Notes under the pieces: generated by a model | Told to the model about the DNA's origin: nothing | Seen by the model: only the letters and a program-made list of their open reading frames with translations | Database searches by the model: none | Assembly (NCBI GenBank): GCA_001305115.1 | Contig: BCAA01000004.1 | Span: 62,001-126,000 of the forward strand | DNA from: Clostridia bacterium UC5.1-1E11 | GTDB lineage: Bacteria > Bacillota > Clostridia > Oscillospirales > Acutalibacteraceae | Length of the DNA stretch: 64,000 nucleotides | Direction of reading: 5' to 3' | Part shown: one piece after another, positions 1 through 64,000 of the stretch | How the letters are laid out: the number at the start of each line of letters is the position of its first letter | How positions within the stretch are numbered: the first letter of the stretch is position 1 | Position numbers and translations under genes: made by a program

Positions 1-1662
1 ATCTACTTTCACCGCACGGGTGTCAATGGGGCAATATGTAATCGGTTCAAAGCAGAGGAACCGGCCGTATTCGGTGGTATCCCATACCTTGCAGACCAAC
101 TCATTTTCAATGCGAATACCAATTTTGCCTTCTTCGTACACGCCAGGTTCATCCGTGATGGTCATTCCTGGCTGAAAGACGACTTGGTTGGTCGTGCGCA
201 GATTCTGGGGCCCTTCATGGACGCCGCCGACAAAGCCCACCCCGTGGCCGGTGCCACAGCGATAGTCGATTCCATGTTGCCAAAGAGGGCTGCGCGCAAT
301 AATGTCCAGGTTGCCGCCCGTGCACCCCTCCAGAAAAATGACCTTGGCGATGTCAATATGGCATTTGAGTACCCAGGTATAATAGGTCTTTTCCTCTTCG
401 GTCGGCTCACCCAGCGCATAGGTGCGCGTGATGTCGGTGGTGCCATCCAGATATTGTCCGCCAGAATCCACCAGAAGGAATCCGTGAGGCTCCAATTTGG
501 CGCAGGTTTCCGGAACCGCATGGTAGTGCATCATGGCAGCGTTTGCGCCATAGGCCGGGATGGTGTCGAAGCTGTCTCCAAGGGAGAGCGGCTGTTCCCG
601 GCGCAAGGCGGAGAGCATGTCCGCCACATCACATTCGGTCAGTGGATCGCCATTTGCCATCTTATCTTCCAACGCCATCTGGAAGCGAACCATCGCAACG
701 CCGTCTTTTACATGGGCATTTTTGATGTTTTCGATCTCCACATCATTCTTGACGCCTTTTAACAATTGAACCGGCTCTTCCCCAGCGAGCAAGGTAACGC
801 ATGGATTGGCCTTCCAAGCGCTGTACAGAGTGTAGTTTAAGCCGTCGGGCTCATAAAGTGCGGTTACCTTCTGGCCGATGGAAGCGATGGCTTTTTCCAC
901 ATCTCCATATTCAGCGGTCTCAACGCCTTCCTTGTGCAGAGCCTCCTGCGCCTCCTGTGGCAAGCGGCTCCGGTCGATAAACAATGTAGCGCGCTCAGGG
1001 AGAACTAGGCAATAAGCCATCGCAACCGGCGTACAAGCGATGTCATCCGCACGCAAGTTCAGCAGCCAGGCAACGCTGTCCAAGCGGGAAAGCAGAATAG
1101 CATTTGCTTCTTTTTTTGCAAGCTGTTCCCGCAGAAGCGCCAATTTTTCATGCACAGTTTTCCCAGCATACTTGACGTCCAATAACCAGGCAGGCGTGGC
1201 AGGCATCGCCGGGCGGCCTTCCCACAGTTGCGCAACAAAATCAATGTTTCGAATGGATATTTGCTTCTTTGCAAATGCCTTTTGCAGCTTTTCCACTGTG
1301 GAAGTGGCGGTCACCATCCCATCCACGCCCATTACGCCGTTTTCCGGCAACATGCCGGTCAACCAGGCGGGAATCTCTGGGGTACCCTTTTGTGCAATGC
1401 GCATCAGTTCAATACCGCTGCCGGCAAGTTGACGTTCCGCCTGGATAAAATAGCGGCCGTCCACCCAGAGGGCAGCGTCGGTAGCGGTGACGGCCAATGT
1501 ACCTACGGAGCCGTTGAAACCGGAAAACCAGCTTCGCGCCTGGTAGCAGTCGGGCAGGTATTCACTCATATGGGGGTCTGAGGATGGAATCAAAAAGCCA
1601 TCGACTCCGGCCTCCTTCATCGCGGCGCGAAGGGCCGCAATGCGTTCTGGAACTGTTTTCAT
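1..1662 (-). CDS. Xaa-Pro aminopeptidase, M24 family (C-terminus cut by window edge)
   Basis: The frame is open from an ATG at 1662 to base 1, giving 554 residues with no stop. The protein is a large three-domain aminopeptidase P that removes an N-terminal residue preceding proline in the cytoplasm, using two metal ions. The N-terminal creatinase-like part reads DPHMSEYLPD and WVDGRYFIQAERQL. The C-terminal pita-bread fold shows the metal ligands: Asp in VDSGGQYLDGTTDITRTYA (two Asp), His in GHGVGFVGGVHEGP, Glu in TDEPGVYEEG and Glu in GIRIENE. A GAGGG ribosome binding site lies 8 bases before the ATG. Full family members are near 600 residues, so about 40-50 residues lie outside the window. 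Function is firm; physiological substrate is unknown. Confidence 0.95.
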   Translation of the reverse strand, partial: MKTVPERIAALRAAMKEAGVDGFLIPSSDPHMSEYLPDCYQARSWFSGFNGSVGTLAVTATDAALWVDGRYFIQAERQLAGSGIELMRIAQKGTPEIPAWLTGMLPENGVMGVDGMVTATSTVEKLQKAFAKKQISIRNIDFVAQLWEGRPAMPATPAWLLDVKYAGKTVHEKLALLREQLAKKEANAILLSRLDSVAWLLNLRADDIACTPVAMAYCLVLPERATLFIDRSRLPQEAQEALHKEGVETAEYGDVEKAIASIGQKVTALYEPDGLNYTLYSAWKANPCVTLLAGEEPVQLLKGVKNDVEIENIKNAHVKDGVAMVRFQMALEDKMANGDPLTECDVADMLSALRREQPLSLGDSFDTIPAYGANAAMMHYHAVPETCAKLEPHGFLLVDSGGQYLDGTTDITRTYALGEPTEEEKTYYTWVLKCHIDIAKVIFLEGCTGGNLDIIARSPLWQHGIDYRCGTGHGVGFVGGVHEGPQNLRTTNQVVFQPGMTITDEPGVYEEGKIGIRIENELVCKVWDTTEYGRFLCFEPITYCPIDTRAVKVD

Positions 1663-1800
1663 GGGGAATCCCTCTTTTCATATAAAATACAGTGTAATTG
1701 GTTCTATCCATTTTCCCTTCCTCATTCTATCCCCTCACCGTGCATTATGCAAGGGGGGAAATCGAATGGAAAGAGACGTTTCCATGTGGGAAAAAGAGGG

Positions 1801-1827
1801 CAAAAGAAAAGCCGCCTGAAGGCGGCT
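1801..1827 (-). terminator. Intrinsic terminator of the XRE regulator
   Basis: On the minus strand, 22 bases after the stop of the XRE gene, AGCCGCC-TTCA-GGCGGCT forms a 7-bp stem with a tetraloop. It is followed by TTTTCTTTTG. This fits a Rho-independent terminator. Confidence 0.8.
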
Positions 1828-1848
1828 AAGGAGGAATAAACAAATGGA

Positions 1849-2187
1849 TCAGGAAGCTGTGTGCTTTTTACGTTTCCGGCCCCGGCGTGGTTTTGGTGTA
1901 TCTTTCTCCTCTTGTTCCGATTCGGCGGTGGGTTCCGGGGGTTGTATACAGGCGGGAAGGTATTCGGGCGGTGTTTTTGTAAGGTCCGTTAGGACGAGGC
2001 TGTCCAGGGAGACTTCGAAGAACCACGCGAGTTTTAACAATACGGGAAGGGGCGGCATGGTATGGCCGAGTTCATAGTAGGTATAGGAAGAGCGCTCCAC
2101 GTTTAACCAGAGTGCAACCTGCCATTGGGAGAAATGAAGGGCCTTGCGCAGGAAACGGAGGTTTTGCGAAAGATAGATGAGGGACAT
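1849..2187 (-). CDS. XRE-family helix-turn-helix regulator
   Basis: This is a 112-residue putative DNA-binding protein. Residues about 6-62 form a Cro/C1-type helix-turn-helix: NLRFLRKALHFSQWQVA, then VERSSYTYYELG and LPVLLKLAWFFEVSLDSLV. The tail, from about residue 72, is acidic and Pro-rich and ends in a basic patch (PRRGRKRKKH), which may add non-specific DNA binding. GGAGG sits 9 bases before the ATG at 2187. It is divergent from two small ribbon-helix-helix genes across a roughly 157-bp AT-rich gap with repeated TGTAATAC-like half-sites, so it may control them or itself. Targets are not known. Confidence 0.88.
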   Translation of the reverse strand: MSLIYLSQNLRFLRKALHFSQWQVALWLNVERSSYTYYELGHTMPPLPVLLKLAWFFEVSLDSLVLTDLTKTPPEYLPACIQPPEPTAESEQEEKDTPKPRRGRKRKKHTAS

Positions 2188-2265
2188 CGTGAAGCGCCTC
2201 CAAAGGATAAAGGATTCATGTCATGCTTATTATAACACAGTATAATTTTTGTTGCAATACGATTG

Positions 2266-2332
2266 TAATACTTTTTGTAATGCATACTTTCCATTACTAA
2301 CGATACATAATATTTGTATTACAATTGTATTG
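2266..2332. promoter_or_regulatory. AT-rich intergenic repeat motifs (possible operator)
   Basis: The gap between the divergent XRE and RHH genes holds GTAATAC and GTAATGCATAC half-sites at 2266-2287 and the palindrome TACAATTGTA at 2320-2329. Closely related strings (TGTAATAC, GTAGTACATAC, ACATTTGTATTG) recur at 2556-2625 before the second RHH gene. Duplication of both gene and upstream site suggests an operator, but binding is inferred only. Confidence 0.4.
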
Positions 2333-2344
2333 TGAGGTAATTGT

Positions 2345-2548
2345 ATGAGAAATAAATTCAAAATTCCTCATATTCCAGCAACCCCACCAACGACAACAAA
2401 ATCCATACGATTTCCAAATGAAATGATTGAAGAAGTTGAGGAAGCGATTCGCGGAAAAGATAGCAATTTTTCTGCTTTTGTAGTGGAGGCAGTGCGTGTA
2501 GCTTTATTAGATTTGAAAGAAGAAGAAAACTTCACAAATCATAAATGA
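2345..2548 (+). CDS. Small ribbon-helix-helix-like protein, copy 1
   Basis: This 67-residue protein resembles MetJ/Arc-type ribbon-helix-helix proteins. A basic N-terminus (MRNKFKIPHIP) is followed by the strand KSIRFPNEMIEEVEEAI and the helix NFSAFVVEAVRVALLDL. It starts at ATG 2345 behind GAGGTAATT. The next gene is a paralogue at about two-thirds identity by eye, with a similar upstream sequence, so the pair arose by tandem duplication. The codons are AT-rich relative to the housekeeping genes of the window, which may indicate transfer. It is likely DNA-binding; the target is unknown. An antitoxin role was considered, but no toxin is adjacent. Confidence 0.75.
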   Translation: MRNKFKIPHIPATPPTTTKSIRFPNEMIEEVEEAIRGKDSNFSAFVVEAVRVALLDLKEEENFTNHK

Positions 2549-2637
2549 CAAACTCTGTAATACAAATGTAGTACATACTTTTTTCGAATTTTTCTTCATA
2601 ATTGTTGTGCTACATTTGTATTGCGTGGTGAAATAGG

Positions 2638-2826
2638 GTGGAGAAGTTTAAGATTCCACATGTTCCTCAAACAACGTTAAAGTCGATACGTTTTCCAAAC
2701 GATATGATTGAGGAAATTGAGGACGCTATTCGAGGAAAAGAATGTACGTTTTCTGCATTTGTCATTGAAGCGGTTCGAATTGCTTTGCTAAATTTGAAAG
2801 AAGATTCTTCGCAATCTGGAGAATAA
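2638..2826 (+). CDS. Small ribbon-helix-helix-like protein, copy 2 (GTG start)
   Basis: This 62-residue paralogue of the preceding gene keeps KFKIPHVP, KSIRFPNDMIEEIEDAIRGK and FSAFVIEAVRIALLNL. No ATG precedes the conserved region, and alignment with copy 1 puts the start at GTG 2638. It lacks the Pro-Thr stretch of copy 1 between the N-terminal motif and the strand. A strong terminator follows directly. Two near-identical RHH subunits could form heterodimers; this is inference. Confidence 0.7.
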   Translation: MEKFKIPHVPQTTLKSIRFPNDMIEEIEDAIRGKECTFSAFVIEAVRIALLNLKEDSSQSGE

Positions 2827-2864
2827 AATCCCACGGACGATTAAAAAGTCCGTGGGATTTTTAT
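2826..2864 (+). terminator. Intrinsic terminator after the RHH pair
   Basis: AAATCCCACGGAC at 2826-2838 pairs with GTCCGTGGGATTT at 2848-2860, giving a 13-bp stem followed by TTTA. Confidence 0.9.
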
Positions 2865-3014
2865 AGTTTAACTATAATTTTGTGAAAGTTGCTTACCTAG
2901 AGTTGACATTGATTAAATTCTAATTTATAATTAATATCAAAGAAGATTAACAAAATTTAGCGCTGTTTATATAAAATTATAGCGTTATTTTCTAAAAGAA
3001 AGGTAGGGAACTTC

Positions 3015-3977
3015 ATGAAAAGAAAAACGTTTGGCGTCGTTTTTTCCGTTTTGCTTCTTTTGGGAGGTGCGGTTTCACTTTCTCTCGCATCCAGTATACC
3101 GCGAGAAAAACTTGGTAGGGAAGAAGAAATCAGCGATAAAGAGATTCAGCAACCGTCATGTGAAGTGCCCAGCGACCGAATAAAAATTACGCCAACATCG
3201 GAGCCAGTTCTTTTAGGCAAAACAGGAGAAGCTTCCGGAGAGGTGGCGTATTCGTTTTCGGTGCAGCCTTTGGCGGATGGAGTCAAACGGATTTCCTTAC
3301 TTTCTGGGAACCCAGATGTCAAATTTGTAGAGTATGTCACTTTGCCGAAAGAGGATTATTTAAACAATATAGAAGTGGGTTTTGAGAAAAATCGCGTGCT
3401 TCGGCAGAGTATATCTGAGCATCTCTCACCGGATGGGACGACCCCTTGTAATGCGACAAAGTGGTTGGAAACTCCGGTTGAAAAGGAGCTGGCAAAAGGA
3501 GAAGAATGGAAAATTGATTTGGAGTTTCCAGTAGAACTTCTCGAGGAAAAAGGCGTCAGGCCGGAAGGCTCGCATGTATGGACAATGGACGGATTTTCCC
3601 TTTATGCGTTGTTGACGGATGAAGAGGGACAGCAGGCTTTGCAGGAGATTTGCTTCGCAAAACAGGACGGCAACGCCTTAGAGGTATCTGTTTTCAGCCG
3701 GGACTTGAAAGATCTTGCGGAGATTGAAACATCTTCAGAAATCATCACAAAGGAGCTGCACGACTACCGATATATCTATGCCTCCCCGGAAAAGGTGGAA
3801 CCGGTCTATCATTGTACCCACATGGACACCGCAACCGGAACGGTTTTGGAAGGCGATTTGACGCTGTCGCATACCACACAAATGGGGGATGCAGTTTATG
3901 CGTATTACGATGGGACAGTCATGGGCGTTAAAGAAGGAAATGCGTTTTCAGAGTTTCCATATGGAGAAAGCGTATAA
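3015..3977 (+). CDS. Secreted protein of unknown function
   Basis: I do not recognise this 320-residue protein. It starts with a clear signal peptide: the basic MKRKTFG, then a hydrophobic stretch FSVLLLLGGAVSLSLASS, with probable signal peptidase I cleavage near residue 26. No lipobox cysteine is present. The mature part is acidic, with a few Cys (Cys-Glu-Val near the start, Thr-Pro-Cys-Asn, Ile-Cys-Phe, His-Cys-Thr) and no membrane helix. AAGAAAGGTAGGG precedes the ATG. It is followed by a copy of the dispersed hairpin repeat, whose first stem probably serves as its terminator. The envelope location is reasonably sure; the role is not. Confidence 0.75.
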   Translation: MKRKTFGVVFSVLLLLGGAVSLSLASSIPREKLGREEEISDKEIQQPSCEVPSDRIKITPTSEPVLLGKTGEASGEVAYSFSVQPLADGVKRISLLSGNPDVKFVEYVTLPKEDYLNNIEVGFEKNRVLRQSISEHLSPDGTTPCNATKWLETPVEKELAKGEEWKIDLEFPVELLEEKGVRPEGSHVWTMDGFSLYALLTDEEGQQALQEICFAKQDGNALEVSVFSRDLKDLAEIETSSEIITKELHDYRYIYASPEKVEPVYHCTHMDTATGTVLEGDLTLSHTTQMGDAVYAYYDGTVMGVKEGNAFSEFPYGESV

Positions 3978-4025
3978 TCTCTACTTTATAGAGGCTGCTT
4001 TAGAAAGCGTTGTGTAATTGTGTAT

Positions 4026-4164
4026 AAAAAAGAGGGTATCCCAAAAGTCATGAAAAGACGGAAGGATACCCTCTTTTTTTAGAAACTCAAATATTTTCCA
4101 GACAGAAAGAGGACGCCCTTTTCCTATGAATCCAACAATTCGTAGTTTTGGGACGTCCTCTTTT
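4026..4164 (-). repeat. Dispersed two-hairpin repeat, copy A
   Basis: Hairpin 1 (4026-4041 with 4064-4080) carries GAGGGTATCC/GGATACCCTC. Hairpin 2 (4106-4115 with 4154-4163) carries AAAGAGGACG/CGTCCTCTTT. Read on the minus strand, the whole 139-bp unit aligns end to end with 34624-34759 and with both halves of 53747-53985. It lies in an intergenic gap between convergent genes. Confidence 0.85.
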
Positions 4165-4208
4165 GAGCTTATAGATGCTAGGCGGTGGTTGTGAGAAACG
4201 GGGCAGCC

Positions 4209-4637
4209 TTATGGATTTGGAAAGCTGTTTTCATAGAAGTCCAAAAAAATGGACACTCGCATACATTCCTCCCGCAAAGTTTCATCCTCTGTGGGAATCT
4301 GGGCGCCATAGGTTTTGTATGGTTCCCAATTTGAAGGGGTGAAGGGTTCCAAATCGAATTGTCCCTGAATGGCGGCGATGCCCGTCTGAAAATCCATGGT
4401 GGCTTCCGCAAAGGCGTCGTCCGGGTCTTCAAAGACCGGCATGCCTTTGGAATTGATTCCCATTGCGTAGGTAGGTTTTCCCATGAGAAAATCGGGAACT
4501 TGCTCTTCAGAAACCGGACCTATCACATTGCCATAGAGATTCTCCATCCGGTTTTGATGAAAAAACCAGGCGAGCACGGCGACGGCCATTATAAAGACAC
4601 ATGTAATAAAAATAGAAGACTTCCGATGTTTTTTCAT
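4209..4637 (-). CDS. Single-pass membrane-anchored protein of unknown function
   Basis: This 142-residue protein begins MKKHRKSS and then has one hydrophobic segment (residues 9-26, IFITCVFIMAVAVLAWFF). The remaining ~115 residues would face outward and are acidic, with no motif I can name. It has no lipobox. It lies between the dispersed repeat and an amidase-domain remnant on the same strand. Coding status rests on the convincing start (basic plus hydrophobic anchor) and the absence of a better frame. A function cannot be given. Confidence 0.6.
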   Translation of the reverse strand: MKKHRKSSIFITCVFIMAVAVLAWFFHQNRMENLYGNVIGPVSEEQVPDFLMGKPTYAMGINSKGMPVFEDPDDAFAEATMDFQTGIAAIQGQFDLEPFTPSNWEPYKTYGAQIPTEDETLREECMRVSIFLDFYENSFPNP

Positions 4638-4647
4638 AGGGATTAGA

Positions 4648-4893
4648 CTATCCTATAATTGCATAAGGGATATACCCTAAATATTCCCATCCGTTATCTG
4701 AACTACTGACCCTTCGTTGTAATCGGATGAGTGTTGGGCAACTTTAAAGTCTGTATATCCGCTGCTAGTTTTACTGCCAATAGCCGTTACAAAGGCACAA
4801 TGTCCCCAATCACCGTCATTGCCCGCATCATAGGCAATAAAGTCGCCTTTTCGAACTCTATAAGTAGCTAGGAAAATGGCATTAGATATTTTT
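4648..4893 (-). pseudogene. Remnant of a secreted amidase-domain protein (Amidase_6-like)
   Basis: On the minus strand the sequence reads YRVRKGDFIAYDAGNDGDWG, then HCAFVTAIG and VAQHSSDYN. After a one-base frame change it continues SSSDNGWEYLGYIPYAIIG before the stop at 4648. This matches the C-terminal half of the putative amidase domain seen in clostridial secreted proteins: a GD..YDW-like core, an Asp-Gly-x-x-x-His motif and a QHS motif. An in-frame stop lies at the 5' end and nothing recognisable is upstream, so the N-terminal half and any signal peptide are gone. One extra C after AAC would repair the frameshift but not the truncation. Confidence 0.7.
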
Positions 4894-5230
4894 TATAGAT
4901 AACATTATACGTATTAGATTTTCACGAACTACGCTATTCTAGACTTGTACATTGGAAAACATCAACTTTAATTTAAATTATATTGATTGATTAAAAACGC
5001 TTTTGGCCCTTACAAGATATATCGGACAATAAAAGTCTATTTAGAATTACTTATTAAAAGAATAATAAAGATATTCATAAATGTCAATAATTAAAATAAA
5101 ATTGATACATTATTTATAATAAAAGTTTTTATATAAACTATTTAAGTTAAGATTTAAAATTACAGTTTATAAATTCGTCAATATGAAAATAAGTAAGTTA
5201 TTATTAATAACGTACTGAAATCCTTATTTA
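4894..5230. other. AT-rich intergenic DNA with a promoter-like sequence on the minus strand
   Basis: About 330 bp of very AT-rich DNA with no credible reading frame. On the minus strand TTGACA (5082-5087) and TATTCT (5059-5064) are separated by 17 bp. That is a good sigma-70 promoter pointing toward the amidase remnant. It may be the old promoter of that gene. Confidence 0.45.
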
Positions 5231-5281
5231 TAGCTTCCCGGGAGGCGTTCCGATTTTTTGGTCACAATTCACGATTTGTTC

Positions 5282-5310
5282 TTTCTTTTTCCCTGTACAT
5301 ATGGTATAAT
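5282..5310 (+). promoter_or_regulatory. secA promoter with extended -10
   Basis: TGG-TATAAT (TATAAT at 5305-5310) is an extended -10 element. The -35 at 17-bp spacing (5282-5287) is weak. The start codon of secA is 67 bases downstream of the -10. Confidence 0.6.
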
Positions 5311-5376
5311 AACACCCGTATGCTCAACATTGAGATGAATAATTGGTTTTTAGGAACCATTTTGAGGTGAACGTTC

Positions 5377-8130
5377 ATGGGTAATATTCTCAAAGCCTTT
5401 TTTGGCAACTACAGCAAGCGCGAGTTAAAGCGCATTCAGCCCCTTTGCGACAAGGTGCTCGCACTTGAAGAAAAATACAAGCAGCTGAGCGACGAGGAAT
5501 TGCAAGCGCAGACCCCTGCCTTGAAGGAACGCTTGGCCAATGGCGAGACATTGGACGACATTCTGCCCGATGCATTTGCCGTCTGCCGCGAGGCGTCCGC
5601 CCGCGTTTTGGAAATGCGCCACTTCCCGGTGCAAATTATCGGCGGTATTGTTCTGCATCAGGGCCGTATCGCAGAAATGAAGACCGGTGAAGGTAAAACC
5701 CTTGTGGCAACGCTTCCGGCTTATTTAAATGCCCTGTCGGGCAAGGGCGTCCATGTGGTTACGGTCAACGATTATTTGGCACGCCGTGACTCCGAATGGA
5801 TGGGCAAGGTATATCGCTTTTTGGGCCTGTCGGTCGGACTGATCGCCCACGATATGGACAATGCAGCTCGTCAGAGAGCTTACAATGCGGATATTACCTA
5901 TGGTACGAACAATGAGTTCGGGTTCGATTACCTGCGCGACAACATGGTTATCTATAAGGAGAATAAGGTGCAGCGCGGCCATAATTTCGCCATCGTCGAT
6001 GAGGTTGACTCCATCTTGATCGACGAAGCGCGTACACCGTTGATTATTTCCGGCCAGGGGGACAAGTCCACAGAACTGTACAATATTGCGGATGCATTCG
6101 CCCAGACCCTTCAGATGGTGAAGGTTGCGGACTTGGATTCGAAAGAGGACAATGACGAACTCTATAAAGACGCGGATTATATTGTCAATGAAAAGGCCAA
6201 GACGGCTACGCTTACACCGTCCGGTGTGCGGAAGGCGGAAGCCTACTTCAATGTAGAAAACCTGACGGATGCGGACAACATTACGCTTCAGCACCATATC
6301 AATCAAGCGATTAAGGCGCGCGGCGTTATGACGCGCGACATCGATTACGTGGTCAAAGACGGCGAAGTCATCATTGTCGATGAGTTCACCGGCCGTTTGA
6401 TGTATGGCCGCCGGTACAACGAGGGCCTGCACCAGGCCATCGAGGCGAAGGAAGGCGTCAAGGTGGCGCGCGAAAGCAAGACCCTTGCGACCATTACCTT
6501 CCAGAATTTCTTCCGCCTTTACACAAAGCTTTCCGGTATGACCGGTACGGCGATGACGGAAGAGGATGAATTCCGTGAGATCTATAAGCTGGATGTCATT
6601 GAAATTCCAACCAACCGCCCGATGATCCGCCAGGATTTGCCGGACGTCGTATATAAGACAGAAAAGGGCAAATTTAATGCGGTCATCGATGACATCGTGG
6701 AGCACCATGAAAAGGGCCAGCCGGTGCTGGTCGGCACAATCTCCATTGAGAAGTCCGAACGGCTCAGCCAGCTGCTCAAGCGCCGCGGGGTCAAGCACGA
6801 GGTTTTGAACGCAAAGTACCATGATAAGGAAGCGGAGATCGTTGCGCAGGCCGGTAAGAAGGGCGCCGTTACGATTGCAACCAACATGGCAGGCCGTGGT
6901 ACGGACATCATGCTGGGCGGTAACGCAGAATATATGGCGAAGGCGGAGATGCGCCGGATGCAGTACAGCGAAGAACTCATCAATGAGGCGGACGCACATT
7001 CGGACACCGAGGATGAGGAGATCCTGGAGGCGCGCAAGACCTTCCAGGAGCTTAATAATAAGTATAAAGAGGCAACCAAAGGAGAAGCAGAGGCAGTGCG
7101 CGAAGCTGGCGGACTATATATCATCGGTACGGAGCGGCACGAGTCCCGCCGTATTGATAACCAGCTGCGCGGCCGTGCCGGCCGTCAGGGCGACCCCGGT
7201 ATGAGCCGGTTCTATATCTCCCTGGAGGACGATTTGATGCGCCTGTTCGGTGGCGAACGCATCACACAGATGATGAATACGCTAAAGGTGGACGAGGATA
7301 CGCCGATTGAAGCGGGGATGTTGACAAAGACCATCGAAGGAGCACAGAAGAAGATTGAAGGCCGCAACTTTGGCATTCGTAAGAATGTTTTGCAGTATGA
7401 TGACGTGATGAGCCGCCAGCGCGAGATCATCTATGGCCAGCGCGATCAGGTGCTCAACGGGGAAGATCTGCGTGAACAGATTGTCAAGATGATCGAACAG
7501 GCGATTGGGGCACAGGTGGACAAATATCTGCCGGCTTCCAACCTGCGCGACGACTGGGATTTGAACGGCCTGCGGGAACATTATATGGGCTGGCTGATTG
7601 GCCCGGACGACTTGCAGTACGATGAGAGCGAAATGGAAAAGCTCGATCCGGAATACGTCAAGGAAGAGATCTGCAAAAAAGCGATGGCGCAATACGAAGC
7701 GCGCGAGCAGGCCTATGGCGACAAGGTGATGCGCGAATTGGAGCGCGTGGTCCTTTTGAAAAATGTGGACCGCGAATGGATGGATCACATCGATGCGATG
7801 GAAGAGCTTCAGAAGGGAATCCGTTTGCGTGCATACGGCCAGCGCGATCCGGTTGTTGAATACCGTTTGGAAGGCTTCGACATGTTCGATGAGATGATTG
7901 CGACCATTCGTGAAAATACGGCGCGCATGATGCTCACCGTCCAGTTGCGCACCCAGGAAGAGCCGAAGCGCGAGCAGGTGGCAAAGCCGACCTCTACCAG
8001 CGCTGACGGCACGGATACCAACCGCACGGTGCATAAGGGTAAGAAGATCGGCCCGAATGATCCGTGTCCCTGCGGCAGCGGTAAAAAGTTTAAGAAGTGT
8101 ACTTGCGCGGAGTATCATCCACAAAGCTGA
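5377..8130 (+). CDS. secA: Preprotein translocase ATPase SecA
   Basis: SecA drives post-translational export of unfolded preproteins through SecYEG at the cytoplasmic membrane. The 917 residues show nucleotide-binding domain 1 with Walker A MKTGEGKT (about 101-108) and the DEAD-like [13 protein letters not shown] (about 207-219). The preprotein cross-linking region and NBD2 follow, with [14 protein letters not shown] and [11 protein letters not shown], and then the scaffold domain. The C-terminal zinc motif [13 protein letters not shown] supports SecB or membrane binding. GAGGTG precedes the ATG at 5377. Length and domain order are normal for Firmicutes. It is monocistronic, closed by a terminator at 8204-8246. 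Confidence 0.99.
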
Positions 8131-8203
8131 GAGATGTCGGAAAAGCAGTGCAGCGGAACATCTGCCGTTGAATAGCTTGTTTCATAAAAAGGGTTTGTAT
8201 TTG

Positions 8204-8246
8204 CCCCTTGCGATACAGAGGATTCTGTGTCGCAAGGGGTTTTTTG
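8204..8246 (+). terminator. Intrinsic terminator of secA
   Basis: CCCCTTGCGA at 8204-8213 pairs with TCGCAAGGGG at 8230-8239, with inner CAGA/TCTG pairs, followed by TTTTTT. Confidence 0.92.
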
Positions 8247-8361
8247 TACCCATATGGATAAAAATTGCGTATTCCTATTCGGCCGGCAATCTTCTACTCC
8301 ATTTGGCGGGAATCCGGGCCGTGAACCAAAGGCGGAAAGCGCATATTTATTTTATTTTTAT

Positions 8362-8389
8362 CTAAACTAAGCTTAACCTGTTTTTAACA
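8362..8389 (+). promoter_or_regulatory. Pho box upstream of pstS
   Basis: CTAAAC at 8362, TTAACC at 8373 and TTAACA at 8384 are three hexamers spaced exactly 11 bp apart. They match the Gram-positive PhoP/PhoB half-site TT(A/T/C)ACA with 5-bp spacers. The cognate regulator gene is encoded downstream at 13277. Confidence 0.8.
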
Positions 8390-8453
8390 TTGCACCGATA
8401 AAATAAGCTCGTACTTAAAGAAAACATGAAGAAAACGTAAGGAGCAATGAAAC

Positions 8454-9353
8454 ATGAAAAAAGTGCTTTCGATCCTAATGGTTTTGGCTATGATGTGCAC
8501 AAGCATGGCGTTCGTAGGGTGCAGCTCTACGGTAGAAGGCCAATCTGAGACTCCGTCTTCCCAAGGAAACGACGTCTCGGCGGAAAATGCAGGGGATTCT
8601 TCTGAAACGGCCAACAAAGAATTGAGCGGCGACCTCACCTTGAATGGTTCCACCTCCATGGCAAAGGTTTGCCAGGCATTGGGCGAAGCTTTTATGGAAA
8701 AGTATCCGGATGTAACCGTGACGAAGAGCGGCAATGGCTCTGGCGACGCTCCGAAGGCTGTCACCGCCGGTACCGCGTTGATCGGCGACCTGTCCAGAAA
8801 TATGAAGGATGAAGAGGACCCGGATCAGTTCGAGATCAATCAAATCGCAATCGACGGCATTGCGATTGCGGTCAATAAGGAAAACCCTGTTACAGAACTG
8901 ACCAGCGAACAAATCGCTAAGATCTTCACCGGAGAAATTACCAACTGGAAGGACGTCGGTGGAAACGACCAGACGATCACCGTCATTGGCCGTGAGGCAG
9001 CTTCTGGAACCAGAGACGGTTTTGAAGCGATTTTTGGTTGCGAAGGAACCTGCAAATATGCTGCAGAAGTCACTTCCACCGGTGAAGTGGTTTCGAAGGT
9101 TGGTTCGGACCCGTCTGCAATCGGCTATGTTTCCCTAGATTCTGTCAACGATTCGGTCACCGCTTGTAAAGTGGACGGCGTAGAGGCGACAGAGGAAAAC
9201 ATTATCAACGGCTCTTATAAGGCGCAACGCCCGTTCATTCAGATCTACAAGAAGGGTTCCGACAGCGAATTGGTAAAAGCTTGGTTTGACTTCCTGTACT
9301 CCGATGAAGGACAGCAGATTATCTCCGATGTGGGGCTTGTACCGGCACAATAA
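8454..9353 (+). CDS. pstS: Phosphate ABC transporter, substrate-binding lipoprotein PstS
   Basis: This 299-residue lipoprotein captures phosphate outside the membrane for PstCAB. The signal peptide ends in a lipobox, FVGC with Cys23. A Ser/Glu-rich linker follows, then the PBP-like fold. Phosphate-contact motifs are visible: NGSTSMAKV (about 64-72), KSGNGSGDAP, and REAASGTRDGFEA (the Ser-Gly-Thr-Arg loop). The ATG at 8454 has AAGGAG eight or nine bases upstream. It is the first gene of the pst operon, preceded by a Pho box and followed by a stable hairpin that probably lowers read-through into pstC, as expected for a binding protein needed in excess. Confidence 0.97.
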   Translation: MKKVLSILMVLAMMCTSMAFVGCSSTVEGQSETPSSQGNDVSAENAGDSSETANKELSGDLTLNGSTSMAKVCQALGEAFMEKYPDVTVTKSGNGSGDAPKAVTAGTALIGDLSRNMKDEEDPDQFEINQIAIDGIAIAVNKENPVTELTSEQIAKIFTGEITNWKDVGGNDQTITVIGREAASGTRDGFEAIFGCEGTCKYAAEVTSTGEVVSKVGSDPSAIGYVSLDSVNDSVTACKVDGVEATEENIINGSYKAQRPFIQIYKKGSDSELVKAWFDFLYSDEGQQIISDVGLVPAQ

Positions 9354-9379
9354 ATGAGCCCCGGGGCGTAATGCTCCGT

Positions 9380-9423
9380 ACAAAATGCTCCGGCACTCGG
9401 AACTGGGTGCCGAAGCATTTTGT
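9380..9423 (+). terminator. Stable hairpin between pstS and pstC (attenuating or stabilising)
   Basis: ACAAAATGCT (9380-9389) pairs with AGCATTTTGT (9414-9423), and GGCAC with GTGCC inside. No long U tract follows (TTTTGTTGCG), so partial termination or 3'-end protection of pstS mRNA is more likely than a complete stop. Confidence 0.7.
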
Positions 9424-9477
9424 TGCGCCCGAGGAGAGAGGCCATGTACGGCTTGATATAGAATGGAGGGCCTGCTG

Positions 9478-10834
9478 ATGCAGACATCATTGACCGATGA
9501 ACGCGCAGAGCAAAAGCGCGCATTTGCCAATCGAATCAAACGGATTGTGGCGATTGTATTAGGCGCCGTAATCCTTATATCGTTCTTTTTTCCTTACATC
9601 CAGTTTGTTTTTAAAAATACGGTATATTCTTTGACCGGATTACAGCTTGTTACGGTACGCGGAATGATGGTTCGTGGACCGCAGATGAGCGGACTTGTGA
9701 CCATTCCTTTGCTCACCCGCATCGCTGTCGCGGCAGGCGTTGTGTTGGCTTTGGCAGGGATCGTGCTGTTGCTTTTGAAAAACCGGTGTGGGCGGGGGCG
9801 GCCTACATCCTCTCAGGAGTAACGCCGTTGGTCTCGCTGATTACAACTTCCAGCATTCAGACGGCGGTCACTTCGCTCAATATCAGCGAGATAGAGGTGC
9901 ATTATCTCTGGCCGTTCCTTTGTACATTGGCTTTTGGAATCGCCGGTGCGATCCTGGCGCTTTGGACCCAGGGAACCGAGCGTCTGGCCAAGTCGGTTTT
10001 TCAGGTCTTTTCCTGTGTATCCGTCGGCTCTGTAGCTGTTATTACAATCTATATCCTTGTCTCCGGTGCTCCCGCCTTGATCGAGATCGGTGTGGGGGAT
10101 TTTCTGTTCGGCACAAAGTGGGAGGCAAGCGCGGAGGTTTTTGGCATCCTGCCGATGATCCTTTCTTCCATTGCGGGAACTTTGGGCGCGATTGTTATCG
10201 GTGTGCCAATCGGCCTGTTGACCGCCATCTTTCTCTCGGAGACCGCCAATCCGATTCTGGCCAAAATTGTACGTCCGGCGGTTGAATTGTTGGCGGGTAT
10301 CCCATCCGTCATCTACGGTTTTTTGGCATGCTGGTGATTGTGCCTGCCATCCGCAAGTTCCCGCCCTTTCAGGGACATACCACGGGTGATAGCCTTTTGG
10401 CCGCCATTTTAATCCTGGCGATCATGGTTCTTCCGACGATTGTAAATGTCTCTGAAACGGCGCTGCATGCCGTGCCAGTCTCCTATCGGGAAGCCTCCCT
10501 GGCATTGGGGGCTACGCAGACGACCACCATTTTTAAAGTGACGGTTCCGGCGGCGAAATCTGGAATCCTTTCGGGGGTAATCCTGGGGGTAGGACGTGCC
10601 ATTGGCGAAACCATGGCGGTAATTATGGTGGCCGGCAATGTGCCCAATATGCCGAACCTACTCGGCTCTGTGCGTTTCCTGACCACTGGCATTGCCATGG
10701 AGATGAGTTACTCCTCTGGATTGCACCGTCAGGCGCTGTTTGCCATCGGATTGGTGCTCTTTGTGTTTATTATGATTGTCAATATCAGTTTCACATATAT
10801 TTCCAAGAAGGGGGTACAGCTCGATGGAAACTAA
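9478..10834 (+). CDS. pstC: Phosphate ABC transporter permease PstC with N-terminal membrane extension (two apparent frameshifts)
   Basis: The locus encodes the PstC permease but is broken twice. After LLLLKN the frame shifts near 9783: AAAAA needs one more A to read KKPVWAGAAYIL. After IYGF it shifts near 10322: TTTTTT needs one more T to read YGFFGMLVIV. Repair gives about 452 residues, whereas PstC is usually around 300. The surplus is an N-terminal block of about 150 residues with four membrane helices (for example VAIVLGAVILISFFFPYIQF and LWPFLCTLAFGIAGAILALW). The normal PstC begins near KSVFQVFSC. The permease loop (SYREASLALGAT ... GRAIGETMAVIMVAG) is intact. Start 9478 is chosen for GGAGGG 7 bases upstream. 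It overlaps pstA. Confidence 0.9.
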
Positions 10835-11696
10835 TTCCCTCTATTGCAAACACAGCCGCCCCAAGGACACGGCGTTGAAGGTTCTTATCAATCTGGCTGC
10901 TGGGGTGACCGTTGTGGTCCTGGTTGGAATCATCGGCTATATCCTGGTCAACGGCCTGCCCTATGTCACCTGGCAATTTATTTCCACACCGTATTCGGAA
11001 ATGAATCCAGATCAAAAAGGCATCCTGCCCATGATTATCAATACCTTGTACATTGTGGTGATCACTCTATTGATTGCGGTGCCAATCGGGCTTTCTTCTG
11101 CCATTTACCTGACCCAATATGCCAAGCAGGGGCGGCTGGTTCGTTCCATCCGGTTTACAACGGAGGTCCTTTCTGGTATCCCGTCGATCATTTTCGGCCT
11201 ATTTGGTTACACAGTGTTCTGCATCCTGTTCCGCTTACAGGTTTCCATCCTTGCGGGCTGCCTGACTATGACGATCTGTATTCTACCGACCATCGTGCGC
11301 ACAACGGAGGAATCGCTTATGGCGGTTCCAACCAGCTACAAAGAGGGCGCGCTTGCACTTGGCGCTGGAAAGTTGCGTGTGATCCTGGGCATCGTGCTCC
11401 CATGTGCTATGCCGGGCGTGTTGACTGCCATCATCCTGGCGGTGGGCCGTATTGTAGGGGAGAGCGCCGCCCTTCTGTTCACTTCAGGAATTGGTTATAG
11501 CATGCCGAAGGACTTTTTCCGGCAGATCATGACCAGCGGGCGCACATTGACCCTGCATTTGTACCAGACAGCGCGCGAAGCCTCTACACCGGATGCCATG
11601 AATATTGCCTTCGGTACAGCGGCGGTCCTGTTAATTCTGGTATTCCTATTGAATTGTTTGACAAAAGTGGTGACGAAAGCAGTAAAGAAGGGTTGA
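10824..11696 (+). CDS. pstA: Phosphate ABC transporter permease PstA
   Basis: This is a 290-residue inner-membrane permease that pairs with PstC. It has about six hydrophobic segments, including [20 protein letters not shown] and [19 protein letters not shown]. The EAA-type coupling loop reads [20 protein letters not shown], with [17 protein letters not shown] further on. The ATG at 10824 lies inside the last codons of pstC and follows AAGGGGG, indicating translational coupling. The family is certain; the start could also be a few codons away. Confidence 0.96.
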
Positions 11697-11704
11697 GAAC
11701 GGAT

Positions 11705-12469
11705 ATGGAAATGGGAAATCAAAAAATTGTATTACAGGATTTGAATCTGTATTATGGAGACTTTCATGCGCTCAAGGGGATCAATATGGAGATTCCCGCC
11801 AATAAAGTGACGGCATTTATCGGCCCTTCGGGCTGTGGCAAATCCACTTGCCTGAAAACGTTGAACCGGATGAACGATCTGGTGGACAACTGTAAGATTT
11901 CAGGACTTGTCACACTGGATGGCGAGGATATCTACGATCCGCGGACGGATGTGACCCTCCTGCGCCGCCGTGCGGGGATGGTGTTTCAAAAGCCGAACCC
12001 TTTCCCAATGTCGGTATATGACAACATCGCCTATGGACCGCGCGTCCATGGGATCAAGAATCGCCAAAAGCTCGATGAGATTGTCGAAAACTCGTTGAAA
12101 AGTGCAGCGCTTTGGGACGAAGTAAAGGACCGCTTGAAAAAATCTGCATTAGGCCTTTCCGGAGGCCAACAACAGCGTCTGTGTATTGCCCGCGCATTGG
12201 CGGTTGAGCCGGATGTCATTTTGATGGATGAACCGACCAGCGCGTTGGACCCGATCTCTACCTCGAAGATCGAAGATCTGATGGACGACCTGCGCAACCG
12301 GTATACTGTGGTGATTGTCACACATAATATGCAGCAAGCAGCCCGTATTGCGGATCGCACGGCGTTTTTCCTCTTGGGCGAATTGGTGGAGTATTCCGAT
12401 ACGCTCTCCATGTTCAACAAACCGCAGGACGAGCGGACAGAACGCTACATCACCGGCCGCTTCGGATGA
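11705..12469 (+). CDS. pstB: Phosphate ABC transporter ATPase PstB
   Basis: This 254-residue cytoplasmic ATPase powers PstCA. It shows Walker [10 protein letters not shown], the Q-loop [20 protein letters not shown] typical of PstB, signature LSGGQQQR, Walker [14 protein letters not shown] and switch His in [13 protein letters not shown]. The start at ATG 11705 follows GAAGGGTTGAG, and a second in-frame ATG at 11711 is possible. The gene follows pstA by 8 bases. Confidence 0.97.
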
Positions 12470-12528
12470 TGATGCATCTTCCCCTGGAACCGGATTTGAT
12501 GTATAATAAAAAATAGGAGACAAGGATT

Positions 12529-13194
12529 ATGCCAAGAAAACTGTTTGACCGCGAGATCAATGATTTGATTCACCGCATGACCGATTTGGGAAATGACGTG
12601 GATGGCCGTATTCAAATGACCATTGACGCCCTGCGTACCTTAGACATTGAAAAGGCGAAAAAGGTTGCGACCAGTGACAATGAGATCGACAGTGAGGAAC
12701 ATAGAATCGAGCAAATATGCATGAACCTGATCGCTTTACAGCAGCCCATCGCCAGCGACCTGCGCACCATTGCGGCCTGTTTGAAGATTTTGACCGATAT
12801 GGAACGGGAGGCCGACCAGTGCGCGGACATCTGTGACATTCTGACCATCGCAGAACTCGACCGGAGCAGTTTGGCCTTAGCCCACGTGGTACAAATGTTG
12901 GAAGCGGCACATGAAATGTTCCGCGGCGCTTTGGATGTGTTCCTGAGCCGCGACGTTGAGGCGGCACGGAAGGTCTGCCAGGCGGATGACAACGTGGATG
13001 CGATGTTTTCCAAGATTGTCTTGGAAGTCTGTGGAATCATTACGGAAAACCCGCAGAATGTCATGTGTGATGTCGATCTGATCTTTATCACAAAATATGT
13101 GGAGCGTATGGCGGATCATGCGACCAATATTGCGGAGTGGGTCATCTATATGGAGACCGGCGAACATCCGGATCTTAACACGAAAGTCTTTTAA
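12529..13194 (+). CDS. phoU: Phosphate signalling protein PhoU
   Basis: This 221-residue all-helical protein has two PhoU repeats (about residues 17-105 and 120-205). Characteristic stretches are MTDLGNDVDGRIQMTIDAL, IEQICMNLIALQQPIASDLR and the second-repeat FITKYVERMADHATNIAEW, with metal-binding acidic residues. PhoU links Pst transporter state to the PhoR kinase and restrains phosphate uptake. GGAGACAAGG precedes the ATG. It sits between pstB and the two-component genes, the usual order. Confidence 0.97.
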   Translation: MPRKLFDREINDLIHRMTDLGNDVDGRIQMTIDALRTLDIEKAKKVATSDNEIDSEEHRIEQICMNLIALQQPIASDLRTIAACLKILTDMEREADQCADICDILTIAELDRSSLALAHVVQMLEAAHEMFRGALDVFLSRDVEAARKVCQADDNVDAMFSKIVLEVCGIITENPQNVMCDVDLIFITKYVERMADHATNIAEWVIYMETGEHPDLNTKVF

Positions 13195-13276
13195 AGATTG
13201 ACGGGCGGCGGGCGCTCCTGTCCGTCTGTACATAGAATTACCGTGAGGAAAGAGTGCGAGAAAGAGAGGGGCATTT

Positions 13277-13963
13277 ATGCCTTTGGTATATATTGCAGAC
13301 GACGAACCCAATATTCGCCGTCTGGTGGCGTTTGGCCTGAAGGACAGCGGATTTGAGTCGGCTGAATTCGCAGATGGCGAGACACTTCTTGCTGGTATTA
13401 AGGCGCGCAAGCCGGATGCCGTGATCCTGGATTGGATGATGCCGCCGCCGGACGGTCTGGCAGTGTGCCGGACGCTGCGTGCCAGCGCGGATACACGGGA
13501 CATTCCCATCCTGATGTTGACGGCACGCGGCGAAGAGATTGACAAGGTTCTAGGGTTGGAACTGGGAGCGGATGACTACATTGTGAAGCCTTTTGGAATC
13601 AAGGAGCTCTGTGCGCGTGTACGTGCTGTGTTGCGCCGTACCGAGCGGGCGCAGGAGCCGGAGCAGCGGTTGGAGGCGGGTTCCCTACAGGTCGACATTG
13701 CACGCCACATGGTTACGAAAAATGATACCAAAATAGAACTGACGGCCAAAGAATTTGATCTGCTTGTGATGTTGATGAAAAACCGTGGAAAAGTGCTCAC
13801 ACGCGACAGTCTGCTTGATAAAGTTTGGGGCGTCGAGTATTTTGGCGATACAAGGACAGTGGATGTACACGTGCGATACTTGCGTCAGAAGGTGGAGGAC
13901 GATCCCGATCATCCGGCATTGATTCAGACCGTCCGCGGTGTGGGATACCGGTTTACAGAGTAA
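13277..13963 (+). CDS. phoB: PhoB/PhoP-type response regulator
   Basis: This 228-residue OmpR-class regulator has a receiver domain (about 1-118) with acidic pocket DDE at 8-10, phospho-acceptor Asp52 in VILDWMMPPPDG, Thr in MLTARG and Lys in DYIVKPFG. A winged-helix domain (about 132-228) includes VDVHVRYLRQKVEDDP and VRGVGYRF. It probably binds the Pho box before pstS. GAGAGGGG precedes the ATG. It is named from context and family; a general OmpR-type regulator cannot be excluded by sequence alone. Confidence 0.93.
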   Translation: MPLVYIADDEPNIRRLVAFGLKDSGFESAEFADGETLLAGIKARKPDAVILDWMMPPPDGLAVCRTLRASADTRDIPILMLTARGEEIDKVLGLELGADDYIVKPFGIKELCARVRAVLRRTERAQEPEQRLEAGSLQVDIARHMVTKNDTKIELTAKEFDLLVMLMKNRGKVLTRDSLLDKVWGVEYFGDTRTVDVHVRYLRQKVEDDPDHPALIQTVRGVGYRFTE

Positions 13964-14039
13964 GTTGTACAGGGCATGCCCTTGCGGGTATGCCGCTTTT
14001 TTACACGTTCCTGGAAAAATACAAGAGAGGGGCAGCCGA

Positions 14040-15767
14040 ATGAGGAAGCGGATGATGTTGTGCAACATCGCTATCATTATAGTGGGGTTTTGTGCCGCCT
14101 TTTTGACGGCAACACTTCTGGTGCAGGGACAATATGAAAAGGAGTTTACCAAGCAGTTGGACACGGCCTTGGCGGTGCTGTCCACACAGTCGGAGGCTTT
14201 GGAAAATCCGGGAAAGGTGTCCTATGAGCTGGGAGAGGCGCTGAAGGCGGCTGGCCAGCCCATTCGGATCACCATACTGGACGAAGAGGGCCATGTGTTG
14301 GGCGATAGCGAGGATAAGGAGATCACCGAAAATCATGCCAACCGTCCGGAAATTGTGGAAGCACGAGAGAAGGGGGTCGGCTACGATACGCGCAGCAGCG
14401 CCAGCATGGGAATCCCCTATTATTATGAAGCGCGCCGTGTGGGACAGTATTACCTGCGGGCCGCATTGCCGATGGGAGCGTTACAGGATACCATCCGGCA
14501 GATGTGGCTGGATGCAGCACTCGGCATGCTGTTTGGGATTGTCATGGTCTGTGTGGCATCCGGCTTGTTTGTATCGTGGATTGGAGAGCCGGTCCGGCGG
14601 ATGAGCCTTGCTGCGCGTCGTTTGGCCGCAGGGGAATACTCCAGCCGGGTTGAGGGAACATTCAGCGACGAATTTGCTGAACTGGCACAGGCGTTCAACC
14701 AGATGGCAGACAGCACAGAACACGCGGTGAGCCTGCTCCGCACCAAACAGGAACAGTTGGAGGGCGTTTTACAGGGAATGAATGACGGGGTCCTAGCTGT
14801 GGATGAGGGGGGCAATGTGCTTTTTCTCAACCAGAGTGCGCGCAGCTTGCTGCACTGCCCCTCCATGCAGGCTGGCGATCATTTGGAGGGAAGTCTGGTG
14901 CTAACCAAGATTTCCGCACTGTTGAGAGATGCGATGCAGGCTGGAGAGCCGGTCAACGACGAGCTGACCAATTTGCCTGAGGAGAAACGATATACGGTCT
15001 ATGCTGCCCCAATGGAGGCCCAACCCACCGGAGCGGCGCTGGCAGTGGTTTCCGATGTGACGCGTATCCGTCGGCTGGAACAGCTGCGCAGTGAGTTTGT
15101 CTCCAATGTGACCCATGAATTAAAAACACCGTTGACCTCCATTCGCGGGAGTATCGAGCTTCTCAAAAGCGCAGACCGCGATGAGGAAACGCGCCGGTAT
15201 TTTTACGATGTATTGGACATTGAAACCGAACGTCTGACCCACCTGATCGATGACCTTTTGGTTCTCTCACAGATTGAAAACGCCAAAGAAGATCCATCTA
15301 TGCGCCCGTGCAATGTCAAGGAGGCATTGGAACATTGTGTAGAGAGGGCAAAATCGTTGGGGCAGGAGAACCACATTCGCATGCATATTGACGCCGATTC
15401 GGAGCTCTTTGTCGCCTGTACGCCAACGCGTCTACAACAGCTCTTTGGCAACCTGATTGACAATGCTGTCAAATACAATGTAAAGGATGGAAGCGTGTTT
15501 ATCACGGCACAGCGGCAGCGGCAGACCGCCGTGGTGCGAGTCAAGGATACGGGGATTGGGATTGCGAAGGAGCATTTCCCACGTTTATTTGAACGATTTT
15601 ATCGTGTGGATACCAGCCGTTCTCGTGAGATTGGAGGAACGGGGCTGGGACTTTCGATTGTCAAGCATCTGGTAGCGCTGTATGGTGGAGAAATCGGTGT
15701 GGAGAGTGAGCCCGGAAAGGGGACGACGTTTACGGTTTGTCTACCCTTGGCGCCGAAAGAAAAATAA
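14040..15767 (+). CDS. phoR: PhoR-type sensor histidine kinase
   Basis: This is a 575-residue membrane kinase partnering the preceding regulator. It has TM1 (about 8-29), an extracytoplasmic domain, TM2 (about 157-181, [21 protein letters not shown]), HAMP (about 182-232) and PAS (about 238-330, [20 protein letters not shown]). HisKA carries His359 in [15 protein letters not shown], followed by the ATPase domain with N box [14 protein letters not shown]1 VKDTGIGI and G2 [15 protein letters not shown] 14040 is preceded by GAGAGGGG. It is predicted to interact with PhoU and Pst to sense phosphate limitation. Confidence 0.95.
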
Positions 15768-15920
15768 AAAATTGGATTCTTTACCGGCATATGGATGTGC
15801 TTTTGTACTATATCACCAAAAAGCGTTAAAGAAACTGCACAGATTGCTCGAATCCGTATGGCTTCCACAAAAAGCAGGTTGCAATTCGACACAAAAAGAG
15901 TTAAAATAACAAAAAGACAA

Positions 15921-15958
15921 CCGCACCAGAGCTGGACTTTGGTGCGGTAAATTTTACA
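15921..15958 (+). terminator. Probable terminator after phoR
   Basis: CCGCACCA (15921-15928) pairs with TGGTGCGG (15940-15947), followed by TAAATTTT. It closes the pst-pho block. The 15768-15920 gap holds nothing else I can name. Confidence 0.65.
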
Positions 15959-16036
15959 GCATCGCCTGAAACAAGCAGGATTGTATTTTCCTGACCGTTT
16001 TCTGGAGCGGCTGTGGTGTGGAGGTGTACCCGATCC

Positions 16037-17344
16037 ATGTTCTATCAAAAAAGACGTGGAAACTATGCGCCGTGCAGACATTGAGGCGCTACAGCTGCAA
16101 AAGCTGAAGAAAATGGTGGATTACTGCTACAACAATATTCCGTTCTATCATGAGCGCTTACAGGCAGCCGGGGTGACCGGCGATAAGATAAAAACCCTTT
16201 CGGATATTCAGTATATCCCCTTTACAACAAAGGACGATATCCGCGATAATTACCCCTTTGGCATGATGGCGTGCCCGATGAAAGATGTCGTGCGTATTCA
16301 TGCGTCGTCAGGGACCACAGGAAAGCCTACAGTCGGCGTGTATACCCAGAAGGATATTGACACTTGGGCAGAGTTGATTGCCCGTATCGGTGCGGCATCC
16401 GGTGTGACGAATGAGGATATTATCCAGATTTCGTTTGGGTATGGGCTGTTTACCGGGGCGCTTGGCCTGCACTATGGCTTGGAAAGGTTGGGTGCAACGG
16501 TCATTCCGGCCTCTTCTGGAAATACACAGAAACAGCTGATGATGTTCCGTGATTTTGGCGTTACAGGTTGGTAGCAACTCCTTCTTATGCGCTCTATCTG
16601 GGCGAAATGGTGAAGGAGTCCCCATATCCGTCCAGCGCTTACAAGCTTCGCATTGGCTTGTTGGGCTCTGAAGGCTGCACAGAAGAGATGCGTACGCAAA
16701 TTGAAAAGAATTTACATATGTTTGTGACTGACAACTACGGGATGACAGAGTTGGGAGGTCCGGGCGTATCTGGCGAGTGCGAACTGCGCTGTGGATTGCA
16801 TTTCGCAGAGGATCACTTCCTGCCGGAGATTATCGATCAGGATACCTTGGAACATAAAGCGCCGGGCGAGGTGGGCGAATTGGTGGTGACCACCCTTTCG
16901 CGCGAGGGAATGCCAGTTCTGCGTTACCGTACCAAGGACATCACCCGTATCAATTACGAGCCGTGCGCATGTGGGCGCACACATGCGCGTATGGATAAGG
17001 TGATGGGGCGCACAGACGATATGTTGATTATCAAGGGCGTCAATGTGTTCCCTTCCCAGATCGAAAGTGTTTTGGTGGGAATGGAGCATGTAGGCCCGCA
17101 TTATCAATTAATCGTGCGCAAAAAGAATTTCTTGGACACTCTGGAAGTCAAAGTCGAACTCAACAACGGCGAATTGTTACAGAGCTACGGCGAATTGGAA
17201 GCAGTGCAGCATAAGATTCACGACCGCTTAAAGAGTGTCCTTGGACTGGAAACCAAGGTTACCTTAGCGGAACCCAAGAGTTTGGAGCGTTTCCAGGGCA
17301 AGGCAAAGCGCATTCTCGACCTGCGCAATGAACCGGAGGAATAA
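16037..17344 (+). CDS. Phenylacetate-CoA ligase-like enzyme 1 (two apparent frameshifts)
   Basis: This AMP-forming ligase of the PaaK family activates aryl carboxylates such as phenylacetate or indoleacetate to CoA thioesters. Two indels interrupt it. An A run at 16047-16052 has six A where five give MFYQKDVETM. GGTTGG near 16567 needs one more T to read [14 protein letters not shown]. Repair gives 435 residues, the family length. Visible motifs are the P-loop-like [49 protein letters not shown], and a C-terminal [26 protein letters not shown] lies about 15 bases before the ATG at 16037. It stands directly upstream of iorAB. Confidence 0.92.
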
Positions 17345-17407
17345 CCCCTATCACTGGGAATTCGTCCGCCGACGTGGCGGATAGGTCTGATATATAGGAG
17401 AGGTACA

Positions 17408-19150
17408 ATGAAAAAGTTATTGTTGGGAAATGAAGCGGTCGCGCGCGGCCTGTATGAAGCCGGTGTGCGGGTGGTGTCCAGCTATCCTGGCACCCCCAGT
17501 ACGGAGATTACCGAGACAGCGGCTACATACGATGAAATTTACTGCGAGTGGGCGTCAAATGAAAAGGTTGCGGCAGAGGTGGCAGCGGGCGCAAGTTTTG
17601 CCGGGGCGAGATCCTTTTGTGCGCAGAAGCACGTCGGCCTGAATGTCGCCGCAGATCCGCTCTTTACCATGAGCTATATCGGTGTGAACGGCGGCATGGT
17701 GTTCGGTGTAGCGGACGATCCCGGCCTGCATTCCTCCCAGAATGAGCAGGATTCCCGCAATTATGCGATTGCAGCCAAACTGCCGATGTTGGAACCCGCC
17801 GATTCTGCGGAATGCCGGGATTTTACAAAGCTGGCTTATGAACTTTCGGAGCAGTTTGATACGCCGGTGATTCTGCGGTTGACGACGCGCGTCGCACACA
17901 GCCGCAGCCCGGTGGAGTTACATGAACGCGAAGAGCATGAACTCAAGCCCTACGAGAAGAACCCTGCCAAAAATGTCATGCTGCCTGCTTTTGCAAAACC
18001 GAAACATTATAAAGTAGAGGAGCGCATGCAGGAGCTAGCCGCATGGGCGGATGAGGCGGACATCAATGTGTTGGAGGACAATCATGCGGAGATTGGTGTG
18101 ATCGCCTCTGGCGCAGTGTACCAGTATGCGAAAGAAGCGCTGGGAGACACGGTGTCCTATTTGAAGTTGGGCATGGTGCACCCACTGCCTCTGAAGAAGA
18201 TCCGAGAGCTGGCTGCAAAAGTCAAGAAGCTCTATGTGATCGAAGAGCTCGACGATGTCATCGAGTCATTCTGTAAAAAAAATGGAATCGAAGTGCACGG
18301 GAAAGATGTGTTCCCGCGCTGTGATGAGTTCTCTCAGAACGTCATCCGCAAATGTATGTTGGGCAAGGTTCCGGAGAGCAAGAAGGTCGATGTGGAGACG
18401 CCGGGACGTCCTCCGGTTATGTGCTGTGGATGTCCGCACAGGGGCTTGTTCTATGCCTTGAAAAAGGCAAAGGTCTATGTCAGTGGCGACATTGGCTGCT
18501 ATACCCTTGGAGCGTCGGCTCCGCTGAGCGCGATTGATACCTGTGTGTGCATGGGTGCTTCTGTTTCCGCTCTGCACGGTTACAACAAGGCGCGCGGAAA
18601 AGAGGCCGAGCAGAAGAGCGTGGCGGTGATCGGCGATTCCACCTTTATTCACTCTGGAATTACAGGATTGATCGATATTGCTTACAACAAGAGCAATTCG
18701 GTGGTCATCATCCTTGACAACTCGATCACCGGCATGACGGGCCATCAGCAGAATCCAACTACGGGATATAATATTAAAGGGGACCCCACTACAGCGGTGG
18801 ATCTGGAAGCGCTCTGTAAGGCTGTCGGCATCAACCGGGTGCGCGTCTGCGACCCGTACGATCTCAAAGAGGTGCAGGCGGTTCTCAAAGAGGAGCTTGC
18901 AGTAGAGGAGCCCTCTGTCATTATCAGCCGCCGTCCATGTGCGTTGTTGAAATACGTAAAGCACAAGCCGTCGCTGGTTGTGGATACCGAAAAGTGTATC
19001 GGGTGTAAGGCGTGCTTGGGCATTGGCTGTCCGGCTATCAGTGTGCACGGCGGCAAAGCTGCAATTGACCGCACGCAATGTGTGGGGTGCGGCGTATGTA
19101 CCACTCTGTGCCCGAAGAGTGCGATCACAGAACAGGAGGTACAGGCATGA
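17408..19150 (+). CDS. iorA: Indolepyruvate ferredoxin oxidoreductase, alpha subunit
   Basis: This 580-residue catalytic subunit oxidatively decarboxylates aryl 2-oxo acids (indolepyruvate, phenylpyruvate) to aryl-acetyl-CoA, reducing ferredoxin in the anaerobic cytoplasm. The N-terminal pyrimidine-binding-type domain starts LLLGNEAVARGLYEAGV and contains SSYPGTPSTEI. The thiamine-diphosphate domain shows GDSTFIHSGITGLID and ILDNSITGMTGHQQNP. The C-terminus carries two 4Fe-4S motifs, CIGCKACLGIGCP and CVGCGVCTTLCP. TAGGAGAGG precedes the ATG. It overlaps iorB by four bases (ATGA). Family, length and partner all agree. Confidence 0.97.
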   Translation: MKKLLLGNEAVARGLYEAGVRVVSSYPGTPSTEITETAATYDEIYCEWASNEKVAAEVAAGASFAGARSFCAQKHVGLNVAADPLFTMSYIGVNGGMVFGVADDPGLHSSQNEQDSRNYAIAAKLPMLEPADSAECRDFTKLAYELSEQFDTPVILRLTTRVAHSRSPVELHEREEHELKPYEKNPAKNVMLPAFAKPKHYKVEERMQELAAWADEADINVLEDNHAEIGVIASGAVYQYAKEALGDTVSYLKLGMVHPLPLKKIRELAAKVKKLYVIEELDDVIESFCKKNGIEVHGKDVFPRCDEFSQNVIRKCMLGKVPESKKVDVETPGRPPVMCCGCPHRGLFYALKKAKVYVSGDIGCYTLGASAPLSAIDTCVCMGASVSALHGYNKARGKEAEQKSVAVIGDSTFIHSGITGLIDIAYNKSNSVVIILDNSITGMTGHQQNPTTGYNIKGDPTTAVDLEALCKAVGINRVRVCDPYDLKEVQAVLKEELAVEEPSVIISRRPCALLKYVKHKPSLVVDTEKCIGCKACLGIGCPAISVHGGKAAIDRTQCVGCGVCTTLCPKSAITEQEVQA

Positions 19151-19728
19151 GCAACGTAAAAAGTGTCATGATTGTCGGTGTGGGCGGACAGGGAACGCTC
19201 TTGGCGAGCCGTGTTTTGGGCAGCGCCATGTTGAGTCAAGGAGTTGACGTAAAAGTTTCGGAGGTACACGGAATGAGCCAGCGCGGTGGGTCTGTAGTGA
19301 CTTACGTGCGCTATGGCGACAAGGTGTATTCACCGATTATCGCACAGGGCGAAGCGGATGTCCTGCTTGCTTTCGAAGCCCTGGAGGCAGCGCGTTATTT
19401 GCCGTGGCTGAAGCCCGATGGTACTGTGATTGTGAATACCCAGCAGATGGACCCAATGCCCGTCGTCACAGGTGTGGCCGAATATCCCAAGGATATTTTG
19501 GGAAAGGTGCAGGAGCAAGGCGTCAAGATGGTTGCTCTGGACGCGCTGGGAATGGCGGAGCAGGCGGGATCGGCCAAGGCGGTCAATGTGGTTTTGATCG
19601 GGGCCATGGCGAAAAAGCTGGATCTGCCCAAGGAGGTCTGGATTGACACAATTCAGGAGACCGTCCCGCCTAAATTCATCGATATGAACCTCAAGGCGTT
19701 CGAGTTGGGGTATAACGCGGACATATAA
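19147..19728 (+). CDS. iorB: Indolepyruvate ferredoxin oxidoreductase, beta subunit
   Basis: This 193-residue gamma-domain subunit forms the IorAB complex. The N-terminus VKSVMIVGVGGQGTLLASRV is the hallmark of the 2-oxoacid oxidoreductase gamma domain, followed by SEVHGMSQRGGSVVTYVRYG. The start at 19147 lies within the iorA stop (ATGA overlap) with GGAGG 8 bases upstream. Earlier in-frame starts run through iorA coding sequence and were rejected. Confidence 0.97.
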   Translation: MSNVKSVMIVGVGGQGTLLASRVLGSAMLSQGVDVKVSEVHGMSQRGGSVVTYVRYGDKVYSPIIAQGEADVLLAFEALEAARYLPWLKPDGTVIVNTQQMDPMPVVTGVAEYPKDILGKVQEQGVKMVALDALGMAEQAGSAKAVNVVLIGAMAKKLDLPKEVWIDTIQETVPPKFIDMNLKAFELGYNADI

Positions 19729-19870
19729 ACGCAAGAAATGGTGTTGTCCTCGGGACAGAATAAACATATTGGGGAACTGATTGGCTCAGGATAAATGTGT
19801 AGATATTGCTATGGATTTACACAAAAAGGAAGAGCAATGAAATGAGTTGCAATGGAAAGGGGATAGACAA

Positions 19871-21176
19871 ATGCAGGGGAATTACTTCGAGCCGGAGATC
19901 GAGTGTGCTTCGCGGGAAGTCATGCATTACATCCAGTCCAAAAATGGTGAAAATGGTTGAGCATGCCTATAACCATGTGCCGTTGTACAAGAAGCGCTTC
20001 GATGAAATCGGGCTGCTGCCGGGGGACATCCAATCGATTGAGGATGTCAAAAAGCTTCCGTTTACCTACAAGGACGATCTGCGCGATCATTATCCCTTTG
20101 GTATGTTTGCCGTGCCAAAGGAGCAGTTGGTTCGTATTCATGCGTCGTCCGGAACAACGGGCAAACAGACTGTCGTAGGTTATACGAAACACGACATTGA
20201 TGTATGGGCGCGTAGTGCAGCCCGCAGCATTGTTGCGGTGGGAGGAACGCGTTCAGACTATGTTCATGTCTCCTATGGATACGGTCTGTTTACCGGCGGC
20301 ATGGGCCTGCATTATGGAGCGGAAAAATTGGGAGCGACCGCCATTCCTGTTTCGACGGGCAATACAAAGCGCCAGGTTCAAATTATGCAGGACTATGGTT
20401 CGGATATTTTGTGCTGTACGCCCTCATATGCCATGTATATCGGCGAGACCGTACGCGATATGGGGATTGACCCCAAAACGCTTAAGCTTCGTGCGGGTAT
20501 TTTTGGGGCAGAACCCTGGACGGAAGAGATGCGCCGCGAGATCGAGCGCTTGCTTGCGATCCGCGCATATGACATTTATGGCCTTTCTGAGATTGCCGGT
20601 CCCGGCGTGTCCTGTGAATGCCAAATGCAGGCGGGGATGCATGTGAATGAAGACATGTTCTATCCAGAGATCATCGATCCGGAGACGGGGGCGCAATTGC
20701 CCGATGGAGAGTACGGCGAGCTTGTGTTCACCTGCATCGGCAAGGAAGCACTGCCGCTGATCCGTTATCGGACAAGGGACATCTGTACGTTGAACCACGA
20801 GGTGTGCGCCTGCGGACGTACGCTGGTTCGGATGGGCAAGCCGCGCGGCCGTACGGACGACATGCTGATTATCCGTGGAATCAATGTATTCCCATCCCAG
20901 GTGGAGAGCGTACTCTTGGAGCTGGGAATGGCGCCCAGCTATCAGATTGTTGTGGACCGGATCAACAACCTGGATACCATGGAGGTACAGGTCGAGATGA
21001 CTCCCGACATGTTTGGAGATACGGTTCGCAGTTTGGAAGGCGTCGAACACAAGATTGCCAACGCCCTGCAATCTACCCTGAACATCGCAGCGAAGGTCCG
21101 CTTGCTTGAACCCAAATCGATCCCGCGTACAGAAGGAAAAGCCAAGCGTGTGATCGACAATCGGACCAAATTATAA
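19871..21176 (+). CDS. Phenylacetate-CoA ligase-like enzyme 2 (one apparent frameshift)
   Basis: This is a second PaaK-family aryl-CoA ligase. From ATG 19871 the frame reads [20 protein letters not shown]. It then breaks at an A run near 19938, where one A fewer gives [19 protein letters not shown]. The repaired length is 434 residues. Motifs are [53 protein letters not shown] and [20 protein letters not shown]. The two ligases around iorAB share the core motifs but differ clearly, so they may act on different aryl acids, or run in the reverse, ATP-yielding direction. GGAAAGGGG is upstream. Confidence 0.92.
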
Positions 21177-21189
21177 AGGAGGAATCGGT

Positions 21190-21621
21190 ATGCAGATCCA
21201 GCAGATTTCAATTTTTGTGGAAAATAAGTCCGGCCGCCTTGCGGAGATCACAGAGGCGCTTGCCGCAGCAAAGGTGGATATTCGCGCCGTTTCCATTGCG
21301 GATACCAGCGATTTCGGCATTTTGCGCTTGATCGTTGATAAGCCGAAAGAGGCAGTGGAGGCTCTAAAGGCAGCAGGTCTGACGGCTTCCCTCACCAGTG
21401 TCATTGCGATGGGAATCGACGACCAGCCAGGCGAGTTTGCCAAGGCGCTGCGCGTATTGGCGGACAATAAAATTGGCGTGGAATATATGTATGCCTTTAT
21501 CAGCCGTGAGCACGGTAAAGCGTTTGTCATTCTCCGTGTAGATGACAGTGAACGCGCAGTTGCAGTGCTCAAGGAGCATCAAATCACCATCCTGAGCGCG
21601 GAAGAAATCTACGGAATGTAA
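21190..21621 (+). CDS. Tandem ACT-domain protein
   Basis: This 143-residue protein is made of two ACT domains (about 1-67 and 70-143): QISIFVENKSGRLAEITEAL and, in the second, DDQPGEFAKALRVLADN with VEYMYAFISREHGKAFVILR. ACT domains bind amino acids, so this is likely a small-molecule sensor tuning the aryl-acid module. This protein type is commonly found beside paaK and iorAB genes. AAAGGAGG is 7 bases before the ATG, and the gene is 13 bases after the second ligase. The ligand is inferred to be an aromatic amino acid or none; the sequence does not decide. Confidence 0.92.
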   Translation: MQIQQISIFVENKSGRLAEITEALAAAKVDIRAVSIADTSDFGILRLIVDKPKEAVEALKAAGLTASLTSVIAMGIDDQPGEFAKALRVLADNKIGVEYMYAFISREHGKAFVILRVDDSERAVAVLKEHQITILSAEEIYGM

Positions 21622-21648
21622 TGTAGAACGATTTTATACAAATTGGAG

Positions 21649-21680
21649 CGGACGGGAAGGCCTTTCCCGTCCGTTTTTGT
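21649..21680 (+). terminator. Terminator of the paaK-iorAB-paaK-ACT unit
   Basis: CGGACGGGAAAG-like and CTTTCCCGTCCG arms (21649-21675) form a strong stem, followed by TTTTTGTTT. Confidence 0.9.
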
Positions 21681-21775
21681 TTCATAAGAAGGTAGAAGAT
21701 TTGGGAACAAAATGGGAATATTATCAGAGAAATCTTCGGCCAAGTGGACATGTTTGTTTTTAAGGGAGGATCATG

Positions 21776-22530
21776 ATGTATTGGAATCCAGAGCAGTATT
21801 TACAGTTTGAAAAAGAACGCACCCAGCCTGCCATCGATTTAGCCAACCGAATCCCACAAAAAGCCGTGGATCGGGTTTTGGATGTGGGATGCGGTCCAGG
21901 AAATAGTACAAAAGTGCTCGCGGAACGGCTTCCCGGCGCACGTGTTTTAGGGATTGACCGTTCTTTGGAGATGATTGAGGTGGCAAAAGAGCAGCACCCT
22001 GCATTGCAATTTATACAGTGGGATGCATCCCAGGACTTGGAAGGCTTGGGACCCTCATTCGATGTGATTTTTCCAATGCCTGCATTCAGTGGATTCCCGA
22101 TCATCCAGCCTTGTTGGGGCGGTTTATGGACAGGTTAAATCCTGGTGGAATATTGGCAGTACAGGTTCCGATGAACAATCGAGAGCCGATTCATCAGATT
22201 ATACAGGAATGTATATCCAGCCCACGATGGAAATCCTTTTTCCCGGAGACGCGCGTCTTTTTCCAGCTGCAACCGGAGGAGTATGCGGCTATACTGGCCG
22301 GTTGGACAGACCAATATACCCTGTGGGAGACTGTATATTATCACCGCATGCCCTCACACCGTTCCATTTTGGAATGGTATCGTGGAACCGGGTTGCGGCC
22401 ATACCTACAAGTTTTGCCCGCCCGTGAGGCTGAACAGTTGGAATTGGAAATTTTGGCCCGGCTGGAAGAATGCTATCCCAAACAAAAAACGGGGAGATTT
22501 TGTTTCGTTTTCCAAGGCTCTTCTTCCTAG
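21776..22530 (+). CDS. tam: Trans-aconitate 2-methyltransferase-like enzyme (one apparent frameshift)
   Basis: This is a SAM-dependent methyltransferase. The N-terminal half has motif I VLDVGCGPGNSTKVLAERLP, GIDRSLEMIEVA and WDASQDL. The frame breaks near 22070, where TTTTT needs one more T to give VIFSNACIQWIPDHP. The second half continues with NPGGILAVQVPMNNREPIH and the Tam-like WETVYYHRMPSH. Repaired length is 251 residues, right for Tam, which esterifies trans-aconitate to limit aconitase inhibition. Start 21776 suits the AAGGGAGGA spacing better than the adjacent ATG at 21773. It is monocistronic. Confidence 0.88.
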
Positions 22531-22679
22531 CACAGAAACCGCATATAAGTTCTCATGAAGAATAATTATCTTTATAGATGGCATGCCACTTGCTCCATAC
22601 TGTAATCGACTAAAAGAGTGATAAAATTTTTATTGGTATGCAAAACATCAAACAATTTTTACGATTGAAACCATGATAG

Positions 22680-22717
22680 AATGGAGGGAGCGGCCCAGAT
22701 ACCACTCCCTCCATTTT
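22680..22717 (+). terminator. Hairpin with T tract, probable terminator after tam
   Basis: AATGGAGGGAG (22680-22690) pairs with CTCCCTCCATT (22704-22714), followed by TT. The 22718-23126 gap contains only weak, unconvincing reading frames. Confidence 0.75.
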
Positions 22718-23126
22718 CTATGATAAGCTGTCGCAAAAAGGGAATCTCTCGGCGGTAGGAGGGGGATAAGTGGGCTTTCGATCGAGAACGAAGAGGGAAA
22801 TGGACAACGATCTACTCACCCCAGAGTGCTTCTGTTGGCGCATGAAATGCCCCTTTGCAGGTTGTGGGGCAAGTTGAAGAAGATTTCGTGCCATTTTTGA
22901 AAAAGGTATATTGGCATGAGGTCCTTACAGGGTTTGTGAAATCTTCATTTGGGAGAATTCCAAGAGGCTGTAACGTTCTTTTTCGTATGGAAGATCGATT
23001 TTTTAGGAGAAACACTCGCAATGCTTTTGAAAAGTACGGCTTGTGCCGGAGAATGAGATTACAATTTTACTATGTAATAGTATTTTGCGTGTTGCTTATA
23101 GAAGCATTTTAAAATTCTATGAGAAG

Positions 23127-24662
23127 TTATGTCCCGATAGAGATGATCTTTTGCACCCAATCTTTGTAAAAGGCTTCCTCATGTGATACCAGCAACACTG
23201 TCCCTGAAAATTCACAAAGCGCCTTTTTTAGCGATTCTTTTGCCTGTATATCCAAATGATTCGTAGGTTCGTCCAGTATTAAAAAATTGCACGGCGTTAG
23301 GGTGAGTAAACATATTTTTACTTTTGCCTGTTCACCGCCGCTGAGTGTACGGATCGCCTGCATTGCATGTTTACTGGAGATACCACAGCAGGCCAAATGT
23401 TTGCGGACCTCTTTTGTTGCCATTTGAGGGTAAGCTTCTGAAACGATTTGTAGTGGAGTCTCATCCCCATCGCGCCATATAAGATCCTGCTCAAAGTAGC
23501 CGGTTGTGACTTGTTCAGAAAATTTATAGGTTCCTCCCATTGCGGGAATTTGGCCGGTTAGAGTTTTCAGCAAGGTGGATTTTCCGATACCATTAAATCC
23601 AGTCAGAACGACTTTTTGCCCCCCGCCGATGCGAAAATCGACCTTGGATAAAACAGGAAAATGATAACCGACGGATAATTGTTTTACCAGTAGATGTTCT
23701 GTATTTGTCAAAGGGAGTTCAGAGAAACGAAAGAATGGTTTGATTTCTTTCAGGCGGCAATCCTCCAACCGCTCCAATCGATCGAGCTGTTTTTGCCGGC
23801 CTCTTGCCATTTTTGCTTTTCTGCCAGCGATATTTTTGCGGATAAATTCCTCGGTCTTTTGAATCTCCTTTTGCTGAGCAGAATACTGACGGATGTAATC
23901 CTCTCTTATAAGCGCTTTCTTTCGGAAAAACTCGGAATAGGTCCCATAGTATTTGACGAAACGCTTATGGTCGATATCGCAGATTCTATTTGCAACTTTG
24001 TCCAGAAAATTATAGTCGTGCGATACAACGAAAAAGGCAGTTTCTAAATTGGATAACAAAGTAGAAAGCCACTCCACATGCTCTTTGTCCAAAAAGTTGG
24101 TAGGTTCGTCAAGCAGTAGGACGTCTGGTTTTTCAAGCAAAAGTTTTGCCAGAATAACCTTTGCCCGTTGCCCTCCACTGATTTTATCGATTGGCCGGTC
24201 GAGACCAATTGTCAGAAGCCCTAAACCACTTGCAACCTGTTCGATCTGTGTATCAATCTGATAAAACACACTGTTTTCAAGCTGTTCCTGATACTCTGCA
24301 GCTTGGTTCAAGAGTTGCATGTCGGAATGACCATTCTCGAACGATTCGTATATCTGCATCATTTTACGTTCGACCGCATAAAGGTTTGAAAATGCCGACT
24401 TTAAAAATGTTCGTATGGTCAAATGGCGGTCGATGTCTGCGTATTGGTCAAGATAACCTACAGATACGTGAGGCTGCCAGATCACTTGCCCCTTGTCGGG
24501 AATGATCTGTTCTGTCAGAATCTTTATTAAGGTGCTTTTGCCGCTGCCGTTTTGACCGACAATTCCGATATGCTCGCCTTTATTTAGGGATAGGCTGGAA
24601 TCCTGATATAAGAGATTCTCTCCGAAAGAGTGTGTTAATCCTTTTATTTCTAGTAAACCCAT
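23127..24662 (-). CDS. ABC-F family ribosome-associated ATPase, probable antibiotic resistance type
   Basis: This 511-residue soluble protein has two ABC domains and no membrane segment. ABC1 has Walker A GQNGSGKST (about 36-44), signature ISGGQRAKV (161-169) and Walker B LLLDEPTNFLD. The interdomain linker (about 240-315) is rich in Lys/Arg/Gln. ABC2 has GFNGIGKST (about 355-363), LSGGEQAKV (440-448) and LILDEPTNHLD. ABC-F proteins enter the ribosomal E site; resistance members displace macrolide, lincosamide, streptogramin or pleuromutilin drugs. The upstream leader with a short peptide and two terminators is typical of drug-inducible members and argues for a resistance role over a housekeeping one. 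The drug class is unknown. Confidence 0.9.
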   Translation of the reverse strand: MGLLEIKGLTHSFGENLLYQDSSLSLNKGEHIGIVGQNGSGKSTLIKILTEQIIPDKGQVIWQPHVSVGYLDQYADIDRHLTIRTFLKSAFSNLYAVERKMMQIYESFENGHSDMQLLNQAAEYQEQLENSVFYQIDTQIEQVASGLGLLTIGLDRPIDKISGGQRAKVILAKLLLEKPDVLLLDEPTNFLDKEHVEWLSTLLSNLETAFFVVSHDYNFLDKVANRICDIDHKRFVKYYGTYSEFFRKKALIREDYIRQYSAQQKEIQKTEEFIRKNIAGRKAKMARGRQKQLDRLERLEDCRLKEIKPFFRFSELPLTNTEHLLVKQLSVGYHFPVLSKVDFRIGGGQKVVLTGFNGIGKSTLLKTLTGQIPAMGGTYKFSEQVTTGYFEQDLIWRDGDETPLQIVSEAYPQMATKEVRKHLACCGISSKHAMQAIRTLSGGEQAKVKICLLTLTPCNFLILDEPTNHLDIQAKESLKKALCEFSGTVLLVSHEEAFYKDWVQKIISIGT

Positions 24663-24694
24663 GGTTTATCAAAATCCTTTCCAGTGATAATAAA

Positions 24695-24736
24695 AAAGGC
24701 AGAAAGCGATACGCAAGGTATCGACCTTCTGCCTTT
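24695..24736 (-). terminator. Attenuator terminator T2 before the ABC-F gene
   Basis: On the minus strand AAAGGCAGAA and TTCTGCCTTT (24727-24736 with 24695-24704) form the outer stem. Inner CGATAC/GTATCG pairs (24707-24712 with 24718-24723) extend it. TTTTTTA follows. It ends only about 30 bases before the start codon, so it must be overcome for expression. Confidence 0.88.
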
Positions 24737-24761
24737 CAGCCACATTTGGCGATAAATGACA

Positions 24762-24793
24762 AAAGGCTATGGACAAAACATTGTCCATAGCCT
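24762..24793 (-). terminator. Upstream terminator-like hairpin T1 in the ABC-F leader
   Basis: AGGCTATGGACA and TGTCCATAGCCT form a perfect 12-bp stem on the minus strand, followed by TTTTGTC. The U tract is short, so this may be a pause or partial terminator. Confidence 0.75.
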
Positions 24794-24898
24794 GAAAGCC
24801 CAAGATTCGCTAAAGAGTACAAGAAAACAAAGCAACCCTTGTTTTTCTGCGAAATCCTGTCGGGGTTACCTTATTTTCCGATGAAATCTAAAAGCGTG

Positions 24899-24994
24899 TT
24901 ATATGCTGGACTCTGTACAATGTTTCATCGGATTTAATTGTACAGAGTTGATTCGCCTACGTGGTTGATCTGTCAAATAAATGTGCATCTTCAT
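24899..24994 (-). CDS. Leader peptide of the ABC-F gene (31 residues)
   Basis: This is a short frame between the promoter and the attenuator hairpins. It starts ATG-AAG-ATG at 24994, with AAAGGAAGA immediately upstream, and ends TAA at 24899. The peptide begins MKMHIYLTDQPRRRINS. Codons after Arg-Arg-Arg form the 5' arm of a hairpin (24937-24948 with 24910-24921, 12 bp). The loop (TTTCATCGGA complement, 24923-24932) can instead pair with 24879-24888. An Arg-x-Arg motif is a known macrolide-dependent ribosome arrest signal in Erm and Msr leader peptides. The use of this peptide as an arrest sensor is inference from position and motif. Confidence 0.6.
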   Translation of the reverse strand: MKMHIYLTDQPRRRINSVQLNPMKHCTESSI

Positions 24995-25019
24995 TCTTCC
25001 TTTGGGATTTTTCACTTTT

Positions 25020-25048
25020 ATTGTATTCTATTGAAAGGGACTTGTCAA
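25020..25048 (-). promoter_or_regulatory. Promoter of the ABC-F leader
   Basis: On the minus strand a perfect TTGACA (25043-25048) is followed after 17 bp by TACAAT (25020-25025). The leader peptide start lies about 26 bases downstream of the -10. The 25049-25367 gap between this promoter and the flavodoxin-like gene holds nothing firmly recognisable. Confidence 0.85.
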
Positions 25049-25367
25049 TCCTTGCTGTGTTCGGAAATATAAGCGGTAGAATCGAAAGGAAATTGAGCGC
25101 TTCAAGCCTTTTACCAGAAACCACTTGTTCATAGAAGAACCACATGGTCGCCATTTTCAGTATATAGGGCGCTCCATGTTGATTGATCGAAATTCATCGT
25201 CCTTGAGAACTGCTTACTCCTTGTTTGTATCATACAATGGAACTTGCCATGCCAAAGATTCTCATACAGCGATTCCGTTTTTTCGCTTCGTACGGGTTGG
25301 CATTTCTCTACTACAAAAGCTTCTATGACCGTTTCGTAGACAATGAGAAGATTCTATATCACAGAAA

Positions 25368-25922
25368 TCATTTAGCATTTATACCATCCTGAACAAAAGA
25401 AAGGATCGGTTGAATGGTGCTGCGGTCGATGAAATTTACATCATTTCCGTAGGTGTCCAAAAGCTGTTGATCCTCTACGCGCAGGGTGGCCGGGTCCTTT
25501 TTTGCAAGCATATGTTGAAGCATAGCCATCATCGCGCGATGCATAACGCTCAATTTTCGATAATTCAGTCTGCCGCGCAAATGAAAAAAGGCGGTTTGTG
25601 CCTCTAAATCGGGCGGAAAAATCTTTTTTAATGAATTGCGGATGTGCTGAACATTGGCAGGGTCGTTAGGATCGGCAATCCCACAGGTAAAAAGGATGAA
25701 GGTTTTCGGAAGAATAGAGGCATACTTCTTTAAAAAAGTGGAAAGTCCCTTTACACCGCCTGCATAAAGTCCACCTCCGTAGAGAATACAGTCATAGCGA
25801 GACAGTGTTTCGGAAGAAAGCGCTTTGACTGCATAAAGATCTGCATGTAACGCCTCTGCAATCCAGCGCGCATAGGTCTCTGTAGAACCATACTTTGATG
25901 CGTAAACAACAATTGTCTTCAT
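25368..25922 (-). CDS. Flavodoxin-domain protein
   Basis: This 184-residue protein carries a flavodoxin fold resembling the protoporphyrinogen oxidase HemG/flavodoxin_5 group. The FMN phosphate loop is VVYASKYGSTETYARWIAEAL at the N-terminus. The second flavin-contact loop is YDCILYGGGLYAGGVKGL, and a third is FILFTCGIADP. It would act as a cytoplasmic electron carrier or reductase in this anaerobe. No operon partner is apparent. The family is sure; HemG activity is not, because no haem pathway gene is nearby. Confidence 0.85.
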   Translation of the reverse strand: MKTIVVYASKYGSTETYARWIAEALHADLYAVKALSSETLSRYDCILYGGGLYAGGVKGLSTFLKKYASILPKTFILFTCGIADPNDPANVQHIRNSLKKIFPPDLEAQTAFFHLRGRLNYRKLSVMHRAMMAMLQHMLAKKDPATLRVEDQQLLDTYGNDVNFIDRSTIQPILSFVQDGINAK

Positions 25923-26049
25923 GTAGCCTCCCAGCTGTTTGGATAGAAATTTTTGAGGGTATTTTTCCTAATATCGAGAAGCCCCTATGTACAATGGAAT
26001 GTTGGGCCATTCCGTTTGCGTATAAAAATGATCCACATTTACCACATAG

Positions 26050-26168
26050 TGGCGTAATACCCCTTGCTTTAGCTTCGGGGGCATAAGCCACACATTTTTT
26101 GGTTCATCTGTTCTATTTGAAGGAAACGGTCGTTGAGCCGAGAATCCCCGGCTTTAGACTAGGGGAGT
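26050..26168. mobile_element. Possible IS200/IS605-type terminal hairpins (remnant)
   Basis: Two similar foldback strings lie 86 bp apart: CCCCTTGCTTTAGCTTCGGGG at 26060-26080 (centre CTTTAGC) and CCCCGGCTTTAGACTAGGGG at 26146-26165. The CCCCGGCTTTAG core resembles subterminal hairpins of IS605-group elements. No transposase or TnpB frame lies between or next to them. If real, this is an internally deleted or decayed remnant. Confidence 0.3.
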
Positions 26169-26169
26169 G

Positions 26170-26541
26170 TCAAGGAAGGGAAATCCCTTCGATCTTTTGA
26201 AATTCCACAGTATAACCATTTGGGTCCTCCAAAAAGAAGGAATAGACCGGCTGGCTGGGGTGCTGGGCAGGGATACTCTGTGGCTGAACACCGAGTGCTA
26301 AGATACGGCGGTACTCGGCGTCTACATCGGCCCGGTTTGTACAATTGAGCGATAAACAGAGATGGCGGTGGGGAATTTCACCGTCCCCATAGGCGACAAA
26401 ACCGAAGGATCCGCCATTGGCGTAAAAGATTCGCACTGTATCGGAGGCAAACACGGTGCGCAGACCGATCACTTGCGTATAAAATGCTTCGGTTGCGGAT
26501 AGGTCTAGGCAAGGATAAAATGCTATACAGGAGGTTATCAT
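26170..26541 (-). CDS. VOC-family (glyoxalase/bleomycin resistance-like) protein
   Basis: This 123-residue protein has two beta-alpha-beta-beta-beta modules of the vicinal oxygen chelate fold: FYPCLDLSATEAFYTQVIGL at the start and YSFFLEDPNGYTVEFQK at the end. Possible metal ligands are His in HRHLCLSL and the Glu in YTVEFQK. The start at 26541 is preferred because GGAAGGAGG lies upstream; the longer frame to 26562 lacks a site. Members include metalloenzymes and drug-binding proteins, so the substrate cannot be told from sequence. Confidence 0.82.
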   Translation of the reverse strand: MITSCIAFYPCLDLSATEAFYTQVIGLRTVFASDTVRIFYANGGSFGFVAYGDGEIPHRHLCLSLNCTNRADVDAEYRRILALGVQPQSIPAQHPSQPVYSFFLEDPNGYTVEFQKIEGISLP

Positions 26542-26562
26542 GGATGGAATCCTCCTTCCCAT

Positions 26563-27325
26563 GTACTTATGTTTTATTTTGAACGTTTACTCAAGAAAAA
26601 AGCAAAAAGAGCTTATGCAGAGCAACTTCTTGTGGGTTTATCGATCCGGAAAGGCCGCTTTTAGAAAGACACAATAAAGGAAAGCATTGGAACCGAAATG
26701 AAAACCGCAGGAGGTCCCTCAGATAAAGGGGCACAATTGATATGTGAAACAATTGTGCCAATGCCGTTGAACACAAAATGAGCGTATAAAGCCGAATCAA
26801 AAATTGCAATGCATTTCTTTTGGAATTGGATGCCCTGTTCTTAAAAGGTAGGTTTTATACAGGCCAGCTACCTAAATATATCTATAGAGAAAACCATTCA
26901 AAGGAAACCGCAAGAAAGGATGCTTTTGTACGATATGAGCAATAGGACGTTACAATAGCCATCTGATCATGACGGGCCCCTTACAGCGATTTACGACTCC
27001 ATAGGCGATAGGACTCGTCGATCGTTCTGTGGTTGTGATTTGATTCCGGTTATCTTTGCTATAACGGTTTTTTGCTTATTTGTGATGGCTATATAAACGA
27101 ACAACTATCAACAACTTATAGGTAGGGTATCTCCATTATCATATTAGTTAGCCGTATTTGCCTATCAGATATAGGCAAATACATGTCATAATGGTCTTGA
27201 TAATCTGTCTTACTTGCCTGTATAGGAAAATTCAGCTAACAACCATGATACTTTCGCTTAATTTAGTAGAGATCTAAAATCACTACCGTCTACAAATAGT
27301 AGACTCTACTGATCTCGAACACACT
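26563..27325. other. Intergenic gap with no supported gene
   Basis: About 760 bp. Frames here are short and lack ribosome binding sites. One foldback, GTATTTGCCTAT/ATAGGCAAATAC near 27152-27180, is visible, without a T tract. I see no RNA gene or promoter I would defend. Confidence 0.5.
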
Positions 27326-28945
27326 TTAACTTTCCTTTCCTGCATGGATGAAGTCAACACCGCCGCCATAGGGGTGATAAACAATACCGGTCACCCCAGG
27401 AGCAGAAGCAAAATAGTGGTTCTCATAGAAAAGAGGATAAAAGATGCACTGTTCGTTGAGATAGCGCTCCATCGCTGCACAGGTGGCGGCCGCTTCCGCT
27501 CCACTTTGATTTTCCGCCTTGGATAGATTTTCATCGTAACCTGTAGAGTGCAGGCCAGCCGGGTTGTTTGGATTGTCGCTGCGGAAGAGATCGAGGACAG
27601 CCAGAGGGCCGGAGGATTCCGGAGTAATGGAACAGATTGCAATCTGATAACTTCCCGCTGCGATGCGGGAAGCCAGCTCTTTATCGCTGAGAGGTTCCAT
27701 GTTGAAATAGTTGTCGAATAAAACATTCCATTCCGTCAGCATCTCATTGGCCATCAGCTTGACTTCCGGGTCATCCGAACAGAGGATGGTCACACTCGGC
27801 AGTGCTTCTAAGCCTAACTCCTGTAGGCCGGCCAGCAAAAGCTGGGCTACTGTTGAATCTTGTTGGGGATAGAACGTTTCATTTCCCACCTGTTGGCGAT
27901 AATCCCGGCCGAATAGCTTGGTTTCCGGCGGAATGATATAATCCGCAACGGTTGTTCCTTTAGGGAGATGTGTGAGTACCTTTTCACGGGTAAAGGCTTG
28001 TGTAAAGGCCTTACGGATATTGAGATTACACATAACTTCATTTTGTGTATTGAAGCACAATCCCCAGGTTGTATCTTCGAAGCCGACCACTGTGCAGCCC
28101 GCATCTTCAGCCTCTTCCACAAGTTCTGAAGGCATGGCGATTGCATCTACAGTGCCATCCGTAAGGGCAGCCACAGGGTCAGAAACATCCACCTTCTTGT
28201 TTCCGATACTAAATTTAATATCGGAGGGCAAAGGTTTGCTGTCGCCAGAGTAACTGGAAGAACGGCGCAGGTTGATATAGGAACCGTGCTCCCAGCCATA
28301 AGCGCCGTCGATTGCAAATGGTCCGTTGCACAACATCGTGGAACGCTCCAAACCATAGCGTCCACCGGTTGTAAGGAAGAATTCCTCATGGCACGGCATA
28401 AATACAGCCGATGCTGCTCGAACGGGAAAATCCTCGCACGAGTATTCCAATTGCACAGAGAGGGTACGGGCATCTACCGCGGAAACGCCCAGCTGCTCCA
28501 CCGGCAGTTCGCCGGACCGGATGGCGCGTGCATTTTGGATACAGAACATAGGGCTACATGTGGATGAATTGGTTGCAGGATCGAGTGCACGCTGAAACGC
28601 ATAAACAAAATCATCCGCGGTTACAGGGGTGTTGTCGTCATCGTTCCAAACAGCATCCTCCCGTAGATAAAACGTAAATTGAGTAAAATCTGTGTTGGAT
28701 GACCATTTTTCTGCTACACCGGGAACTGCATTGCCATCTGCATCCAGGCGAGTCAACCCTTCGAAGAGTGCCTGAATCAATATAATGCCGGATTCATCTT
28801 CCGCGATTTGAGGGTCGAGCGTCTTTGGTTCCGAAGCCAAGTGATATTGGAAGGACTTGTTCGCATTGCTGGGTTCGCTGTCCTCGCATGCTGCCAGAGA
28901 GAGCAGCAGGACCACACATAAAATAATTGCCGCAAACCGTCTCAT
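27326..28945 (-). CDS. Peptide ABC transporter substrate-binding lipoprotein (orphan OppA-like)
   Basis: This 539-residue extracellular lipoprotein belongs to solute-binding family 5. The signal peptide ends at LAAC (Cys20). The mature part shows the family signature near SEPKTLDPQIAEDESG, then FEGLTRLDADGNAVPGVAEK and WNDDDNTPVTADDFVYAFQRALDP. It probably binds oligopeptides. No permease or ATPase gene is adjacent, so it may feed the Opp system encoded at 47.9 kb or a distant transporter. The oppA-like gene at 52.0 kb is a separate, diverged paralogue. Confidence 0.93.
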   Translation of the reverse strand: MRRFAAIILCVVLLLSLAACEDSEPSNANKSFQYHLASEPKTLDPQIAEDESGIILIQALFEGLTRLDADGNAVPGVAEKWSSNTDFTQFTFYLREDAVWNDDDNTPVTADDFVYAFQRALDPATNSSTCSPMFCIQNARAIRSGELPVEQLGVSAVDARTLSVQLEYSCEDFPVRAASAVFMPCHEEFFLTTGGRYGLERSTMLCNGPFAIDGAYGWEHGSYINLRRSSSYSGDSKPLPSDIKFSIGNKKVDVSDPVAALTDGTVDAIAMPSELVEEAEDAGCTVVGFEDTTWGLCFNTQNEVMCNLNIRKAFTQAFTREKVLTHLPKGTTVADYIIPPETKLFGRDYRQQVGNETFYPQQDSTVAQLLLAGLQELGLEALPSVTILCSDDPEVKLMANEMLTEWNVLFDNYFNMEPLSDKELASRIAAGSYQIAICSITPESSGPLAVLDLFRSDNPNNPAGLHSTGYDENLSKAENQSGAEAAATCAAMERYLNEQCIFYPLFYENHYFASAPGVTGIVYHPYGGGVDFIHAGKES

Positions 28946-29275
28946 TCCGTCACTCCTTCCGGTTTTTTCATTTATTCTAGCATCTTTTCAGGGGCAATGC
29001 AATGTGGATACAGAAATGTCATAGAATCGTAAGTTTCCTGTTATGGACTGGGATGTACGGGAGGGAATCTTGCCGGAATAGAAAAGAACCTCCGCAATCG
29101 CATGAAACGCCAATCATTCGACTTTAAAGAATTTAAAAAAATCCCATGAAAAATATGGAAACCCGCCTATACAACCCCCGTTTCATAGGTATAATAAATG
29201 TGTAGGAAACATGCATCCTGCGAGAAATTTTTATTACAATGGAAGAAATCCAAAACTTGAATGGAGGTTAAACAG

Positions 29276-29662
29276 ATGAGCCAGAGAGTAAAATTTTATA
29301 TTTGTAAGCATTGTGGGAATATCGTAGGATTGATTAACAATGCTGGTGTGCCGCTGGTTTGCTGTGGGGAGAAGATGAGCGAATTGGTTCCCAATACCAC
29401 AGAGGGCGCAACAGAGAAGCACCTGCCGGTTGTTGAAGTGGATGGAAATATTGTAAATGTCCATGTAGGAAGTGTAGAGCATCCGTCTACAGAAGAGCAT
29501 TACATCGCTTGGGTATATCTGGAGACAGCGCATGGTGGACAGCGCAAGGTCATTAAGCCGGGCGAGAAGCCGTCGGTGTCGTTTGCCTTGCAGGACGATG
29601 AGCTGATTGCTGTCTACGCATATTGCAATCTGCACGGCCTATGGAAGACCGAGATGAAATAA
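29276..29662 (+). CDS. Superoxide reductase (desulfoferrodoxin)
   Basis: This 128-residue cytoplasmic iron protein reduces superoxide to hydrogen peroxide without producing oxygen, a hallmark of anaerobes. The desulforedoxin centre is Cys10, Cys13, Cys29 and Cys30 (CKHCG and CCGEK). The catalytic site ligands are His49, His69, His75, Cys117 and His120 (EKHLP, VEHPSTEEHY, YCNLH). With both centres it is the desulfoferrodoxin class. ATG 29276 has GGAGG 9 bases upstream; the longer frame adds five unneeded residues. A terminator follows and it is monocistronic. The 28946-29275 gap upstream contains a TATAAT at 29190 but no clear -35. Confidence 0.95.
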   Translation: MSQRVKFYICKHCGNIVGLINNAGVPLVCCGEKMSELVPNTTEGATEKHLPVVEVDGNIVNVHVGSVEHPSTEEHYIAWVYLETAHGGQRKVIKPGEKPSVSFALQDDELIAVYAYCNLHGLWKTEMK

Positions 29663-29688
29663 TTCGTCCGAGATCCATACATATATAG

Positions 29689-29723
29689 AAAAAAGGCGTT
29701 TCCCTGCTGGGAAACGCCTTTTT
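29689..29723 (+). terminator. Terminator of the superoxide reductase gene
   Basis: AAAAAGGCGTTTCCC and GGGAAACGCCTTTTTT form a 14-bp or longer stem with a tight loop and a T tract. The element is nearly symmetric and could also serve the minus strand. Confidence 0.9.
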
Positions 29724-29863
29724 TCATTTGGAGGACGGATTATTGAATATATTGCGGAGATTCAATGCCAGAAAACACCCGGCATGCTTGCTTCTCCGCA
29801 AGTTTGGAACGGGAGCCTGTTTCCTCCCGTTCCCTCTAACGCTATAAACGGGAACAGCCGTGT

Positions 29864-31384
29864 TTATTCCTCGATAAGAGAACGGCCGTCCATCTCCGCA
29901 GGCTGGGGTAAACCCAGAATCTGCAGCATAGTGGGAGCAATGTCGGCAAGGCGCCCGCCTTGGCGCAGCTTTTTGCAGGGATAGCCGACTACGCAGAACG
30001 GAACAGGGTTGGTAGTATGCGCAGTGAACGGGGAGCCATCTTCCTCGTACATCTTGTCCGCATTGCCATGGTCCGCTGTAATCAGCGCCACACCGTTCAT
30101 TTTTGCAATCGCGTCAAGGACGCGGCCCACACAGGTATCGACTGCCTCGACAGCGGCCTTAGCAGCGCCAAAAACGCCGGTATGGCCGACCATATCGCAG
30201 TTTGCATAGTTCAAAATAATCACATCATATTTGCCGGATTCGATGCGCTCAATCAGTTTATCAGTGACCTCATAAGCGCTCATTTCTGGCTGTAAATCAT
30301 ATGTGGCCACCTTCGGAGAGTTGACCAATACGCGATCTTCATTCGGGTATTGCTTTTCAACACCCCCATTGAAGAAAAAGGTCACATGGGCATATTTCTC
30401 TGTCTCTGCAATACGCAGCTGTGTCAAACCCTTGTCGGAGATGTATTCGCCGAAAGTATTCGTCAAACTCTGCGGCTTAAAGGCCACAAGAACGTTTGGC
30501 ATGGTTGCATCGTACTGCGTCATGCAGACATACTTAACCGGGAAGAAGCCCTTTTTGCGTTCAAAGCCTGTAAACTCCGGATCGACAAACGTACGGGTAA
30601 TCTCTCTCGCGCGATCCGGACGGAAATTGAAGAAGATAATGGAATCTTCTGCACCAATTTCTGCGCCCTGTGCACAAACAGTTGGTACTACAAACTCATC
30701 GGTGACATTTTCCTTATAGGAATCCTCCACCGCCTGAACTGGATCGGGGCACTGGATGCCCTCTCCATATACCATCGCGGCATAGGCTTTTTCAACACGT
30801 TCCCAACGGTTGTCGCGGTCCATTGCGTAGTAACGGCCCATCACAGTGGCAATCTCACCGACACCGATCTCTTTGAGCTTTGCGGCACAATCGGCCACAT
30901 AATCCTTACCAGAGGAAGGCGGCACATCGCGGCCGTCAAGCAGAGCATGGATATAGACCTTTTTCAGGCCACGGCGCTTAGCGAGTTCCACCAATGCATA
31001 CAAATGGGAATTGTGGCTGTGCACACCGCCGTCGGACAACAACCCAATCAAATGCAGAGCGGTCTTTTTCGCAATGGCATTGTCCACCGCAGAAATAAAA
31101 GCAGAATTTTCAAAGAAATTGCCATCTTGAATGGACTTGGTGATGCGGGTCAGCTCCTGATAAACAATGCGGCCGGCGCCAATGTTGGTGTGTCCGACTT
31201 CGGAGTTCCCCATCTGTCCATCCGGCAGGCCGACGTCCATTCCGGATGCTCCGATCTGTGTAATCGGATTGCTGCCAAAGATACGGTCCAGATTAGGCTT
31301 ATTGGCTGCTTTGATTGCGTTGCCGTAATCGCCAGCAATACCAAAGCCATCCAAAATCATTAAAATCAGAGGTTTTTTACTCAT
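29864..31384 (-). CDS. gpmI: 2,3-bisphosphoglycerate-independent phosphoglycerate mutase
   Basis: This 506-residue cytosolic enzyme interconverts 3- and 2-phosphoglycerate using two Mn ions. It shows alkaline-phosphatase-fold motifs LILMILDGFG (metal Asp), catalytic Ser61 in GQMGNSEVGHTNIGAGR, HSHNSHLYAL, HALLDGRDVPP, NYANCDMVGHTG and ITADHGNADKM. Length is typical. It is the last gene of the leftward pgk-tpiA-gpmI cluster, 41 bases after tpiA. A GC-rich hairpin (GGAACGGGAG/CTCCCGTTCC, 29805-29833) lies downstream. Confidence 0.98.
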   Translation of the reverse strand: MSKKPLILMILDGFGIAGDYGNAIKAANKPNLDRIFGSNPITQIGASGMDVGLPDGQMGNSEVGHTNIGAGRIVYQELTRITKSIQDGNFFENSAFISAVDNAIAKKTALHLIGLLSDGGVHSHNSHLYALVELAKRRGLKKVYIHALLDGRDVPPSSGKDYVADCAAKLKEIGVGEIATVMGRYYAMDRDNRWERVEKAYAAMVYGEGIQCPDPVQAVEDSYKENVTDEFVVPTVCAQGAEIGAEDSIIFFNFRPDRAREITRTFVDPEFTGFERKKGFFPVKYVCMTQYDATMPNVLVAFKPQSLTNTFGEYISDKGLTQLRIAETEKYAHVTFFFNGGVEKQYPNEDRVLVNSPKVATYDLQPEMSAYEVTDKLIERIESGKYDVIILNYANCDMVGHTGVFGAAKAAVEAVDTCVGRVLDAIAKMNGVALITADHGNADKMYEEDGSPFTAHTTNPVPFCVVGYPCKKLRQGGRLADIAPTMLQILGLPQPAEMDGRSLIEE

Positions 31385-31425
31385 GAGTTATTCGATCTCC
31401 TACTCTTTTCAAAACTGCAAGGGAA

Positions 31426-32196
31426 TTAGCCCAAGGTAGCAGCCTTGACAATCTCCGCGAAATCTGCGGGTTTCAGGGAAGCGCCGCCGATCAGGCCGCC
31501 GTCTACATCGGGCTGTGCCAAAAGCTCGGCTGCATTCTTGGCGTTCATGGACCCACCGTACTGAATGGTCATGCCGTTTGCAGCTGCCTCGTCGTAGAGG
31601 CCCTTCACGGTTTCACGGATGATCGCGCAGACCTCGTTGGCCTGTTCTGCGGTTGCAGTTTTGCCGGTTCCGATTGCCCAGACCGGTTCATATGCAATAA
31701 TCACGCGGGAGAGCTCGTCCTTGCTCACACCTTGCAGAGCGATTTTGGTCTGCATTGCAACCAACTCTGCAGTGATGCCCTGCTCGCGCTGTTCCAAGTA
31801 CTCGCCGACACAGAGAATCACGGTCAAACCATTGTCCAAAGCGGCGCGTACGCGCTTATTAACGGTGACATCCGTCTCGCCAAAATAAGTACGGCGCTCG
31901 CTGTGACCGATGATGACATATTTCACACCCATTGCGGTCAACATATTTGCAGAAATTTCTCCCGTATAAGCGCCGGAAGCTTCCCAGTGGCAGTTTTCTG
32001 CGCCTACACCGATGTTGGTGCCAGCGGTTGCCTCCAAAGCGGCGGCAAGATCCACATACGGAACGCAAACGACCACATCGCAACCCGCATCAGCGACCAG
32101 AGGCTTGATAGCTTCGATCAGCTCTTTTGCCTCAGCAGGGGTCTTGTTCATCTTCCAGTTGCCGGCGATGACGGCTTTTCTCAGTGCTTTGTTCAT
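31426..32196 (-). CDS. tpiA: Triosephosphate isomerase
   Basis: This 256-residue TIM barrel interconverts dihydroxyacetone phosphate and glyceraldehyde 3-phosphate. It shows Asn-Lys in GNWKMNKTP, electrophilic His98 in VIIGHSERR, catalytic Glu170 in [15 protein letters not shown] (with the start of loop 6), and the phosphate loop YGGSM plus [20 protein letters not shown] precedes the ATG. It lies between pgk and gpmI in a glycolytic cluster. Confidence 0.98.
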
Positions 32197-32313
32197 GGAT
32201 GTCTATCTCCTTTTATATGATAGTCAAAAAAGAAACCTCCGGAGGGGGCCGCACAGCCGGAACATAGCGTCCCGGGCAGGCGGGAATCCCCGCCGAAGGC
32301 GCGGATGCTCAAA

Positions 32314-33510
32314 TTAGTCCTTATCGTTCAAGCAGGCAATGCCCGGGAGAACCTTGCCCTCCAGGAACTCGAGGGAAGCGCCGCCGCCTGTGGAGATATG
32401 GGTCATCTTATCCGCGAAGCCGAGCTTCTCGACTGCAGCAGCAGAATCGCCGCCACCAATGATGGAAATCGCGCCACTCTCTGCAACGGCTCTTGCAACA
32501 GCGATTGTGCCCTCAGCAAAAGCTTCCCATTCGGAAACACCCATCGGGCCATTCCATACCACCGTGCCAGCTCCCTTGACAGCCTCTGTGAACAGCTCGC
32601 GTGTCTTGGGGCCAATGTCCAGGCCCATCCAGCCGTCCGGAATGCGATCGGAATCGACAAGCTTGTGCTCGGTGTCGGGTTTATATTCCAAGCCGACAAT
32701 ATTGTCCACCGGAATCAGGAACTTGACGCCCTTTTCCTTGGCCTTCGCCATCGTATCCTTCGCGAGTTCGACCTTGTCGCTCTCACAGATGGAAGTGCCG
32801 ATGGAATAACCCAGAGCATTCATGAAGGTGTAGGCCATGCCGCCACCGATGATGAGGGTGTCCACCTTGTCCAGCAGGTTGGTGATTACGCCGATCTTAT
32901 CGGAAACCTTCGCGCCGCCCAGAATAGCGACAAACGGGCGCTTCGGCTCGGTGAGCGCGCCGCCCATGATGGTGATTTCCTTCTGAATCAGATAGCCGCA
33001 GACAGCCGGCAGGTAGTCGGCAACGCCAGCGGTGGAAGCATGCGCACGGTGCGCTGTACCGAATGCGTCATTGACATAAATTTCCGCCAAGGAAGCAAGA
33101 TCCTTTGCAAAAGCCGGATCGTTCTTTTCTTCTTCTTTGTGGAAGCGGACGTTTTCGATCATCTCGACTTCGCCGTCCTTCAGGGAAGCAGCGATGCTCT
33201 TTGCGCTCTCGCCAACAACATCCTTTGCCATTTTGACTTCCTGACCAAGTGCCTTGGAAAGATATTCCGCAACCGGGGCCAGGGAATACTTCATGTTGAA
33301 CTCACCCTTCGGGCGGCCCAGATGGGAGCAGAGGATCACCTTTGCCTTATGGTCAACCAGATATTTGATGGTCTTCATAGCCTCGTTGATGCGCTTGGGA
33401 TCGGTGATATTGCCCTCTGCATCAAAGGGGACGTTAAAGTCGCAGCGGACGAGGACTCTCTTGCCCGCTACGTCGATGTCTTCGACAGTTTTTTTATTGA
33501 GGTAATTCAT
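32314..33510 (-). CDS. pgk: Phosphoglycerate kinase
   Basis: This 398-residue enzyme makes ATP from 1,3-bisphosphoglycerate. The N-terminal domain has [12 protein letters not shown] and [10 protein letters not shown]. The hinge and nucleotide domain have [44 protein letters not shown] and the C-terminal [14 protein letters not shown] with [21 protein letters not shown] lies 9 bases before the ATG, and a good promoter lies at 33563-33591. Usual neighbours gap and eno are not in the window. Confidence 0.98.
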
Positions 33511-33562
33511 AACGTTTGCGCTCCTTTATTTGAATTTTCAGAGTCTCCTACGCTTGTTTTTC

Positions 33563-33591
33563 AGTATACAATAAATGGGAATTATTTTCAA
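33563..33591 (-). promoter_or_regulatory. Promoter of pgk-tpiA-gpmI
   Basis: On the minus strand TTGAAA (33586-33591), a 17-bp spacer and TATACT (33563-33568). It lies in the gap between trmL and pgk, so the glycolytic genes form their own transcription unit. Confidence 0.85.
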
Positions 33592-33643
33592 GAGAGAAGG
33601 CCTGATTTTTGCGGGGTGTACAGCCGTTTTCCGGCGCCTTTTG

Positions 33644-34147
33644 TCAATCCCACGAGAGGCGGTGCAGCTGCCCCGCGCACAGGAGATTTGGATAATTCCA
33701 CTGCCGCAATACTTCATAGACGCCTATCGCTACAGAATTCGAAAGGTTTAGACTGCGCGCGTCCGGGTTGTTCAGCATAGGGATACGTACGCAGGATTCC
33801 GGGTGCTGCAAAAGAAGCTCTTCCGGCAGACCGGCGGTTTCCTTGCCAAAGACCAGATAACAGCCGTCTGGGTATGAAATATTGGAATGGATGTGCTGTG
33901 CCTTTGTGGAAAAATAGAAGAAATTGCCGCTGTTTTGGCTGAAAAAATCGGAAAGACTATCGTAATAGGTGATGTCCAAAAGATGCCAGTAGTCCAGACC
34001 CGCACGCTTGAGCTTTCGGTCGTCAATTTTGAACCCCATGGGCCCGACCAGGTGCAGCCGAGCGCCGGTTGCAGCACAAGTGCGTGCAATGTTGCCGGTA
34101 TTCTGCGGTATTTCTGGTTCGACCAGTACAATGTTCAGTGTTGCCAT
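33644..34147 (-). CDS. trmL: tRNA (cytidine/uridine-2'-O-)-methyltransferase TrmL
   Basis: This 167-residue SPOUT-class methyltransferase modifies the wobble ribose (position 34) of certain tRNA-Leu. The knotted SAM site shows the N-terminal IVLVEPEIPQNTGNIARTC, mid-region YLVFGKETAGLPEELL and C-terminal IPMLNNPDARSLNLSNSVAI. Length is standard. It is upstream of pgk on the same strand but separated by the pgk promoter. Confidence 0.95.
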   Translation of the reverse strand: MATLNIVLVEPEIPQNTGNIARTCAATGARLHLVGPMGFKIDDRKLKRAGLDYWHLLDITYYDSLSDFFSQNSGNFFYFSTKAQHIHSNISYPDGCYLVFGKETAGLPEELLLQHPESCVRIPMLNNPDARSLNLSNSVAIGVYEVLRQWNYPNLLCAGQLHRLSWD

Positions 34148-34351
34148 GTGTAATTCTCCCCCGGGATATGCCCGATTTCAGTTTTGTTTTTATGCATGGC
34201 CATTATACCATCAATCGCCGAAAATCTCAAAATTATGTAGAAAATCCGGAAGCAAACGGAACCGATATTCAACCGCAAGGAGGGGAAAATAATGCGGGGA
34301 AACTCCCTGATCGAATTATTGGAAAAATGGAATGCAATTTGGAGGTCGTAT

Positions 34352-34537
34352 ATGATGTATAAGGAAACGATGGGCTTTGTCAAAGGAATCGGCGCAGGCA
34401 TTGTAGCCAGTGTTGCCGTAGCAGCAGTAGGTAGCCAGATGATGAAGAACAACCGCCACCTGCGCCGGGACGCACACCGCGCTATGCACGCAGTCGGCAA
34501 TGCGATGCAAAATGTAGAACACATGTTCAAGGCGTAA
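34352..34537 (+). CDS. Small YtxH-like membrane-associated protein
   Basis: This 61-residue protein starts at ATG 34352, six bases after TTTGGAGG. It has a Gly/Ala-rich hydrophobic stretch (GFVKGIGAGIVASVAVAAVG) followed by a basic helix with several His (KNNRHLRRDAHRAMHAVG). This resembles small clostridial proteins of the YtxH type, whose role is unknown. The frame extends 20 codons further upstream, but that part lacks a site. Confidence 0.7.
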   Translation: MMYKETMGFVKGIGAGIVASVAVAAVGSQMMKNNRHLRRDAHRAMHAVGNAMQNVEHMFKA

Positions 34538-34623
34538 GAATGGTATTCCATGCATAAAAGTACCTTTGATTTACTTTGTAAAGTTTGGAATGGAATTTCT
34601 TACAGCGCATGAACACAAAGTGG

Positions 34624-34759
34624 AAAGAGGGTGTCCCCAAACTGCGAATGGTTCGATTCAAAGGAAGGGGACATCCTCTTTCTATTTAAAAATGTTTGAA
34701 TTTCTAAAAGAAGAGGGTATCCTCAAGTCATTTTGTGACTTTTGGGACACCCTCTTCTT
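34624..34759 (+). repeat. Dispersed two-hairpin repeat, copy B
   Basis: This 136-bp unit aligns along its whole length with the reverse complement of copy A (4026-4164). Shared blocks include CGATTCAAAGGAA / GGATTCATAGGAA, the linker TTTGAATTTCTAAAA / TTTGAGTTTCTAAAA, and the second hairpin AGAGGGTATCC...TGACTTTTGGGACACCCTC. It lies in the gap between convergent genes and may serve both as terminator. Confidence 0.87.
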
Positions 34760-34785
34760 CCTTGTTTAGATTGTTGGGACTGCTT

Positions 34786-35574
34786 TTAAACAGAAGTGGA
34801 TACCCGATAGGCTTTGTACTCCCGATGAAAATGGTAGCCCAACTTTTGAGCCAGGGAGAGGGATTCCCGATTGGCCGCATCCCAGCTGGGATAGAGCCCT
34901 CGCCGTATGCACTCTAAAATCAATGTAGCAGCACATGCAGTTGCCAATCCTTTGCGCCGGTATGACGGTTTTGTATCAATCTCTACCTCAATTCCACCTT
35001 TATAATAGGAATGGGAAGTAGCGCCACACACAAGTTGGTTTCCATCGTAGGCGGCGATTCCTATTCCGTGTTCCTGGAAAGCGGAATACGTGGGAAACCA
35101 GGCGCAGAGATGGGAGGACCACTCCTCCTTTTGGCTCGTTAAATAGGTGGAGAGATCAAAGGGAGAGATTCGATAGTTTCCCTGAGGCGGCACAGCTTGG
35201 CGTTGCAAAGTATCCAGATGAAAGGCCGTGGCTTCTTTGTAAAGGGAATATCTTTGCACGGGGAATTGTTTTCCAGTATGTACATGTTCTATTACGGGCT
35301 CCCAAATTGTTTGAAGAGGAATGATGTAGCACCATGGGTGAGAATAACCGTCGGGTAGAACAGCGGCTAATTCTTCTGCTACGGGTGAATCAGGGTTTCC
35401 GGACAGAAAACAAAAGTCGGTGGTACAAATTTTGGCTGCGGTTGGTGCTTCCAGGCGGTCTGCCCAGGCATCTCCCATACATCCTTCCAAACAGGAACGA
35501 ATCAGCGTATGATCCGAGGCGGAGAACAGCGGGGCAATACAGTGCATTTTATCTTTGGGAACTTGAATCATCAT
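34786..35574 (-). CDS. GNAT-family N-acetyltransferase
   Basis: This is a protein of about 262 residues from ATG 35574, with GGGAGG just upstream; a second ATG at 35571 gives better spacing. The C-terminal half is a GNAT domain: GIGIAAYDGNQLVCGATSHS, then the acetyl-CoA loop VEIDTKPSYRRKGLATACAATLIL (Arg-Arg-Lys-Gly-Leu-Ala) and PSWDAANRESLSLAQKLGYHF. The N-terminal half resembles the linker domain of the GNAT acetyltransferase subgroup common in Firmicutes. The substrate is unknown. The longer frame to 35640 lacks a binding site. Confidence 0.85.
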   Translation of the reverse strand: MMIQVPKDKMHCIAPLFSASDHTLIRSCLEGCMGDAWADRLEAPTAAKICTTDFCFLSGNPDSPVAEELAAVLPDGYSHPWCYIIPLQTIWEPVIEHVHTGKQFPVQRYSLYKEATAFHLDTLQRQAVPPQGNYRISPFDLSTYLTSQKEEWSSHLCAWFPTYSAFQEHGIGIAAYDGNQLVCGATSHSYYKGGIEVEIDTKPSYRRKGLATACAATLILECIRRGLYPSWDAANRESLSLAQKLGYHFHREYKAYRVSTSV

Positions 35575-35767
35575 AAACCTCCCAATCAAATAGATTTCTT
35601 TAACAGAATATGTAAAAACGCCGCTGTTTGGAACGCCCAAAAAAACATCAGAAAGAAAAAGATCGTGAGATACTCTGGGACCAAGAAAACAAAAGGAATA
35701 CCATTGTAATCGTCAGATCCGCTTTTATGGGAGAGAAAAGACGCCTTCCATGATCCCGCAGAACGCC

Positions 35768-35796
35768 TTGCGGAACCGCTGCGAAACCTGTATAAT
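35768..35796 (+). promoter_or_regulatory. Promoter of the MORN/MBL gene pair
   Basis: TTGCGG (35768-35773), 17 bp, then a perfect TATAAT (35791-35796). The start codon follows 64 bases later. Confidence 0.65.
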
Positions 35797-35859
35797 AACC
35801 TTAACTTCACCTTTATATAAATGGAAAGTAGACACTTTCCCGTCAAGGAAGGACAAACT

Positions 35860-37600
35860 ATGCAAAGCGAAACAGACATCCTTTATTATGCCGTTTACCA
35901 CAGGGACTACGATGGACCATCTGCCAAGCCGTCTCTGCTGAGTTTGGCACGACAGGAATATTTTACGCAGGGCAAGGCCGTATCTGTACGGGAAGAACAT
36001 TTGGATTCCGGTAGGAAAGCAGTATATCGGGGTAAATTGAGCAGGCATCATTTTACGTGGACTGTCAAGTGCGATGGGAAGCTTATTCAGCAGGCCTTCC
36101 GAGGTGAGCGTGGATATGAGCTGGTCCATTTTGATGAGCGCGGAGAACCTACCAGCAAGGCACGGTTTTCGTTGGACTTGTGCTGGCAGGGGACGGCCTA
36201 TTATATGAATGGCCGCAGAGACCAACTTCCAGTTGCTATTTTGTCGCCGGTCAGTGGGGGGATACTTCTGACGGAGTGGAATCCGGACAGCGGCAAATAC
36301 AACCGGGTTCTGCTGGTTCCTGCCTTTTGCGACGGGGGAGTGCAGAACAAAGTTTGGCGAATACTCGGTTAGGGGAACCGCGTATATGGGCGGAAACCTC
36401 TCAAGGGGACTTTTGTTATTGTACGGAGGAAGAGGCGGCTCTACGTACTTCATTGATGGAAGGCCCGGCCGGGGTGGTCCCAGAGGATCTTGTTTTTCGT
36501 CCGGAAACCTCCGATTCTATTGAGGAGGAGGAGCCGTTCTTTGCGGGTTTTTCCTATATTGCCAACGACTCCGAGCCGGAGGAGATGGAGGGCTTGCAGG
36601 ATTTCTCCGGGGAAAGTCCTGCGGAGGAACAACAAGCGGAGGCATCGATGGTGGAGACTCCATCTGCGGCGTTACAGGACGATTATGCTGCGGATCATGA
36701 GCTATTTTGCGCTGGGCAGGATGCCACACATCCAAAACGATGGGGAACTGCTTGTCCCTCTGCTTTTGGAACACATGGGGAGCACGATGCCCAAGACGAG
36801 ACGTTTCCTCTCCCTGTATTGAATTCAGGACTTTCCCAGCTCTTAAAGCTGGTGCAGGCGGAACTGAAAGCGCAAGAGCAAAAGGAGCAAGAGGCGCCTA
36901 TACCGGATCAGACTTCCGCAGAGGATGCTTTTGAAGAGGTGATGCGCCCTCCGCACGCGGAACGATATGCGGTGGCAGCAAAAACCGGCACGGAATCGTG
37001 GTCCATGCACCGGAGCTGAAGCCAAAATCTTTAAAAGGAATGGAGAATACATCCAGCGGGGAGAAAAAGCCCGCTGCAATACCGGTCAAACGAATCATCA
37101 TTAGCTCAGAAGAAAGTTATGCTTATTTTGGCGAATTGCTAAACGGTATGCGCGAAGGAGACGGACGCACGGAAATGTCGAACGGGCATACGGCATATGA
37201 AGGAGGTTACCACGAGGACAAACGCGACGGATTTGGAACCTATTATTATAAGTCTGGGAAGCTTTGTTATGTGGGGCATTGGAAGGACAACCTGCGCCAT
37301 GGATCGGGAATCTCGTTCAATTCCCGGGATGGTTCTATTTTTGTTGGAAAATGGCGTGACAATGTTCCGACCGGCAGTGGAACGGCGTTTGATGCAGAAG
37401 GAAATCTGTTGTACACGGGCGGCTGGAAGGATGGCAAGCGCGATGGACATGGAACGGAATATCGAAATGGAGCCGTCCTCTATACAGGAGAATGGAAAGA
37501 GGACCTCCGCCATGGCCGGGGGACATTGACTTTGGAAAATGGGACGGTGATTACCGGTATTTTTGAGAATGGGAAGGTCCAGGGCTTGGATGATATATGA
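35860..37600 (+). CDS. MORN-repeat protein with novel N-terminal domain (two apparent frameshifts)
   Basis: Two single-base gaps split this gene. A G run near 36340 needs one more G to read FCDGGSAEQSL. An A run near 36980 needs one more A to read AAKNRHGIVVHAPEL. Repaired, it is about 580 residues. The N-terminal ~190 residues are unrecognised (it begins MQSETDILYYAVYHRDYDGP). Next come roughly 190 acidic, low-complexity residues (EEEEPFFAGF, SEPEEMEG). The C-terminus carries seven MORN repeats, such as YEGGYHEDKRDGFGTYYYKS and YVGHWKDNLRHGSGISF. No signal peptide or membrane helix is seen. ATG 35860 has AAGGAAGGA upstream. The MBL gene follows after 22 bases, so the two are probably one operon. 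Function unknown. Confidence 0.8.
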
Positions 37601-37622
37601 TGGAACATGGGGGTGAGCCGTT

Positions 37623-38924
37623 ATGCAGTGGCTCGAACTACATAATGTAGAATACGGGGAGTGTATTGTCCTCGGGGGAGCCCACCACGACATTCTTATG
37701 GTGGATTGCGGCAGCATCAATCAGAAGATACGCGAGGGGAATTTGGATTTCAGCGATTATGTAGACCCAACTTTAATGGAACGTTATTCTGCTTGCTCAG
37801 GGCGTGCGTTTTTGCTGACTCATTATCATCGGGACCATCTCTGTGGGCTCTATCAGATGTTAGCGAAACGCGGCGGTTATTTCGACCGCATTCTGTTGCC
37901 GGTTTCCCCGGCAGATACACATGGGAGGCATTTGCTGCTGGATTTTGCGTTGTTTGTCTATGCGTTTTTGCCACGGCAAAGCGATTATGCGCAAGTCAAT
38001 TTGAGTGCGCTCCGCATTTTTAGCCGGGTTGCGAAGAGCGCGGGAGCGGATCGAATCTACCCAATTGCAGCCGGCTCCAGTTTTTTATTTGATGATGTAA
38101 CCTACGATGTGCTTTGGCCGGACCGGGAGGGGTATCCTTTTTCTGACCTCTTCGCATCAGCGGTCGAACAATTGAATGTGTGTCTTGCTTCGCCGTTTTT
38201 GCCGGAGGTAGCCCAGCATTTTTTGGAGTTGAAGGCACGTTATGGGAAAGCTTATCATCTATGTTGTCAATCCGTCCCCTTACAGGCAGAAAAGATCGCA
38301 CGGCTGGATGCCCTCTTGGAACAAGTTGACCTCCTGGTTCCGGAACTGCAGCTTTTGCCAACCGCCCCGGACATTGTGCAGATTTTGACAGACCCGGCCA
38401 CCACCACCGCTTATTCCGATGAACTGAACACGGCCAGCGTCATCTTTCACAACCGCCGTACCAGTGAAGCCAGTCTTGACGACATCCTTATGACGGGTGA
38501 TGCGGCCCCTGAGAGTTTTGACGCCATTGCGGACCGTCTCTATCATGACTATTATATTGTAAAGGCGCCGCATCATGGAACAGCAAGTCATTGGAGCCAT
38601 TGGCTTTCAGAGATAGCCGCTTCCCATATTCTCATCAGCAACGGGGAGTATCAGAAGGGTGGGAAAATTGCATCGGAATATGTGGATTTACCTGCGGTGA
38701 AACATTGTACAAACTGTGCGGCCTGTTCCTGGTATGCCTCCAGCGGTTGTTCCTGCAATCGGGTAGCTTGCTGCTACGATTTGCCCATGGGCGCAGGACT
38801 GACCATCAAGTGTCCACGATGCCGTGAGCGGAAAGGTACCGCGCCGTGCGGAATTTATATTGTTTCGCACGGGGGAGAACGCGCATGTCTGTGCGATGAT
38901 CTCCCGGTTCAGCCAGGCTTATAA
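37623..38924 (+). CDS. MBL-fold metallohydrolase-like protein with Cys-rich C-terminus
   Basis: This 433-residue protein has a metallo-beta-lactamase fold of the ComEC/Rec2-like type. The metal motif is LLTHYHRDHLCG (His67, His69, Asp71, His72), with later ligands probably in LMTGDAAPESFD and VKAPHHGTASHW. Unlike simple MBL proteins it has a long insertion between these blocks. The C-terminal ~85 residues are rich in cysteine (HCTNCAACSW, CSCNRVACC, KCPRCRER, APCG), suggesting zinc binding. No signal peptide is present, so it is cytosolic. GGGGGTGAGCCGTT precedes the ATG. Its pairing with a MORN-repeat protein suggests a joint function, perhaps nucleic acid or phosphodiester hydrolysis; this is inference. 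Confidence 0.82.
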   Translation: MQWLELHNVEYGECIVLGGAHHDILMVDCGSINQKIREGNLDFSDYVDPTLMERYSACSGRAFLLTHYHRDHLCGLYQMLAKRGGYFDRILLPVSPADTHGRHLLLDFALFVYAFLPRQSDYAQVNLSALRIFSRVAKSAGADRIYPIAAGSSFLFDDVTYDVLWPDREGYPFSDLFASAVEQLNVCLASPFLPEVAQHFLELKARYGKAYHLCCQSVPLQAEKIARLDALLEQVDLLVPELQLLPTAPDIVQILTDPATTTAYSDELNTASVIFHNRRTSEASLDDILMTGDAAPESFDAIADRLYHDYYIVKAPHHGTASHWSHWLSEIAASHILISNGEYQKGGKIASEYVDLPAVKHCTNCAACSWYASSGCSCNRVACCYDLPMGAGLTIKCPRCRERKGTAPCGIYIVSHGGERACLCDDLPVQPGL

Positions 38925-39069
38925 ATCGGGAAAAGGCAAAGAAAGCGGCGTTGGCAAAACCCTGCCAAGGCTGCCAATATTTTAGAGCAAACGCTGCCAA
39001 AACAACAAAAACCTAGGATTCATGCGGCTTTTTCGCATAAAAATCCGAAAAATATTGTGATTTCCGCAC

Positions 39070-39098
39070 TTGACATTGCGAAATAAATATCTTATAAT
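39070..39098 (+). promoter_or_regulatory. Consensus promoter of the surface-protein gene
   Basis: TTGACA (39070-39075), exactly 17 bp, TATAAT (39093-39098): a full consensus sigma-70 promoter. It leaves a leader of roughly 170 nt with a GC-rich foldback (GGAGGGGCCTCCCCC, near 39151-39165), as often seen in stable mRNAs of abundant surface proteins. Confidence 0.88.
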
Positions 39099-39278
39099 CC
39101 AAGTAACATATGAGGGACGCATATGCGGGTTGTCTTTCTAGCGCCATCTAGGAGGGGCCTCCCCCATACCGTCTTAGTCAAGGGCTAATCCTGTTAATGT
39201 CCGTGACGTTCATTATGTTCATTTCTCTTAAGGCATGCGCAAATACGCAAACCACGATTTTTAAGGAGGACAAAAAGG

Positions 39279-41969
39279 ATGAGAAAAATTACAGGAAAAG
39301 CTCTCGCAACAGTGCTCGCAATGGCATTGATTACGTCTAGCTTTTCGGGAACTTTTGCTTTCGCAGCATCCAAGACTGAGAAGGCTGGCAGCGTGTCGCT
39401 GGTGAACTCTGATAATGATGAGATCACTTTGGTAAAAGATACCGATGACGCAAACAATTATAAGTTTGATCTTATTAATTTTATCGGCGGCGTAGAGTTG
39501 ACGACTGCGGATAAAGAAGAGTCTATTACAGTAACCGATGAAGACGATCTTTCTTTCCGTCATGCAAAGGGCGATAGCCTGATTTCTGTTAAAGATGGTA
39601 AGGCTAGAGTTAAGACCGATAAGACTGGTACTGAAACCATTATGGTTTATGCAGAAGGCGAGATTACCCGCGACGATAAAGATGTCACATTGAAGGGCCA
39701 GATCGAAATTACTGTTAATGTAGTGAAGAATGGTACTCTGTTTGTTGGCATTGTTGGCGAACCAGAAGGTGAGACCGGTAATGAAATTCCAAATTTGGAA
39801 GTTTCTTACAATGATCTCAATACCAAAGAGGTAGGTGTGTATAGGGCAACTTCGGAAGCTCAGGCAAAGGATAGCAAGACGGACGGTTTGAGAGCTACCT
39901 ATGAGCTGGTAACGACTGTTGATGGCTATGATGAGAAAGGTGAGCCGACAGGTGATCCGGTTCGCATTGAGGGCAGCACCAACAATAGATTTGAGTTGGA
40001 GAAGGCTGAAGATGGCGAGTCCGTTACTACTATGACAAACAAGGGCAAGGGCCCTGGCACCTTGAAGTTTACCATTAAGAGCGGCGGTAGTAAGAACTCT
40101 GATGGTGAATGGAAATTCAATGAAACAGAGGATACAACTACTGCAACCGTTCTGAAGAGAATTGATGTTACTGCGAATACGACTATCGATAAAGATGGTA
40201 GCAGCACAGATATTACTCCTATTCCTGATGGAATGAATGCTGACAGTAATGTGTCTGGCTATGACATTAGAGTGCTGGAAAACGGAGGCAAGTATGCAAA
40301 TGTTTCCGTTACTGGCAGTGCAAGTGTTGGCGAAATCAAAAATGCTAACGAAGTAAACATCGAAGATAAGGCCAAGGTTGGTGACATTACCGACGCAAGT
40401 GGAAAGGTTGCTATTTCTGGCGGTACTGTTGGTGTCGTAGATGTTAAACAGGATGTTTCGGTAAGCGATGGCCGTGTAACTTCTATTGAAGCTGATGGCG
40501 ACATTGATCTTACTGGCGGCACAGTAAGCGGAGATGTTACGACTGATAAGAGTGTAACTATTGATGCGGAAGATGATGACATCAATACAGTTGTTTCTGG
40601 CACAATTGAGGCTCAGAACATTACTGTTGATTCCAGCAGTGAAGATGGTCAGGTTCAGTTGGCAAATGTTTTGCTGAAGGATGATGGCGAAATTACTCTG
40701 AAGGGTGACAATGTCAGTATTGCAAAGTTGGATTGTGCTTATAAGGGTAATGTTACCTTTGAAGGCTTCGAAGGTAAGCTGCCGAGCCTTTTGAACGCTC
40801 AGGATGTTACAGTCGACGAAGATACAAATGTTGTAGTTGAAGGCCCGGTTGTCATTGATTCCTTGGATATTGCCGATGGCGGTTCCATTGAATTCAGAGA
40901 TACTGTCGAGGTTGCAAGCATTTCTGGCGATGGTAAATTGGTTGTTGCCGCTGATAAGCTGTATGTAACTGATAGCATTTCCGGTGATGTAAAGCTCAGA
41001 CTTGCTGGTTCCAATGTTAATGTTGGTGATGTAGCTTATAGAGCAGCTAAGGATGTTGGCTCTGTCGATGCTTTCGATGGTGTTGGATTTACACTCGAAA
41101 GAAAGTCTGTTGATACGAAGTCTGATTCCTTCCTCGTAAAGAGCGTTTCCTTCGCAGGTGTTGCTCTGGACAAGAGCGAAGTTACCATTGCTAAGGGCTT
41201 CTCTGACACTGTAACTGTTTCTAACTATCCGGCAAGCACTTCTCTGCCGGCGGGCGCTTCCGTTGTTTGGGATTACAGCGACGCTGACAAGGACGTGTTC
41301 GAGATTACTGCAGACGGCGCAACTCTGACCATTAAGGTTAAGGAGTATGACGACGTTTATGCAACTTCCAACAGCTTTGATCTGTATGCAACAGTTGTTG
41401 ATTCCGACGGCGATGCACTCGAGGATTATGATTCCGCAGTTTGCACCGTAACTGCAATTCCGGAAGTTGTTGTTTCCAGCGACCTGTCCGGTATTGTTGA
41501 GGTTCCGCAGGGCTCCACGAAGGACTTCGTTGTGAACTCTCAGGTTGAGGCTCCTGTTACCATTGGTACTGGCAACGTTGCTGTTCACGCTCTGAAGACT
41601 CCGTTCGCGAACGGCCAGGCTACCTATACCATCAAGGCTACTGGCGAAGTTGGCACCACCGCTGGCGTTTATGCTACGGTTCCTGGCCAGAACGCTGTGA
41701 AGCTCTTCATCATCAAGGTTACTGCTCCGGTTGTGACCTCTGATACGACTGTTGACTTTGATCTGACTGCTGGCAGCCGCTATGTCTTCAAGATCACTGC
41801 TCCGTCCGCTCCGGCATTCACGGTTGGCAACGGCGCTGTTCTGAAGACCCAGGCTGGCAAGATCGTTGGCAATGACTACTATTTCGCAGTCTATGCTATC
41901 GGTTCTGCAGGCCAGAGCACTGGCGTGTATGTCAATGGCGTGAAGGTCTGCACGGTTACCGTGAAATAA
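39279..41969 (+). CDS. Abundant secreted surface protein, S-layer-like
   Basis: This 896-residue exported protein has signal peptide MRKITGKALATVLAMALITS, with cleavage likely after AFAA near residue 30. It is acidic and rich in Val, Asp, Thr, Gly and Asn. Residues about 345-560 look like a parallel beta-helix built of short repeats (ISGGTVGVVDVKQDVSVSDG, LTGGTVSGDVTTDKSVTID). The last ~170 residues form two related beta-domains ending TAGVYATVPGQNAVK and STGVYVNGVKVC. No SLH, LPXTG or cell-wall-binding domain is visible. The consensus promoter, long leader and AAGGAGG suggest very high expression, as for an S-layer or major surface protein. Codon composition shifts near 41100. Identity as S-layer is inference. 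Confidence 0.8.
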   Translation: MRKITGKALATVLAMALITSSFSGTFAFAASKTEKAGSVSLVNSDNDEITLVKDTDDANNYKFDLINFIGGVELTTADKEESITVTDEDDLSFRHAKGDSLISVKDGKARVKTDKTGTETIMVYAEGEITRDDKDVTLKGQIEITVNVVKNGTLFVGIVGEPEGETGNEIPNLEVSYNDLNTKEVGVYRATSEAQAKDSKTDGLRATYELVTTVDGYDEKGEPTGDPVRIEGSTNNRFELEKAEDGESVTTMTNKGKGPGTLKFTIKSGGSKNSDGEWKFNETEDTTTATVLKRIDVTANTTIDKDGSSTDITPIPDGMNADSNVSGYDIRVLENGGKYANVSVTGSASVGEIKNANEVNIEDKAKVGDITDASGKVAISGGTVGVVDVKQDVSVSDGRVTSIEADGDIDLTGGTVSGDVTTDKSVTIDAEDDDINTVVSGTIEAQNITVDSSSEDGQVQLANVLLKDDGEITLKGDNVSIAKLDCAYKGNVTFEGFEGKLPSLLNAQDVTVDEDTNVVVEGPVVIDSLDIADGGSIEFRDTVEVASISGDGKLVVAADKLYVTDSISGDVKLRLAGSNVNVGDVAYRAAKDVGSVDAFDGVGFTLERKSVDTKSDSFLVKSVSFAGVALDKSEVTIAKGFSDTVTVSNYPASTSLPAGASVVWDYSDADKDVFEITADGATLTIKVKEYDDVYATSNSFDLYATVVDSDGDALEDYDSAVCTVTAIPEVVVSSDLSGIVEVPQGSTKDFVVNSQVEAPVTIGTGNVAVHALKTPFANGQATYTIKATGEVGTTAGVYATVPGQNAVKLFIIKVTAPVVTSDTTVDFDLTAGSRYVFKITAPSAPAFTVGNGAVLKTQAGKIVGNDYYFAVYAIGSAGQSTGVYVNGVKVCTVTVK

Positions 41970-42040
41970 GATCTTTCGAGATTGACGATTTAAGTTTATA
42001 AGTATAGCTATTTGAATCTTTCGATAGTTGTATTTGCGCG

Positions 42041-42078
42041 GCAGCGGTTCGGGTATTTACCCGGGCCGCTGCTTTTTT
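42041..42078 (+). terminator. Terminator of the surface-protein gene
   Basis: GCAGCGG (42041-42047) pairs with CCGCTGC (42066-42072), with inner CGGGT/ACCCG, then TTTTTT. The gap from here to the ptsI promoter (about 315 bp) holds nothing I recognise. Confidence 0.9.
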
Positions 42079-42394
42079 ATGTAATCGTTTCAGATAGAGG
42101 TATTATCTATCAAGATGGCTTTGACGAAATTATTCCGAGAAGGCTTTATAGAGTGTTACGTTATGATATACGTTTTGTTGATGTAGCCGCATAGTTTTGT
42201 GAATTCTAACAACAATAAGTAGGATGTAATCATTCATAGAAGATGAATTTATTGTCGAACGGTAGATTTCAGTCAATCTTATTTATTTGTCCAATACTTT
42301 TTTGGTATTTATTCTTTGATATAGAATAATTAGTCACCGGTTTTGCACAGAAGTGGACAAGATTTACAATCTTGTATGGATTTTTTTAAATATA

Positions 42395-42423
42395 TTGACA
42401 ATTTGTTGAAAAAGCTATAATAT
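42395..42423 (+). promoter_or_regulatory. Promoter of ptsI
   Basis: A perfect TTGACA at 42395-42400 is followed by TAATAT at 17 bp (42418-42423). TATAAT overlaps it at 15-bp spacing (42416-42421). The start codon is about 80 bases downstream. Confidence 0.75.
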
Positions 42424-42502
42424 AAATACTACATTAACAGAATGTTCACAGTTACAGTTTGTTACTATAACAAAAGAGATGGCCGAAGAAAGTGGTGATG
42501 AA

Positions 42503-44128
42503 ATGCAGATTATAAAGGGAATCGCGGCCTCCAATGGCATTGCGATCGGTAATCTGAAGCTCTGTGTGAAGTTAGATGATAAAATCGTAAAACAGCCGAT
42601 CACTGACGTGGATGCAGAGCTAAAGCGTGTTGAATCCGCGAAGGAGGAAGCAGAAGCAGCGCTAAACCAGATTTATCTCGACGCTCTAAAACGTGTGGGC
42701 GAAGAGAACTCAATGATCTTTCAGATCCACATTATGATGTTGCAAGACGATGATTTCTTTGATGCGATTCAAGATTGTATTAAAGATGAAAAAGTGAATG
42801 CGGAGTATGCTGTATGGCAAGCTGCGCAACAGTTCTCTACAATGTTTGCCCAAATGGATGACGAATATATGCGTGCACGGAGTGCAGATGTCATTGATAT
42901 TTCCAAGCGGCTGCTCGGTTGTCTTAACCCGGCGCTGGAGAGCGGCTTGGACAGTTTAAAAGAGGAAGCGATTGTAGCTGCTTCAGATTTGATGCCTAGC
43001 GAAACTGTTCAGATGGACAAAACTAAGGTACTTGCATTTGTTACAGAGCAGGGTTCCAAAAGTTCACATTCTGCAATTCTTGCCCGCACGATGGGAATTC
43101 CTGCGGTGGTGGGGTTGTGTGATGCATTTACCCATCTGAAGGACGGAGTGACAACCATTGTAGATGGAACTTCTGGCGATGTGATTGTGGAACCGGATGA
43201 AAATACCCTGAAAGAGTATAAGGAAAAACGAAATGCTTTCCTACAACATCAGAAAGACTTACAACTATTAAAAGGTACAAAAGCTGTAACGAAGAGTGGA
43301 GTAGAGATAGAAATTAATGCAAACATCGGCCACCCAAGTGATGTAGAGATGGTCATCGAGAATGATGCGGATGGTATCGGCCTGTTTCGTAGTGAATTTC
43401 TATATATGGAAAGCGATGATTTTCCGACTGAGGAACAGCAGTTTGAGGCCTATAAAAGTGTGTTAGAAGGCATGGGCGGCAAGCGTGTGATTATTCGGAC
43501 TTTAGATTTGGGTGCGGATAAACAGGTCCCTTATTTAAACATCCCCAAAGAGGAAAACCCTGCGATGGGTTACCGTGCAATACGAATCAGTCTGGATCGA
43601 AAGGAACTCTTCATTACACAGCTACGGGCTTTGGTTCGGGCTTCTGCTTTTGGAAAGCTTGCAATTATGTTCCCTATGATTACTTCTGTCGAGCAGGTTC
43701 AGGAGATCAAGGATTTACTGGAAAAGGTAAAAGCCGACTTAAAGGCAGAAGGGATTGCCTTTGCGCCAGATTTTGAAATTGGCATTATGATTGAGACACC
43801 GGCTTCTGTTATTTTGAGCGATTTATTGGCGAAAGAGGTGGACTTCTTCAGCGTCGGTACAAATGATTTGACGCAGTATACCCTTGCAGTGGATCGTATG
43901 AATCCACAGATTTCTTCCATGTATGATCCACGCCATCCGGCTGTTCTTCGCATGATTCAAATTGCAGCAGAAAATGCGCAAAAGGCTGGTATTTGGATTG
44001 GTATTTGTGGTGAGTCTGCGGGAGATACCGAACTGACGAAATTCTATATGGATATTGGGATCAATGAGCTTTCTGTGACCCCAGGCATGGTCTTGGAGCT
44101 GCGCCGAACAGTGCAGCAGCTTGATTAA
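42503..44128 (+). CDS. ptsI: PTS enzyme I (phosphoenolpyruvate-protein phosphotransferase)
   Basis: This 541-residue cytoplasmic enzyme takes phosphate from PEP and passes it to HPr, the first step of all PTS sugar uptake. The N-terminal domain carries phospho-His189 in GSKSSHSAILART. The PEP-binding barrel shows GIGLFRSEFLYM, RTLDLGADKQ, GTNDLTQYTLAVDR and the catalytic Cys region IGICGESAGD. The start at 42503 (MQIIKGIAASNGIAIG) matches the family; the frame upstream to 42479 adds eight residues without support. ptsH is not in the window. It sits directly upstream of the sugar-specific EII. Confidence 0.97.
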   Translation: MQIIKGIAASNGIAIGNLKLCVKLDDKIVKQPITDVDAELKRVESAKEEAEAALNQIYLDALKRVGEENSMIFQIHIMMLQDDDFFDAIQDCIKDEKVNAEYAVWQAAQQFSTMFAQMDDEYMRARSADVIDISKRLLGCLNPALESGLDSLKEEAIVAASDLMPSETVQMDKTKVLAFVTEQGSKSSHSAILARTMGIPAVVGLCDAFTHLKDGVTTIVDGTSGDVIVEPDENTLKEYKEKRNAFLQHQKDLQLLKGTKAVTKSGVEIEINANIGHPSDVEMVIENDADGIGLFRSEFLYMESDDFPTEEQQFEAYKSVLEGMGGKRVIIRTLDLGADKQVPYLNIPKEENPAMGYRAIRISLDRKELFITQLRALVRASAFGKLAIMFPMITSVEQVQEIKDLLEKVKADLKAEGIAFAPDFEIGIMIETPASVILSDLLAKEVDFFSVGTNDLTQYTLAVDRMNPQISSMYDPRHPAVLRMIQIAAENAQKAGIWIGICGESAGDTELTKFYMDIGINELSVTPGMVLELRRTVQQLD

Positions 44129-44188
44129 GGTAGAAACCGGGAAAGGGACCCGGTTTGTATGAATTAATTTTTTCGAGGAGGTAAAATT

Positions 44189-45639
44189 ATGCAAAAGGTC
44201 CTTGCAAAGCTTCAAAAGCTTGGAAAAGCTTTGATGCTTCCAGTTGCCTGCTTGCCTGTAGCAGGTATCTTGATGGGAATCGGTTACATGATCGATTCCA
44301 ATGTTATGTCCGGGCTGGGAGACCCGAATGTCATTGCTTTCTTCTTGGTTAAAGCTGGTGGAGCAATTATCGACAACATGCCCATTCTGTTTGCAATCGG
44401 TGTTGCAATCGGTTTGAGCGACGACCATGAAGGTACATCTGCACTTGCTGGCCTGGTATCTTGGTTGATGGTCCAGCAGATTTTGAACCCCAGCATCGTA
44501 GCAGTTCTGACCGGGGCGGAAGCTGACGCAGCTTTCTCCAAGGCAAACAACCAGTTTATCGGTATCATCTGCGGCGTTGTTGGCGCACTTTGCTACAATC
44601 GTTTTAAGAATACGAAGTTGCCGGAGGCGTTGTCCTTCTTTAGTGGCAAACGTTCGGTTGCAATTGTTACTGCGCTTGTCAGCGTTGTAGTCGGCTTGAT
44701 CTTCTTCTTTGTCTGGCCGGTGGTTTACAATGCTCTGGTTTCTTTCGGCGAGGCTATCATCAGCTTGGGCGCAATCGGCGCTGGTATCTACGGCTTCTTC
44801 AACAGATTGTTGATTCCGGTCGGCCTGCACCACGCTCTGAACTCTGTGTTCTGGTTTGATGTTGCTGGTATCAACGATATTGCAAACTTCTGGGGCGGCA
44901 CAGGTACTCCTGGTGTCACCGGTATGTACATGTCCGGTTTCTTCCCGGTAATGATGTTCGGTCTGCCTGGCGCAGCTTGGCAATGTATCATACTTCAAAG
45001 CCCGGCAAGAAGAAGATTGCTGGTGGTATCCTGTTCTCTGCTGCACTGTGCGCATTTATCAGTGGCGTAACGGAGCCTCTGGAGTTCTCCTTCATGTTCC
45101 TTGCTCCTGCTCTTTATGTGATTCATGCAGTGTTGACTGGTATCTCCATGGCGGTTATCGCAGCACTTCCGATCCGTGCAGGCTTTAACTTCAGTGCAGG
45201 TTTTGTGGATCTGTTCTTCAGTTCTTGGGTTCCGCTCGCACAGAATCCGTGGCTGTTGATCCCAATTGGCATTGTAGTTGGCGTAATTTACTACATCGTT
45301 TTCCGTTTTGTCATTGTGAAATTCAACCTCAAGACCCCGGGCCGTGAGGATGATGATGATGATGAATCCGAAGGCTTCTCGAAGCTGGTAAAGGACCAGG
45401 GCTATGATGGCCTTGCTAAGAAATATGTTGATGTCCTGGGCGGCAAAGAGAACATTAAGGAAATCGAGTCCTGCATCACCCGCATTCGTCTGGTACTGAA
45501 GAGCAATAAAGACCTTGATGAAAAGGCAATCAAGGCTTTGGGCGCATCCGGTGTCATGAAGGCTGGCGATCAGGTCACACAGGTTATCGTCGGCACAAAG
45601 GCAGAAGCTCTTGTTGAAGCGATGAAGAAATATCTGTAA
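44189..45639 (+). CDS. nagE: PTS N-acetylglucosamine/glucose-type EIICB permease (one apparent frameshift)
   Basis: This membrane permease phosphorylates its sugar during import. The frame breaks near 44982, where GCTTGG needs one more T to read GLPGAALAMYHTSKPGKKK. Repaired length is 483 residues. The EIIC part (about 1-385) is strongly hydrophobic, with GLHHALNSVFWF and the family motif SGVTEPLEFSFMFLAPALY. An acidic linker (REDDDDDESEG) leads to EIIB (about 400-483) with phospho-Cys429 in IESCITRIRL. No EIIA is fused; a separate EIIA gene lies at 45887. NagE rather than PtsG is chosen from overall sequence feel, so sugar specificity is only likely. Confidence 0.9.
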
Positions 45640-45672
45640 TCAGGCTTTTTCGTTTCAATGACTATGTAAAAG

Positions 45673-45713
45673 GCAGCAGTCTCCCTCCTGGTCGTCAGGG
45701 AGACTGCTGTTTT
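45673..45713 (+). terminator. Strong terminator between EIICB and EIIA genes
   Basis: CAGCAGTCTCCCT (45674-45686) and AGGGAGACTGCTG (45697-45709) form a 13-bp stem followed by TTTTC. The EIIA gene therefore probably has its own promoter. Confidence 0.9.
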
Positions 45714-45886
45714 CAGATGGATTTAAGACGATTTTTCAGGGACACTAAAGAAATAGAGCCATACTTGGAAGTGTGTGGTATCGGTCGTTTTCTTCAGAGC
45801 CACTTATAGAAATGATCGAAAGAGATCCATTTGCTTTATAAAAGCGCTATCTGAATATCCACGTTAGAATTGGAGGTATATATTCC

Positions 45887-46363
45887 ATGGGATTGTTTGG
45901 TAAAAAGGAAAGCAAAATTGTAGCACAACAGACGGGAAAAGCCGTGCCGATTACAGAGGTGCCCGATCCAGTGTTTTCTGACAAGGTTTTGGGCGACGGC
46001 ATTGCGATTATCCCGACCAGCAATACGGTGTTGGCGCCAATTTCCGGCACAATTGCCCAGGTAGCACATACTTTCCATGCGGTTGGAATTGAAGCGGACG
46101 ATGGTACGGAGGTGCTGGTACACCTGGGGATCGACACCGTGAAACTCAATGGGGAAGGTTTTACCTGCCATGTAAAGGTGGGAGATCACGTAAATGCCGG
46201 TGATAAATTGATGGATATGGATATTGAGGCCATCGCAGCAAAAGGGTTTAAGACCATTTCTCCCTGTATTATTACAACAACTGATGATCTAAAAAGTATG
46301 GATTGTATTACGGGAGACGTGACGGCAGGAGAGACAACCGTTATAACGTACAAGAAAAAGTGA
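45887..46363 (+). CDS. PTS glucose-type EIIA component
   Basis: This 158-residue soluble phosphocarrier of the EIIA-Glc family accepts phosphate from HPr and gives it to EIIB domains. The phospho-His is His79 in EVLVHLGIDTV; the auxiliary His64 is in HTFHAVGIE. The motif VLAPISGTI and the C-terminal TAGETTVITYKK fit. GGAGG lies upstream of ATG 45887. As the nearby EIICB lacks an EIIA domain, this is its likely partner. A terminator follows. Confidence 0.95.
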   Translation: MGLFGKKESKIVAQQTGKAVPITEVPDPVFSDKVLGDGIAIIPTSNTVLAPISGTIAQVAHTFHAVGIEADDGTEVLVHLGIDTVKLNGEGFTCHVKVGDHVNAGDKLMDMDIEAIAAKGFKTISPCIITTTDDLKSMDCITGDVTAGETTVITYKKK

Positions 46364-46375
46364 AAAAATTTCACT

Positions 46376-46412
46376 AGCCCCCGAAAACTAATTGTTTTTG
46401 GGGGCTTATTTA
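46376..46412 (+). terminator. Terminator of the EIIA gene
   Basis: AGCCCCCGAAAAC (46376-46388) pairs with GTTTTTGGGGGCT (46394-46406), then TATTTATT. Confidence 0.9.
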
Positions 46413-46582
46413 TTATCATTTTGTGCTATAATATTTGAGGAATTTTGAACAGAACAATTTGGGCAATAATATGTTTAAGCGATATAAAAATCAAGATTAT
46501 ATGGCTTATGATATTGCGTATAGAAATTCCTGGTTAGGTTTGATGTTTTGTAAAAGCGAATTAGGACACTAGATTTAGGGTG

Positions 46583-47098
46583 ATGCATAAAGTCATGGCG
46601 GCAAAGCAGGAAAAAGATCGATCAAGTTCTTCTGAAATTGTAGCGATATTGGATTTTTATCAATCCGACCTACACAAAGAGGCAAAAAGAATTTTAGAAG
46701 ATCAAATTCGTACAGAGGAGGCCGTGCTCTGCGCGGAACAGCGAATCTGGCATGCAGCAGATTGGCTGCGATTACAACCTATAGAAAATTTAAAAGCATT
46801 GATTTTAATTGTAGCGCGTAATGCTGCAAAATCTTTGCAAAAGACTGGGGACTATAATTTCAATCCGCTGGGAGAAAATCAAGATGTGATCTTGCGCGAA
46901 TTGGAAAAGAAGACCTTTCCCCATTTACCGAAATTGCGGTCCAATTATCAGGATGTTATTGTTTTGAAGTATTATTATGAGTTGCCAAATCAGGCGATTA
47001 GCGAACTTTTAGGGATCTCAGAAAAGAATGTTCAGATTCGAATCTTCCGGGCAAAACAACGGATTCGTGAGTTTATTGAGCATGAAGCGTATTTATAA
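46583..47098 (+). CDS. Sigma-70-family (ECF-like) RNA polymerase sigma factor
   Basis: This 171-residue protein resembles small sigma factors. The N-terminal region 2 helices include TEEAVLCAEQRIWHAADWL and LKALILIVARNAAKSLQKTG. The C-terminal sigma-4 helix-turn-helix is clear: LRSNYQDVIVLKYYYELPNQ, then AISELLGISEKNVQIRIFRAKQRIREF. ATG 46583 or the GTG just before it can start it; the ribosome site TTTAGGG is very close. No anti-sigma gene is adjacent: the next 800 bp are AT-rich and lead into opp. Targets are unknown. Confidence 0.85.
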   Translation: MHKVMAAKQEKDRSSSSEIVAILDFYQSDLHKEAKRILEDQIRTEEAVLCAEQRIWHAADWLRLQPIENLKALILIVARNAAKSLQKTGDYNFNPLGENQDVILRELEKKTFPHLPKLRSNYQDVIVLKYYYELPNQAISELLGISEKNVQIRIFRAKQRIREFIEHEAYL

Positions 47099-47910
47099 TT
47101 AATCCTTAAAGTATTTTTTTGTTTTTATATACAGTTGGTTTATAATTTGCAATTTACTCACTCTTTTCCATGATAATGCATCAATATAATAGATTTTATA
47201 TAGAATTTCATATGTCTTTTCCTAAAATAACAATATGGAAAGAAAGACCAGACAAATATAATTTTTTCTTGTTATTTTTAATACATATCGTATATATTAT
47301 GTAGAAATATGCAAATTGAAAAGAGATGTTTTTCTAAAAAAACTGAAAAGACATGGTTATTTGTAGGAGTTAGAACAAACGATATAGATGGGAATAATTG
47401 CTATTATGCATTTTTATGACGAAGAACTTGCAAGAGTAGAATCAACTATGGGATAAAATAGAGAGAAATATGCATACAGATTGGCATTCTTTCTGTGATT
47501 ATTCCCGTATTTTCTGTTAAGGACGTTGGATAAAAAGAGGAAAAATGAAAAAAAAGATTGGAACTTGCATTATGTATATGAATTTGTTATAATAAATAAC
47601 ATTGATAGGGCACGTCCATGGGTGGAGGTGTCCTATTCATCGTTATATAGCAACAAATCCTATTGAATTATGGAAATTTGTGTGCTACAATAATAAAATA
47701 TTAATATTTTATTCCATTTTTCGACAGATTTTCTGTAGAAAATGTGGAGCGCGACCGGTTGTTTTGGTGTAGAGTACTGAATCGTCGGTTTTGTTTGGGA
47801 GAGCAGACGGAAATTGGACGATTTCCGCAAAATGTGTTTTTTACATTTTGCACATCGGACGAAATGCAAAACGAAGGCAGCAAAACTTTTAGACTAAGGA
47901 GTGGCAGGCA
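47099..47910 (+). other. AT-rich gap and opp leader with two promoters
   Basis: No gene is seen in these 812 bp. Two good promoters occur. The first is TTGCAT (47565-47570), 17 bp, TATAAT (47588-47593). The second is TTGAAT (47663-47668), 17 bp, TACAAT (47686-47691). The transcribed leader holds foldbacks GGAAAT/ATTTCC near 47809-47826 and GCAAAATGT/ACATTTTGC near 47827-47851, without T tracts. Confidence 0.7.
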
Positions 47911-48828
47911 TTGGCAAAGTACGTATGTAAGCGTCTCGGTTACGCAATTTTGACTATCTTTTTAATCTCTGTCATCACATTTACACTGATGAACCTGATC
48001 CCCGGTGGACCATTTTTGAGTGAAAAAGCGGTAACCCCCGCGACCCAGGCCGCTTTGGAAGAGAAATATGGCCTGAATGTCTCGAAGCCCGAACAGTATA
48101 TCAATTATATGAGCGGGCTTTTGCAGGGCGATCTCGGCGTATCTCTGAAACAAAAGGGAAGAACGGCAAACGACATTATCTTCTCAACCTTCCCAGTCTC
48201 TGCCCGTCTGGGTGGCATTTCCATTTTGGTGGCACTAGTAGTCGGCGTGAGCCTCGGCTCCGTTGCTGCGATGTGCAGAGGAAAGTGGGGTGATCAGCTG
48301 ATTATGGTCGTTTCCACGCTGGGGATTGCGGTGCCAAGCTTTGTTGTGGCGACCACGCTTATGAAAGTTTTTGGTGTAGAACTAAAATGGCTGCCTACCA
48401 TGGGGTTATCAACCCCCATCCACTATATTCTCCCAGTATTTACTCTTGCCTTCTATCCAATGGCTTATATTACGCGTCTGATGCGCTCCAGTATGTTGGA
48501 TGCCTTGAATCAGGATTATATTCGTACAGCCCGTGCGAAAGGCGTAAGCAAGTTCAAAATGCTTTTTAAACACGCACTGCGTAATGCAATTATTCCGATT
48601 ATCACTTATGCCGGCCCATTGTTGGCGTTTACGGTTTCCGGAAGCTTTGTTGTAGAAAAGATTTACAACATTCCCGGTCTCGGCCGTGAGTTTATCAACT
48701 GTATCACCGGGCGTGACTATCCCATGGTGATGAGCACCACCATTTTCTTGGCGACATTGCTTGTTTTGATGAATGTGGTTGTGGATATCCTCTATAAGAT
48801 AGTGGACCCACGAATCAAACTGAAATAA
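47911..48828 (+). CDS. oppB: Oligopeptide ABC transporter permease OppB
   Basis: This 305-residue permease has the OppB N-terminus YVCKRLGYAILTIFLISVITF, the loop NLIPGGPF, and about six membrane helices. The coupling motif is LNQDYIRTARAKGVSKFKMLFKHALRNA. The only start matching the family is TTG at 47911, with AAGGAG upstream (9 bases). First gene of oppBCDFA, which imports peptides with ATP hydrolysis. Confidence 0.96.
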   Translation: MAKYVCKRLGYAILTIFLISVITFTLMNLIPGGPFLSEKAVTPATQAALEEKYGLNVSKPEQYINYMSGLLQGDLGVSLKQKGRTANDIIFSTFPVSARLGGISILVALVVGVSLGSVAAMCRGKWGDQLIMVVSTLGIAVPSFVVATTLMKVFGVELKWLPTMGLSTPIHYILPVFTLAFYPMAYITRLMRSSMLDALNQDYIRTARAKGVSKFKMLFKHALRNAIIPIITYAGPLLAFTVSGSFVVEKIYNIPGLGREFINCITGRDYPMVMSTTIFLATLLVLMNVVVDILYKIVDPRIKLK

Positions 48829-48846
48829 GAAGGGAGAGACGTTCCA

Positions 48847-49905
48847 ATGGAGGATATTAAGCTGAAAAAGAACCCGTTAAGTCTCCAGCTTGACCCGGAC
48901 GATTTTCTCCCGGCGAGCGACGAAGAAAAGAGACAATTGGATGTTATGCGCGAGAGCACAACCTTTTGGAGGGATGCGCTGAAGCGTTTTAGCAAAAATA
49001 AAGTGGCAATGGTGGCGGCCGTGGTCATTCTATTGGTCGTTATCTGTGCGTTTATTGTGCCAAACTTTTATCCATATGAATACGATCAGCAAATTCGCGG
49101 CAGCGAAAACCTGTGGCCCATGGAGTATTCCGAAGAGGAACAGGCGTTGATCGCCTCTGGCGAAAGCGTATTCCCCCACATCTTTGGTACAGACAAGCTT
49201 GGCCGCGACTTGGGGATTCGCGTATTGACAGGCGCCAGAGTTTCGCTTTTGGTCGGCTTGGTGGCAAGCGCTCTGGTCTTGCTGATCGGTTCCATCTATG
49301 GCTCGGTTGCAGGCTATTTCGGTGGAAAAGTGGACTTGATTATGATGCGTATCGTTGACATCATCTACTCGGTCCCAGATATTTTGATTATCATTCTATT
49401 GCAGGTTACTTTAAAAGCCCCACTACAGACATTATTCGACAGCAGTCCCGTTTTTGATGGACTTAACCGTGTGGGCGTCGGTTTAATTAGTATTTTTATC
49501 ACGTTTAGTTTGCTGTACTGGGTAAGTATGGCCCGTATCGTTCGTGGCCAGGTGATGACCTTAAAGGAGCAGGAGTTCGTCACGGCGGCAAAAGCGTTGG
49601 GGGCTTCGAATGGCAGAATCATCCGTAAACATCTGCTCCCGAACTGCATTGGTACCTTGATTGTAACGGCTACACTGCAAATTCCTTCTGCGATTTTTAC
49701 AGAAGCCTTCTTGAGCTTCCTGGGACTCGGCGTTGCGGCTCCTATGGCAAGTCTTGGTTCCCTTGCATCGGATGCGATCAACAGTATCAATTCGTATCCA
49801 TACCGATTGTTTATTCCGGCCGCTGCCATCAGTATTATTATTTTGGCATTTAACCTGTTTGGCGATGGCCTGCGCGACGCATTCGACCCGAAGCTGAAGA
49901 AATAG
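48847..49905 (+). CDS. oppC: Oligopeptide ABC transporter permease OppC
   Basis: This 352-residue second permease has a soluble N-terminus (about 1-45) typical of OppC, followed by KNKVAMVAAVVILLVVICAF, FGTDKLGRDLGIRVLTGARVS and the coupling motif KEQEFVTAAKALGASNGRII. It forms the membrane channel with OppB. The gene follows oppB by 18 bases with GAAGGGAG upstream. Confidence 0.96.
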   Translation: MEDIKLKKNPLSLQLDPDDFLPASDEEKRQLDVMRESTTFWRDALKRFSKNKVAMVAAVVILLVVICAFIVPNFYPYEYDQQIRGSENLWPMEYSEEEQALIASGESVFPHIFGTDKLGRDLGIRVLTGARVSLLVGLVASALVLLIGSIYGSVAGYFGGKVDLIMMRIVDIIYSVPDILIIILLQVTLKAPLQTLFDSSPVFDGLNRVGVGLISIFITFSLLYWVSMARIVRGQVMTLKEQEFVTAAKALGASNGRIIRKHLLPNCIGTLIVTATLQIPSAIFTEAFLSFLGLGVAAPMASLGSLASDAINSINSYPYRLFIPAAAISIIILAFNLFGDGLRDAFDPKLKK

Positions 49906-49916
49906 GAGATTTTAAG

Positions 49917-50939
49917 ATGAATACAGATACCTTACTCAATATAGAAGATCTCCATGTTTCCTTTTTCACCCCCGCTGGCGAGGTAAAAGCCGTTACAAGC
50001 GTAACCTATAGCATGAAGCACGGCGAGGTGCTTGGAATCGTTGGAGAATCCGGAAGCGGAAAAAGCGTTTCTGCCTATTCCTTGATGGGAATTATCGCGG
50101 AACCGGGCAAGATCGTGGGGGGAACCATTGCATTCAATGGTCACGACCATGTGGAAAAAATGACGGAAAAGGAATTCCGTAAGATGCGCGGAAGCGAAAT
50201 CAGCATCATTTTCCAGGACCCGATGACCTCGTTGAACCCTGTGTATACCATTGGAAACCAACTGATGGAGATGCTTCGTCTTCATACAACAAAAACCAAA
50301 AAGGAATGCTGGGACCGCGCGGTGGAATTGCTGGGCTTAGTCGGTATGAACGAACCGGAAAAGCGTATGAAGCAGTATCCGCATGAGTTTTCCGGCGGCA
50401 TGCGTCAGAGGGTGATGATCGCAATGGCGCTTGCCTGCGAGCCAAAGTTATTGATTGCGGACGAGCCGACAACTGCTTTGGATGTGACCATTCAGGCGCA
50501 GATTTTGGACCTAATGGTTGAACTTAAGAAGAAAATCAATATGTCCGTCATTATCATTACCCATGATTTGGGCGTCGTTTCAGATGTCTGTGACCGCATT
50601 GCGGTCATGTATGCCGGTAAAATTGTTGAGATCGGATCAACGGACGATATTTTTTATCATCCGAAGCATTGTTACACGCTTGGCCTGCTCAAGTCCATTC
50701 CAAAGATCAATGAGGACGAACATGAGCGTTTGGTGCCGATTGAAGGCACACCGGTTGACTTGCTCAATCCTCCGGCGGGATGTCCCTTTGCATCGCGCTG
50801 TGATAAGTGCATGAAGATCTGTCTGCGAGAGATGCCCCCTTATACAGAGATTTCGGAGGGCCATGTCAGTGCCTGCTGGTTGATTCAGAAGGAGCAGATG
50901 GAAAAAGCAAAAGCCGAAGGGGGAAAGAGCAATGAGTGA
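49917..50939 (+). CDS. oppD: Oligopeptide ABC transporter ATPase OppD
   Basis: This 340-residue ATPase has Walker [15 protein letters not shown]-loop [17 protein letters not shown], signature [15 protein letters not shown], Walker [17 protein letters not shown] and switch His in [14 protein letters not shown]. The C-terminal peptide-family extension includes [18 protein letters not shown], a Cys cluster known to hold a 4Fe-4S centre in some homologues. It overlaps oppF by eight bases. Confidence 0.97.
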
Positions 50940-51900
50940 AAAGCTATTGGAGGTACAGCACCTCCAGCAGTATTTTCCCGTTAAGGGCAAGTTGTTCCAC
51001 AAAACCTACGTGCAGGCGGTGGACGATGTCAATTTCCACATCAATAAAGGGGAAACCTTTGGCTTGGTAGGAGAATCTGGCTGTGGGAAAACGACGACGG
51101 GCCGCACTATTTTACGCTTGTATGAGCCAACGGATGGAAAAATCATTTATAAAGGTGAGGACATCACTCACGTGGATTTTGCCCCATACCGCAAGAAGAT
51201 GCAGATTGTTTTTCAGGACCCGTATGCTTCCTTGGATGCGCGTATGACGGTTGGCGATATTGTCGGCGAACCGATCGATATTCACAAGCTCGCCAATAGC
51301 AAACAGGAACGCCATGATATGATTTTGGCGTTGCTAGAGCGGGTTGGCCTCAACTCTGAGCATGCCAACCGCTATCCACATGAATTTTCTGGTGGACAGA
51401 GGCAGCGAATCGGCATTGCGCGCGCACTGGCTGTCAACCCGGAGTTTATTGTCTGCGACGAGCCGATTTCTGCACTGGACGTTTCTATTCAGGCGCAGGT
51501 TGTCAATATGTTTGAGGATTTGCAGCAGGAATTGGGATTAACTTATCTGTTTATCGCCCATGACCTTGCAATTGTCAAGCATATCAGCAATCGCATTGGC
51601 GTGATGTATCTTGGAAAGCTGGTCGAGCTTGCGGAGAGTGCAGAGCTTTATAAGAATCCGATTCATCCCTATACGCGCTCGCTGCTTTCTGCAATTCCGA
51701 TTCCGGACCCAAAGGCCAGCCGTGCAAAGAAGCGCATTGTTTTGGAGGGCGATGTTCCCAGTCCGGTCAATCCGCCGTCCGGCTGCCGTTTCCGCACCCG
51801 CTGTCCTTATGCGACAGAGCGTTGTGCAGCAGAAGTTCCTGAATTTAAAGATTACGGCGGCGGACATTATGCAGCGTGTCATAGAATTGGTGAGGTTTGA
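50932..51900 (+). CDS. oppF: Oligopeptide ABC transporter ATPase OppF
   Basis: This 322-residue ATPase pairs with OppD. The N-terminus [16 protein letters not shown] is typical of OppF. It has Walker [15 protein letters not shown]-loop [20 protein letters not shown], signature [15 protein letters not shown], Walker [16 protein letters not shown] and the C-terminal [26 protein letters not shown] is 12 bases upstream within oppD. Confidence 0.97.
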
Positions 51901-52010
51901 TAAAATACCGATCGGTTTTTTTAAGAATTCCAGTAGTTCTTGGTCTTTTAATTCGCATTTTAGCGGATTAAAATAGATTTATCCAATTTTAAAACTGGAG
52001 GGATTTATTA

Positions 52011-53663
52011 ATGAAGAAGATACTTGCAACCATCCTGGCAGTAGCCATGCTGGCTACAACCTTCGTTGGCTGCGGCAGCGGGGGGGACACGGGGTCTACT
52101 CCGGATGCAAACCAGCCCGAAGGCAGTACAAGCGCTCCTGAAATTTCGGTCTGTATCGGTCCAGAACCGGAGACCTTGGACCCGGCGCTCAACAAGTCGG
52201 TGGACGGCGCTTGCTATGCAATCCATGCATTCGAAGGCATCTATAAGTTTGATGAAAACGGCAATACCATCCCCGGACAGGCGGAGAAGGTCGAAGTCAG
52301 CGATGACGGCCTGACTTGGGACATCACTCTGCGCGACGACATCAAGTGGTCCGACGGCGAACCTGTCACAGTTGATGACTTTATTTATTCCTGGCAGCGC
52401 GCAGCTTCTCCGGAAACTGCTTCCGACTATGCAAACCTGTTTGACGTGATCGAAGGCGGTGCCGATGTTTATCAGGGCAATGCCGATCCGTCCACATTGG
52501 GCGTCACAAAGGTTGACGACACACACATGACGGTCAAACTGGCTGCTCCTTGCCCGTATTTTGACAAGCTCCTGGCGTTCCCGGTTTACTATCCGGTTCG
52601 CAAGGATGTGGTCGATGGCAACGATGGTTGGACCCAGGATGCTTCCACATTCATTGGCAATGGCCCGATGATGCTGACCAATTGGAGCCACAAAGAAAGC
52701 ATCACATATGTAAAGAACCCGTATTACTATGATGCGGATAAAGTCACCGATAGCACCCTGAAGTTCGTTCTGTTGGAGGACGACAATGCAAAGATGGCCG
52801 CTTACGACAATGGCGAGCTTGACTATGTGTTCCAGCTGCCGATCGACGAGCTCGATGCTCTGAAGGAGCGCGAGGACTTTGGTACCATCAATGAAATTGG
52901 TACTTATTATCTCGCATTCCAGACCGAGAAAGAACCCTTCAACGATCCGAGAGTCAGAAAGGCTTTGACCTTGGCGATCGACCGTAACTACATTGTCGAG
53001 ACCGTTTCGAAGCAGGGCGAAGTTCCGGCAGGCGCGATCGTTGCTGCAAAGGTTACCGAAGGAGATTCCACTTTCCGTGAGGTTGGCGGCGATTATTTCT
53101 CCGTGAAGCCTGAAGACTATGAGAAGAATGTTGAGGAAGCAAAGCAGTTGCTGGCAGAGGCAGGTTATCCGAATGGCGAAGGCTTCCCGACCTTTGAGTA
53201 TACCACCAACACAGCAACCCTGCACTTGGGTGTTGCAGAGGCCCTTCAGAACATGTGGAAAGAAGAGCTTGGCATCGAGTGCAAGATTGCACAGCAGGAA
53301 TGGAACGTATTCCTTGCAACCCGTCCGGCAGGCACCTTTGAGGTCGCTCGCGATGGCTGGATTGCAGACTACGACGATCCGCTGACCTTCCTTGAGATCT
53401 TCAAGAGCGACAATGGCAACAACGACTGCCATTGGAAGAACGCTGAGTTCGATGCTTTGATCGATCAGGCAAAGGCTGAGTCCGATTCTGAGAAGCGCTT
53501 CGAAATCCTGCATCAGGCAGAGGATCTCTGGGCAGAAGAGATGCCCGGTGCACCGCTCTACTACTATGCAGACACCTACATGAAGAAGCCGAACCTGGAA
53601 GGCTATTGGGATTCCCCGTTGGGCTACAAGTTCTTTATGTATTGCACCAAGACTGCGGAATAA
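52011..53663 (+). CDS. oppA: Oligopeptide-binding lipoprotein OppA
   Basis: This 550-residue lipoprotein of solute-binding family 5 has signal peptide MKKILATILAVAMLATTFVG with lipid-anchored Cys21. Family motifs are GPEPETLDPALNKSVDG, WSDGEPVTVDDFIYSWQRA and PYYYDADKVTDSTLKFV. It captures peptides for OppBCDF. ACTGGAGGG precedes the ATG, and the 110-base gap after oppF may host a minor promoter. A terminator follows at 53691. It is intact, unlike the orphan paralogue's lack of partners at 27.3 kb. Confidence 0.96.
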   Translation: MKKILATILAVAMLATTFVGCGSGGDTGSTPDANQPEGSTSAPEISVCIGPEPETLDPALNKSVDGACYAIHAFEGIYKFDENGNTIPGQAEKVEVSDDGLTWDITLRDDIKWSDGEPVTVDDFIYSWQRAASPETASDYANLFDVIEGGADVYQGNADPSTLGVTKVDDTHMTVKLAAPCPYFDKLLAFPVYYPVRKDVVDGNDGWTQDASTFIGNGPMMLTNWSHKESITYVKNPYYYDADKVTDSTLKFVLLEDDNAKMAAYDNGELDYVFQLPIDELDALKEREDFGTINEIGTYYLAFQTEKEPFNDPRVRKALTLAIDRNYIVETVSKQGEVPAGAIVAAKVTEGDSTFREVGGDYFSVKPEDYEKNVEEAKQLLAEAGYPNGEGFPTFEYTTNTATLHLGVAEALQNMWKEELGIECKIAQQEWNVFLATRPAGTFEVARDGWIADYDDPLTFLEIFKSDNGNNDCHWKNAEFDALIDQAKAESDSEKRFEILHQAEDLWAEEMPGAPLYYYADTYMKKPNLEGYWDSPLGYKFFMYCTKTAE

Positions 53664-53690
53664 GGCTATTTTCCGCCTGAAAAGACCAAC

Positions 53691-53723
53691 AAAAGAGCGT
53701 CTCGCGTAGCGGGGCGCTCTTTT
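53691..53723 (+). terminator. Terminator of the opp operon
   Basis: AAAAGAGCG (53691-53699) pairs with CGCTCTTTT (53715-53723), with T residues in the distal arm. Confidence 0.85.
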
Positions 53724-53746
53724 ACTTGGCGCCGAATAGGCATGAT

Positions 53747-53985
53747 AAAAGGCGGCGTCCCAAAACCACGAATTTTTCGATTCATAGGGATAAGATGGAA
53801 TAAGTTTCGCAAATTGAATAGAGGATAAAAAGAGACATCGTTTGCAGATTTCTGGAAGGATGAAGTCACGACTCACCCTTCCGAAGGGTGACAGAAAGGG
53901 GAGGCCTCTTTCTGTCTGGAAAAAACCTGAGGTTCTAAAAAACGAGAGAGAGTTTTCAGTCGTTTCATGCCTTTTGGGACACCTC
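53747..53985 (+). repeat. Dispersed two-hairpin repeat, copy C (with ~105-bp insertion)
   Basis: The left part (53747-53790; GGCGTCCCAAAACCACGAAT, CGATTCATAGGGA) and the right part (about 53898-53985; GCCTCTTTCTGTCTGGAAAA, GGTTCTAAAAAA, CATGCCTTTTGGGACACC) match copies A and B in order. About 105 bp interrupt the loop of the first hairpin. The insertion itself contains CACCCTT/AAGGGTG. The following 54000-54376 gap shows no gene. Confidence 0.8.
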
Positions 53986-54376
53986 CATGAAAGAATATTG
54001 AGTAAAAAATAGGTTCCAGCGTTAGCTGAAACCTAAAGAAAAGCAGCGCGTTTTAGAGTAATAAAAGATATAGCCCCTGATAAGGAGCTTGCAGTGAAAA
54101 AATGGGATTGAATAATGGTTTAATGCCCTCTTCAGAGGACTACCACAAGAGATAAACTTTATAGATCCTGTTCAAGCTATCCATTCAACGGGTGGTTTTG
54201 ATTTATCCTTTGATGGATTCTGCGCGTGCCAACATTGGAAGAAAAATCTAAAAGGCTTTCTTGCAAGAAAATACAGAAATGTTGCAATTTTACCCGCAAT
54301 ATTTTATAAGAGAGCTGGACGAATTGGGTAAATGGCCAATTCTCGTACAAAAGCACGAATCCTATCTATTTTGATA

Positions 54377-54405
54377 TTGCAAAAGGCAGACCTGCGTAGT
54401 ATAAT
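54377..54405 (+). promoter_or_regulatory. Promoter of the liv operon
   Basis: TTGCAA (54377-54382), 17 bp, TATAAT (54400-54405). It gives a leader of about 200 nt before livJ. Confidence 0.8.
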
Positions 54406-54411
54406 CACAAT

Positions 54412-54611
54412 AATGAACTGTATGTGAACGGATCGAACACAGCGCCGCGTGACCTCTTTCACGCCGAATAGGGTTGATCACCCGCAGCCAAGTCCTGCGC
54501 GGTACGCAATCGCGTACGCTGAAATCCTTTTCGGTAAGGCCACCCGGCTGTTTTCATATTCGCGGGTTTTGATGCGAGGGGTTTGATCCAAATTTGAAAT
54601 GGGGGTTCAGA
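54412..54611 (+). ncRNA. Structured 5' leader of the liv operon, class not recognised
   Basis: This GC-rich leader lies between AT-rich DNA and livJ. It holds successive foldbacks: GCGTG/CACGC (54447-54464), GGGT/ACCC (54471-54483), GTACGC/GCGTAC (54502-54517) and CCTT/AAGG (54526-54539). CCGCG and CGCGG (near 54445 and 54498) could close the first two into a three-way junction. It lacks T-box, SAM, lysine, cobalamin or c-di-nucleotide consensus strings that I know. No terminator is obvious, so any control would be by other means. Confidence 0.45.
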
Positions 54612-55792
54612 ATGATGAAAAAGCGTTTTTTGGCAATGGTTTTGGCGGCAGCATGTTGATGACTGCAATGGTCGGTTGCGGCGGAGATAATGCGGCGCAG
54701 AACGATGGAAACACCGGCAACGGTGCAACAGGAGATACGATTAAGATCGGTGGTTTGGCACCTCTGACAGGCGATGTTTCTGTCTATGGTGTGGCAGTTG
54801 ACAATGGAATTAAGTTGGCAGTTGAGGAGATCAATGCAGACGGCGGTATACTCGGCAAACAGATCGACTACATTGTATACGATGAAAAGGGCGATGCAAC
54901 AGAGGCGGTCAATGCCTACAATAAGTTGGTACAGAGCGACAAGGTTGTGGCGGTGATCGGCGACGTTACTTCTAAGCCGACTTTGGCGGTTGCACAGCAG
55001 GCTGCAAAGGATAAGATTCCGATGATTACAGCCACCGGTACAGCAGAAAATATCACCGAGACTGGCGATAACATTTTCCGCGCTTGTTTTATTGACCCGT
55101 TCCAGGGGGAATTGATGGCTTCTTATGCTTCCAAGAAGCTTGAAAAGAAGACTGCGGCAATCATTTATAACATTTCTGACGACTATTCTAAGGGCCTGTA
55201 TGAGGCGTTTGAAGCAGCTTCGAAGGATCTCGGCATCGAAGTGGTTCAGGTTGAAGGCTATGGCAAGGGAACAGTCGACTTTAAGGCACAGTTGACCAAC
55301 ATCAAAAGCAAGAATCCGGATGTTATTTTCCTGCCGGTCTATTATCAGGATGTGGCATTGATTGCGGTTCAGGCCAAGGAGTTGGGGATTGAAGCTCAGT
55401 TCTTGGGTGCTGACGGCTGGGATGGTGTAACTGGCCAGGTGGACGCCAGCAATATGGATGCGGTGAATGGCGCATATTTCTGTAGCCAGTATTCGGCTCA
55501 GAGCGACGACCCGAATATGCAGGCCTTCTTGGAGAAGTACAAAGAAACTTATGGGATGGATGCAAGCCAGTTTTCGGTCTTGGGATATGATGCGATGAAG
55601 ATGCTCGCTCAGGCGATCACTGAGGCAGGCTCTACGGATTCTGCAGCAGTTACGGAAGCATTGGCAGGAATCGATTTTACCGGTCTGACCGGCCATATGA
55701 CCTTTGACGAAAACCGCAATCCGGTCAAGAGTGCGGCGATTACGCAGATCGAAAATGGCGAATACCAGTTTATCGAATTCTACGAGAAATAA
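54612..55792 (+). CDS. livJ: Branched-chain amino acid-binding lipoprotein LivJ (one apparent frameshift)
   Basis: This periplasmic-binding-fold lipoprotein captures Leu, Ile or Val (or related amino acids) for LivHMGF. From ATG 54612 the frame reads MMKKRFLAMVLAA, then breaks near 54650. One extra G restores MLMTAMVGCGGDN, completing the signal peptide and lipobox Cys. Repaired length is 393 residues. Mature motifs are IKIGGLAPLTGDVSVYGVAV, VVAVIGDVTSKPTLAVA and VDASNMDAVNGAYF. GGGGGTT lies upstream. A shorter open frame from 54599 gives a wrong signal peptide. Confidence 0.93.
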
Positions 55793-55840
55793 TTATTCGA
55801 CGAGTTTATACAATTTGTAAAACAGAATGTCATGAAATGG

Positions 55841-55870
55841 GAAAGAGGGCGATTGCGGTCACCCTCTTTC
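55841..55870 (+). terminator. Hairpin between livJ and livH
   Basis: GAAAGAGGG (55841-55849) pairs with CCCTCTTTC (55862-55870). There is no T tract, so it probably trims or stabilises livJ mRNA, allowing partial read-through. Confidence 0.6.
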
Positions 55871-55915
55871 CGGTTATTCCAAATAAACCAGAAATAAATT
55901 GAGGGAGGGGCAGCC

Positions 55916-56796
55916 ATGGATATTTTGGCACAGGTGCTCAATGGTTTGGGTATCGGCAGCATTTATGCCCTAGTCGCACTAGGATACAGTATGGTATATG
56001 GCATTGTCCAGCTTATCAACTTTGCACACGGCGACATCATCATGGTGGGCGCATATGTTACATATGTCGGCCTGGTGATGGCAGGGGTACCGCTTTGGGC
56101 CGCGGTTTTAATTTCCATTTTATTCTGCGGGCTGGCTGGCGTGCTGATTGAAAAATTGGCATATAGCCGGTTGTTGAAGATGGGGCCCCGCGAATTTCTC
56201 TGTTGATTACGGCGATTGGCGTCAGCATCTTCTTGCAGAATCTTTCGCAATTGCTGTTTTCTTCCAGTGCGAAGTCTATGCCAGCAATGTTCCCAAACAC
56301 GATGTTGGAACTGGGAACCTTACAAATCAGCTCGAATACCCTACTGAATATCGGTACTTCTGTAGTGATGATGATTGCCCTGCAACTTTTGGTGAATAAG
56401 ACCAAGATGGGCAAGGCGATGCGCGCGACCAGCGAAGATGCAGGCGCGGCAAAATTGATGGGAATTAACACGAATTCCACCATTGCAATTACGTTTGGGG
56501 TGGGGTCTGCGTTGGCAGCAGTAGGTGCTGTGCTTTACTGCAATACATTTCATCAGATTACACCGTATATGGGCGGCATGTTAGGCTTGAAGGCGTTTGT
56601 TGCCGCTGTTCTAGGGGGAATTGGCAGCATTCCGGGCGCGATGCTTGGCGGCTATATCCTCGGTGTTGCAGAGAGCTTGACAACGGCTGCGGGCGGCTCA
56701 CAGATTACAGATGCCGTCGTATTCGGTATTTTGATTTTGGTCCTGCTGATTAAGCCAGCGGGCCTTCTCGGAAAAAATGTCCGAGAAAAAGTGTAA
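55916..56796 (+). CDS. livH: Branched-chain amino acid ABC permease LivH (one apparent frameshift)
   Basis: This inner-membrane permease starts DILAQVLNGLGIGSIYALVA and includes GYSMVYGIVQLINFAHGDI, a LivH hallmark. The frame breaks near 56187, where GGGG needs one more G to give KMGAPRISLLITAIGVSIFL. Repaired length is 293 residues, the family norm. The second half has TSEDAGAAKLMGINTNSTI and FKAFVAAVLGGIGSIPGAM-like GLKAFVAAVLGGIGSIPGA. GGGAGGGG precedes the ATG. Confidence 0.93.
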
Positions 56797-56808
56797 GGAG
56801 GCGGCATC

Positions 56809-57786
56809 ATGAAACAGAAAAAATGGCTTTCCAATGTCATCATCTTGATCTTGGTGCTGGCGCTTTACGTGATACTGTCTGTGTTGATTCAAGCCAACAT
56901 CATCAATCCGTATTACTCTGGTATTTTGACGATGGTGTGTATCAATGTCATTTTGGCCGTCAGCTTGAACCTTGCGACCGGTTTTTTGGGCCAGCTGGTT
57001 TTGGGACATGCAGGCTTTATGAGTGTGGGGGCGTATGCAGCCGCGCTGTTCACCATGTATTCTGGACTGCCGACGATGGCAAGCTTTCCGTTGGCGCTGT
57101 TGATCGGCGGCATTGTGGCAGCGGCGTTTGGGGTCATCATTGGTGTGCCTGCGTTGCGCTTAAAGGGGGACTACCTGGCTATTTTGACGCTGGGTTTTGG
57201 TGAGATCATTCGTGTATTGATCCTAGCCACGCCATTTACAGGCGGCGCGGCGGGCTTGTCCGGGATTCCTCTTTTGACGACCTTTACTTATGTGTTCATC
57301 GTTGCAATTTTGACCGTGGCGGTTATTTTCGCATTTATTCATTCGCGCCATGGACGCGCTGTGATCGCTATCCGCGAGGATGAGATTGCAGCGGAAGCCG
57401 CGGGGATTCACACCACCTACTATAAGTTGCTCGCCTTTGTTTTGGCGGCGTTTTTTGCTGGAATTGCCGGTGGACTTTATGCGCATCACATCGGCGTTTT
57501 GGACCCCAGTAAGTTTGACTTTAACTATTCGGTGGAAATTCTGATTATGGTTGTTTTGGGCGGCATGGGGTCAATCACCGGTTCCGTGGTGGCTGCAATT
57601 GTTCTGACTTTGCTGCCGGAACTCCTGCGTGGGTTCTCTGAGTATCGAATGTTGATCTATTCCATTATTTTAATCTGCGTCATGTTGTTCAAGCCTTCTG
57701 GCCTGCTGGGACAGCACGAATTTTCTTTAACCAAAATTTTGAATAAGTTCCGCGGGAAAAAGGCGGAATCAAAGAAGGAGGCGTAA
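56809..57786 (+). CDS. livM: Branched-chain amino acid ABC permease LivM
   Basis: This 325-residue permease partners LivH. Typical strings are SLNLATGFLGQLVLGHAGFM, LRLKGDYLAILTLGFGEIIR, IREDEIAAEAAGIHTTYYKL and VVLGGMGSITGSVVAA. About eight to ten hydrophobic segments are visible. AAGGAGGCGG precedes the ATG. It lies 12 bases after livH and 3 bases before livG. Confidence 0.97.
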   Translation: MKQKKWLSNVIILILVLALYVILSVLIQANIINPYYSGILTMVCINVILAVSLNLATGFLGQLVLGHAGFMSVGAYAAALFTMYSGLPTMASFPLALLIGGIVAAAFGVIIGVPALRLKGDYLAILTLGFGEIIRVLILATPFTGGAAGLSGIPLLTTFTYVFIVAILTVAVIFAFIHSRHGRAVIAIREDEIAAEAAGIHTTYYKLLAFVLAAFFAGIAGGLYAHHIGVLDPSKFDFNYSVEILIMVVLGGMGSITGSVVAAIVLTLLPELLRGFSEYRMLIYSIILICVMLFKPSGLLGQHEFSLTKILNKFRGKKAESKKEA

Positions 57787-57789
57787 GCG

Positions 57790-58551
57790 ATGGCCGTATT
57801 GGAAGTAAAGAATCTGGGAATCGCCTTTGGTGGCCTTCGTGCGCTTCAGGATGTTCAGTTTACCATTGGGGAAAAGGAGATTATCGGCCTGATTGGTCCC
57901 AATGGCGCAGGAAAAACAACGGTGTTCAATCTGTTGACAGATGTTTATGTGCCCACAGAGGGAACGATCACGCTGGAAAATCAAAATATTGTTGGTAAGA
58001 AAACGTACCAGATCACCCAAGGCGGTATTTCTCGTACATTCCAAAACATTCGGTTGTTTAAGGACATTTCGGTCATCGATAATGTCAAGATTGCGATGAA
58101 TTTCCAGATGAAATACTCTGTCTTATCGGGAATCTTCCGCACGCCGGGATACCGCCGGGAAGAGCAGCAGATCGATCAGAGGGCACATGAGCTGTTGCAG
58201 GTATTCCACTTGGACGAAAAAGCAGAGGATTTGGCAAAAAATCTGCCCTATGGACAGCAGCGAAAATTGGAGATTGCCCGTGCGTTGGCAACCAACCCGA
58301 AGATTTTGCTACTCGACGAACCCGCTGCGGGGATGAATCCAACAGAGACCAAGGAACTCATGGAGACCATCCGCCTGATTCGCGACCGCTTTGAGATCGC
58401 AATATTGTTGATCGAACATGACATGAACTTCGTGATGGGCATCTGCGAGCGCATCTATGTGCTGGATTATGGCAAGGTGATTGCAGAGGGAAATGCAGAG
58501 GAAATCCGGAATAACCCGCGCGTCATTACGGCCTATCTGGGAGGGGAATAA
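57790..58551 (+). CDS. livG: Branched-chain amino acid ABC ATPase LivG
   Basis: This 253-residue ATPase has Walker A GPNGAGKTTVFNLLT, GISRTFQNIRLFKDISVIDN, signature LPYGQQRKLEIARAL (the Liv-type variant of LSGGQ), Walker B ILLLDEPAAGMNPTE and switch His in LIEHDMNFVMGICERI. AAGGAGGCG upstream overlaps the end of livM. Role and family are unambiguous. Confidence 0.97.
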   Translation: MAVLEVKNLGIAFGGLRALQDVQFTIGEKEIIGLIGPNGAGKTTVFNLLTDVYVPTEGTITLENQNIVGKKTYQITQGGISRTFQNIRLFKDISVIDNVKIAMNFQMKYSVLSGIFRTPGYRREEQQIDQRAHELLQVFHLDEKAEDLAKNLPYGQQRKLEIARALATNPKILLLDEPAAGMNPTETKELMETIRLIRDRFEIAILLIEHDMNFVMGICERIYVLDYGKVIAEGNAEEIRNNPRVITAYLGGE

Positions 58552-58553
58552 AC

Positions 58554-59264
58554 ATGGCTATGCTTTCTGTGAAGGATTTGCAGGTTTACTATGGTTCGAT
58601 TCACGCGATCAAGGGCATTTCGTTTGAAGTGAACGAGGGGGAGATTGTCACATTGATCGGCGCAAATGGCGCCGGAAAGACAACAACGCTACACGCCATC
58701 TGCGGCTTGGTAAAAGCGAAGTCGGGAGAGATCACCTTCTGCGATCATAATCTGCGCACCACAGACCCACATAAAATTATTCGCCTTGGACTGGCACAGG
58801 TACCGGAGGGCCGCCGGATTTTTGCGAAGATGACGGTTCAAGAGAATCTGGAGATGGGGGCATATATTCGCAACGACAAAAGTGGGATTGATGCGGACTA
58901 TGAATCGGTATTCCAGCGCCTGCCGCGTTTAAAGGAGCGCCGTAAGCAGCTTGCGGGTACGTTATCCGGAGGAGAGCAGCAGATGTTGGCAATCGGCCGC
59001 GCTTTGATGGCAAAGCCGAAGATGTTGCTGCTGGACGAACCTTCGATGGGACTATCCCCCCTTCTGGTAAATGAGATTTTTGAAATCATTCAGGATGTCA
59101 ACCGCTCGGGTGTAACGGTATTGTTGGTGGAACAAAATGCAAAAAAAGCGCTGGCAATTGCGAACCGAGCCTATGTACTGGAAACCGGCAACATCTCCAT
59201 GTCCGGGGATGCAGATACACTCAGCCGCGACGAAAAGGTGCGTAAGGCATATTTGGGTGGCTGA
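58554..59264 (+). CDS. livF: Branched-chain amino acid ABC ATPase LivF
   Basis: This 236-residue ATPase has LQVYYGSIHAIKGISFEVNE, Walker A GANGAGKTTTLHA, LAQVPEGRRIFAKMTVQENL, signature LSGGEQQMLAIGRAL, Walker B LLLDEPSMGLSP and LLVEQNAKKALAIANRAYVL, all diagnostic of LivF. It starts two bases after the livG stop behind GGGAGGGG. It ends the operon, followed by a terminator. Confidence 0.97.
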   Translation: MAMLSVKDLQVYYGSIHAIKGISFEVNEGEIVTLIGANGAGKTTTLHAICGLVKAKSGEITFCDHNLRTTDPHKIIRLGLAQVPEGRRIFAKMTVQENLEMGAYIRNDKSGIDADYESVFQRLPRLKERRKQLAGTLSGGEQQMLAIGRALMAKPKMLLLDEPSMGLSPLLVNEIFEIIQDVNRSGVTVLLVEQNAKKALAIANRAYVLETGNISMSGDADTLSRDEKVRKAYLGG

Positions 59265-59280
59265 GAATTTCCTTGATAAA

Positions 59281-59318
59281 AATAACCCTGTGGTACGATC
59301 CACAGGGTTATTTTTTAT
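59281..59318 (+). terminator. Terminator of the liv operon
   Basis: AATAACCCTGTGG (59281-59293) pairs with CCACAGGGTTATT (59300-59312), then TTTTAT. The 59319-59681 gap contains no supported gene. Confidence 0.93.
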
Positions 59319-59681
59319 TTGATAGCGTTCCTGTTTTTAATGGTCCGTTTTTTTAGAACAGGAAAAGCGGAACGTTGGAAACAAGCTACCTGCTGTTGCT
59401 GTACAAGCGTATCGCTTTGCTGTAACGAATCTTTGAGAATTATAGGATTTGTCAAATCATAACGAAATGAATGCAAAAAAGAGTCTGGCGAAGAATACTT
59501 TCTGGTCGTAGAAAATAGGGGATTGTATGCGATACCTCTTTCCTTTACCTTCCTACTGCGGCCTCTTTACCAAGACAATACGCCATTATCAGAAGATAAA
59601 AGTAGTTTTTTCTTAGGGCATTCATTTACCCGCATGGAGCGCCCAATTTTTGGGATACTATCCAGATGGGAGGGTGATACG

Positions 59682-61151
59682 ATGCGAAGAATCGAAGAAT
59701 TCCGAAGTGCAAGGGCCGCTGTATTTATCGGCGCAATCTTGACCGTGCTGGCTGCTGCCGCTATCTTTTTTCTCATGCATATGGGGGATCAAAAAGAACT
59801 CTCTGCCCAGGAACGGCAGGCGCTGGCCCAAAATGTATATTTTCCAACCCCATCGGAAAAGCAACAGATCGGCGAGACCGAATCCATATTGAACAACGAC
59901 CCGGACCACGCAGTGAGCATCCACTATCCGGTGTTTGGTATTCAAACGATCGACTTACAACTTTTGTCCATAGTGGAAGAAATTCAAAAAGAACATCGTG
60001 AGCAACTGGGACAGGAGAGACAAGCTGCATCAAACGATGTACAGTCCGATTTGCTGGTAGATTATCAGTCCTACCTGGTCGGAGACCGGACTGCTTCTGT
60101 GGTACTCACAGTTCAACAGCGTTTTGCTACATGGGACGGACCACAGGCTCGCTCAACCGCGTTGGTTTTCGACCTGGTAGAAGGCGATTTATTGGAAATG
60201 GAAGATATTTTTCAGGGCAATTATTTGGAACGCCTCTCCGAAGAAGTACGCTCATATTTTGAAGCATCCACCTCCTACTCCGACGGGACGGACAAAGATT
60301 CGTTTTTAGCGGGGACAACACCGGACGCCGCTAATTTTAGCAATTTTGCTTTGACGACCGATGCCGTTCAAATCTACTTTGAGGAAGGCACGCTGTTTTC
60401 CGATCGAACCGGAGTGCCGGTAGCGGAAATTCCTTATGATCGGTTGACTGGCGTTTTGCGAATCCGTACAGATGGGCCTCTGCTCTCGGTTGATGCCGCC
60501 CCAGCAGTGGAGCTTACGGCGCCGGCTCCAATGGCCATCGACAAAGACCGCCCGATGATTGCGTTGACGTTTGATGATGGGCCGCATCCAATCGTAACGC
60601 CTCGCATTCTCGACTTATTAAAACAGTATCAGGCCCGAGCAACCTTTTTTGTATTGGGAAATCGGGTGGATAGCTATGCTGACGTATTGCAAAGGGAATA
60701 TACGGAGGGGCACGAGATCGGAAATCATTCCTACAACCATCCATCCCTATCAAAGCTTCGCCCGGAGGAAATCGCTTATCAGGTGCAGGAAACAGATGAA
60801 CGCATAGCGCACTTGATTCCGACCTCTCCCGTTCTGTTGCGGCCTCCCTACGGCTCTGTCAACGATACGGTCAAAGCATCCATCCAAAAACCATTTGTCC
60901 TCTGGTCCATTGATACCCAGGATTGGAAAAATCGCAGCCGAGATGCCATTGTAAAAGAGGTTTTGGACCATGTGCAAGACGGGGATATCATTCTGATGCA
61001 TGACCTGTATGCTACCACAGCGGATGCGTGCGAAATCATTCTGCCGGCATTGGCTAAACAGGGTTATCAATTTGTTACCGTTTCGGAATTGCTGGCGGAG
61101 AGAGAAATTATCCCAGCGGCAGGTCATGTTTATGCGCGAGCAGCTGCGTAA
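59682..61151 (+). CDS. Polysaccharide deacetylase with N-terminal DUF3298/PdaC-like domain
   Basis: This 489-residue membrane-anchored enzyme probably deacetylates peptidoglycan or another cell-surface glycan. A single TM helix (about 15-31, FIGAILTVLAAAAIFFL) is followed by a PdaC/RsiV-like domain (ISIHYPVFGIQ-type start, LVEGDLLEMEDIF, VQIYFEEGTLF). The C-terminal NodB domain has all five motifs: ALTFDDGPHP, NHSYNHPS, LRPPYGSVND, WSIDTQDWKNR and ILMHDLY. The start at 59682 is chosen for GGGAGGGTGATACG upstream; the frame extends 53 codons further without a site. The enzyme may confer lysozyme tolerance; that is inference. Confidence 0.92.
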   Translation: MRRIEEFRSARAAVFIGAILTVLAAAAIFFLMHMGDQKELSAQERQALAQNVYFPTPSEKQQIGETESILNNDPDHAVSIHYPVFGIQTIDLQLLSIVEEIQKEHREQLGQERQAASNDVQSDLLVDYQSYLVGDRTASVVLTVQQRFATWDGPQARSTALVFDLVEGDLLEMEDIFQGNYLERLSEEVRSYFEASTSYSDGTDKDSFLAGTTPDAANFSNFALTTDAVQIYFEEGTLFSDRTGVPVAEIPYDRLTGVLRIRTDGPLLSVDAAPAVELTAPAPMAIDKDRPMIALTFDDGPHPIVTPRILDLLKQYQARATFFVLGNRVDSYADVLQREYTEGHEIGNHSYNHPSLSKLRPEEIAYQVQETDERIAHLIPTSPVLLRPPYGSVNDTVKASIQKPFVLWSIDTQDWKNRSRDAIVKEVLDHVQDGDIILMHDLYATTADACEIILPALAKQGYQFVTVSELLAEREIIPAAGHVYARAAA

Positions 61152-61185
61152 AATCGGAAGAAATTGTAAACTTTTTGCAGGGCGG

Positions 61186-61214
61186 TTGACAGCAATACGG
61201 ATTGACGGTATACT
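61186..61214 (+). promoter_or_regulatory. Promoter of the riboswitch-ATPase unit
   Basis: A perfect TTGACA (61186-61191), 17 bp, then TATACT (61209-61214). The riboswitch core starts about 40 bases downstream. Confidence 0.88.
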
Positions 61215-61251
61215 AAACCTACAAGAAAACCCAAATCTGTTGTTCATCCAT

Positions 61252-61345
61252 CAAGAGGGAGTAGTTTCATAGACATGCCGTCAACATACCCGATTTGAAA
61301 AAATCTGGCGGTGTGTGCCGTTTTTCGGTTAACAAGACTTTTGGA
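61252..61345 (+). promoter_or_regulatory. yybP-ykoY manganese riboswitch aptamer
   Basis: The conserved strings of this class occur in order. GAGGGAGTAG (61255-61264) comes first. CCGTCAACATACCC follows (61278-61291). A hairpin region with GGCGGTGTGTGCCG comes next, and GTTAACAAGACTTTTGG (61328-61344) completes the set. In this family Mn2+ bridges the two loops and switches on Mn/Ca exporters. A P-type ATPase gene follows, as in known family members. The last string is also the 5' arm of the terminator below, giving a simple on/off switch. Confidence 0.88.
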
Positions 61346-61394
61346 TGGCTGTCCTGTACATCTGTGCGGGCGGCTGGCCGGAAGTCTTTTTTTG
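61334..61394 (+). terminator. Expression-platform terminator of the riboswitch
   Basis: AAGACTTTTGG (61334-61344) can pair with CCGGAAGTCTT (61378-61388), 11 bp including G-T pairs, followed by TTTTTTG. Formation requires freeing the AACAAGAC segment of the aptamer, so ligand binding should prevent termination. Confidence 0.85.
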
Positions 61395-61443
61395 TTATAT
61401 ACGGCCGGCAACAGGAAGAACTGTATGGAAGGAGAAAAATATC

Positions 61444-64000
61444 ATGGCAAACACGTTTTTTAACCGCTCTGTGGATGAGGTCCTAAAACAACAAGAGAGT
61501 TCGCTAGGAGGACTGTCGCACGCACAGGCTGCCGATCGGTTGGAAAGATTCGGTCCCAATGCTTTGGTGGAGGGAAAAAAGAAAGGAATTGTTCAAGTTT
61601 TTCTGGAACAATTTAAAGATCTGCTGGTGGTCATTTTGATTTTGGCAGCGGTGATCTCCATGCTTTCCGGGCAGGGAGAGAGCACGATCGTAATTTTTGC
61701 AGTCTTGATTTTGAATGCGATTCTTGGCACAGTACAGTATTTTAAGGCAGAAAAATCCTTAGAAAGTCTCAAAGCAATGTCTTCGCCAGCGGCAAAAGTT
61801 TTGCGCGACGGCGCGAAGGTGGAGGTTCCCTCTAAGGAGATTGTACCGGGAGACATTGTATTTTTAGAAGCAGGGGACCTGGTGGTTGCAGATGGGCGTG
61901 TGTTGGAGAATTTTTCTTTGAAAGTGAATGAAAGTTCCCTGACCGGTGAGTCCGAGGGAGTGGAAAAATCAGCAGACATCATTCCAGGGGAAAAGGTAGC
62001 TTTGGGAGACCAAAAGAATATGGTCTTTTCCGGCTCATTGGTGACCTATGGACGTGCAACCGTGGTGGTAACGGGAACGGGTATGCACACAGAGATCGGG
62101 AAAATTGCCTCTCTGATGAATCAGACGCAACAGCGGAAAACACCCTTGCAGCAAAGCCTGGACGATTTCAGTAAAAAGCTGGCGGTTATTATCCTGGCGA
62201 TTTGTGTGGTGGTGTTTGGCCTGTCCCTCTATCGAGAGATGCCCATCCTTGATTCGTTGATGTTTGCGGTGGCACTGGCAGTAGCAGCTATTCCGGAGGC
62301 ACTTAGTTCGATCGTAACCATTGTCTTGGCGATGGGAACCCAAAAGATGGCTAAGGAAAATGCGATTATTAAGGACCTGAAAGCAGTGGAAAGCCTCGGC
62401 TCGGTGTCTGTAATTTGTTCGGATAAGACTGGCACGCTGACCCAAAACAAAATGTGTGTTCAAAAAATCTATGCCGATGGACAACTTCTGGATGGGAAAG
62501 ACCTGCAATTGCCAAACGATCCACAGCGTTTCCTGTTAAAGATTGCCCTTTTAGCGAGCGATGCAACCTCTGTAGATGGTGCGGACATCGGAGATCCAAC
62601 GGAGGTGGCGCTGGTTCAGTTGGGGGAACTCTTTGGTATAGAAGAAGTCTCCTATCGAGAACAACATCCGCGCCTGGGAGAGATCGCTTTTGATTCAGAC
62701 CGGAAATTGATGAGTACGCTTCATGACATCGACGGGACACCGACCTTGTTGACCAAAGGAGCCATCGACGTATTGTTGAGCCGTGCTACAAAGATTTTTA
62801 CAAGCAATGGGGTCCTGCCGTTGGATCAGGGCGGCAAACAGGAGATTCTTCGTGTGAATCAGGAACTCTCCGAACAGGGCCTGCGTGTGCTGGCTTTTGG
62901 CTATCGTCCATTGGAGGCGGTACGTCCGATCTCCCTGGACGATGAAACAGATATGACGTTTGTGGGGCTCATCTCGATGATCGATCCACCCCGTGTGGAG
63001 TCGGTACAGGCGGTTGCAGACGCAAAGCGGGCCGGAATTCGAACCGTCATGATCACCGGCGACCATAAAGTCACCGCAACAGCCATTGCCCGTAAAATCG
63101 GAATTTTTTCTGATGGCGACATGGCGCTGGAAGGCGTGGAGCTGGACGCAATGAAAGAGGAGGAGTTAGACCAAAAACTTCCGAAGATTGCGGTCTATGC
63201 GCGCGTTTCACCTGAAAATAAAATCCGCATTGTAGACGCCTGGCAGCGCAAGGGGCGGATTGTATCCATGACGGGGGATGGCGTAAATGATGCGCCAGCT
63301 TTAAAGAAGGCGGACATTGGCGTTGCGATGGGGATTACAGGAACCGAAGTCAGCAAAGACGCGGCTTCCATGATTTTGGAGGACGACAATTTTGCAACCA
63401 TTGTCAAAGCGGTGTTGAATGGACGCAATGTGTATGAAAACATCAAAAATGCGATACAATTTTTGCTTTCTGGGAATATGGCAGCTATTTTGTCCGTTCT
63501 ATTTGCATCCATTGTGGGATTGCCGATGCCGTTTGCACCAGTACACCTGCTGTTCATCAATCTACTGACCGATAGTTTACCAGCCATTGCCATTGGGATG
63601 GAACCCGCCCGCAAGGATCTTCTGGACCGCAGCCCCCGTGACCCAAAGGAACCTATTTTAAACCGCTCGCTCCTGGGAAAAATATTTGGACAGGGTCTTT
63701 TGATCGGTATTGCTACGATGACGGCCTTTTACCTTGGCTACGGTTCCACGCGGAATGCGGCTCTGGCGACCACGATGGCCTTTGCGACCTTGACCCTTGC
63801 CCGTTTGTTCCACGGTTTCAATTGCCGGGGACAAAAATCGATTTTCCGGTTGGGATTGAGCAGCAACCCGTATTCTCTTTTGGCGTTCGCCGCGGGGGTT
63901 GTCTTATTGGCCGCTGTGCTTCTATTGCCATTCTTGGAGACATTGTTCCAAGTGGCTCCACTGACATTGACCAATGTGGGGATGATTGTATTGCTCGCCA
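61444..64000 (+). CDS. P2-type cation-transporting ATPase (Ca2+/Mn2+), 3' end outside window
   Basis: 852 codons are visible and the frame is open at the window edge. The cation pump has the N-terminal cation_ATPase_N region (SVDEVLKQQESSLGGLSHAQ), actuator loop LTGESEGV, M4 motif VAAIPEAL (P2A type, E for Ca/Mn), phosphorylation site CSDKTGTLTQNKM and nucleotide region KGAIDVLL. The hinge reads ITGDHKVTA and TGDGVNDAPALKKADIGVAMG. M5-M6 includes NLLTDSLPAIAIGMEPA, keeping the Asn and Asp-type ligand pattern. Riboswitch control indicates Mn2+ efflux as the main job, with Ca2+ possible. About 20-40 residues are probably missing. Confidence 0.94.
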   Translation, partial: MANTFFNRSVDEVLKQQESSLGGLSHAQAADRLERFGPNALVEGKKKGIVQVFLEQFKDLLVVILILAAVISMLSGQGESTIVIFAVLILNAILGTVQYFKAEKSLESLKAMSSPAAKVLRDGAKVEVPSKEIVPGDIVFLEAGDLVVADGRVLENFSLKVNESSLTGESEGVEKSADIIPGEKVALGDQKNMVFSGSLVTYGRATVVVTGTGMHTEIGKIASLMNQTQQRKTPLQQSLDDFSKKLAVIILAICVVVFGLSLYREMPILDSLMFAVALAVAAIPEALSSIVTIVLAMGTQKMAKENAIIKDLKAVESLGSVSVICSDKTGTLTQNKMCVQKIYADGQLLDGKDLQLPNDPQRFLLKIALLASDATSVDGADIGDPTEVALVQLGELFGIEEVSYREQHPRLGEIAFDSDRKLMSTLHDIDGTPTLLTKGAIDVLLSRATKIFTSNGVLPLDQGGKQEILRVNQELSEQGLRVLAFGYRPLEAVRPISLDDETDMTFVGLISMIDPPRVESVQAVADAKRAGIRTVMITGDHKVTATAIARKIGIFSDGDMALEGVELDAMKEEELDQKLPKIAVYARVSPENKIRIVDAWQRKGRIVSMTGDGVNDAPALKKADIGVAMGITGTEVSKDAASMILEDDNFATIVKAVLNGRNVYENIKNAIQFLLSGNMAAILSVLFASIVGLPMPFAPVHLLFINLLTDSLPAIAIGMEPARKDLLDRSPRDPKEPILNRSLLGKIFGQGLLIGIATMTAFYLGYGSTRNAALATTMAFATLTLARLFHGFNCRGQKSIFRLGLSSNPYSLLAFAAGVVLLAAVLLLPFLETLFQVAPLTLTNVGMIVLLA

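Follow-up and report, generated by a model that had tools for sequence, protein, structure and literature searches.

A putative ribosome-stalling attenuator of a drug-resistance-type ABC-F gene with the orphan uup RNA at its core

The region analyzed here belongs to a stretch of 64,000 nucleotides (hereafter "the window") from Clostridia bacterium UC5.1-1E11 (GCA_001305115.1, contig BCAA01000004.1, positions 62,001 to 126,000 of the forward strand). On its minus strand, a promoter, a short leader ORF with three consecutive Arg codons, a hairpin (P1), a sequence complementary to the loop of this hairpin (the anti-loop), and two terminators (T1 and T2) precede a gene encoding an ABC-F protein of 511 aa (Table 1). 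The protein just passes the threshold of the general ribosomal-protection-like model NF000355 (385.9 bits, cut-off 380), while the named resistance ABC-F models among the 25 shown (OptrA, Sal, Vga, Msr, CplR, Lsa and others) remain below their cut-offs. Upstream of the leader, on the same strand (25368-25922), lies a flavodoxin-like protein with a weak, below-cut-off match to menaquinone-dependent protoporphyrinogen dehydrogenase. At 21773-22530 on the plus strand, a methyltransferase-like gene (best model for its first piece: trans-aconitate 2-methyltransferase) seems to continue in another frame, as ORFs 21773-22138 and 22018-22530 overlap as if split by a frameshift.

Table 1. Features of the leader and the downstream gene (window coordinates)
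Position	Strand	Feature	Remarks
25020..25048	-	Promoter	TTGACA-17 nt-TACAAT, 11 of 12 consensus
24899..24988	-	Leader ORF, 29 codons	MHIYLTDQPRRRINSVQLNPMKHCTESSI; SD AAAGGA; longer start at 24994 possible
24953..24961	-	Arg-Arg-Arg codons	Proposed stall site
24910..24957	-	Match to Rfam RF03060, uup RNA	Hairpin P1 and the codons just before it; 63.8 bits, gathering 36.8
24937..24948	-	P1 5' arm (region 1)	12 bp with 24921-24910
24914..24929	-	Region 2, P1 loop and 3' arm	GATGAAACATTGTACA; complementary to the T1 apex
24878..24886	-	Anti-loop	TTTCATCGG; pairs with P1 loop CCGATGAAA (24931-24923)
24764..24793	-	Terminator T1 (regions 3 and 4)	Apex 24787-24772 (TGGACAATGTTTTGTC) pairs with region 2
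24753..24767	-	Region 4, T1 3' arm and tail	GCCTTTTGTC...; complementary to the T2 5' arm (24738-24724, ...GGCAGAAGGT)
24694..24737	-	Terminator T2 (regions 5 and 6)	With U tract; 31 bases before the ABC-F ATG
23127..24662	-	ABC-F gene	511 aa, ribosomal-protection-like

All elements named in the initial annotation are indeed present in the sequence, and its observation is hereby confirmed, with two adjustments of position. Alignment by eye with relatives favors the ATG at 24988 over the start at 24994 of the originally described 31-codon frame, and the 3' strand of the alternative pairing, previously placed at 24879-24888, lies about two bases away. Scans of positions 24001-27200 as a whole do not exceed shuffled sequences (3 promoter-like matches against a mean of 6.4, and 3 terminator-like ones against 3.1), hence the case rests on conservation and not on these scans. 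On the other hand, the folded leader is far more stable than its shuffled versions (z -6.6, 0 of 100 shuffles). That the region is merely an unremarkable intergenic stretch with terminators of a neighboring gene, for which only the region-wide scans could be quoted, is refuted by the Rfam match, 27 bits over the cut-off, and by the conservation of the layout in relatives described below.

P1 and its 5' flank correspond to uup RNA, an orphan motif that Rfam types as cis-regulatory and models over 48 nt only, whereas the element found here goes on for about 200 nt through the anti-loop and both terminators. A 2024 review of Clostridioides difficile riboswitches (PMC11477304) treats uup RNA among motifs similar to riboswitches and describes it as found in Bacillota and Gammaproteobacteria, commonly with ATPases of unknown function, and with no further evidence that it functions as a riboswitch. 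In the literature searched, which did not include the 2017 report cited by this review (Weinberg 2017, 10.1093/nar/gkx699), uup RNA was mentioned in the review alone, and a search for CD3359, the C. difficile gene behind a uup RNA, returned the review and one unrelated paper. A weak Rfam match to C. difficile SQ1002 lies over T1/T2 (22.4 bits, cut-off 128).

In order to identify relatives, we resorted to two complementary approaches. First, a degenerate pattern that fixes part of P1 and the loop identified at least 119 loci in a collection of genomes and 4 in viral contigs. Second, searches with the Rfam model, which are free of the bias of the pattern, revealed matches at E<=0.001 (in parentheses, over the cut-off) in 7 of 150 genomes of the window's own family (6), 4 of 398 of the phylum (4), 12 of 12 chosen genomes (12), and in the families of three further genomes, labelled G171 (21 of 197; 20), G547 (10 of 250; 8) and G549 (36 of 105; 34). 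In the family of G549 (loci L179-L207; loci are numbered with the prefix L throughout), 16 of the 36 matching genomes show two uup RNA matches each, the second mostly below the cut-off. A search of plasmids gave only one partial match, inside an ABC-F gene. Of the first 133 loci, 132 carry a slightly looser core, in 106 distinct leaders; 127 of the 132 have 200 nt downstream, and from these a set of 57 was obtained by removing similar leaders, which reduces but does not eliminate the non-independence of related sequences. L097, which has no convincing T1 or anti-loop and another kind of downstream gene, is probably a false match, but is counted among the 132, the 106 and the 57. L004, from a genome of the same genus as the window's, has the same leader as L027, labelled Clostridium sp. 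D33t1_170424_F3.

Comparison of these sequences shows that the leader ORF is under protein-coding selection. A start codon preceded by an SD of four or more bases is present within 130 nt upstream, in the frame that reads Ser-Val-Gln in the P1 5' arm (frame 1), in 122 of 132 loci, as opposed to 5 and 8 in the other frames. Among 92 distinct pre-hairpin ORF sequences we formed 31 disjoint pairs, in which 55 of 94 single-base codon changes are synonymous, while 22% are expected (29% with transitions weighted 4; p 1.4e-9 in this stricter version); shifting the frame by one or two bases gives 19 of 93 and 11 of 88, no more than expected. Thus, conserved bases at the 5' end of the Rfam model are codons, e.g. 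AAA CUU reads Lys-Leu in this frame.

Analysis of the peptide reveals that a basic residue just before P1 is its conserved feature. In 50 non-redundant frame-1 leaders the residue five before Gln is Lys in 28 and Arg in 14. Among 54 leaders in either frame (the 57 without L097 and without L004 and L067, in which no SD of our list was recognized), 81% have Lys/Arg at nt -9..-7 before the P1 core, 54% at -12..-10, 35% at -15..-13, 24% at -18..-16, 54% at -21..-19, and 4-21% in the six codons before that; 50 of 54 have one within nt -14..-6, the exceptions being L008, L009, L043 and L100. The Enterococcus-type leaders read P1 in another frame (e.g. MIYDYYFRFTRKSALNKWIR) and still place Arg-Lys at the same spot. 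The initial annotation regarded Arg-x-Arg as a macrolide arrest motif, and Arg-Arg-Arg of the window fits it, but +x+ ends at the conserved basic position in only 19 of the 50 non-redundant leaders and occurs anywhere in the nine residues before Ser in 25 of 50; it is therefore not conserved, and the drug cannot be read from it. The motif +x+ has been tied mainly to ketolides, macrolides being broader (PMC8298421). An amino-acid attenuator, in which ribosomes slow down at Arg or Lys codons when charged tRNA is short, would also account for such codons, often consecutive, directly before the hairpin, but we consider it very unlikely, as Arg and Lys replace each other, their codons vary (AAA 23, CGA 7, AGA 6 and AAG 5 among the 50 leaders at the conserved position), and the downstream genes are not biosynthetic.

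Two other candidates for an arrest sequence were rejected. The frame of the conserved MKHCTE tail is broken in leaders with spacers of 8, 11 or 12 nt (e.g. L008, L010, L021, L039, L047, L059, L066), while the RNA loop CGAUGA stays, so this part is conserved as RNA. In Ser-Val-Gln, Ser and Gln are forced by the P1 arm and by our own search pattern, and L178 retains Arg-Arg-Arg while losing them. The highly conserved loop and its pairing with the anti-loop, like the typing by Rfam as cis-regulatory and the place given to the motif in the 2024 review, might alternatively suggest that uup RNA is a small-molecule riboswitch, with P1 and the loop/anti-loop pseudoknot as an aptamer controlling the terminators and the ORF being incidental. 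We find this unlikely, because P1 lies inside the ORF, the conserved 5' flank and 5' arm are codons under coding selection, the spacer between the 5' arm and CGAUGA varies from 6 to 13 nt (L097 aside; the pattern allowed 6-14), and several families of export or ribosome-protection type follow the element.

The regions of the leader are complementary in a way that defines two mutually exclusive sets of helices: 1:2, 3:4 and 5:6 (off), and 2:3 and 4:5 (on). In the window, region 2 is complementary to the T1 apex over 16 nt, with a few mismatches. If the best match anywhere 70-320 nt downstream is taken, it is better than in shuffled sequences at p<=0.05 in 41 of 57 loci (33 of them at p<=0.01; 16 miss the threshold), and overlaps a terminator-like hairpin in 40 of 57. 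The complementarity of the T1 3' arm to the T2 5' arm reaches p<=0.05 in 32 of 54 loci and misses it in 22; no T1 was found in L005 and L025 and no T2 in L018, while L004, L008, L043, L052, L097 and L104, in which T1 or T2 is misplaced or the locus is doubtful, are included in the 54. Where T1 differs T2 differs with it, as in L016, L099 and L108. Swapping partners among 48 loci (the 54 without these six) lowered the mean score in every one of 1000 swaps for 2:3, 4:5 and loop/anti-loop. Within the two subgroups, i.e. the 29 loci whose region 2 begins GATGAAAC and the other 19, 4:5 has 0 of 1000 swaps as good in both, loop/anti-loop has 2 and 12, and 2:3 has 953 and 19; hence there is no 2:3 signal within the 29 loci, and the 2:3 covariation rests on contrasts between lineages. 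The region 2 purine and the T1 loop pyrimidine go together (A with T 28, A with C 0, G with C 8, G with T 5, 7 unassigned of 48; Fisher p 1.3e-5, not corrected for descent). Loop and anti-loop show paired changes, e.g. CCGGTGAA/TTCACCGG in L005, but the loop change in L153-L157 is not compensated, and in L138, L144, L158 and L167 our search picked another best partner than the usual anti-loop. Of the 84 loci in this comparison, the below-cut-off matches L007, L175 and L176 show no such loop, in L002, L142, L171 and L199 the hairpin finder took another hairpin than the match, and the rest show the loop or a close form of it.

Equilibrium folding does not reveal a switch: leaving off the P1 5' arm does not change formation of T1 (median 0.94 and 0.94), with a drop of 0.3 or more in only 1 of 49 loci (the 54 without L004, L008, L052, L097 and L104), which speaks against a simple thermodynamic mechanism. 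In a snapshot with RNA polymerase six nt past the T1 loop, before T1 can close, the median number of region 2:3 pairs in the 48 loci is 0.70 if P1 may form and 14.07 if its 5' arm is left off, although in 17 of 48 (counting those with 7 or more pairs) 2:3 wins in both cases. In the window, T1 (-21.4 kcal/mol) and 2:3 (-20.3) are nearly equal. We therefore propose that the switch is kinetic. The folds, calculated without pseudoknots, also show another long hairpin between the anti-loop and T1 (24877-24800 in the window); in L014 and L010 its 3' side, inspected by eye, holds a second CGAUG-like copy that could pair with the anti-loop.

Of the 106 distinct leaders, 74 precede ABC-F genes, 15 MATE transporters, 4 Mef-like MFS transporters, 1 an MsbA-like ABC exporter and 1 another gene (L097), while 11 have no gene before the end of the contig or stretch, as assigned by BLAST to six references. 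Ten examples were scanned with family models: six MATE genes match Pfam MatE, three MFS genes have Mef(B) and Mef(A) as the best named drug families, below the cut-offs of these models, and L020 is MsbA-like, also below cut-off. In the 29 ABC-F loci of the 57-locus set where it could be measured, the start codon lies 23 or more nt after T2, with an SD within 20 nt of it. Together with the two conserved terminators with U tracts, this favors control of transcription over the same stalling switch acting mainly on translation by hiding the SD of the main ORF; the latter is unlikely here, although known ABC-F leaders combine both modes, as proposed in part for cplR and vmlR (PMC9226507, PMC10201436).

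Altogether, we infer with fair confidence that the element is a translation-coupled transcription attenuator, of which uup RNA is the core. In this view, without stress a ribosome clears the leader ORF, hairpin 1:2 forms (its loop probably also held by the anti-loop, a guess that fits the conservation), and terminators 3:4 and 5:6 stop transcription before the ABC-F gene. When an antibiotic stalls the ribosome at the basic cluster, region 1 would be covered, region 2 would pair with region 3 as soon as the latter is made, and the freed region 4 could pair with region 5, so that both terminators fail and the resistance-type gene is transcribed. As for the geometry, a ribosome with the conserved basic codon in its P site would reach about 16 nt further (the toeprint distance stated for vmlR in PMC9226507), i.e. 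from 24955 to 24939 in the window, covering most of the P1 5' arm. The computational comparison establishes the coding selection on the ORF, the conserved basic residue, the complementary and mutually exclusive regions, the conserved terminators and the families of the downstream genes, while translation of the leader, stalling, its induction by a drug, read-through, the order of events and the role of the anti-loop are inferred. The interpretation offered in the initial annotation is thus partly supported: an attenuator in which a ribosome stalled at the basic cluster would mask the 5' arm agrees with our findings, but in our reading the helix that would disrupt the terminator is not the loop/anti-loop pairing but region 2 with the T1 apex, followed by the T1 3' arm with T2, and the hairpin was already catalogued. 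Start-stage drugs (lincosamides, pleuromutilins), included among the candidate inducers in that annotation, look less likely, as the basic cluster lies well inside the ORF, but this is an inference only.

Ribosome-stalling transcription attenuators of resistance-type genes are known; the one proposed here would be a distinct variant, found across several Bacillota families. uORF-dependent attenuation of an ABC-F gene has been shown for vmlR and cplR (PMC9226507, PMC10201436), but in terms of layout the uORFs of the PLSA ABC-F genes vmlR, cplR and lsaA (MIN, MRI, MAGN) have 3-4 codons and are thought to stall ribosomes at or just after initiation, whereas here the ORF has 29 codons in the window, and among the relatives a median of 16 codons lies between the start and the conserved Gln, with a basic cluster. 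In the msrD leader MsrDL (MYLIFM), a drug-stalled ribosome likewise prevents an intrinsic terminator, but it covers the terminator's own first half (PMC10314930), while here it would cover an upstream hairpin and act through a relay of helices. The hflXr leader rli80 of Listeria (14 aa, RLR) shares a basic motif in the leader ORF and a terminator/antiterminator choice (PMC6310831), but it precedes another gene, and here +x+ is not conserved and two terminators are present. The basic cluster placed in two frames and the relay over two terminators are, to our knowledge, unusual.

If correct, this reading gives a testable function to an Rfam family listed as riboswitch-like without evidence of function, and predicts that dozens of uncharacterized ABC-F and efflux genes in Bacillota are inducible by ribosome-targeting drugs, which would help to find intrinsic resistance missed by genome annotation. 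A further possibility, which we regard as about as likely as not, is that uup RNA is not a riboswitch but the heart of a portable, antibiotic-sensing attenuator cassette, which reads ribosome stalling at a basic nascent chain in either of two reading frames, relays it through a chain of helices that disarms two terminators in turn, and has been put before ribosome-protection ABC-F, MATE, Mef-like MFS and MsbA-like ABC genes across Bacillota. Copies of the leader in contigs of the viral collection, before MATE genes in L130, L132 and L133 and before an ABC-F gene in L131, hint at spread with mobile DNA.
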